A stretch of 32,026 bases of DNA from NCBI GenBank assembly GCA_012839035.1, contig DUOB01000070.1, forward strand, positions 1 through 32,026, in the 5' to 3' direction. Made by a program: the position numbers and the translations under genes. The stretch is from Propionibacterium sp. (GTDB taxonomy: Bacteria; Actinomycetota; Actinomycetes; Propionibacteriales; Propionibacteriaceae). This document shows, piece after piece, positions 1 through 32,026 of the stretch. Numbering within the stretch: the first letter of the stretch is position 1; every line of letters starts with the position of its first letter. The notes below the pieces were generated by a model, which made no database searches, was not told the origin of the DNA, and saw only the letters and a program-made list of their open reading frames with translations.

Positions 1-870
1 CACCCCGGCCCCGGCGCGGACGAGGACGAACGGGGTCTGCGGTGAACCAACCCGGAGCCCCAGCCGCGCCAATCCGGTGACCAGGTGGGCACGGTCCGCG
101 GCGTACTTCCGCGCGGCTGCCAACGCCTCCGTCGCGCCGCGCCCGGAACAGATCGCGACCATCGCCGCCAGTGCCGGGCTGGACACGGCCCACGGGGGCT
201 GTTGCCTGCGGAGGCGGTCGATGAGGGTGGGGTCGCCGACCACGTACCCGGCCCGCAGCCCGGCCAGCCCCCACGTCTTCGTCAGCGAGCGCAGCACGAG
301 CACCCCGGCCATGTCGGGCCCGATCAACGTCTCCGGTTCGCCCGGGACCGCGTCCATGAACGCCTCGTCGACCACGGTCACCCGGTCCGGACGGACGAGC
401 CGGCGCAGCGTGGCCGCGGGATGCAGGACACCGGTCGGGTTCGTGGGGTTGCCGACGACGACCAGGTCGGCGCTCGGTGGCAGGAGCGCGGGATCGAGCG
501 CGAATCCCGAACCGGCCGGGAGCACCAGCCGTTCCGGGCGCAGACCGGCGGCCAGCAACGCCGCCTCGGGTTCGGTGAACTGGGGATGGATGATGTGGGG
601 ACGCTCGCTGAGACCCGCCCGCGCGACCAGGGTGAAGGCCTCCGCGCCCCCGGCGGTCGGGAGCACCATGGCCGGATCGACCCGGTGATGCGCGGCGAGG
701 GCGGTGGTGGCGCTGGTCGGGTCGGGGTACGCCCCCAGGTCCGCGATCGACTCCCGGAGGACCTCGGCGAGCCAGGGCGGCGGCGTGCGCAGCCGGACGT
801 TCACGGCAAGGTCCACCAGGCCGGGGCCCACTTCCTGGTCGCCGTGGAAGGAGAGGTCGGGTTCTACCAC
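1..870 (-). CDS. cobC: CobC-like PLP-dependent aminotransferase/decarboxylase (Rv2231c type), 3' end missing
   Basis: The protein is a fold-type I PLP enzyme of the histidinol-phosphate aminotransferase/threonine-phosphate decarboxylase group. In cobalamin synthesis this family supplies the aminopropanol-phosphate linker. Reading from GTG at 870 gives 290 open codons to the window edge. Visible motifs are FHGDQEV and DLAVNVR near the N-terminus, GAYPDPT, TAGGAEAF (cofactor phosphate side), NPTNPTGVLHP, VDEAFMD, and RSLTKTWGLAGLRAGY, whose lysine should bind PLP. The GTG start overlaps the cobO stop by a few bases, which argues for translational coupling and a shared B12 operon. The C-terminal end lies outside the window. 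The family call is firm. The choice between decarboxylase and aminotransferase activity rests on the cobO context. Confidence 0.85.
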   Translation of the reverse strand, partial: MVEPDLSFHGDQEVGPGLVDLAVNVRLRTPPPWLAEVLRESIADLGAYPDPTSATTALAAHHRVDPAMVLPTAGGAEAFTLVARAGLSERPHIIHPQFTEPEAALLAAGLRPERLVLPAGSGFALDPALLPPSADLVVVGNPTNPTGVLHPAATLRRLVRPDRVTVVDEAFMDAVPGEPETLIGPDMAGVLVLRSLTKTWGLAGLRAGYVVGDPTLIDRLRRQQPPWAVSSPALAAMVAICSGRGATEALAAARKYAADRAHLVTGLARLGLRVGSPQTPFVLVRAGAGV

Positions 871-1478
871 TCGATCCCCTTCTGGCCGGGCCGGCCCTCG
901 TCGAAGGGGTGCTTGATCTTGGTCATCTCGGTAACCAGATCCGCGATCTCGATGACCCGGGGGTCGCAGTCGCGGCCGGTGATGATCACGTGCTGATAGC
1001 CGGGGCGTTCGGTGAGCGTTGCGACGACCTCATCGACATCGATCCACCCCCATGTGAGGGGATAGGTGAACTCGTCCAGCACATAGAGCGTGTGGGTCCG
1101 GTCGGTCAGCCGGCGGCGGACTTCTGCCCACCCCTCGGCGGCCTGGGCGGCGTGATCCTCTTCGGTCCCGGACTTGCGCGACCAGGACCAGCCCGCCCCC
1201 ATCTTGTGCCATTCGACCGGGCCACCGGCGCCGGTGTCGTCGTGCACCCTGCCCAGGGCTTCCAGCGCCGCCTGTTCGCCGATGCGCCACTTCGCCGACT
1301 TGACGAACTGGAAGACCCCGATCGACCAGCCCTGGTGCCAGCCCCGCAACGCGAGCCCGAAGGCCGCCGTGGACTTTCCTTTGCCGTTGCCGGTGTGCAC
1401 GATCACCAACGGTTGGTGTCGGCGCTGCCGGGTGGTGAGACCATCCTCGGGGGTGACGGGCGTGACTCCGCGGGCCAT
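864..1478 (-). CDS. cobO: Cob(I)yrinic acid a,c-diamide adenosyltransferase
   Basis: The enzyme transfers the adenosyl group of ATP to reduced corrinoid, a late step of adenosylcobalamin synthesis. The product is 204 aa, close to the usual size for CobO/BtuR. A P-loop of the family form (TGNGKGKST, about residues 29-37) follows VIVHTG. Later come FQFVKSAKWRIGE, the W-H-K-M-G-A-G-W segment, VLDEFTYPL and VIITGRDCDP, and the C-terminus KHPFDEGRPGQKGIEW is typical. The same frame stays open upstream, but ATG 1478 is preceded by GAGGAGC at a proper distance and starts at the usual family N-terminus. The downstream cobC-like start overlaps the stop. Two strong hairpins lie in the upstream region. 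I found no cobalamin riboswitch there. Confidence 0.95.
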   Translation of the reverse strand: MARGVTPVTPEDGLTTRQRRHQPLVIVHTGNGKGKSTAAFGLALRGWHQGWSIGVFQFVKSAKWRIGEQAALEALGRVHDDTGAGGPVEWHKMGAGWSWSRKSGTEEDHAAQAAEGWAEVRRRLTDRTHTLYVLDEFTYPLTWGWIDVDEVVATLTERPGYQHVIITGRDCDPRVIEIADLVTEMTKIKHPFDEGRPGQKGIEW

Positions 1479-1535
1479 GCTGTGCTCCTCAGGTCGGTGT
1501 TGCTCGATCCTGCCAGAGCGCGCCCGGCTGTGGAC

Positions 1536-1599
1536 TTTCCGGGAGGGAAGCCCGGAAAACGAAGCTGGACTCGCCCCTCGGGGGATGGGCGAGTCCAGC
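1536..1599 (-). promoter_or_regulatory. Two adjacent hairpins upstream of cobO
   Basis: Arms 1536-1543 and 1551-1558 are perfect complements (8 bp, 7-nt loop). Arms 1564-1576 and 1587-1599 are perfect complements (13 bp, 10-nt loop). On the minus strand the longer hairpin comes first and is followed by TTCGTTTTCC, a weak T-rich tail. It could be a terminator or attenuator ahead of cobO, or a bidirectional terminator between divergent genes. The structure is seen directly; the role is inference. Confidence 0.5.
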
Positions 1600-1718
1600 G
1601 AGCTATTTCTAGCAGAATTCTCGGAGAATGCCGACTCGAGTTCACCGGACTCCTCTGTGGCTTGTCCCGATTCATCCGTTCTCATGTTCTGGGAAGAGAC
1701 ACGCGGCAGGATGGTGTC

Positions 1719-2418
1719 ATGTCCGGGCGAGTCATGATCGTTGACGGCGTCGCCGCTGCCGGACCCGCGGTGCCGGCAGCGTTGCGGCGGCAGGGCTTCC
1801 TCGTGTCGACGTGCGGGGAGACCAGGGAATTGCCGCGTCTGCTGGGTGAAATCGAACCGCAGGTGGTGATCGTGGAGGGGGGGCGCGCCCACGTGGGGGG
1901 AGCGCCTCCGCATCATTCGGCACCACAGCCGCGCGGCAATTCTGTTGGTGTTGGCCCAGGGGGTGATCCATGCAGACGCGCGGCTGGCCGACGAGTGTCT
2001 GCGCCGTCCGTTTGCGATGGTCGATCTGATCGTCCGGGTACGCGCGCTTGCGAAGCGCCGGAAGAGTCGTCCTCCCCTCCGTGAAGTGCGGCTGGGGGAC
2101 TACCGGCTCTCGCATGAGGGCGACGTCCGGCACCGTGGTGTCGAGATCGTGCTCACCGGGACCGAGAAGCGGGTGCTGGGCTTCCTGGTGTCCCGGGTCG
2201 GAGAGGTGGTGGCCAAGCGGGAGCTGTTGAAAGAAGTGTGGGGGTCGGATACGGGGGATCCGAACGTTGTCGAGGTCAACATCTCCACTCTTCGCCGCAA
2301 GCTGGAGCGCAGGGGGCTGCGGATCATCCACACCGTGCGGGGTCAGGGTTATCGACTCGACGAGCCGGTCCGGTTCACCGGGGCCCGAGGCAGGAGCGGT
2401 GGAGCGATGTCGTCGTGA
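1719..2418 (+). pseudogene. OmpR/PhoB-type response regulator with apparent frameshift and degenerate receiver
   Basis: ATG 1719 opens a receiver-like segment (RVMIVDGVAA, then QVVIVEGG) that runs in one frame to about 1880-1900. Homology then continues one base over as GERLRIIRHHSRAAILLVLAQG, RRPFAMVDLIVRVRAL and a complete winged-helix domain ending at 2418. The switch falls between a G7 run (1877-1883) and a G6 run (1895-1900). Removing one G from either run restores a single protein of about 232 aa. The receiver also looks inactive: the usual phospho-acceptor Asp after strand 3 is Glu/Gly, and the Lys before the conserved Pro-Phe is Arg. CAGGAT sits six bases before the ATG. This could be a true broken gene, a phase-variable gene or a homopolymer sequencing error. 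Confidence 0.65.
1945..2418 (+). CDS. Winged-helix DNA-binding (Trans_reg_C) reading frame, downstream part of the broken regulator
   Basis: This is the intact open frame that would be translated if the frameshift is real. TTG 1945 is the first permitted start I see, with no convincing ribosome site, so the coordinate is weak; the frame is open from 1870. The first 40 residues match the end of a receiver domain. Residues of about 50-145 form an OmpR-type winged helix: LGDYRL, LTGTEKRVLGFLV, GEVVAKRELLKEVWG, the recognition helix VVEVNISTLRRKLER, and the wing IHTVRGQGYRL. Such proteins bind tandem DNA half-sites. The neighbouring PBP-like gene is convergent and only 18 bp away. Confidence 0.6.
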   Translation: MVLAQGVIHADARLADECLRRPFAMVDLIVRVRALAKRRKSRPPLREVRLGDYRLSHEGDVRHRGVEIVLTGTEKRVLGFLVSRVGEVVAKRELLKEVWGSDTGDPNVVEVNISTLRRKLERRGLRIIHTVRGQGYRLDEPVRFTGARGRSGGAMSS

Positions 2419-2436
2419 CGATCCCGGTCGGCGCGC

Positions 2437-4266
2437 TCAGCGCGTGCTGTTCGCGACCGTGCGCACGATCTGTGCCGGGGTCGTGCGGGTCTTCCCATCA
2501 TCGGCGATGACGACCGCCACGGCATAGTCCGCAGTCTGGCCCACCGCCCACACGCGCCCGTCGGAACTGCCGCTGGTCGCTCCGGTGAGCGGGCGATAGG
2601 AACTCGCCCCGGCGCGCATCAAGTCCGACAGTGCCTTGGCCTCGGCGTCGGTCAGCGGCACCGCGTCCTCCACCTTGGGCTCCCGTCCGGGGACGACGAA
2701 CGGCGAGACCACCTGCTTCGCCTCCACGGACGCCGCCATCGTCGCCATCGCCAGCGCGGAGGCCCGGATGTCCGCCCCGGCGCCGGCCCCGGTGAGGGCT
2801 TCGGCCTTGGCCACCGCGTCGGCGGGGGCGGGGAAGGCGCCCATGCTGTTGGGTATGCCCAGATCGAGGTCCTGACCCAGCCCGAGGGAAGTGGCGGCCT
2901 CGGAGAGCTTGGCCCCGTCGAGCCGCTCGGCGGCACTGGCGATGGCAGTCAGGCAGCCGTCGCTGAACGCCCGGCTCAGGGTGACCTTCGTGCTGCCCCG
3001 GTAGGTCCTGGGGTTCTCGAACGTGCGGCTCCCGACGGTGACCTCGTCCTCGCAGTCCACCTGCTCGGTGAGGTCGACCCCGGAACGGGCCAGCGCGAGG
3101 GCGGACACGGGGGCAGCGGCGAGACCGGGAGAGAACGCGCCGGTCGTCGACTCGTCCGTAATCCGCGCGTCGGGTGAATCGGCGGCAGCCATGATCGCGC
3201 CGTCCTCGATCCGGAGCACCACGACCGAGACAGGGATCGTCAGGTTCTTGACCGCATCCTCGGCGGCCGTCTGGATCGTGTCGTCGATGGTGGTTTCCAG
3301 CGCATTGCCGGGCACATCCGGGAAATCGGCGAGCAACGTGGCATTCGTGGGGCGTCCGACTCCGATCGGTTCGTCGCGCTGGGCGAGGAACACCTTGTTG
3401 CCCGTGCTGCCGCGCAACTGCTTGTCATAGGTCTTCTGCAGACCGCTCACGCCGACGAGCTCGCCGATCGCGATCTCGGAACCGGGGGTCACGTCCTCGG
3501 CGGTCGCATAACCCATCCGGCCGATCAGCGCGTGTGCATAGCCGGCGGTCCGGGGGGCCGGCATGGTGACCGTTCGCAGGGCTGCGCCGGGGATCGCCAG
3601 GAAGTCCGCAGGCAGGTCCGCCGAACGCACGGGCACGGCATCCACCCACTCCTGGGCCCCGGCGTGGTGGGCCTTGGTGATGAAGGCGTCCGGGTCGATC
3701 TCGGCCTTCTCGGCGACTCGGCGAGCGGAGTCCTCCACCTCGTCGGGCTCGATGGCCGACTTGTCGAGGCCCAGCATCTGGACCGGGATGCTCTCCACCA
3801 GGACCGCATCGTCGCGGCCGGTGATGTTGCCGCGCTCCGAGGCGTCGCCGCGCTGGCGCTCCAGGCGGGTCTCCGCCGTCAGCTTCGGATGCAGGACCGA
3901 CGGCTCCCAGTTGAGTTGCCACTCAGTCCCCTCGCGGACGAGGACGGCGTCGGTCTGATAGGTCCAGGGGGAGGACAGCGGCCAGCGATAGTCCAGTTTG
4001 ACGTTCGCCACCTGCGCCGACGGGGACACATGCGCGACGGTGACCTCGGGCACCATCCCGTTCATGCCCTCCAACAGGACCGGGAGCTCGTCCTTCGGCT
4101 TGCCTTCGCGGACCCGGATGCCCTCCACGGAGCCCTTGGACAGGGCGGCGGCGAGGGTGTCGGCGGCATCGTGGGGGGTGGCCACCTTTTCAGGTTCGAC
4201 ATCATTGGCGCAGCCGGCCAACAACACCATCCCCAGGGTGACGGCCAGCGAGCGGCGCAGTTGCAC
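2437..4266 (-). CDS. Penicillin-binding-protein-like lipoprotein lacking catalytic motifs
   Basis: The 609-aa product has the layout of actinobacterial penicillin-binding lipoproteins (Rv2864c type). A lipoprotein signal ends in LLAGC (Cys19). An NTF2-like MecA_N region spans about 30-140, a dimerisation region about 150-300, and a transpeptidase-like domain about 330-609. All three active-site motifs are changed. The expected PGSTFK reads PGLAAAP (about 380-386), the expected SxN reads SDGCL (about 435), and the expected KTG box reads GATSGSS (about 562-568). Flanking conserved segments (PVSVVVLRIEDGAIMA, LGLGQDLDLGIP, WAVGQTADYAVAVV) remain, so the alignment is clear. I infer a non-catalytic, membrane-anchored scaffold or sensor in cell-wall synthesis. 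The start is GTG, with GGAGGG nine bases upstream. Confidence 0.8.
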   Translation of the reverse strand: MQLRRSLAVTLGMVLLAGCANDVEPEKVATPHDAADTLAAALSKGSVEGIRVREGKPKDELPVLLEGMNGMVPEVTVAHVSPSAQVANVKLDYRWPLSSPWTYQTDAVLVREGTEWQLNWEPSVLHPKLTAETRLERQRGDASERGNITGRDDAVLVESIPVQMLGLDKSAIEPDEVEDSARRVAEKAEIDPDAFITKAHHAGAQEWVDAVPVRSADLPADFLAIPGAALRTVTMPAPRTAGYAHALIGRMGYATAEDVTPGSEIAIGELVGVSGLQKTYDKQLRGSTGNKVFLAQRDEPIGVGRPTNATLLADFPDVPGNALETTIDDTIQTAAEDAVKNLTIPVSVVVLRIEDGAIMAAADSPDARITDESTTGAFSPGLAAAPVSALALARSGVDLTEQVDCEDEVTVGSRTFENPRTYRGSTKVTLSRAFSDGCLTAIASAAERLDGAKLSEAATSLGLGQDLDLGIPNSMGAFPAPADAVAKAEALTGAGAGADIRASALAMATMAASVEAKQVVSPFVVPGREPKVEDAVPLTDAEAKALSDLMRAGASSYRPLTGATSGSSDGRVWAVGQTADYAVAVVIADDGKTRTTPAQIVRTVANSTR

Positions 4267-4455
4267 GAATAGTCTCCCTCCGCCCCATGCGGTCTCATCG
4301 GTTCGTTCTCAGGATCGGTTCATTCTAATCTCGCGCCACGACTGCCGGACAACGATCCAGCAACACTGGGACACGCCGCCGGGGCAGACCGGGTTAGGGT
4401 GCACTTGGTGTTCCGACCACCGGTGAGCGTGGCGTCGTGAAGCGCCGGGGACGTT

Positions 4456-4467
4456 TAAGGTGGTGCA
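4456..4467 (+). promoter_or_regulatory. Putative -10 box for leaderless transcript
   Basis: TAAGGT (4456-4461) is followed by six bases and then ATG 4468. This spacing recurs at other genes in the window and would place the transcription start on the start codon. The same bases could also act as a weak ribosome site (AAGGTGG). Confidence 0.4.
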
Positions 4468-4926
4468 ATGACCGCAGCAGTCGCAGGAGGGGCAATGGCC
4501 GAGGTGTCCACAGGACAGGGCGCCCTATCCAGCGAGGACTGCTGGGACGTCCTGACATCCCGGGAATTCGGGCGTCTCGCCTATGTCGTCGACGGGGCTC
4601 CCGCGATCGTGCCGATCAACTATGTCGTCGATGGCGGCCAGCTCGTGTTCCGCACGAGCGATGGCACCAAGCTCCACAGCATCGTCGCCGACCCCCGCGT
4701 GGCGTTCGAGGTCGATGAGGTCGATGACGCCAACGAGATCGGGATCAGCGTCGTGGTGCGGGGCGAGGCCCACGTGCTGTCGGCCGACGAGGAATATCGC
4801 ATCGAGCAGGTCGGCCTGCGAGCCTGGCTGGGCCATGACCGGCCGGTTCTCGTAGCCATCGAGCCCCACGAGATCACCGGGCGCCGCTATGGGCTGAAGC
4901 GCCCGTGGCGCCGGATGATGCGCTGA
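4468..4926 (+). CDS. Pyridoxamine 5'-phosphate oxidase-fold flavin-binding protein
   Basis: The 152-aa product matches the small split-barrel flavoproteins that bind FMN or F420 (PPOX superfamily). The central strands carry the family pattern: GRLAYVVDGAPAIVPINYVVDGGQLVFRTSDGTKLHSI, VAFEVDEVDD, then SVVVRGEAHVL and a C-terminal IEPHEITGRRYG. The substrate cannot be told from sequence; actinobacterial members reduce or detoxify varied small molecules. Two starts are possible. ATG 4468 has a -10-like box six bases upstream and would be leaderless. ATG 4495 has AGGAGG four bases upstream and gives 143 aa. The gene is convergent with fdhD, with only seven bases between the stops. Confidence 0.8.
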   Translation: MTAAVAGGAMAEVSTGQGALSSEDCWDVLTSREFGRLAYVVDGAPAIVPINYVVDGGQLVFRTSDGTKLHSIVADPRVAFEVDEVDDANEIGISVVVRGEAHVLSADEEYRIEQVGLRAWLGHDRPVLVAIEPHEITGRRYGLKRPWRRMMR

Positions 4927-4933
4927 GCCCGGT

Positions 4934-5785
4934 TCACTCCAGGGTGAGCCGATCGGCTCCCGAATACACGTTCATGTTGGGCGGGCGGGTGAATCCCGTC
5001 AGCGTCATGCCGGCCTCCAGTGCCATTTCGACGGCGAGTGACGAGGGCGCGGAGACGGCGACGAGTGCGGGTACGCCGGCCATGAGCGCCTTCTGCGTCA
5101 GCTCGAAGCTGGCCCTTCCCGACACCACCAGGATCTGGCCGCGCGCGGGCACGCCACCGGCGAGCAGGGCCGCGCCCAGCACTTTGTCCACGGCATTGTG
5201 CCGGCCGACGTCCTCGGCGACGTGCACGATCTCCCCGTCCGTGGTGCACAGCGCGGCGGCGTGCAGTCCACCCGTTCGGTCGAACGTGCGCTGGCGTTCG
5301 CGCAGCCGGTCCGGCAGGGCGACCAGGACCTGCGGGTCGAAGACCACCGGATCCTCGGTGATCGGCCACCGCGCCTGCTGCCGGATCGCGTCGATGCTGG
5401 CCTTGCCGCAGACCCCGCACGAGGAGGTCGTATAGAAATTGCGACTCGGGTCAACCGCCGGCGGGGGCACGTCCGCCCGCAACCGGATGTCGAGGACGTT
5501 GTAGGTGTTCTGCGGCTGCCCCGACTCGTCGTCCACGACGGCGCCGTCGCAATAGCGCGCGGTCCGGACATCGTCGACGCCGCTGATCACGCCCTCGGTC
5601 AGCAGGAATCCGTGGGCGAGCTCGACATCGGCGCCCGGCGTACGCATCGTCACCGCCAACGGCGTCCCGTTCACCCGGATCTCCAGCGGCTCCTCCGCGC
5701 TCACCGAATCCGGTCGCCGCGTGGACGTCACCGTTTCGCCCACCGTCATCCGGGTCACCGGGAATCGTGCGGTCACACGGCCCAT
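4934..5785 (-). CDS. fdhD: FdhD, formate dehydrogenase accessory sulfurtransferase
   Basis: FdhD carries sulfur from a cysteine desulfurase to the molybdenum cofactor of formate dehydrogenase. The product is 283 aa, the usual length. Diagnostic segments are EEPLEIRVNG, TPGADVELAHGFLLTEG, NVLDIRL, and the two-cysteine loop SSCGVCGK (Cys123 and Cys126), where the persulfide is carried. Then come TGGLHAAAL, VAEDVGRHNAVDKVLG, SGRASFELTQKALMAGVP and a C-terminal GFTRPPNMNVYSG. ATG 5785 is preceded by a GAGGAGG ribosome site. No formate dehydrogenase gene lies in this window, so its client must be encoded elsewhere. Confidence 0.96.
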   Translation of the reverse strand: MGRVTARFPVTRMTVGETVTSTRRPDSVSAEEPLEIRVNGTPLAVTMRTPGADVELAHGFLLTEGVISGVDDVRTARYCDGAVVDDESGQPQNTYNVLDIRLRADVPPPAVDPSRNFYTTSSCGVCGKASIDAIRQQARWPITEDPVVFDPQVLVALPDRLRERQRTFDRTGGLHAAALCTTDGEIVHVAEDVGRHNAVDKVLGAALLAGGVPARGQILVVSGRASFELTQKALMAGVPALVAVSAPSSLAVEMALEAGMTLTGFTRPPNMNVYSGADRLTLE

Positions 5786-5831
5786 GTCGCCTCCTCGCTC
5801 CTCCCGGACAGCGTAGGTGACCGGCCCCCAC

Positions 5832-5843
5832 TACCATCCATTC
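5832..5843 (+). promoter_or_regulatory. Putative -10 box for leaderless transcript
   Basis: TACCAT (5832-5837) lies six bases before ATG 5844 and no ribosome-binding sequence is present. This supports ATG 5844 over the in-frame GTG at 5817 and suggests that transcription starts at the A of the ATG. Confidence 0.45.
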
Positions 5844-6239
5844 ATGGCCCATCCGCCCCGCTTCAACGACGACGATCCGCTGCTCGCCGAGGTTCGCCGG
5901 ATCTGCCTCGCGTTCCCCGAGGCGGCCGAGAAGATCTCGCACGGTCACCCGAACTTCTTCACCAGGAAGGTGTTCGCCGTCTACGGCGGGCTCGTGAAGG
6001 GCGACCACGCGGCGGACACCTATGCGCGCTCGATGCTGTTCCTGCCCGACGCGGAGGAGCGGCCGGCGTTGCTGGAGGACGAACGGTTCTTCGTGCCGGC
6101 GTACTTCGGGCCCAGTGGCTGGCTCGGCATCAACCTCGCGCTCGGCGAGCCGGACTGGGCCGAGGTCGCCGAGCTCGCCGACATGTCCTATCGCAACACG
6201 GCCGCCGCCCGACTCGTGAAGGAGCTCGATACCCGATGA
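5844..6239 (+). CDS. MmcQ/YjbR family protein
   Basis: The 131-aa product belongs to the MmcQ/YjbR family, a small cyay-like fold with a suggested nucleic-acid-binding role but no established reaction. Family features are the N-terminal helix LAEVRRICLAFPEAAEKISHGHPNFF, the following strand FAVYGG, a charged middle with FVPAYFGPSGWLGI, and a C-terminal helix EVAELADMSYRNTA. The stop overlaps the start of the next gene as ATGA, so the two are probably co-translated. A functional link to the aminotransferase is possible but not visible in the sequence. Confidence 0.8.
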   Translation: MAHPPRFNDDDPLLAEVRRICLAFPEAAEKISHGHPNFFTRKVFAVYGGLVKGDHAADTYARSMLFLPDAEERPALLEDERFFVPAYFGPSGWLGINLALGEPDWAEVAELADMSYRNTAAARLVKELDTR

Positions 6240-7453
6240 CCAACCCACTCGGTTCCCGCCCCACTTTGAAGGTCGCCACCCGCGCCCTTGTCCCCCCGTT
6301 CGAGGTGATGACCGTTCTCCGCAAGGTGGCGGAGCTGCGGGCGACGGGCGCCGACGTGATCTCGTTGTGTGCGGGGGAGCCGGCGTCGGGCGCCCCCTCG
6401 GGCGTACGCCGCAGAGGTGCGGAGGTCCTCACCGACGGGACCCCGCTGGGCTATTCGAGCGCGCTGGGGCTCACGGAGCTGCGCGAGGAGCTGAGCGCGC
6501 ACTATCGGCGCAGCTACGACCTCGACGTGCCCGGGCACAACATCGCGATCACGACCGGTTCGTCCGGTGCGTTCCTCCTGGGCTTCCTGGCCGCGTACGC
6601 GGCGGGCGATCGCGTGGCCCTGGCGCGGCCGGGCTACCCGGCGTACAAGAACATCCTCACCGCCCTCGATCTCGACGTCGTCGAGCTCGACTGTGGCCCG
6701 CAGGAGCGCTTCCAGCCGACCGTCGGGCAGCTGGCCAAGGTCCACGCCGAGACTCCGCTCGCGGGTCTCGTGGTCGCTTCACCGGCGAACCCGACCGGGA
6801 CGATGTTCGGCCCGGGTCAGCTGGCGGAGATCGCGGCGTGGTGTGCGCGGGAGGGCGTACGCCTCGTCAGCGACGAGATCTATCACGGAATCACCTTCGG
6901 TTCCGCGGCCGGGGAGTGGGGCGGTGACTGTGCCTGGACGACCGACCGGTCCGGCCTGGTGGTGTCGTCGTTCTCCAAGTTCTGGGGGATGACCGGGTGG
7001 CGACTGGGGTGGGCCCTGGTGCCCGATGATCTCGTTGATGCGTTCGAGGCGCTCGCCGGCAACCTGTCGCTGTGCGCGCCGGTCCCCGCCCAGCACGCGG
7101 CGATCGAGGCGTTCACCGACGAGTCCTATGCCGAGGGTCGTGCGGCGATGGCCGACTATGCCGAGGCGCGCACGGTCGTGCTGTCCCGACTCGACGAACT
7201 GGGCTGGGTCGACGTGGCTCCGGCGGACGGCGCTTTCTATGTGTACGCAAGGATCACGCCGGTTCTGGGGAAGTACGCCGACTCGCGCTCATGGGCCGAT
7301 GCGCTCTTGGCCGCGGAGGGTGTCGCGGTGACCCCGGGCATCGATTTCGACCACGTGCACGGCGGTCAGACGATCCGGATTTCGCTCGCCGCGGGGCGCG
7401 ATGCCGTCGATCAGGCGCTCACCAGAATCCTGCGTTTCCAGCGTGGACTGTGA
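6236..7453 (+). CDS. Class I/II pyridoxal-phosphate aminotransferase
   Basis: The 405-aa product is a fold-type I aminotransferase of the aspartate/alanine-aminotransferase subgroup. In order it shows LRATGADVISLCAGEP, the GYSSALGLTELREEL segment, ITTGSSGAFLL (phosphate-binding turn), RPGYPAYKN, ASPANPTGTMF (Asn contacting the PLP ring), SDEIYHGITF (Asp pairing with the pyridine nitrogen), and SSFSKFWGMTGWRLGW with the Schiff-base lysine. The C-terminal RISLA supplies the expected carboxylate-binding arginine. The amino-donor specificity cannot be read from sequence. The start overlaps the preceding MmcQ/YjbR stop (ATGA). Only 67 bases follow before the desaturase operon, and they hold its operator. 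Confidence 0.88.
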   Translation: MTNPLGSRPTLKVATRALVPPFEVMTVLRKVAELRATGADVISLCAGEPASGAPSGVRRRGAEVLTDGTPLGYSSALGLTELREELSAHYRRSYDLDVPGHNIAITTGSSGAFLLGFLAAYAAGDRVALARPGYPAYKNILTALDLDVVELDCGPQERFQPTVGQLAKVHAETPLAGLVVASPANPTGTMFGPGQLAEIAAWCAREGVRLVSDEIYHGITFGSAAGEWGGDCAWTTDRSGLVVSSFSKFWGMTGWRLGWALVPDDLVDAFEALAGNLSLCAPVPAQHAAIEAFTDESYAEGRAAMADYAEARTVVLSRLDELGWVDVAPADGAFYVYARITPVLGKYADSRSWADALLAAEGVAVTPGIDFDHVHGGQTIRISLAAGRDAVDQALTRILRFQRGL

Positions 7454-7475
7454 TGAAGAACAAGTGCCGGGGAGC

Positions 7476-7509
7476 AACCTACGGTTTCGTAACCTACGGT
7501 CCCGTAGGT
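7476..7509 (+). promoter_or_regulatory. Palindromic operator pair and promoter of the desaturase operon
   Basis: A perfect palindrome lies at 7492-7509 (ACCTACGG, two bases, CCGTAGGT). A second, weaker copy lies 15 bp upstream, because AACCTACGGT occurs at both 7476-7485 and 7491-7500. A -10-like TACACT (7509-7514) abuts the palindrome, so a bound dimer would cover the promoter. The form suits a TetR-family repressor that senses fatty acyl groups, but no such gene is in the window. The sequence is direct; the regulator is inference. Confidence 0.65.
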
Positions 7510-7520
7510 ACACTGATTCC

Positions 7521-8591
7521 GTGACCGCTACCAGGACCACCGTCCGCAACCGCGTCCATCGATTCCTCAACCTCGTGACGACCCCACTGGTCCCCGGGGA
7601 CTATCTGGATGTCATCAACCCGCTCCGGCCAGGAGCGGATCTCCGTGGACGCATCGTCGCCCGACACCACGAAACGCCCGATGCCGTGACTCTGGAGATC
7701 AAGCCCGGTGCCGACTGGCGCGGCCACATCCCGGGCCAGCACGTGCAGATCGGGGTCGATGTCAACGGGGTGCGCCACCACCGCACCTATTCGGTGACCT
7801 CCGCTCCCGGCGGGACCACGTTCACCATCACCCCCAAACGCATCGAGGGCGGCTTGGTGAGCACGCATCTCGTCGAGAGCGCACGGATCGGCGATCTCAT
7901 CCAGCTGTCCCAGGCGATGGGTGACTTCCAGATCCCCGTGACGATCCCGGCCAAGGTGCTGCTCGTCACCGCCGGCTCCGGCATCACCCCGATCCTGGCC
8001 ATGCTGCGCGCTGGCCTCGCCGAGGCCACCGACGTCGTGCACGTGCACTCCGATCGGGACGCGGCCGACATGATCGGCGGTGCCGAGGTGCGTGCGCTGG
8101 CGGAGGCGGGCCGGATGCGCCTCGTCGAGCGCCGGACCGCGGGGCAGGGACGCCTGACGGCCGACGAACTCTGCGTACTCGTGGAGGACTGGGCCGACCG
8201 CGAGACCTGGGCGTGCGGACCAGCCGACCTGCTCGATGCCCTCGCCGATCGCTGGACCGATCAGGGCCTTGCGGACCGACTGCACACCGAGCGCTTCACC
8301 CCGCCGCCGCGGCCGATCGTGGGTGACGGCGGCCTCGTCACCTTCACCGCCACGGACGTGGAGGTGGACGTCCCGGCAGGCAAGACCCTGCTCGAAGCCG
8401 GTGAGGAGGCCGGCGTCCTCATGCCCTCCGGCTGCCGCATGGGCATCTGCCACGGCTGTCTCACCCCCCTTGCGTCGGGTACGGTTCGGGACGTCCGCAC
8501 CGGCGACCTGACCACCGCACCCGAGGGCCAACCCCTGCCCGTCCAGACCTGCATCAGCGAAGCCGCGGGTCCGTGCCACCTCGATCGATGA
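7521..8591 (+). CDS. Ferredoxin reductase-type oxidoreductase with C-terminal 2Fe-2S domain, desaturase partner
   Basis: The 356-aa protein passes electrons from NAD(P)H through flavin and a 2Fe-2S cluster. Residues of about 40-140 form the flavin-binding barrel with HHRTYSVTSAP (RxYS motif). Residues of about 150-250 form the nucleotide domain with VTAGSGITPILAM and a late CGP. Residues of about 270-356 are a plant-type ferredoxin domain with SGCRMGICHGC and a final Cys in VQTCIS. It resembles mycobacterial Rv3230c, the electron donor of DesA3. The next gene is a desaturase whose ATG overlaps this stop (ATGA). The start is GTG 7521. There is no ribosome site, and TACACT lies exactly six bases upstream, so a leaderless mRNA is likely. 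Confidence 0.9.
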   Translation: MTATRTTVRNRVHRFLNLVTTPLVPGDYLDVINPLRPGADLRGRIVARHHETPDAVTLEIKPGADWRGHIPGQHVQIGVDVNGVRHHRTYSVTSAPGGTTFTITPKRIEGGLVSTHLVESARIGDLIQLSQAMGDFQIPVTIPAKVLLVTAGSGITPILAMLRAGLAEATDVVHVHSDRDAADMIGGAEVRALAEAGRMRLVERRTAGQGRLTADELCVLVEDWADRETWACGPADLLDALADRWTDQGLADRLHTERFTPPPRPIVGDGGLVTFTATDVEVDVPAGKTLLEAGEEAGVLMPSGCRMGICHGCLTPLASGTVRDVRTGDLTTAPEGQPLPVQTCISEAAGPCHLDR

Positions 8592-9865
8592 CCACCGCGA
8601 CCCGCGAACGGAATCACATGAGCCTCGCCCTGACCAACGACACCACCCCCGCCCGCACCCCTGAGGGCTATCGCAGCGCCGACTCCCTGACCACCGCGGA
8701 GATCGATGCCATCGGCACCGAACTCGACGCCATCCGCTCGGAGGTGATGAACGACCTGGGGACGGAGGATGCCGCCTATATCCGGCGACTGATCACCATC
8801 CAGCGCTCTCTCGAGATGACCAGCCGGGCGATCCTGCTGTTCTCCGGTTTCCCGCCCGCCTGGGTCGCCGGCACCGCCGGACTGGCTCTCGCCAAGATCC
8901 TCGAGAACATGGAGATCGGGCACAACGTCCTCCACGGCCAGTGGGACTGGATGCGCGACCCCAAGATCCACTCCACGACGTGGGAGTGGGACCACGTCTC
9001 GCCCGCGGCGCACTGGAAGGTCACCCACAACGAGTCGCACCACACGTGGACGAACGTGCTGGGCAAGGACGATGACCTCGGTTATGGCATCCTGCGCGTC
9101 GACCCCGCCCAGCCCTGGAGCCTCAAGGCCCTCGGCCAGCCGGTGGTCGCGGCGGGGAATGCGATTGCTTTCGAGTACGGCATCGGTGCCCACGACATTC
9201 ACCTCGGGCCCTATCTCAAGGGTGAGGTCGACGCGGAGACGCACCTGCCCAAGCGCAAGGCCCTGATCGCCAAGATCCGCAAACAGGCGGCCAAGGACTA
9301 TCTCGTCCATCCGCTGCTGTCCGGGCCCGCGTTCGTGCCGACGCTCGCCGCCAATGTCGTGGCGAACGTCATCCGCAACGTGTGGAGCAACGCGATCATC
9401 ATGTGCGGCCACTTCCCGTCCGGGGTGCAGACCTTCAGCGAGGAATCCCTCGTCGGCGAGACCCGTGGCCGCTGGTATGTCCGCCAGATGCTCGGCTCCG
9501 CCAACATCACCGGCTCGAAGCTGCTGCACATCATGTCGGGCAACCTCTCGCACCAGATCGAGCACCACATCTTCCCGGACATGCCGAGCAACCGCTATGC
9601 GCAGGTTGCGCCGCGGGTGAAGGCGCTGTTCGACCGCTATGGGCTGCACTATGAGGCGGGCTCACTGCCTCGCCAGCTCGCCTCCGTGTGGGGCAAGTTC
9701 TTCCGGCTGTCCCTGCCGAATCCCGAGGTCGGCCGCTCGCGAGGCCGGATCGTGCTCGACGCCGTCGCGGACGCGGCCGGCGGTTTGGGTGCGAAGCTGC
9801 GGGACAGGGTACGCGGCCTCGGCGCCCGGCCCGTCGGCGCGCGGCCTGCCCTCGGCATGGGCTGA
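8588..9865 (+). CDS. desA3: Membrane fatty-acyl desaturase (DesA3-like)
   Basis: The 425-aa integral membrane desaturase inserts a double bond into an acyl chain, by analogy with DesA3 at position 9 of stearoyl-CoA. The three histidine boxes that hold the di-iron centre are present: HNVLH (112-116), HNESHH (147-152) and HQIEHH (322-327). Hydrophobic stretches occur near 80-105 and 245-275. A further histidine-rich segment (AHDIHLG) lies near 201. The start overlaps the reductase stop, so the pair is translationally coupled and should share the operator at 7476-7509. An alternative in-frame ATG lies ten codons on. The C-terminal 45 residues are basic and low-complexity. The exact substrate is inferred. 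Confidence 0.9.
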   Translation: MTTATRERNHMSLALTNDTTPARTPEGYRSADSLTTAEIDAIGTELDAIRSEVMNDLGTEDAAYIRRLITIQRSLEMTSRAILLFSGFPPAWVAGTAGLALAKILENMEIGHNVLHGQWDWMRDPKIHSTTWEWDHVSPAAHWKVTHNESHHTWTNVLGKDDDLGYGILRVDPAQPWSLKALGQPVVAAGNAIAFEYGIGAHDIHLGPYLKGEVDAETHLPKRKALIAKIRKQAAKDYLVHPLLSGPAFVPTLAANVVANVIRNVWSNAIIMCGHFPSGVQTFSEESLVGETRGRWYVRQMLGSANITGSKLLHIMSGNLSHQIEHHIFPDMPSNRYAQVAPRVKALFDRYGLHYEAGSLPRQLASVWGKFFRLSLPNPEVGRSRGRIVLDAVADAAGGLGAKLRDRVRGLGARPVGARPALGMG

Positions 9866-9867
9866 GA

Positions 9868-9950
9868 CCACGATTGGCGGCTGGATCCGCTGCGCCTCTG
9901 TGAAACCCCCAGTCGTGGGACCGGGAGTCGGATCCGGGTGCCAATTGTGG
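9868..9950. repeat. Long imperfect inverted repeat between convergent genes
   Basis: The 22-base arms 9868-9889 and 9929-9950 match at 18 of 22 positions as inverted copies. An alternative shorter stem pairs 9868-9877 with CCAGTCGTGG near 9909-9918. It sits just after the desaturase stop and before the end of the minus-strand gene, so a two-way transcription stop is the simplest reading. Confidence 0.5.
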
Positions 9951-9988
9951 TGTCCGTTCGATCCGGCTAGCCCCCGGCGGAGGGGGGA

Positions 9989-10480
9989 TCAGTCGGCCTG
10001 GTCGAACCCGACCACCACGGCCGTGATCTCACCGCCGTAATAGTCGAAGACCAACTCCGGCCCTTCGGGTCCGGGTTGGCAGGCGCGCAAACAGACGGGA
10101 TAGCGGCTGGCCTCATAGGCGAGCAGTGCGAGCCGCCCCTGCTGGCAGCGGACGAGGATCCCGGTGCCGTCGGCAAAGGAGATGCGGGTGGCCCCCGGAA
10201 TCGGCGCCGCGGAGATCCGGCGGACGGGGCAGCGCCGGGTGATGACCCCCTGCAGGCGTGCCCGCAGCGATGAGGTCGACAGTTCCGCGCGCGTCTGGTT
10301 GTGCTCGGCCGCGATTGCGGCCATGCTCGCTGTGAGCTCCGCCAGGTCATTCGGGTCGAACTGGTCGAGCCGGTCGGTTCGGGGCAGCTCTTCATCGTGG
10401 CGTCGGGTCCGACGGCACCCGAGCCACACCATTGTCACCAGGCCTGCCATGACCAGCAGGAGCACCGGCAAGAGCTCCAT
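9989..10480 (-). CDS. Small single-pass membrane protein of unknown function
   Basis: I do not recognise the family. The 163-aa product starts with one hydrophobic segment (about residues 3-21), followed by a basic stop-transfer stretch (CRRTRRHDEE). That is the layout of a single-pass protein with its bulk in the cytoplasm. Residues of about 25-75 look helical and charged. Residues of about 80-163 alternate short hydrophobic strands (ISFADGTGILVRC, LALLAYEASRYPVCLRAC, ELVFDYYGGEITAVVVGF), suggesting a compact beta fold. Four cysteines lie in the C-terminal half. CATACT lies six bases before the ATG, consistent with a leaderless message. Neighbours give no hint of its role. Confidence 0.6.
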   Translation of the reverse strand: MELLPVLLLVMAGLVTMVWLGCRRTRRHDEELPRTDRLDQFDPNDLAELTASMAAIAAEHNQTRAELSTSSLRARLQGVITRRCPVRRISAAPIPGATRISFADGTGILVRCQQGRLALLAYEASRYPVCLRACQPGPEGPELVFDYYGGEITAVVVGFDQAD

Positions 10481-10658
10481 ACATCAAGTATGCGCCTCCG
10501 CTCCGGCAACCGAACCCCCGGGGATCGGACAGCGGCTTCCTGCCCGACGTGACCCGATCGCAATCACCCTGTCCGAGTGGCTGGATTGACACGGCATTGC
10601 GGGTCCGATCACCTAGTCTCGCCGGCGTCCAACCCCCTGACATGGAGAGTGAATACAC

Positions 10659-11453
10659 ATGACCAATCCCCCGATGCGTGCCCGGCTATGGGCCGAATTC
10701 CTCGGGACGTTCTGGCTCGTTTTCGGCGGCTGCGGCAGCGCGGTCCTGGCAGCCAAGGTGCTGAGTGAAGAAGGTGCGACCCAGGTCAACATGGGCATCG
10801 GCTTCGTCGGCGTCTCGCTCGCCTTCGGTCTCACCGTGCTGACCGGTGCGTACGCCCTGGGTCACCTGTCCGGCGGCCACTTCAACCCGGCCGTCACCCT
10901 CGGCGCACTGGCCGCCAAGCGGATCGAGCTGGGTGCCGTTGCGCCCTACATCATCACCCAGGTCGTCGGCGGCATCGCCGCGGGCGGTGTGCTCTATCTG
11001 ATCGCCTCCGGCAAGGAGGGCTTCGCGATCGACCGGACCGCTGCCGGTTCCTTCGCCACCAACGGTTATGGCGATCTCTCGCCCGACGGCTATGGCCTGC
11101 TGGCCGCGCTGATCATCGAGATCGTGCTGACCGCGATCTTCCTCTTCGTGATCCTCGGTGCGACCGACAAGCGCGCCCCCGCCGGTTTCGCGCCCATCGC
11201 GATCGGCCTCGCGCTGACCCTGATCCACCTCATCTCCATCCCGGTCACCAACACCTCCGTGAACCCGGCGCGTTCGCTGGGTGTCGCGGTGTTCAACCCG
11301 GCCGCGCTGGGCCAGGTGTGGCTGTTCTGGGTCGCGCCGATCATCGGTGCGGTCATCGCCGGCCTGACCTACAAGTTCCTCCATGCCGAGTCTCCGGGCG
11401 AGGAGGAGCTGGTCCGCAGCTCCGAGGTCGAGAACCCCGCAGCACACGGCTGA
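10659..11453 (+). CDS. aqpZ: Aquaporin Z-type water channel
   Basis: The 264-aa product is a six-helix MIP-family channel with two half-helices. The NPA motifs are HFNPAVTLG (about residues 80-88) and TSVNPARS (about 200-207). The selectivity positions match water-specific AqpZ: the Phe in LAFGLTV, the His in [11 protein letters not shown], the Thr in NTS and the Arg of NPAR. The N-terminus [22 protein letters not shown] is typical of the family. A short acidic tail follows the last helix. ATG 10659 has a GGAGAG ribosome site and a -10-like TAGTCT at 10614-10619, giving a leader of about 35-40 bases. It stands alone on its strand and ends before a strong terminator hairpin. Confidence 0.95.
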
Positions 11454-11472
11454 TCTCCCACAGCAGAGACAG

Positions 11473-11507
11473 GTACGCCCGTCCGGCCACGCGCCGGGCG
11501 GGCGTAC
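11473..11507. terminator. Bidirectional terminator hairpin
   Basis: Arms 11473-11486 and 11494-11507 pair over 14 positions with one G-U and a 7-base loop. It lies 20 bases after the aquaporin stop and before the end of the convergent oxidoreductase gene. There is no clear T tract, as is common in high-GC actinobacteria. Confidence 0.7.
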
Positions 11508-11540
11508 TGCAATTGCGGGCGCGCACACTGCAATTGCGGG
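11506..11540. repeat. 14-bp direct repeat, 21-bp period
   Basis: ACTGCAATTGCGGG occurs at 11506-11519 and again at 11527-11540. Each copy contains the palindrome GCAATTGC. The 21-bp period equals two helical turns. The site lies between two convergent stop codons. Confidence 0.6.
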
Positions 11541-11543
11541 GGC

Positions 11544-12539
11544 TCAGTCGAGGGACACGACCTCCTCGGCCTGGTTGATCCCCACCTGACGGTTGCACTC
11601 GTCGAGCACGCGCATCACCTCGAGCGTGTCGTCGAGGGGCATGGTCGGGGATTCGATGTCCCCTGCGGTGAGGCGCTCGTTGACCTCGATGAGCTCGTGG
11701 GAGTACCCGAGCCCCAGCGGCAGTCGCTCGATCGCCTCGGGTTCCGTGCCCGGGCGGTGCAGGAGCAGGGTGGTGGGGTGGTGGAAGCGGGGCAGGATCT
11801 CCAACCATCCGTCGGTGCCATAGACCGCGAAGCGGCCCGGGCCATGGGCGTCGAAGCCGATCGACAGGGTGGAGAGGGCGCCGTCGACGTGTCGGAGGTT
11901 GATCGTCGCGGCGGAATCGAGCCCGTTGGGATAACGCCGGGCCTGGCAGTCGAGGAACGTGATGTCCCCCAGCAGGTGCTGGGCGAGGCTGACGACGTAG
12001 GAGCCGAGATCCAGCAGCGCCCCGCCGGCCAGGTCCCGGGCCATCAACCGGTTCTCCGGGTCATAGTCGCGGCGGGCCATCAGATCGGCCTGGATGGTCA
12101 GCGGCCGGCCGATGGCGCCATCGGTGAGGAGCTCGCGCAGAGCGACGACGGCAGGCTGGAATCGGGTCCACATGCCTTCCATCACGAACACCTGGTGCGT
12201 GCGGGCCGCGTCGATCACCTCGACCGCACCCACATGGGTGGCGGTGAACGCCTTCTCGACCAGGACGGCCTTGCCGTGCTCGATCGAGGCGAGCGCGAGA
12301 TCGCGGTGGTAGGAGTGCGGTGTGGCGACGTGGATGACGTCGACAGTCGGGTCCTCCAGCAGCGCCCGATAGGACCCCAGCGGCCGCGGGATGCCGTGTT
12401 GTTCGGCGAACCGTTCGGCCTTCGGCATGGATCGGGAGGCGACGGCGACGAGTTCGGCACCGGGCACGAGCGCGAGATCCCGGGCGATCAAGTCCGCCAC
12501 CGCGCCCAGCCCGGCGATTCCCCAGCGAATGGTCGTCAT
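11544..12539 (-). CDS. Gfo/Idh/MocA family NAD(P)-dependent oxidoreductase
   Basis: The 331-aa product has an N-terminal Rossmann domain starting RWGIAGLGAVADLIARDL (GxGxxA type), then ELVAVASRS, VDVIHVATPHSYH, and VLVEKAF with the conserved Glu-Lys pair that includes the catalytic lysine. The C-terminal half is the open-faced sheet domain (GGALLDLGSYVVSLAQHLLG, SIGFDAHGPGRFAVYGTDGWLEI). It most resembles the dimeric dihydrodiol dehydrogenase and sugar-oxidoreductase branch, so a sugar or cyclic diol is a fair guess. The frame is open further upstream, but that stretch overlaps otsB. ATG 12539 gives the standard family N-terminus. TAGACT lies eight bases before the ATG. It ends close to a convergent aquaporin gene. 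Confidence 0.88.
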   Translation of the reverse strand: MTTIRWGIAGLGAVADLIARDLALVPGAELVAVASRSMPKAERFAEQHGIPRPLGSYRALLEDPTVDVIHVATPHSYHRDLALASIEHGKAVLVEKAFTATHVGAVEVIDAARTHQVFVMEGMWTRFQPAVVALRELLTDGAIGRPLTIQADLMARRDYDPENRLMARDLAGGALLDLGSYVVSLAQHLLGDITFLDCQARRYPNGLDSAATINLRHVDGALSTLSIGFDAHGPGRFAVYGTDGWLEILPRFHHPTTLLLHRPGTEPEAIERLPLGLGYSHELIEVNERLTAGDIESPTMPLDDTLEVMRVLDECNRQVGINQAEEVVSLD

Positions 12540-12554
12540 GTTTTTGGAGTCTAG

Positions 12555-12576
12555 GCCGGGGTACGCCGGCCCCGGC
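12555..12576 (-). terminator. Short GC-rich hairpin after otsB
   Basis: Arms 12555-12561 (GCCGGGG) and 12570-12576 pair perfectly over 7 bp with an 8-base loop, ten bases beyond the otsB stop. On the minus strand the hairpin runs directly into the -10-like TAGACT of the oxidoreductase gene, so termination and re-initiation may be packed together. Confidence 0.4.
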
Positions 12577-12585
12577 GGCCGGCCG

Positions 12586-13422
12586 TCAGCCCTCCAGTGC
12601 GGTCGCCAGGCGGTTGAAGATCCCGGCGACTCCGGGCGGGCCCGGAACGACGATGTCGGAGAGCGCGATGAGCGCGTCCTGCTCGTCGGAGCCGGAACAG
12701 ATGAGCAGACCCTCGAGCGTGCCGGCCTCGCGGAGCTCGCGTACGGCTTCGAATGCCGGCACGTCACCGAGATCATCCCCGGCGAACACGATGCAGCGCG
12801 GCTGGATCTCCGCCACGAGGCTGCGGACGGCATCGCCCTTGTCCACCCCGGGGGCGCGCAGCTCGAAGACGAACTTGCCGGGCTCCAGGCGCAGGTCGTG
12901 CCGCGCGGCCAGTTCGGTCAGCGGGGCAGCCAGCGCGTCGAAGGCGGACTGCGGGTCGGGGAGTTCACGGGTGTGGACGCCGACCGAGAGCCGCTTGTCC
13001 TCCACGCGTGCGGCCCCCAGCCCGAGTCCGGCGAGGATGCCCGGGATCTCCGCCGCAGCGGTGGCGACGCCTTCGGGGGCGTCCGGTTCGACGAACTCTC
13101 CGGTTGCGGCGTCCCAGCGCTCGAAGCCGTAGAGGCCGAGCACCGACATCGACTCCAGCCCCGGGCGTTCGTCGAGGCGGCCCAACTGGACAGCTTTTCG
13201 CGCCATCCGGCCGGTCACGACGGCGACCTTGCCGACCAGTCCACCGAGTCGCGCGAGTGCCCCGACGGTCTCCTCCGCGGCCCAGGCGGCATCGGGATCC
13301 AGCACGATCGGGGACAGCACGCCATCAAAGTCACTGCAGAGCAACGTCCCCGCGGGATCGGCCAGGATCGCCCGCCACGCCTGCCTACCCGCCTCGGTGC
13401 CCAGGTCCTTGTCGAGCTCCAT
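12586..13422 (-). CDS. otsB: Trehalose-6-phosphate phosphatase
   Basis: The 278-aa HAD-superfamily phosphatase removes phosphate from trehalose-6-phosphate. Motif I is SDFDGVLSP (about residues 30-38), with the nucleophile and acid-base aspartates. Motif II is VVTGR. The cap region carries VLGLYGFERW and VEDKRLSVGVHTRE. Motif III is VDKGDAVRSL, whose lysine stabilises the phosphate, and motif IV is FAGDDLGDVPAFEAV. Length and motif order fit OtsB. It is divergent from otsA with 59 bases between starts, so the trehalose pair shares one control region. A GGTGGGGAG purine stretch precedes the ATG. Confidence 0.94.
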   Translation of the reverse strand: MELDKDLGTEAGRQAWRAILADPAGTLLCSDFDGVLSPIVLDPDAAWAAEETVGALARLGGLVGKVAVVTGRMARKAVQLGRLDERPGLESMSVLGLYGFERWDAATGEFVEPDAPEGVATAAAEIPGILAGLGLGAARVEDKRLSVGVHTRELPDPQSAFDALAAPLTELAARHDLRLEPGKFVFELRAPGVDKGDAVRSLVAEIQPRCIVFAGDDLGDVPAFEAVRELREAGTLEGLLICSGSDEQDALIALSDIVVPGPPGVAGIFNRLATALEG

Positions 13423-13481
13423 CTCCCCACCTCACGTCCGACGATTCCGGCCACAGGCTAGCGTGGTGACCGGAGGTAGAC

Positions 13482-14909
13482 ATGACCAACAACCCCCGTT
13501 CCGGCGACGTCGCCCCCCACGCAAGCTTTGTGGTGGTGGCCAATCGGCTGGCTGTTGAGCGAATAACGGACGACGAGGGAGATCTCGGCTGGCGTACGTC
13601 ACCCGGTGGATTGGTGACCGCGCTGGAGCCGATCATGAAAGCCAAGGAGGGCGCCTGGGTCGGCTGGCACGGGTCACCGGATGAAGAGCTCGAGCCCTTC
13701 GAGCATGACGGGATCGAGATGATCCCGGTCCGGCTGAGCGAGGAAGAATTCGCCGAATTCTATGAGGGAATGTCGAATGCGACGCTTTGGCCGCTCTATC
13801 ACGACTCCGTCGCGTTCCCGGAATACCACCGTGAGTGGTGGGACGCCTATGTGTCGGTCAATCAGCGCTTCGCGGAGGCGGCTGCCGAGGTGACCGAGGA
13901 GGGCGGCACGGTCTGGGTGCAGGACTATCAGCTCCAGCTCGTGCCCCGGATGCTCCGCGAGATGCGGCCGGACCTCAAGATCGGCTTCTTCCTGCACATC
14001 CCGTTCCCGCCGCAGGAGCTCTTCCAGCAGTTGCCGTGGCGCACGGAGATCCTCAAGGGCCTCACCGGCGCCGACATCGTCGGCTTCCAGGTGCCCGGCG
14101 GGGCCGCGAACTTCCTGCGGCTGATCCGGGACCGGCTGGGTTATGAGACCAAGCGCGGGGAGTTCGTGCGGGACGACGGCAGCCGCGGTCGCGCGGCGGC
14201 GTACCCCATTTCCATCGACGCCAACGCCTTCCAGGACCTTGCCAACCACCCGGACACCGTGGCCCGGGCAGAGCAGATCCGCGAGGACCTCGACGCGGAG
14301 ATCATGTTCCTGGGCGTGGACCGGCTGGACTACACGAAGGGTCTCCGGCAGCGGATCCGGGCGTTCGGGGAGCTGTTTCAGTCCGGTCAGCTCGATCCGG
14401 AGAAAGCCGTGTTCCTGCAGGTCGCGACGCCGTCGCGGGAACGGGTGGATGAATACCGGCGCCTGCGTGACGACATCGAGCTGCTCGTGGGCCGGATCAA
14501 TGGTGACATGGGCCAGATCGGGCGTTCGCCGATCAACTATCTCCACTCGGGCTATCCGCGTCAGGAGATGGCCGCGCTCTATCGCGCCGCCGATGTGATG
14601 GTCGTGACCCCGTTGCGCGACGGGATGAACCTGGTGGCCAAGGAATACGTCGCCTGCCGCACCTCCGGCGACGGTGCCCTGGTGCTGAGCGAGTTCGCCG
14701 GTGCCGCCCGCGAGCTCAAGCAGGCGTGGCAGGTGAACCCCTATGACATCAACGGGATGAAGCAGCGGATCCTCGACGCGGCGTCCGCCACCCCGACGGA
14801 GAAGCGCCGGCGCATGCGGGCGCTCCGCCGCCAGGTCTTCACCCACGACATCAACAACTGGGCCGAGTCGTTCCTGAGCGACCTCGGTGTGGAGGTGGAG
14901 AGCAAGTAG
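13482..14909 (+). CDS. otsA: Trehalose-6-phosphate synthase
   Basis: The 475-aa GT-B glycosyltransferase (family GT20) joins a nucleotide-activated glucose to glucose-6-phosphate, a cytosolic step for osmoprotection and stress tolerance. Visible motifs are [26 protein letters not shown] (donor glycine loop), [50 protein letters not shown] (conserved Arg and Lys that bind phosphates), INYLHSGY and [17 protein letters not shown] near the donor site. Length matches the bacterial enzyme. GGAGG lies before ATG 13482 and TAGCGT (13459-13464) may be its -10 box. The divergent otsB completes the pathway. Confidence 0.96.
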
Positions 14910-14933
14910 CTCCCCGGTCGGTCGGCCGGTTCG

Positions 14934-15239
14934 TCAGCCGACCGGGCCGCGCGTGGTGCGGGTCAGGGGCTCGTTGACGTTGAAGTACAGCACCCGGATG
15001 TCGCTGATGCCGAAGCTCTGGAGTCGCGCCGTGTGCTTCTCCGCGTACGCCTGCGCCGACTCGAGATCCTCGAACAGATAGATCCCACCCGCCATCTGGG
15101 TGTCGGCGTTCTCGGTCCAGATCTTCCAGAGCAGCTTCGGCTCGGCGGCGATGTCCTCGGCGAGGGGAACGTACGCCTCCGACATCTCCGCGCCCCATGG
15201 GCCGCTTGCCGGGAAGTCGAATTGGGCGAGGATGGCCAT
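14934..15239 (-). CDS. YdhR-like monooxygenase-fold protein
   Basis: The 101-aa product matches the YdhR family, small dimeric ferredoxin-like proteins of the antibiotic-biosynthesis-monooxygenase fold. Family segments include ILAQFDFP, LAEDIAAEPKLLWKIWTEN, GGIYLFEDLESAQAYAEKHTARL, and a C-terminal DIRVLYFNVNEPLT. The reaction is not established for the family. The frame is open 15 codons upstream, but AAAGGAG six bases before ATG 15239 and the typical 101-residue length fix the start. It follows the YceI gene on the same strand, separated by a strong terminator hairpin, so it is probably transcribed separately. Confidence 0.85.
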   Translation of the reverse strand: MAILAQFDFPASGPWGAEMSEAYVPLAEDIAAEPKLLWKIWTENADTQMAGGIYLFEDLESAQAYAEKHTARLQSFGISDIRVLYFNVNEPLTRTTRGPVG

Positions 15240-15312
15240 GATTGGCTCCTTTCTCAAGGGGTACGCCGAATCCGGCGTACGCACCAGTCTGCCCTGCCGG
15301 TCCCGGGGACGG

Positions 15313-15350
15313 CAGAACGCCCGCGCCGGACATCCGGTGCGGGCGTTCTG
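15313..15350 (-). terminator. Strong hairpin terminator after the YceI gene
   Basis: Arms 15313-15329 and 15334-15350 pair over 17 positions with one G-U and a 4-base loop. It begins about 24 bases past the YceI stop on the minus strand. It is one of the most stable hairpins in the window and separates the YceI and YdhR-like genes. Confidence 0.8.
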
Positions 15351-15373
15351 GGGTCAGTGACGATCGAGGCCGA

Positions 15374-15919
15374 TCAGGCGTTCTTGATCGCGGACACCTC
15401 GAAGACGAGGGTCACCTTCTCGGACACGAGGACACCGCCGGTCTCGAGCGCGGCGTTCCAGGTGAGGTTCCAGTCCTTGCGGTTGACCTGGATCTGGCCC
15501 TCGAGGCCCACGCGCTCGTTGCCGAACGGGTCGGTCGCGGCACCGTTGTAGTCGAAGTCGATGGTCACCGGACGGGTGACGTCCTTGATCGTCAGGTCAC
15601 CGGTGACGCGGAGCGTCGCATCGTCGGCGGCGACGATCTCGGTGGAGACGAAGGTGATGGTGGGGTACTGCTCGACGTCGAAGAAGTCGGCCGACTTCAG
15701 GTGGTTGTCGCGGTCGGCGTTCCGGGTGTCGACGGAGGCGACCTGGAGGGCGACGTCGATCTTGGCGTTCTGCAGGCCGGCCTCGGTGGAGGCGGTGCCG
15801 GTGACGTCGTTGAACGAGCCGCGGACCTTGGTCACCATCGCGTGGCGGGTGACGAAGCCGACCTCGGTGTGCGAGGGATCGATGGTGTAGGTGCCGGCGA
15901 GCTGGGTGAGAGCAGTCAT
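15374..15919 (-). CDS. YceI family lipid-binding protein
   Basis: The 181-aa product is a YceI lipocalin-like barrel, a family that binds polyisoprenoid chains. It starts LAGTYTIDPSHTEVGFVTRHAMVTKVRGSF, the usual opening of the family, followed by SVDTRNADRDNHLKSADFFDVEQYPTITF and LTIKDVTRPVTIDF. It has no signal peptide, so unlike E. coli YceI it should be cytosolic, as in most actinobacterial members. AAGGA lies just before ATG 15919. The upstream AT-rich block with ACTT/AAGT repeats is a likely operator. A terminator follows the gene, so it appears monocistronic. Confidence 0.93.
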   Translation of the reverse strand: MTALTQLAGTYTIDPSHTEVGFVTRHAMVTKVRGSFNDVTGTASTEAGLQNAKIDVALQVASVDTRNADRDNHLKSADFFDVEQYPTITFVSTEIVAADDATLRVTGDLTIKDVTRPVTIDFDYNGAATDPFGNERVGLEGQIQVNRKDWNLTWNAALETGGVLVSEKVTLVFEVSAIKNA

Positions 15920-15952
15920 GATGTTCCTTCTGTGGAGAGGGCTTGTCGTTGA

Positions 15953-15975
15953 ACTTTCACTTAAAGTATGAAGTA
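15953..15975. promoter_or_regulatory. AT-rich operator-like block upstream of the YceI gene
   Basis: ACTTT (15953-15957) and AAAGT (15963-15967) form inverted arms, ACTTaAAGT is nested inside, and a further AAGT lies at 15971-15974. The composition stands out sharply from the GC-rich surroundings. Such spaced ACTT/AAGT half-sites suit a MarR-type dimer. It may also include the -35/-10 of the minus-strand gene. Confidence 0.45.
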
Positions 15976-16048
15976 ACTCCGGCCGGAATGCAAATCGGCG
16001 ACCGCCGGTCGTTCCGTTCTGCGGGCCACGGCGGCAACAATGGGGCGC

Positions 16049-16813
16049 ATGGTCACTCCATCCGACGCCAGCCCGACACCGTCCGTCCCGGAAGCCCTGC
16101 CGGATGCCGACTGGGCGCGCATCCTCTGTGTCGTCGCACACCCCGATGATCTGGAATACGGCACCTCGGCCGCCGTCGCCCAGTGGACGCGCCAGGGCAA
16201 GAAGGTGGCGTACCTCCTCCTCACCTCCGGCGAGGCCGGCATGCAGCTGCCGCCCGAGGAGGCCGGGCCGCTGCGCGCGGAGGAACAGCAACGCGCGTGC
16301 GCAGAGGTCGGTGTCGAGGACCTCCGGATCCTCAACCACCCCGACGGCATGCTCGTCCCCGGCCTCGACCTCCGGCGCGACGTCGCCCGGATGGTCCGCG
16401 AGTTCCGCCCCGATGCGGTGGTGACGGCCAACTTCGACGTCGAGGCGTACGGCGGGTTGAACCAGGCCGACCACCGCGTCGCGGGCCTGGCCGCGATCGA
16501 CGGCGTACGCGATGCCGACAACACCTGGATCTTCCGCGAACTTGTCGAGGAGGGCCTGCCCAAGTGGCACGCGAGGGCGCTGCTGGTCGCGGGACATCCC
16601 GAGCCCACCCACGGGGTCGTCGTCGACGCCGAGGCGGTCGCCGCGGGGGTCCGGTCGCTGGAGCGGCACGCTGCGTACCTCGCCGATCTCCCCAACCACC
16701 CCACGCCGGACGAGTTCGTCCCGCAGCTGTTGCGGGAGGGCGGGAAGGCGATGGGAGAGGAGTACGCCGCACTTTTCCGCGTCTTCGACCTCGGGGGGCT
16801 CGCGGGTTCCTGA
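16049..16813 (+). CDS. PIG-L/LmbE family deacetylase
   Basis: The 254-aa product belongs to the zinc-dependent PIG-L family that removes acyl groups from amino sugars or related thiol conjugates; MshB and Mca are the actinobacterial examples. The metal site is set by VVAHPDDLEYG (AHPDD motif, near residue 30), and the distal histidine is in NQADHRVAGLAAIDG. Other segments are VAYLLLTSGEAG, LRAEEQQRACAEVGV and LNHPDGML. It lacks clear mycothiol-enzyme signatures, so the substrate is open. ATG 16049 is chosen over ATG 16040 because AACAAT ends seven bases before it and neither has a good ribosome site. The downstream gene starts 86 bases on. Confidence 0.87.
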   Translation: MVTPSDASPTPSVPEALPDADWARILCVVAHPDDLEYGTSAAVAQWTRQGKKVAYLLLTSGEAGMQLPPEEAGPLRAEEQQRACAEVGVEDLRILNHPDGMLVPGLDLRRDVARMVREFRPDAVVTANFDVEAYGGLNQADHRVAGLAAIDGVRDADNTWIFRELVEEGLPKWHARALLVAGHPEPTHGVVVDAEAVAAGVRSLERHAAYLADLPNHPTPDEFVPQLLREGGKAMGEEYAALFRVFDLGGLAGS

Positions 16814-16898
16814 GCATTGTCGGATCCCATCGCTAGGCTGTCGGGATTCACCCGTTCAGCGCCGACGGTGCACGGCGCGACAAGGCCAAGGCAGGACC

Positions 16899-19448
16899 GT
16901 GGACACCTACAACGCCGTCTCCACCGGCTTTCGCGGGCTGGACCGTGTCATCGACGGGCTCCGGCTCGGGGACAACGTGGTGTGGCAGGTCGACTCGGTC
17001 GAGGACTATCGCCGGGTCGTGGATCCCTATGTCACCCGGGCGCTGGCCGACGGTCGGCGGGTCATCTATGTCCGATTCGCCAACCATCCGCCGGTGGTGC
17101 TGGACACGAGCGGGATCACGGTCATCGAACTCGACCCGGCCGAGGGGTTCGAACACTTCGCGACCACCCTCCACCACCTTGTCGCCCGGGAGGGGCAGCG
17201 GGTCTTCTATGTCTTCGACTGCCTGTCCGAGCTGCTGGGCCACTGGCATTCGGACCTGATGGTGATGAACTTCTTCAGCGTCATCTGTCCGTGGCTGTTC
17301 GACCTCGACACCGTCGCCTATTTCGCGATCACCCGCAATCTCCACAGCTTTGCGACGATCGCCTCGATCCGGCACACCACCCAGGTCCTGTTCGATCTCT
17401 ATCTGATCGACGACAAGGCCTATGTCCATCCGCTGAAGGTGTGGGAGCGCTATTCCCCGACGATGTTCTTCCCGCATCGGATCGTCGGCGATGAAGCGGT
17501 CTCCATCACGTCCTCCGGGGCGTCCGCACGGCTCTTCGCCTCGCTCAACCGCGGCACGGAGCAGCCGGATCCCTGGCACGTGATGCTCGACCGTGCGCGT
17601 GATGCGCTGTTCGGGATGCCCGACGAACAGGACGCCGCCAAGGATCTGCTGATGGCGATGCTGATCGGCCGGGAGGGTCGGATGGTCGAGATGTGTCATC
17701 GCCATCTCAACCTGGCGGACCTGCTCTCGATCGCCGACCGCGAGATCGGCACCGGGGCGATCGGTGGCAAGTCGGTCGGCATGCTCGTCGCACGGTCGGT
17801 GCTGGAGAACCATCCCGTGGGGCGCTTCTCCGAGCGGTTCGAGCCCCATGACTCGTTCTTCCTGGGCGCGGACCTGTTCTATACCTATCTCGTCGCCAAC
17901 AACTGGTGGCGGTTGTGGTCGGAGCACAAGACGACCGAGGGCTATTTCAGCGCGGCCGCGGAACTGCGCGAGGTCATCCGGACCGGCAAGTTCCCCACCA
18001 CGGTCCGCGAGCAGTTCATGCGGATGCTCGAATATTTCGGTCAGTCCCCGATCATCGTCCGCTCGTCCTCGCTGCTGGAGGACAACTATGGCAACGCCTT
18101 CGCCGGCAAATACGACTCGGTGTTCTGCGTCAACCACGGCACCCCGGAGGAACGGCTCCAGGCGTTCGAGGAAGCCGTGCTCACCGTCTATGCCTCGGCG
18201 GTGTCGGAGGACGCGCTGGCCTATCGGATGAACCGTGATCTCGTCGAACGCGATGAACAGATGGCGGTGTTGGTCCAGCGGGTGTCCGGGGAGTATCACA
18301 GCCACCTGTTCTTCCCGCACGCCGCGGGGGTGGCGAACTCGTCGAACCTCTATGTCTGGGACCCCGATACCGACTCCTCGGCAGGGATGGTCCGGCTGGT
18401 CTTCGGGCTGGGCACCCGGGCCGTGGACCGCATCCAGCAGGACTATGCGCGGATCGTCGCGCTCGACGTGCCCACCCGCAAGGCGCTCGTCGACCCGGCG
18501 GACGAGGCGCGCTGGTCGCAGCACTATGTCGACGTGCTCCACCTCACCGAGGGCGACCACCGCACGGTGCCGCTGACCGATCTGCTCGACGCGGACATCG
18601 GGGCGCCCTGGCCCCTGTTCGCGACTCCGGACTATCAGATGCTGCGCCTCCTCCGAGAACGCGGCAGGCGGCCGAAGCGGCAGCCGATGGTGCTCGACTT
18701 CGGCGGCCTGCTCGACGGCGACTTCCCCCGTTATCTGCGATCGGCACTGCGGGCGCTCGAGGAGGCGTACGACTATCCCGTCGACATCGAGTTCACCCTG
18801 AACGTCGCGGACGACGGCAATTGGCGGATCAACCTGGTCCAGTGCCGGCCACTGCAGACCCGGGGCCTCGGCAAGGCCGTGGCTGTGCCGGAGCTGACCG
18901 CCGACGATGACGACTTCCTGTTCGCCACCCATGGCAACTTCATGGGCGGCAATGTCCGGTTGCCGATCCGCTATGTGGTGACGGTCCGGCCGTCGGCCTA
19001 TCTCCGCATGGGCCAGCAGGACCGCTACGCCGTGGCCCGCGAGATCGGGCTGCTCAACCGGCTGCTCAAGGACGAGGACTTCATGCTGATGGGGCCGGGG
19101 CGCTGGGGGACCACCACCCCTTCGTTGGGGGTGCCCGTCCGCTTCACCGAGGTGTGCAATGCCTCCGTGCTGTGCGAGTTCACCTATGTGCGCGGCAACT
19201 TCCTGCCCGAGCTGTCCTATGGCAGCCACTTCTTCCAGGACCTGGTCGAAACGGGCATCTTCTATGTCGCGCTCTTCGAGGGGCAGGCCGGGACGCGGCT
19301 GAACGAACGGCTGATCCTCAAGCAGCCCAACCTGTTGGCCGAGCTCGACCCGGGCGGTGCGGATCTTGCCAACACGATCCATGTCGCACAATTCGACGGG
19401 TTGGAGCTCTATTCGGACATCGTGAGCCAGCGCCTGGTCTGTCGCTGA
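16899..19448 (+). CDS. Two-part protein: KaiC-like fold without P-loop plus PEP-synthase-type ATP-grasp domain
   Basis: The 849-aa protein has three visible parts. Residues of about 1-215 resemble a KaiC/RecA domain (STGFRGLDRVIDGLRLGDNVVWQVD, VIYVRFA, VFYVFDCLSEL), but the Walker A position reads VDSVEDYRR, with no GxGKT. Residues of about 270-655 match the PEP/pyruvate-binding ATP-grasp domain of PEP synthase and PPDK: GGKSVGM (289-295), IIVRSSSLLEDNYGNAFAGKYDSVF (385-409) and INLVQCRPLQT at its end. Residues of about 680-849 are a family-specific tail with MGPGRWGTTT and YGSHFFQDLVETGIFYVALF. The phospho-histidine and PEP domains of true PEP synthase are absent. The reaction is unknown. 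Start GTG 16899 has AGGA upstream. The AmmeMemoRadiSam genes follow after 98 bases. Confidence 0.8.
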   Translation: MDTYNAVSTGFRGLDRVIDGLRLGDNVVWQVDSVEDYRRVVDPYVTRALADGRRVIYVRFANHPPVVLDTSGITVIELDPAEGFEHFATTLHHLVAREGQRVFYVFDCLSELLGHWHSDLMVMNFFSVICPWLFDLDTVAYFAITRNLHSFATIASIRHTTQVLFDLYLIDDKAYVHPLKVWERYSPTMFFPHRIVGDEAVSITSSGASARLFASLNRGTEQPDPWHVMLDRARDALFGMPDEQDAAKDLLMAMLIGREGRMVEMCHRHLNLADLLSIADREIGTGAIGGKSVGMLVARSVLENHPVGRFSERFEPHDSFFLGADLFYTYLVANNWWRLWSEHKTTEGYFSAAAELREVIRTGKFPTTVREQFMRMLEYFGQSPIIVRSSSLLEDNYGNAFAGKYDSVFCVNHGTPEERLQAFEEAVLTVYASAVSEDALAYRMNRDLVERDEQMAVLVQRVSGEYHSHLFFPHAAGVANSSNLYVWDPDTDSSAGMVRLVFGLGTRAVDRIQQDYARIVALDVPTRKALVDPADEARWSQHYVDVLHLTEGDHRTVPLTDLLDADIGAPWPLFATPDYQMLRLLRERGRRPKRQPMVLDFGGLLDGDFPRYLRSALRALEEAYDYPVDIEFTLNVADDGNWRINLVQCRPLQTRGLGKAVAVPELTADDDDFLFATHGNFMGGNVRLPIRYVVTVRPSAYLRMGQQDRYAVAREIGLLNRLLKDEDFMLMGPGRWGTTTPSLGVPVRFTEVCNASVLCEFTYVRGNFLPELSYGSHFFQDLVETGIFYVALFEGQAGTRLNERLILKQPNLLAELDPGGADLANTIHVAQFDGLELYSDIVSQRLVCR

Positions 19449-19546
19449 CCGCTGATCAACCAGCGGACGGATTCTCCGGTTGGGGCACGCTTCTTTTCCG
19501 CGCGACGTACGTTGGATGCAGAGCCAGGCACACAGGAGTGAGAGGC

Positions 19547-20344
19547 ATGCGGAGAGTTCGTCGTCCCGCGGTCGCGGGGTTGTTCTATCCCGGCGGTGAG
19601 TCCGATCTCGCCGGCACTGTCGATGGTCTGCTCGCCGAGGGGAGGGCGGCTGCGGGGCCCGACCCGAGCCCGCCCAAGGCGGTGATCGTGCCCCATGCGG
19701 GCTACATCTATTCCGGTGCGACCGCCGCGCAGGCGTACGCGCGGGTTGCGCCCGCAGCCGACCGCATCAAGCGGGTCGTCATGTTCGGGCCCAGCCACCG
19801 GGTCGCCCTGAACGGGCTCGCGGTGCCCTCCGTGGGCGCATTCCGTACGCCGCTCGGCGACGTCTCCGTCGCTAAGCTCGACCTGACGGATCTTCCCCAG
19901 GTCGTGGTCGCCGACTCGCCGCACGCCCAGGAACACTCACTGGAGGTGCAGCTGCCGTTCCTGCAGCGCATGCTGGGGGACGGTTTCGACATCGTCCCGT
20001 TCTCGGTGGGGGTGGCGGAGCCGGAGGAGGTCGCGGAGGTCGTCGACCGCTGCTGGGGCGGGCCGGAGACGCTGCTGGTGTTCAGCACGGACCTGTCGCA
20101 CTACTACCCCTATGAGACCGCACAACGGCTCGACGCCGAGACCGTGCAACAGATGGTGGCGCTCACCGGCCCGATCGATCCCGACCGGGCGTGTGGTGCG
20201 CGACCTGTCAACGGTCTGCTCGTCAGCGGGACGCGCCGCGGCCTGAGCACCGAACTCTATGGCTGGTGCAACTCCGGCGACACCGCCGGCGATCGCGAAA
20301 GGGTGGTCGGCTATGCGGCCATCGGTGCCCTCGAACAGGACTGA
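19547..20344 (+). CDS. amrB: AmmeMemoRadiSam system protein B (Memo homologue)
   Basis: The 265-aa product is the bacterial homologue of human Memo1, a metal-binding protein with the fold of class III extradiol dioxygenases. It opens RRPAVAGLFYPG, then IVPHAGYIYSGATAAQAYA and FGPSHRVALNGLAVP supply two likely metal-binding histidines. EHSLEVQLPFLQ, FSTDLSHYYPY and YGWCNSGDTAGD (a cysteine near the third Memo1 ligand) follow. Its reaction is not known. ATG 19547 has AGGAG upstream, and a -10-like TACGTT lies at 19508-19513. The AMMECR1 gene overlaps its 3' end and the radical SAM gene follows, which is the conserved three-gene set. Confidence 0.92.
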   Translation: MRRVRRPAVAGLFYPGGESDLAGTVDGLLAEGRAAAGPDPSPPKAVIVPHAGYIYSGATAAQAYARVAPAADRIKRVVMFGPSHRVALNGLAVPSVGAFRTPLGDVSVAKLDLTDLPQVVVADSPHAQEHSLEVQLPFLQRMLGDGFDIVPFSVGVAEPEEVAEVVDRCWGGPETLLVFSTDLSHYYPYETAQRLDAETVQQMVALTGPIDPDRACGARPVNGLLVSGTRRGLSTELYGWCNSGDTAGDRERVVGYAAIGALEQD

Positions 20345-20897
20345 CCCACCGTGGCCCGCGGACGCGGGCACGGTGTTGCTGCCGATCGCCCGCGCCGCCA
20401 TCGCGGAACAGCTGGGGCTGTTCGCGACCGAGCCCGAGCTGCCCGAGTGGGTGCACAGGAGCGGCGCCTCCTTCGTCACCCTGCACACCGCCGGCCGACT
20501 GCGGGGCTGCATCGGCACGATCTCTGCGTACCGATCGATCGTCGAAGACGTCCGCAACAACGCCCGCAACGCGGCCTTCCGGGACCCGCGTTTCCCGGCG
20601 GTGAGCGTGGAGGAGTACGCGGGGCTCGATCTCGAGGTCTCCCTCCTCTCCCCGCCACAACCGATGGAGGTCCACGACGAGGGCGATCTGGTCCGCCAAC
20701 TGCAACCCGGCGTGGACGGTGTGCTGATCGAGGCCGGTGACCGGCGCGGCACCTTCCTCCCGCAGGTGTGGGAGCACTTCTCCGACGCCGGCAGCTTCGT
20801 TGCCGCGCTGCGCCAGAAGGCAGGCGTCAAGGACGAGCGCTGGGACCCGGACTGGCGCGTCTCCCGCTATACGGTCACCGCCTGGAGTGAACCATGA
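20313..20897 (+). CDS. amrA: AmmeMemoRadiSam system protein A (AMMECR1 domain)
   Basis: The 194-aa product is an AMMECR1-domain protein. The defining motif LRGCIGTISAYRSIVEDV lies near residue 66. ARNAAFRDPRFPAVSVEEYAGLDLEVSLLSPP and a C-terminal GTFLPQVWEHFSDAGSFVAALRQKAG also fit. Its biochemical role is unknown. The start is not certain. ATG 20313 overlaps the Memo gene by 32 bases and leaves room for the helix that precedes the domain, while GTG 20373 gives a 174-aa core. The stop overlaps the radical SAM start as ATGA, so all three genes are tightly coupled and probably made in matched amounts. Confidence 0.9.
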   Translation: MRPSVPSNRTDPPWPADAGTVLLPIARAAIAEQLGLFATEPELPEWVHRSGASFVTLHTAGRLRGCIGTISAYRSIVEDVRNNARNAAFRDPRFPAVSVEEYAGLDLEVSLLSPPQPMEVHDEGDLVRQLQPGVDGVLIEAGDRRGTFLPQVWEHFSDAGSFVAALRQKAGVKDERWDPDWRVSRYTVTAWSEP

Positions 20898-21958
20898 CCC
20901 ATCCGGCCCGCTATTGGCACGCCATCGACGACGGACGGATCCAGTGCGATCTGTGCCCGCGCGAATGCCGCCTGCGCGACGGCCAGCGGGGATTCTGCTT
21001 CGTCCGTCAGCGCGTCGGCGACCAGCTGGTGCTGACCACCTATGGCCGCTCGTCCGGATTCTGCCTCGACCCGATCGAGAAGAAGCCGCTCAACCACTTC
21101 TTCCCGGGCACGAGCGTCCTCTCGTTCGGCACCGCCGGCTGCAACCTGGGGTGCAAGTTCTGTCAGAACCACGAGATCTCGACCGCCGCGCAGATGGAGG
21201 CCCTCGCCGACAGTGCTTCTCCGGAGGATCTGGCCTCCGCGGCCCGGGCGTGGCGGTCCCACAGCATCGCCTTCACCTACAACGACCCGGTGATCTTCGC
21301 CGAGTACGCGATCGATGTCGCCCGCGCCTGCCGACAGGCCGGCATCAAGACCGTCGCCGTCACCGCCGGCTATCTCCAGGGCGAGGCCCGCCGCGACTTC
21401 TTCGCCCACATGGACGCCGCCAACATCGACCTCAAGGGCTTCCGGGACGACTTCTATCGCAAGCTCACCGGCGCGCGGCTCGCGACCGTGCTCGACACGT
21501 TGACCTATCTGCGGACCGAGACCGATGTGTGGTTCGAGATCACCACTCTGCTCATCCCCGGCCACAACGACGACCCCGATGAACTTCGGGAGCAGTGCGA
21601 CTGGATCGTTCGGGAACTCGGACCCGACACGCCGATCCACTTCTCCGCGTTCCACCCCGATCACCGGATGCAGGACGTCCCGCACACGCCGCCCGCGACG
21701 CTCACCCGCGCCCGGGAGATCGCCCTCGAAGCGGGTTTGCGGTACGCGTACACCGGCAACGTCCACGACCGCGCCGGGGACACCACCTCGTGTGCCGGCT
21801 GCGGGTCGGAACTCATCGTCCGCGACTGGTACAACATCCTCACCTATCGCCTCACCCCTGACGGCACCTGCCCCGACTGCGGCACCGTCCTGCCCGGACG
21901 GTTCGGCACCAGGGCCGGGACCTTCGGCGCGCGGCGGATCCCGATCCGGGTGAGTTGA
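20894..21958 (+). CDS. amrS: AmmeMemoRadiSam system radical SAM enzyme
   Basis: The 354-aa enzyme is a radical SAM protein related to pyruvate-formate-lyase activases. The 4Fe-4S/SAM motif is CNLGCKFC (Cys83, Cys87, Cys90), followed by QNHEIST. An N-terminal cysteine group CDLCPRECRLRDGQRGFC (residues 18-35) and a C-terminal zinc-ribbon-like CAGCG...CPDCG (about 297-332) flank the core. FTYNDPVIFAEYA, NIDLKGF and PIHFSAFHPDHRM are typical of the family. By analogy it would generate a 5'-deoxyadenosyl radical to modify a protein or small molecule, with the Memo and AMMECR1 proteins as partners. It is the last gene of the run and is followed by the repeat block. Confidence 0.93.
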   Translation: MTHPARYWHAIDDGRIQCDLCPRECRLRDGQRGFCFVRQRVGDQLVLTTYGRSSGFCLDPIEKKPLNHFFPGTSVLSFGTAGCNLGCKFCQNHEISTAAQMEALADSASPEDLASAARAWRSHSIAFTYNDPVIFAEYAIDVARACRQAGIKTVAVTAGYLQGEARRDFFAHMDAANIDLKGFRDDFYRKLTGARLATVLDTLTYLRTETDVWFEITTLLIPGHNDDPDELREQCDWIVRELGPDTPIHFSAFHPDHRMQDVPHTPPATLTRAREIALEAGLRYAYTGNVHDRAGDTTSCAGCGSELIVRDWYNILTYRLTPDGTCPDCGTVLPGRFGTRAGTFGARRIPIRVS

Positions 21959-21975
21959 GACGCGGGGACGCCACC

Positions 21976-22143
21976 TTCGTTGCTCTTTGCCCGGGTTGGT
22001 TCCACTCGTAGTGGGCCATGTTGCCCGGGTTTGATCACGTTGCCCGTCTTCGTTGCTCTTTGCCCGGGGTGGTTCCACTGGTTGTGGGTCACGTTGCCCG
22101 GGTTTGGTCACGTTGCCCGGGTTCGTTGCTCTTTGCCCGGGTT
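21976..22143. repeat. 73-bp tandem repeat, two full copies and a partial third
   Basis: Copies begin at 21976, 22049 and 22122 with TTCGTTGCTCTTTGCCCGGG (third copy partial, to about 22143). The two full copies differ at 8 of 73 positions by hand count. Each copy holds a small CCAC/GTGG hairpin and several TTGCCCGGG cores. The block fills much of the only gene-free stretch longer than 300 bases (21959-22284), between two convergent genes; its remainder is the inverted repeat described next and about 85 plain bases. Confidence 0.85.
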
Positions 22144-22197
22144 GGAGCCCGGGCAAGGAAGCATTAACCCGGGTGATGTGACCAAACCCGGGCAACG
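22092..22197. repeat. Long hairpin with a 20-bp perfect outer stem
   Basis: The outer arms 22092-22111 and 22178-22197 are perfect 20-bp inverted copies. Inside, TTGCCCGGG and its inverse pair again around the centre near 22143-22146, so the whole 106-base segment can fold on itself. It overlaps the second and third 73-bp copies, meaning the right side is an inverted, diverged copy of the repeat unit. Confidence 0.8.
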
Positions 22198-22284
22198 ATG
22201 CAAGAGCGCGTGGCGTGGCGTGGCGTGCGGAGGATTGGGCGTGCGCAGCGGACGGAGTAGGTGAACGGACCTGGCGTGGCCCGG

Positions 22285-22923
22285 TCAACCCCCAACCGCG
22301 ATCTCAGCGCCCAACGCCCAGCCGTCGGAGAGCGGAAGCTTGTCGCCGCTCCAGAACTTGCCTGGGTCATACCAGTTCGCCGGGTATTCCTCCGGCAGGA
22401 TCCCCATCTCCTCGAAGGTCAAGGCGACCACTTCGGCGCAGTACGCCACCGCGGGCCGCATCGGATCGGGGTCGGCCCGGCGACCGATGAGGGCCTTCGG
22501 CCGAGTCGTCCGCCCACGCAGCCAGCGCCAGGCGAGACGGCTGGTCGATGGGAACGACACTCCGTTCAGCCGCGCAATCACCCGCAGCAGCGCATCCTCC
22601 TCTGCACGGCCCACCTCGGGCGTGAGTTGCCGCAACCACGCCTGCTGGTGATAGCGCTCCTGCCACCGGGTCACCGCCGCGCGCAGGTCGTGCAGTTGAA
22701 CGCCGGAGTGCCTCTCGCCCGTCCATACGTCGGGAAGGGATCGACCGAGCTCCGCGTGCCACATCAACGGCGGCAGGTCGTCGATCGCGACGGTCATGCC
22801 GACGTGGTTGACCGGTGCGTTCGTCAGTGCGCGGATCGCCCGATCGGCCCGGGTCCTGCCACGGAACACCCAGATGTCCCCGGTCCGGGTGTGATCGAGC
22901 GCTTCATCCAAGTTCAGGGCCAT
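22285..22923 (-). CDS. Permuted papain-like (YiiX/NlpC-P60 superfamily) amidase
   Basis: The 212-aa product has the reversed order of active-site residues seen in YiiX/YebB-type permuted NlpC/P60 proteins. An N-terminal TGDIWVFRG...APVNHVGMTV carries the histidine (about residue 40). A C-terminal VAYCAEVVALTFEEMGIL (about 157-174) carries the likely catalytic cysteine. Some family members cleave cell-wall or acyl-amide bonds, but the substrate is not deducible. No signal peptide is evident, so it appears cytosolic. ATG 22923 has no ribosome site, and GATGCT lies exactly six bases upstream. The gene runs toward the repeat block and is divergent from the tiny membrane protein gene. Confidence 0.75.
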   Translation of the reverse strand: MALNLDEALDHTRTGDIWVFRGRTRADRAIRALTNAPVNHVGMTVAIDDLPPLMWHAELGRSLPDVWTGERHSGVQLHDLRAAVTRWQERYHQQAWLRQLTPEVGRAEEDALLRVIARLNGVSFPSTSRLAWRWLRGRTTRPKALIGRRADPDPMRPAVAYCAEVVALTFEEMGILPEEYPANWYDPGKFWSGDKLPLSDGWALGAEIAVGG

Positions 22924-23061
22924 GCCCCCAGCATCTCAGCCAGCCGGTGATCTCGTGTGCCCCCGGACTGCTGTGATGACGACACTTGGGAGGCACGCGA
23001 GGACACACGAGCACGACCGCCCGGGCTTGCATCCAGCTGCGGGGTGTCATAGGACAAACCC

Positions 23062-23277
23062 ATGGCAAAGCACCGGCCCAAGAAGGAAAAGCATCGGCCC
23101 AAGAAGCGTTCCTGGTGGGTCATCGTCGGCAAGTGGCTCGGCATTGCGGGTCTGCTGGGCGTCGCCGCCGGCGGCGTGCTGATCGCGCGCGACGAGCGGC
23201 AGCGGCGGGCGTACACCCCCGACGAAATCCGCCAACGCCTCCACGAACGCGCGGCACAGGCCGGGTCACCCGACTGA
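23062..23277 (+). CDS. Small basic single-pass membrane protein
   Basis: I do not recognise a named family. The 71-aa product has a very basic N-terminus in which KHRPKK occurs twice (residues 3-8 and 10-15). A hydrophobic helix WVIVGKWLGIAGLLGVAAGGVLIA (about 19-42) follows, then a charged cytoplasmic tail (RDERQRRAYTPDEIRQRLHERA). The arrangement predicts a single-pass inner-membrane protein. TAGGAC lies six bases before the ATG; the same AGGA could be a weak ribosome site. The MerR regulator reading frame on the other strand runs into this gene only because of an apparent frameshift, which supports this being the real coding strand here. Confidence 0.65.
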   Translation: MAKHRPKKEKHRPKKRSWWVIVGKWLGIAGLLGVAAGGVLIARDERQRRAYTPDEIRQRLHERAAQAGSPD

Positions 23278-24025
23278 CCCGGCTCATTCCGCTTCCAGGA
23301 GGTTCTTGATCCGCGCCGTCACCGCGGCCCAACCCGGCGACGCGATAGCTCGTGACCAGGCCGTAGGCGATTTCGTCCTCGCGGTGGGCAGCCTCCTGTT
23401 CGCCCGGCGAGAAGCCCGAGCGCTTGACGAAGTCCACGGTCCGCCGGGCCAGATCCTCGATGCGGGGGTCGTCGGCGGCCCAGTCGTACGCCTGATCGGT
23501 GAGCAGATACAGCTCCATGTACGCCGGATCGGACATGAGTCGCATCTGCGTCTCCACCCACTGCTCCATCAGTTCCGGATAGAGCGTCGACGCCAGGATC
23601 CAGCCCTCCCGCTCCATGTCCAGGGTCCGCGGCGACACCCCGGCCTCGGCGGCACGCCTCTGGATCTCGGCATGGACGGTCAGCAGTTCCGGGGGCAGGA
23701 ACGGCTCGTCGGTGGCCAGGCTGGCGAGCGCCTTCCGTGTCGCCTGCAGTCTCCGGATCTGCGCCCGCAGGTTCCGGTCGATCTCCGCGACCTCGGCGCG
23801 CAGGACGGCCGGGGACGCGTGGGTGAACTCGTTGATCTTCCTGAGGGGTACGCCGGCGTCGGCGAGGATCCGGATCCGCGCCAGGTCCACGACCGCCTGG
23901 GCGCCGTAGCTCCGATAGCCCGACGCGTCGCGCGGCGGCTCGGGCAGCAGGCCGATCTGGTGATAGTGCCGGATCGCGCGGACGGTCGTGCCCGCGTACT
24001 CAGCAAGCCGGCTGATGCTCAGCAT
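23120..24025 (-). CDS. MerR-family transcriptional regulator, apparently frameshifted at its 3' end
   Basis: Residues 1-70 are a MerR winged helix (LSISRLAEYAGTTVRAIRHYHQIGLLPEP, SGYRSYG, VVDLARIRILADAGVPLRKI). Residues of about 75-105 form the dimer helix, and a helical effector domain follows. After Tyr227 (near 23345) the frame as written loses sense and continues as an Arg/Ala-rich tail over the opposite gene to 23120. Skipping one base there gives ASPGWAAVTARIKNLLEAE and a stop at 23284-23286, a far more natural end of about 246 aa. The start lies inside the MFS gene's end (26-base overlap), so the two form an operon. It is likely a self-regulated activator of the exporter. Confidence 0.8.
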   Translation of the reverse strand: MLSISRLAEYAGTTVRAIRHYHQIGLLPEPPRDASGYRSYGAQAVVDLARIRILADAGVPLRKINEFTHASPAVLRAEVAEIDRNLRAQIRRLQATRKALASLATDEPFLPPELLTVHAEIQRRAAEAGVSPRTLDMEREGWILASTLYPELMEQWVETQMRLMSDPAYMELYLLTDQAYDWAADDPRIEDLARRTVDFVKRSGFSPGEQEAAHREDEIAYGLVTSYRVAGLGRGDGADQEPPGSGMSRVSRVTRPVPRVRGGVGGFRRGCTPAAAARRARSARRRRRRPADPQCRATCRR

Positions 24026-25229
24026 CTCTCTCCTCCTCCGCGAGGGTGCGCAGCGAGCCGCGCAGGCTCGGCGCCGACACGGCCCAGACGGCCACCGCGG
24101 CCCAACAGGCCGCCAGGAGCCAGGCTGTCACGGACAGGTTCGTGACCGCGACGGCACCGGCCATCAGCCCGAGTCCCACCGGGGCGGCGAGCATGGCCAG
24201 GGCGGCGTTCAGTCCGAACACGCGGCCACGGAGGGCATCCGGCACCGCCCTGGTCAGCACCACCATGACGATCGGCTGCTGGAATCCGGAACCAACGCCG
24301 ATCAGGAGCATCCCGAGCGCGACCGGCCAGAACCCCACCAGGGTCGCGATCGCCACGAACCCGGCGGTGAACAGAACGTTCGACACGACCCAGGCAGACA
24401 GTCGACGGTGGCCGAAGAGCGCGCCGTAGAGACCGGAGCCGATCATCGTGCCCACGGCGTACGCCGACAGGCTGAACCCCAGGAACTCGGGCCGGGCCAA
24501 CTCCCGGAAATGCGCCGGCAGCAGCACCGACAGCAGGGGCGCGACCAGCATCATGACCGCGAGCGAGATGAGCACGAGGGTCAGGAGGGTGCGATCGGTG
24601 CGCACGAGGCGCCACCCCGCGAGAGGCGACGCGTCCGGGTCGGTCGCCGCACCGACAGCTGGGCGCAGCGGCATCAGCCAGATCGCGATCGCAGCAAGCG
24701 CGGAGCAGGCGGCCGTCACCCACACGACGTGAATCGCGGGCAGCGCGGCCAACAGGCCGCCGGCCACCGCGGGACCGGCGAGAAAGGTGAGGCCGAACAC
24801 CGCACCGCGTGCGGAGGCGACCCTGTCGAGGGTTGCCCCGGACGTGTCGGACACCTGGGCGAGCATCGCCTCGCGGGCGGTCATGCCGGGCACGTCGAAG
24901 AGTGCGCCGAGGACGCCCAGAGCGATGAACCAGGTCACGTTGAGGCCCACGGTCAGGTCGACGACCGCCAATCCGGCGACCGAGAGCGCGGATCCGGCGT
25001 CGGAGATGATGCAGACGGTACGCCGGCCGATGCGGTCGACGAGATGTCCGCCGACGAAGGCCGCAACGGCTGACGGCGCGGCGCTGGCGGCCGCAACAAG
25101 TCCCGTGAGCGCGGGGTCGCCGGTGCGGGTGAGGACCAGCCAGGGCAGGACGATCGAGATGGCCGAGTTGCCGAACAGGGACGTGCCCGAGGAGAACAGA
25201 TAGAGCGGCAGGGTCAGGCGCGAGGTCAT
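24000..25229 (-). CDS. Major facilitator superfamily transporter
   Basis: The 409-aa protein has about twelve hydrophobic segments, as usual for a drug-exporter-type MFS protein. The conserved cytoplasmic loop after helix 2 reads GGHLVDRIGRRTVCI (the G-x-x-x-D-R-x-G-R-R form), and the repeat-related loop in the second half includes GALFGHRRLSAW. The ends are short. The substrate cannot be read from sequence, but the overlapping MerR gene and MerR-type promoter suggest inducible efflux. ATG 25229 has no ribosome site. GACACT lies exactly six bases upstream, so the message may be leaderless. Confidence 0.9.
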   Translation of the reverse strand: MTSRLTLPLYLFSSGTSLFGNSAISIVLPWLVLTRTGDPALTGLVAAASAAPSAVAAFVGGHLVDRIGRRTVCIISDAGSALSVAGLAVVDLTVGLNVTWFIALGVLGALFDVPGMTAREAMLAQVSDTSGATLDRVASARGAVFGLTFLAGPAVAGGLLAALPAIHVVWVTAACSALAAIAIWLMPLRPAVGAATDPDASPLAGWRLVRTDRTLLTLVLISLAVMMLVAPLLSVLLPAHFRELARPEFLGFSLSAYAVGTMIGSGLYGALFGHRRLSAWVVSNVLFTAGFVAIATLVGFWPVALGMLLIGVGSGFQQPIVMVVLTRAVPDALRGRVFGLNAALAMLAAPVGLGLMAGAVAVTNLSVTAWLLAACWAAVAVWAVSAPSLRGSLRTLAEEERDAEHQPAC

Positions 25230-25235
25230 GGCATG

Positions 25236-25267
25236 AGTGTCGGAGCCTGACGCTGCGTCAAGGTCAA
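25236..25267 (-). promoter_or_regulatory. MerR-type promoter with long spacer
   Basis: On the minus strand a -35 TTGACC (25267-25262) and a -10-like GACACT (25241-25236) are 20 bases apart. The spacer carries the palindrome TGACGcagCGTCA (25260-25248). An over-long spacer with a central dyad is the hallmark of promoters that MerR proteins activate by twisting DNA. The MerR gene is the second gene of this operon. Confidence 0.7.
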
Positions 25268-25274
25268 GCGCAGC

Positions 25275-25907
25275 TCAGGGAGCGAGCCGCTCGCGCAGCC
25301 AGGCGCCGCCCTCCCGGCGATAGCGCAGCCGGTCGTGCAGGCGGGATTTCCGGCCCTGCCAGAACTCCCACACCTCCGGGACCAGGCGATAACCTCCCCA
25401 CCAGTCCGGGCGCGGCGGGCGCAGCCCGTGCTCCGCCGCGGCCTTCGCCGCATTGGCCACCAGCACCCCGCGGTTCGCGATCACCTGGGACTGCGGTGAT
25501 GCCCAGGCGCCCAGCCGCGAGTCGAGGGGGCGGACGGCGTAATAGGCATCGGACTCCTCGGGGGACACCTTCTCCACCCGCCCTTCGATGCGGACCTGTC
25601 GTTCCAGCTCCACCCAGTGGAACAGCAGCGCGGCCCGGTCGTTGGCGGCGAGCTCGTCACCCTTGCGGGAGTTGTAGTTCGTGTACCACACCACGCCCCG
25701 CTCGTCATAGCCCTTGATCAGCACGATGCGTGCCGACGGGCGACCATCGGCATCGGCAGTGGCCAGCGTCATCGAGTTGGGTTCCGGAAGCTTCGCGGCA
25801 ACGGCCTGGTCGAACCAGCGCCCGAACTGCTCCACCGGGTCGAAGGATGATGCGCCTTCGTCCAACTCGCCCGCCTGATAATTCTTGCGCATGCCCCGGA
25901 GATCCAT
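25275..25907 (-). CDS. pdxH: Pyridoxamine 5'-phosphate oxidase
   Basis: The 210-aa FMN enzyme oxidises pyridoxamine or pyridoxine 5'-phosphate to PLP. Family segments are [50 protein letters not shown] (FMN contacts), [45 protein letters not shown], and a C-terminal [25 protein letters not shown] with the substrate-binding RLHDR. Length is normal. TACGAT lies seven bases before ATG 25907 with no clear ribosome site. The alcohol dehydrogenase gene ends 50 bases upstream on the same strand. The MFS promoter lies just downstream. Confidence 0.96.
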
Positions 25908-25957
25908 AGCTCACATCGTAGGTAGCGCACGGCAGCTGCGGCGGCCCGGTCAACCCC

Positions 25958-27001
25958 TCAGAGCGTGTCGGTGTCGATCACGAAGCGATAGCGGACGTCG
26001 GAGTTGACGACCCGGTCATAGGCCTCGTTGATCTGGTCCGCCGAGATCACCTCGACCTCGGCTGCGATGCCGTGCTCGGCGCAGAAATCGAGCATGCGCT
26101 GGGTCTGGGCGATGCCGCCGATGTTGGAGCCCGCCATCGACCGGCGACGCCCGATCAGCGACTGCACCTTCATGGGCAGGTGCTCGCTGGGCATGCCGAC
26201 GTTGACCATCACGCCGTTGCGTCGCAGGAGCCCGAGATAGTCACCGAGGTTGATCTCCGCCGACACGGTGTTGAGGATGAAATCGAAGGACTCCGCCAGC
26301 TCCCGGAACACCGCCGGGTCCGCGGTCGCGCGATGGGCGACGGCACCGAAACGCTTGGAGTCTGCGGCCTTGCGGTCGGTCTGGGAGAGGACGGTCACCT
26401 CGGCACCGAGGGCGTGGGCGATCTGCACGCCCATGTGCCCGAGCCCACCCATCCCGACGACGGCCACCTTCGACCCCGGCCCTATGCCCCAGTGCTCGAG
26501 CGGCGAATAGGTCGTGACGCCCGCACACAGCAGCGGGGCGGCGTTCTCGAAGGGAATGGATTCCGGGATCCGCAGTGCGAAGCGTTCGGTGACCACGATC
26601 TCCTGGCTGTAGCCGCCCTGGGTGATCTCCCCATCGGGATAGGTGGAGGCATAGGTCCACACCACCCCGCCGGTGCAGTATTGCTCCTCGCCGTCCGCGC
26701 AGGCCTCGCATTCCCCGCACGAGTCGACCATGCAGCCGACCCCAGCCCGGTCGCCGACGGCGAACGTCCTCACCTCGGAGCCGACCTCGACGACCTCGCC
26801 CGCGATCTCGTGTCCGGGGGCGATGGGGTAGGTCTTGTCGCCCCACTCGCCGCGCACGGTGTGGATGTCGGAGTGGCAGATGCCGGCGTACGCAATCCTG
26901 ATCCGAATGTCGTCCGGGCGCAGATCCCGCCGGACGATGGTGATGGGCTCCAGTGGTTCGCCGGCCCCCGGGGCCGCCCAGGCGCGGACAGTGGTCGTCA
27001 T
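25958..27001 (-). CDS. adhC: Zinc-dependent alcohol dehydrogenase (AdhC/cinnamyl-alcohol type)
   Basis: The 347-aa medium-chain dehydrogenase reduces aldehydes or oxidises alcohols with NAD(P). The catalytic zinc ligands are in GICHSDIH, the GHE of APGHEIAGEV and the later LLCAGVTTYSPL. The structural zinc is held by CGECEACADGEEQYC. The nucleotide fold is VVGMGGLGHMGVQIAHALGAEVTVLSQTDRK, and the Ser-Gln-Thr after the second strand suits NADP. It matches the actinobacterial AdhC group (Rv3045 type). GAGGAGGA precedes ATG 27001, and TAGCGT about 20 bases further up may be the -10 box. The pdxH gene follows but has its own possible start signal. Confidence 0.9.
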   Translation of the reverse strand: MTTTVRAWAAPGAGEPLEPITIVRRDLRPDDIRIRIAYAGICHSDIHTVRGEWGDKTYPIAPGHEIAGEVVEVGSEVRTFAVGDRAGVGCMVDSCGECEACADGEEQYCTGGVVWTYASTYPDGEITQGGYSQEIVVTERFALRIPESIPFENAAPLLCAGVTTYSPLEHWGIGPGSKVAVVGMGGLGHMGVQIAHALGAEVTVLSQTDRKAADSKRFGAVAHRATADPAVFRELAESFDFILNTVSAEINLGDYLGLLRRNGVMVNVGMPSEHLPMKVQSLIGRRRSMAGSNIGGIAQTQRMLDFCAEHGIAAEVEVISADQINEAYDRVVNSDVRYRFVIDTDTL

Positions 27002-27095
27002 CGTTCCTCCTCGCGAGAGTTGTCGCTGCGTACGCTACGCCCGGGCACCGACATCCGCGACACTGTGGATTCTGACCACCTGGGTCTTGAGCCGA

Positions 27096-28085
27096 TCAAC
27101 CCCTGGAACGAGTGATCAACTCCCTGGTCCGTTCCGCACCCGCCGCCGGGCTGTCCCGATGCTCGGGTGCCCCGGTCGCCAGACCGATGAGGTGACCCAA
27201 CACCCACAGGACGCCGGCCGCGAGCGCTGAATAGGAGACCGCGAGGGTCGCGTTGATGCCATTGGTCTGCGTGACGGCCAGCCCCTGCGACAGGATCAGC
27301 AGACCCAGGCCGAGCTCCGCGGCCAGCAGGACGGTCAGAGTGATCGCCGTGACCCGGAGTCGTGGCACCGCGATGGCCTTCACGACCGTCGCTGCGATCA
27401 ACACGATGGCCATACCGGCGAGGACCATCCGCCCCGTCTGCAGCCACTCCAGGCGGTCGATCTCCAGGAGCTTCCACAGCGGCCAGCTCAGGCAGCGGGT
27501 GAACGAGCCGGTGCCCACGTTCGTCGTGCCCGCCACGACCAGGCCGAGCAGATGCATCACGAACACCGTGCCGAAGGCCGCGCCGCCCAGCCGCAGAACG
27601 GACCGGGATCCCCCGGAGTCCCGGGCGCCACCGCGGACGGACATGGCCGCTGCGGCCATCGTCATCAGCGTCATCGCGATCAGCGCGCCGCCGACATCGA
27701 TCATCGCCAGCCCGAGCGGCAGCGTGAACAGAATGATCATCATCCCGAAGATGGCGGACGCGACAGCCAGCCCCAGGGCGACCCACGGGAAGACCCGCAA
27801 GCGAACGTCCTTCTCCCGCCGGCCGAGCCACCCCGCGTACCCCGTGAACACCAGAGCCAGGAAACTGATCAGCCGGTGGATGAACTCGATCGCGGGATTG
27901 TTCAACCAGCCCGCCGTCCGGTCGGGACCGATCTGATCGGCATAACACACCGGCCATGCCGGGCAGGCCGAGCTCGAGTCGGTCGCGCAGACCATCGAGC
28001 CGAGGGCGATCGTGACGAACAGAAATCCGGCCGCGAGCTGATAGACCAGCCGGACGCGAGCCGGATTGGGCGTGAGCGAGGGCAT
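27096..28085 (-). CDS. COX15/CtaA-family membrane protein with missing heme-ligand histidines
   Basis: The 329-aa protein has eight hydrophobic helices arranged as two similar halves, the layout of heme A synthase. After helix 1 an outer loop carries a CPAWPVC cysteine pair (Cys41, Cys47), and helix 2 has EFIHR with His70. The three other positions where CtaA carries heme-ligand histidines appear as Asp (about 130, helix 4), Thr/Gly (about 217-218, helix 6) and Val/Ser (about 283-284, helix 8). His178 lies in helix 5, not at a ligand position. It may therefore act on a different substrate or be a heme-binding relic. ATG 28085 follows a GAAGGA site; the frame is open upstream but without a family match. 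Confidence 0.75.
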   Translation of the reverse strand: MPSLTPNPARVRLVYQLAAGFLFVTIALGSMVCATDSSSACPAWPVCYADQIGPDRTAGWLNNPAIEFIHRLISFLALVFTGYAGWLGRREKDVRLRVFPWVALGLAVASAIFGMMIILFTLPLGLAMIDVGGALIAMTLMTMAAAAMSVRGGARDSGGSRSVLRLGGAAFGTVFVMHLLGLVVAGTTNVGTGSFTRCLSWPLWKLLEIDRLEWLQTGRMVLAGMAIVLIAATVVKAIAVPRLRVTAITLTVLLAAELGLGLLILSQGLAVTQTNGINATLAVSYSALAAGVLWVLGHLIGLATGAPEHRDSPAAGAERTRELITRSRG

Positions 28086-28150
28086 TTCTTCCGTCCTTCT
28101 GCGACGTTGACGCGTCTGGACTCTAACCCGGTATTCGGGCGGGAAGCAGA

Positions 28151-28182
28151 CCGTCCAGAGGCCCCCCGGATTCTCTGGACGG
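28151..28182 (-). terminator. Hairpin terminator
   Basis: Arms 28151-28160 (CCGTCCAGAG) and 28173-28182 pair perfectly over 10 bp with a 12-base C-rich loop. It begins eight bases beyond the stop of the DUF4352-type gene on the minus strand, separating it from the CtaA-like gene. Confidence 0.65.
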
Positions 28183-28189
28183 CCTGGTC

Positions 28190-29092
28190 TCAACGGAGGG
28201 CGACGAATACGTCGTCGCCGAACAGCCCCAGGTTCAACCGGAGGACGCCCTGGTCGTCCTTCGGGATGTGCAGGGCAGTGTTGCCGGTGACGCTGGCGCC
28301 GGTGTAGAGCTCGTTGTAGCCGAGCTCGTCCGGAGTCACGACGGACTTGTCATGTTCGTTGATCACGTTGCCGGCACTCGTCACATAGCTGACGGTGACC
28401 GCCATCGGCGTGCTGGAGTCGTCGCCCAGATAGGTGAGGGTCAGGTTGACCAGCGCGTACGTGTGGCCGGCATCGGGTTCGTCGTTGAACGGGTTCTCCG
28501 CCGCGATCTTCGCGTTCGCGTCGAGATCGACCGAGTTGACCGTCACCTGCCAGTCGTCGTTGGACAGGGTGGTGCCCAGCGGATGGGGGTTCTGTCGGGT
28601 GCCCCGGTCGGCCTCGGCGGGCTCCCCGGCCGGTACGCCGGCGGGCGCCTCCCCGCCCTGTCCGTCGCCACCCGGCGCGACCGGCGCGACCGGTGCCGTC
28701 GCGGTGACCTCGCCACCGCTGAACGCGTCATCGATGACACGGGCCGCCGAGGACATGAACGCGATCGCGCCCGCCACGGTGCCCACGATGACGATGATCA
28801 GGGCCGCGAGCGCCATCTTCTTGGGCTTGTCCCGCTGGAACAGTGCCACGAGCGACAGCACGAAGGCGATCGGGAGCAGGACCCAGCCGAGGATGTACGC
28901 GCCCTCCACCACCGCGAACACGAATCCCGCGATGGCAGCGGCCAGGGCGACGATCGCGATGGTGTTGCGGACCTTCGCGGGCTTGGCGCCGGGCTCACCG
29001 GGTGACACCGGACCGCCCGGGGGAGGGGGCTGGGGGCTGGCGTACGCGGCCGGACCCTGCGGCTGGAACTGGTGGGGGTTCTGCTGGGACAT
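28190..29092 (-). CDS. Membrane-anchored DUF4190/DUF4352-type protein
   Basis: The 300-aa product begins with a proline/glutamine-rich cytoplasmic stretch (about 1-45). Three hydrophobic segments (about 45-65, 68-88 and 97-117) resemble DUF4190. A low-complexity Ala/Pro/Gly linker (about 130-165) leads to an extracellular beta domain of the DUF4352 type (DDWQVTVNSVDLD, HTYALVNLTLTYLGDD, VTSAGNVINEHD). Such proteins are common actinobacterial surface proteins of unknown role. Two ATGs lie side by side. The second (29092) is better spaced from AGGAGGA than the first (29095). It is divergent from the histidine kinase gene, and a link to that sensor is possible but unproven. Confidence 0.75.
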   Translation of the reverse strand: MSQQNPHQFQPQGPAAYASPQPPPPGGPVSPGEPGAKPAKVRNTIAIVALAAAIAGFVFAVVEGAYILGWVLLPIAFVLSLVALFQRDKPKKMALAALIIVIVGTVAGAIAFMSSAARVIDDAFSGGEVTATAPVAPVAPGGDGQGGEAPAGVPAGEPAEADRGTRQNPHPLGTTLSNDDWQVTVNSVDLDANAKIAAENPFNDEPDAGHTYALVNLTLTYLGDDSSTPMAVTVSYVTSAGNVINEHDKSVVTPDELGYNELYTGASVTGNTALHIPKDDQGVLRLNLGLFGDDVFVALR

Positions 29093-29240
29093 CATTCCTC
29101 CTGTTGGTGTGTCCCCAGCACACCGCGGAAGCACCCCTCGCCACATCGCCCGAACGCACCCACCCGGACCCGCCGATCGGCCTATCGGGGAGATCAACCC
29201 GTCAGCCGAACGGGCGACGCGCATTGTCGGAGGCGGCCCC

Positions 29241-29252
29241 TACGATGCCCGT
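29241..29252 (+). promoter_or_regulatory. Putative -10 box for leaderless transcript
   Basis: TACGAT (29241-29246) is followed by six bases and then GTG 29253, with no ribosome-binding sequence. This sets the histidine kinase start at the GTG. Confidence 0.55.
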
Positions 29253-30509
29253 GTGAGGCAATTCGAGACAGTCGGGGATGATCGACGCCCGCCGGTGTGG
29301 CGGTCGATCCTGCTCGGCCTGATCGCCTGCTTCTTCTCGCTGCTGGCCATGACCTATTCGCCCGTCGGTTGGAAGATGAACGACACGGAGTCCGCAGCGA
29401 TCCTGTTGCCCGCGCTGGGCGCGATCGCGTTCGCCTTCGGCGCACCCGTGGTGATGTTCTGGCGACACCGGCTGCCGTTCATCCTCGTGATCGTCGCCGC
29501 GCTCGTCTCCGTGGTCCTGCCCGTCGGCAACAGCGTGCCGCTGATTCTGCTCGGCAGCCTGCTCGGGCGCCGGCGAGGCCCTGCGGTGTGGTGGACCACG
29601 GCTCTCGTGGGGCTCACCTCCACGCGGGTGGTCATCGCGGACGCGCTGGCCCAGCCCCGCGGGGCGTCCATGATCAAGGGTGGCCTGGCCCCGCCCGGGG
29701 CCGATCCGGCGGAGTCCGTTCCGGCGCACCCGGGGCTCGTGGTGGCGTTCATCGTGGTGGGCCTTGGGGTTGCGATCGGGCTCGGTCTGCTGATGCGGGC
29801 CCGCCGCGAGGCGGCGGACGCCGCGGGGGCGGTGTCGGAGCAGCGCGCCACCAGTGACCGGCTGGGGGAGGAAGCCGCCCGCCGTCAGGAACGGGAGCGG
29901 ATCGCCCGCGAGGTCCATGACGCGATGGGCCACCGACTCTCCCTGCTCAACCTGCATGCGGGGGCGATGGAGGCCAATGCGCACGACGATCCGCGGATGG
30001 CCGAGTCGGCCCGGCTCGTCCGGACGAGCGCGGCGGCGGCCATGGAGGATTTGCGGTCATTGCTGGCCGTGCTTCGGGACCCCACGGCCGCGGACACCGC
30101 CGACCTGCCGCTGGCGAAACTGGCCGAGGTGGTGCGGGAATCGTTCGGTGCGGGGCAGCCGTTGAGCTCCTCGATCTTCATCTCTGATCCCGAGCGGGCG
30201 GACCCGACGCTCGCCCGCGCGGTCTATCGGATCGTCCAGGAGTTGCTCACCAACGCCGCCCGCCATGCCCAGGGGGAGCAGCTCTTCCTGACCGTCGAGG
30301 GTGGTCCCACCAGCGGCGTGGTCATCGATGCCCGCAACCGCTATCGCGGCGGGTGGAGCAAGGCCCGGGAACCGGGGAGCTCTCGTGGGCTGACCGGCAT
30401 CACCGAGCGCGCCGAGTTGCTCGGAGGGTCGATGAGCTATGGCCTCGATGAGGGCGGCACCGTTTTCCGGGTGCGTGTCGAGCTCCCGTGGCGGGAACGC
30501 GCCGTCTGA
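29253..30509 (+). CDS. NarL-partner sensor histidine kinase (HisKA_3 type)
   Basis: The 418-aa kinase has a membrane sensor region with about five hydrophobic helices (residues 17-182) and little extracytoplasmic sequence. The dimerisation and phosphoacceptor helix is ERERIAREVHDAMGHRLSLLNLHAG with His222. The ATP-binding domain shows VQELLTNAARHAQG (N box) and SRGLTGITERAELLGGSM (G2 box), while the usual DxGxG box is degenerate, as often in this class. It phosphorylates the response regulator encoded 40 bases downstream. GTG 29253 is chosen because TACGAT ends six bases before it and the region upstream of it overlaps the divergent gene. Confidence 0.93.
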   Translation: MRQFETVGDDRRPPVWRSILLGLIACFFSLLAMTYSPVGWKMNDTESAAILLPALGAIAFAFGAPVVMFWRHRLPFILVIVAALVSVVLPVGNSVPLILLGSLLGRRRGPAVWWTTALVGLTSTRVVIADALAQPRGASMIKGGLAPPGADPAESVPAHPGLVVAFIVVGLGVAIGLGLLMRARREAADAAGAVSEQRATSDRLGEEAARRQERERIAREVHDAMGHRLSLLNLHAGAMEANAHDDPRMAESARLVRTSAAAAMEDLRSLLAVLRDPTAADTADLPLAKLAEVVRESFGAGQPLSSSIFISDPERADPTLARAVYRIVQELLTNAARHAQGEQLFLTVEGGPTSGVVIDARNRYRGGWSKAREPGSSRGLTGITERAELLGGSMSYGLDEGGTVFRVRVELPWRERAV

Positions 30510-30537
30510 GGCCCATCGTGTTGTCCGGGCAGCGGCT

Positions 30538-30549
30538 TAGGATGCCTGC
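30538..30549 (+). promoter_or_regulatory. Putative -10 box for leaderless transcript
   Basis: TAGGAT (30538-30543) is followed by six bases and then GTG 30550. The regulator could therefore be transcribed on its own as well as by read-through from the kinase gene. Confidence 0.45.
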
Positions 30550-31212
30550 GTGTCCATCCGCGTCCTGCTCGTCGACGACGACCCGCTTGTCCGGGCCGGG
30601 CTGCGCTATCTGTTCGACGCCGCACCGGACCTGACGGTGGTGGGCGAGGCCGGGGACGGTGACGAGGCCGTCACGGCCGTCCAGCGCCACAGCCCCGATG
30701 TCGTGTTGATGGACCTGCGGTTGCCGCGCGTGGACGGGATTACCGCCACGGTGCGGGTGCGGGCTCTGCCGAACCCGCCCCATGTGATCGCACTGACCAC
30801 CTGGGATGTCAACGACGCGGTCCTCCGCTCGCTCGAGGCCGGTGCGTCCGGGTTTCTGCTGAAGGCCGCCGACCCCCAGGACATCCTCCGGGCCGTGCGA
30901 TCGGTCATGGACGGGGATGCCGTCCTGTCGCCCCGCAGCACCAAACAACTCCTCGACCATCTGCGCGCCGAGGACAGCGGTGGACACCGCCGTTCCGCCC
31001 GGGACGCGCTCGGCGGCCTCACCGATCGTGAGCGGGAGGTCTGCGTCGCCGTCGGCCACGGGCTGTCCAACGCGGAGACCGCCGGACGCCTCTTCATCGC
31101 CGAGGCGACGGTCAAGGCCCACCTGTCGGCGATCCAGACCAAGCTGGGCGTCCGCAACCGTGTGGAGATCGCCGTTCTCGCCGAACGTGCCGGCCTCCTG
31201 CGACCGTCCTGA
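30550..31212 (+). CDS. NarL/LuxR-family response regulator
   Basis: The 220-aa regulator has a standard receiver domain: VLLVDDDPLVRAGL with the acidic cluster, Asp55 in VVLMDLRLPRVDG as phospho-acceptor, the switch Thr in ALTTWD, and the Lys in GFLLKAADP. A short linker leads to a LuxR-type helix-turn-helix (LTDREREVCVAVGHGLSNAETAGRLFIAEATVKAHLSAIQTKLGVRNRVEIAVLA). All key residues are present, in contrast with the broken regulator near 1719. It pairs with the upstream kinase. Its target genes are unknown; the divergent DUF4352-type gene is one candidate. It is convergent with the helicase gene. Confidence 0.95.
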   Translation: MSIRVLLVDDDPLVRAGLRYLFDAAPDLTVVGEAGDGDEAVTAVQRHSPDVVLMDLRLPRVDGITATVRVRALPNPPHVIALTTWDVNDAVLRSLEAGASGFLLKAADPQDILRAVRSVMDGDAVLSPRSTKQLLDHLRAEDSGGHRRSARDALGGLTDREREVCVAVGHGLSNAETAGRLFIAEATVKAHLSAIQTKLGVRNRVEIAVLAERAGLLRPS

Positions 31213-31252
31213 GCCGTCCCCGGGGCGTTCCCTAGGGACCCGAGCCCCCGCA

Positions 31253-32026
31253 TCAGCGCCCCGAACGCTTGGTCCCGCGCTGCGGGGGCGCGGTCAACGG
31301 GTCCTCCGGCCAGGGGTGCTTGGCATAGCGTCCGCGATTCTCCGCCCGCACGCCCGGATAGGCGTTCACCCAGAACGACGCGAGGTCGTCGGTGACGGCG
31401 AGCGGCCAGCCCGCGGGGGAGAGCAGATGGAACAGCACCGGGACCCCGGCCACCCGGGGCGTCTCCGTCAGCCCGAAACATTCCTGCAGCTTGACCGCCA
31501 GCACGGGGCGTTCCGCAGGGTCCTCGGGATAGGTCAGCCGGATCCGTGACCCGGTCGGCACCGGCAGTCGCTCGGGCACGACCTCGTCGAACGTCCCGGC
31601 CTCCGGCCAGGGCAGGAGCCTGCGCAGCGCCGACACCAGGTCCAGCGACCGGGGCGGCGCGCCCTCGGCCAGTCGCAACAGCTCCGGCCCCAGCCACTCG
31701 TCCAGTCGCGCGGTGAGTGCATCGTCGCCCACCGCGGGCCACGGGTCCCCGAGTCGGGCATGGGCGAACGCCATGCGCCGACGCAGCGTTGTCGCGGCCT
31801 CCGTCCAGTGGAGCAGTCCCAGTCCGGCCTCCCCGCGACCGTCCGTCAACGCAGCCCGGACGGCAGCCACGCCCGCCTCCTGGTCGACGGGGATGGGGGT
31901 GACGGCGAGGTCGATGGCACCGAGCCGGCGTACCCGCACCGCACCCACCTGCCCACCCGACCACGTCACCTCTTCGCGTTCGGTGACCAGTGGCTCGCCC
32001 GCGGCGAGTGCGGTCACCTCGTCGAG
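31253..32026 (-). CDS. hrpB: HrpB-type ATP-dependent helicase, C-terminal part
   Basis: The frame is open from the window edge (257 residues seen), so the N-terminal DEAH helicase core lies outside. The visible part matches the HrpB-specific C-terminal region: WLGPELLRLAEG, a P-T-G-S-R-I-R-L-T-Y-P segment, PVLAVKLQECFGLTETPRVAGVPVLFHLLSPAGWPLAVTDDLASFW, and the final YAKHPWPEDPLTAPPQRGTK. HrpB is an RNA-helicase-like protein whose exact role in most bacteria is unclear. It converges with the response regulator gene, with 40 bases between stops containing a small TTCCCTAGGGA palindrome. Any start codon inside the window would be internal. Confidence 0.93.
   Translation of the reverse strand, partial: LDEVTALAAGEPLVTEREEVTWSGGQVGAVRVRRLGAIDLAVTPIPVDQEAGVAAVRAALTDGRGEAGLGLLHWTEAATTLRRRMAFAHARLGDPWPAVGDDALTARLDEWLGPELLRLAEGAPPRSLDLVSALRRLLPWPEAGTFDEVVPERLPVPTGSRIRLTYPEDPAERPVLAVKLQECFGLTETPRVAGVPVLFHLLSPAGWPLAVTDDLASFWVNAYPGVRAENRGRYAKHPWPEDPLTAPPQRGTKRSGR

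Follow-up and report, generated by a model that had tools for sequence, protein, structure and literature searches.

A conserved bacterial protein family that joins a P-loop-less KaiC-like domain to a PEP-synthase-type ATP-grasp core, and its link to glutamate dehydrogenase

The gene and its immediate neighbours

The window, by which we mean the whole stretch of 32,026 nucleotides that was analysed, holds on its forward strand a frame that is open over its length and encodes a protein of 849 residues (Table 1). The gene is real, and its GTG start is supported both by AAGGCAGGA, which stands immediately 5' of it, and by the ATG of a relative of 86% identity (L002), which lies at a nearly matching point of the alignment. 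A second long open reading frame, of 847 residues, runs antisense to it and is likely a by-product of the 69% GC content, the conservation being found on the forward strand. An earlier note on this DNA, made from the letters alone, had listed the motifs VDSVEDYRR, GGKSVGM, VRSSS/AFAGKYDS, GPGRWG and GSHFFQDLVE, and every one of them is present in the translation.

A gene for a PIG-L deacetylase ends some 85 bp upstream, and an upstream gene of the same cluster also precedes the homologues at two further loci (L077 and L078). Directly downstream lies the AmmeMemoRadiSam triad, which is kept beside the gene in near relatives only. A functional partnership with these genes (Memo, AMMECR1 and radical SAM) could be proposed from their following on the same strand, from relatives of the triad near the homologue in L078 and from Memo alone in L086; the triad is, however, absent beside nearly all other relatives, and this failure of the adjacency to be conserved weakens the proposal to the point where we regard it as very improbable.

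Table 1. Features of the gene and its surroundings in the window
Feature	Residues	Position	Strand	Basis
PIG-L deacetylase gene		16040..16813	+	
Antisense open reading frame, 847 aa		16848..19391	-	
Whole gene, 849 aa, GTG start	1-849	16899..19448	+	Translation; full-length relatives
KaiC-like (RecA-fold) domain without P-loop	1-218	16899..17552	+	VIA Z 21 to KaiC; 31-sequence N-domain alignment; no Walker A
Site of missing Walker A, GDNVVWQVDSVEDYRR	24-39	16968..17015	+	Translation, model, N-domain alignment
Cys130 codon	130	17286..17288	+	N-domain alignment
Helical linker	219-281	17553..17741	+	Predicted secondary structure
PPDK_N ATP-grasp domain	282-664	17742..18890	+	Pfam PF01326 E 3e-44; 5hv6 Z 21.6; invariant residues
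C-terminal domain, swivelling beta/beta/alpha-like	665-849	18891..19445	+	Model pLDDT 94.7; VIA matches; no Pfam match
GPGRWG motif	732-737	19092..19109	+	G734, R735, G737 in 61/61 sequences
His777 of GSHFFQDL, candidate phosphocarrier	777	19227..19229	+	His 57/61, Arg 4/61
AmmeMemoRadiSam triad		19154..21958	+	TIGR04336, TIGR04337

A KaiC-like domain without a P-loop

In the full-length AlphaFold model (pLDDT 84, pTM 0.81) the N-terminal domain aligns with KaiC in VIA-align at Z 21.0 over 199 residues (rmsd 3.0 Å), and on this basis the KaiC-like assignment holds. The earlier note had read this region as a KaiC-like fold that has lost its P-loop; the comparison of the predicted structure with KaiC does give a RecA/KaiC fold at the N-terminus, and the Walker A pattern ([AG]xxxxGK[ST]) is absent from the window protein's N-domain and from all 31 N-domains compared. 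DSVEDYRR follows the strand that would be expected to lead into the P-loop. While the fold is thus common to KaiC and other RecA-like ATPases, the domain differs from them in having no Walker A, in being single and in carrying signature residues of its own, namely GDN24-26, D107, W116, F126, C130-P131, Q162 and R184, which are identical in 31/31 N-domains, stand-alone proteins included.

The ATP-grasp domain

PPDK_N (PF01326), which matches residues 287-664 and scores 151.9 bits where the cut-off is 27 (E 3e-44), is the sole Pfam family matched in the protein. Five residues of this domain (K291, R388, E631, Q648, R650) do not vary among the 61 core sequences (the core being the ATP-grasp and C-terminal domains together), which span four architectures, and by motif (GGK, VRSS, DIEF and LxQxR) they correspond to K22, R92, E323, Q335 and R337 of PPDK. 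Such invariance makes it likely that the domain uses ATP, and agrees with the earlier reading of a PPDK-type ATP-grasp domain that is intact.

The family nevertheless stands apart from the enzymes with which it shares this domain. Against the full-length equivalog models of NCBIfam the best score is 60.6 bits for PEP synthase/PPDK, where the cut-off is 883, and 43.4 bits for rifampin phosphotransferase (NF041857), where it is 999. Like PEP synthase and PPDK, the window protein has a PPDK_N domain with its catalytic residues, and its C-terminal domain superposes, in one piece with the ATP-grasp domain, on their His-domain region; it differs from them in having neither the PEP/pyruvate barrel (PF02896) nor a match to PF00391, and in possessing the additional KaiC-like domain. 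Rifampin phosphotransferase (Rph), whose His domain is likewise C-terminal, is the closest solved structure (5hv3, Z 24.1), but identity is 18%, no rifampin-binding domain is recognised in the window protein, and its relatives are linked to glutamate dehydrogenase (GDH) and not to resistance genes. The family has the ATP-grasp domain in common with PEP synthase, PPDK and Rph, and lacks the other domains by which these enzymes are defined.

A different chemistry is suggested by the NCBIfam models for the prodigiosin ligases PigC and RedH, which are roughly on a par with the phosphotransferase models in matching the ATP-grasp domain, and would make of the protein a ligase that joins two molecules through an activated phosphate intermediate. 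These matches span only some 110-150 shared ATP-grasp residues and lie far under the curated cut-offs, and no biosynthetic cluster surrounds the gene; we consider such a ligase quite improbable.

A C-terminal domain that resembles swivelling folds

The earlier note held that the PEP and phosphohistidine domains of PEP synthase are both absent and that an unfamiliar domain replaces them. The first part stands, Pfam giving no match to PF02896 up to E 1. The second stands as far as sequence comparison goes: PF00391 is not matched, residues 665-849 match no Pfam family, and profile-profile comparison with PEP-utilizer His domains detected no homology. The replacing domain is, on the other hand, less foreign than it had seemed, since it resembles a swivelling fold and carries a near-invariant histidine. 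This likeness comes from VIA-align only; Foldseek with the model of the domain alone returned no significant match.

Folded alone from a 39-sequence alignment, the domain is modelled with the high confidence given in Table 1. In VIA-align it matches the AF1212 DRTGG domain (Z 6.6), CCT/thermosome chaperonins (5.7), the Rph His domain (5fbt residues 755-864, 5.4), the C-terminal part of Bacillus stearothermophilus pyruvate kinase (5.1) and the central domain of PPDK (1dik 385-504, 5.0), where each Z is low (about 5 being in the range of common arrangements) and other proteins are listed too. These matches belong to different superfamilies of one fold class, the swivelling beta/beta/alpha domains (SCOP c.8). 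The ATP-grasp and C-terminal domains also superpose jointly on PEP synthase (2ols) over 363 residues, reaching residue 459, and on Rph (5hv3) over 399 residues, reaching residue 865, compared with 285 residues for the ATP-grasp domain by itself. The order of elements in the model, a strand at 757-761, then GSH777 at the start of a helix (776-785), then a strand at 788-792, is that of the strand, TSH, helix and strand of PPDK, as in TSHAAVVARGMGKPCVAG of the window genome's own PPDK. Taken with the model, these comparisons indicate that the domain is probably not an unrelated substitute for the phosphohistidine domain.

Because the fold resembles the swivelling type and the histidine is near-invariant, a relay of the phosphoryl group through His777 is plausible. 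In two alignments (A3 and A4) His777 is invariant, these having excluded the four sequences with arginine; the latter are core-only relatives (L152, L156, L157 and L160), in which the motif reads GTRFFHDL.

Four architectures and an exchangeable N-terminal module

The enzyme belongs to a conserved, uncharacterised bacterial family in which a P-loop-less KaiC-like domain is joined to a predicted ATP-using domain, and whose members bear no annotation in public records beyond 'PEP/pyruvate-binding domain-containing protein'. The core occurs in 36 of 299 genomes of a Bacillota sample, and searches for the family on viral contigs and for the N-domain on plasmids found none. Four architectures form separate groups on a tree of the core: the first, that of the window protein, is KaiC-like plus core; the second is the core only, of about 575 residues; the third has a receiver-like domain before the core; and the fourth has a domain assigned by eye as GAF-like, the core and a C-terminal nucleotidyltransferase. 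An example of the third is WP_041525632.1 of Parabacteroides distasonis, which has the same core as the window protein and lies beside gdhA, but bears a receiver-like N-domain where the window protein has a KaiC-like one. The fourth is seen at L142:5898-9101 (-), L143 and L144.

The core-only clade (L145-L162) is from Bacillota and has no GDH nearby. At the loci checked, three neighbours recur, namely a VTT-domain protein, a riboflavin ECF transporter component and a cation efflux protein, and an S-layer-homology protein is seen as well.

Proteins that lack the core may also carry the KaiC-like domain, which forms the N-terminal half of XRE-type helix-turn-helix (HTH) and cupin regulators (L203-L212, for example L023:1480-2598), in which it again has no P-loop. 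Since the N-domains vary among relatives, being KaiC-like, receiver-like, GAF-like or missing, and since the KaiC-like form is also the input domain of these regulators, we read it as a module for input or docking that can be exchanged; of the scaffold proposed in the earlier note the KaiC-like fold is retained and the role revised.

Association with glutamate dehydrogenase

Ammonia enters metabolism mainly at two points, one of which is GDH. The GDH gene is a neighbour in 24 of 73 relatives from three phyla (Actinobacteria, Bacillota and Bacteroidota), where we would estimate a chance adjacency of about 0.1% from one or two GDH genes per roughly 3000 genes. In a first survey a GdhA cluster adjoined the gene at 9 of 26 loci. 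The distance is short, 22 of the 24 lying within about 200 bp or having an overlapping open frame, with Phocaeicola at 233 bp and L091 at 1.5 kb. GDH may be upstream, downstream, convergent or divergent, and the relatives adjacent to it span three of the four architecture clades; on the tree of the core this label must have changed at least 12 times. The adjacent enzymes themselves fall in two subfamilies, one sharing 50-75% identity with the reference GdhA and the other about 30%. In P. distasonis an NADP-GDH lies 195 bp from the gene with a second GDH 3.5 kb further on, and Phocaeicola massiliensis has the same pair; all three GAF-like members with a nucleotidyltransferase adjoin a GDH of the second subfamily.

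The stand-alone KaiC-like regulators have GDH alongside at 5 of 10 loci, and for this reason the KaiC-like half and the enzyme core can be said to be linked to GDH separately. Co-occurrence points the same way: among 117 genomes of the window's own family, all 26 that have the gene also have GdhA, as against 50 of the 91 that do not (Fisher p 3e-6, the figures ignoring phylogeny). The window genome has one GdhA, sited on another contig, and 49 of the 73 relatives, among them all 18 core-only members, have no adjacent GDH. A comparison of GDHs from genomes with and without the gene gave no diagnostic residues, the largest difference in frequency being 0.42.

One way in which the protein could serve GDH is as a non-catalytic partner, which would take up nucleotides or metabolites in its ATP-grasp and KaiC-like parts and adjust GDH allosterically by binding to it. 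The separate linkage of both halves to GDH would suit this, as would the missing P-loop, since the family may already include a part that binds but does not catalyse. A pseudo-enzyme would not, however, need the five ATP-grasp residues that are invariant in 61 sequences of four architectures, and we hold an allosteric partner to be distinctly unlikely.

Where no GDH adjoins the gene, its place can be taken by gltB/gltD, as at L136, L137 and L139, or by serC/serA with pta, and an aldehyde dehydrogenase is also seen as a neighbour; the products of gltB/gltD and serC are likewise users or makers of glutamate. The acceptor, which the earlier note had left as unknown, is in this way narrowed by gene neighbourhood to glutamate and GDH metabolism. 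These same neighbours, together with the fact that known PPDK_N relatives act mostly on small molecules, would accord with a metabolic and not a regulatory enzyme. It would be an ATP-dependent dikinase or phosphotransferase whose substrate is a small molecule from the metabolism of glutamate, 2-oxoglutarate or serine, and GDH would be required in the same pathway. We think this rather unlikely: Pfam recognises no small-molecule substrate domain, and sensory N-domains that vary by clade, with a KaiC-like domain shared with transcription regulators, suit a regulated signalling protein better. Because the gene repeatedly adjoins GDH in three phyla, we propose instead that the family is probably part of an unrecognised bacterial control on the conversion of ammonia to glutamate, and the functional lead to GDH is an unusually strong and testable one.

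A possible switch on ammonia assimilation

The reading that we favour, while placing it somewhat short of an even chance, is of a family of signal-controlled, PEP-synthase-like phosphotransferases in GDH metabolism, with an acceptor in trans that is most likely GDH. The N-terminal domain would sense a nitrogen or energy signal, or dock a partner, and so control the output. The ATP-grasp domain would bind ATP and donate a phosphoryl group, which would probably pass to His777 of the swivelling C-terminal domain and from there to the acceptor. An acceptor in trans is proposed because the protein has no counterpart of the substrate domain, the third one in PEP synthase, PPDK or Rph, and GDH itself would be the most likely candidate. 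The first and last of these steps rest on gene neighbourhood and domain exchange, and the middle ones on fold and conserved residues.

More specifically, several phyla may possess a dedicated, ATP-dependent covalent switch of GDH, in which the PEP-synthase-like core modifies the enzyme via its swivelling His domain under the control of interchangeable sensors, a possibility about which we are more doubtful than confident. These sensors would include the P-loop-less KaiC-like domain, which would have the same role in the transcription factors whose genes lie next to GDH. A useful analogy is the control of glutamine synthetase by GlnE and GlnD, as the proposed logic is alike, a dedicated enzyme switching an enzyme of nitrogen assimilation, and the window protein would be to GDH what GlnE is to glutamine synthetase. 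One architecture of the family also carries a nucleotidyltransferase domain. The catalytic fold differs, however, and the target here would be GDH, whose role we infer, and not glutamine synthetase.

The literature open to our search, which excluded subscription journals, describes neither the family nor its linkage to GDH. Work of decades ago reportedly showed that the GDH of Bacteroides fragilis can be inactivated reversibly and that E. coli GDH is phosphorylated, and we know of no modifying enzyme for the Bacteroides inactivation. Lying beside gdhA in Bacteroidota, the family is a direct candidate for the modifier of Bacteroides GDH. If this is true, it would give a function to a family annotated solely by its ATP-binding domain, and also to a KaiC-like domain that has no P-loop yet has a strict signature of its own.

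Within the KaiC-like domain, the Cys-Pro pair at 130-131 is identical in enzymes and regulators alike, and may have a redox or metal role.
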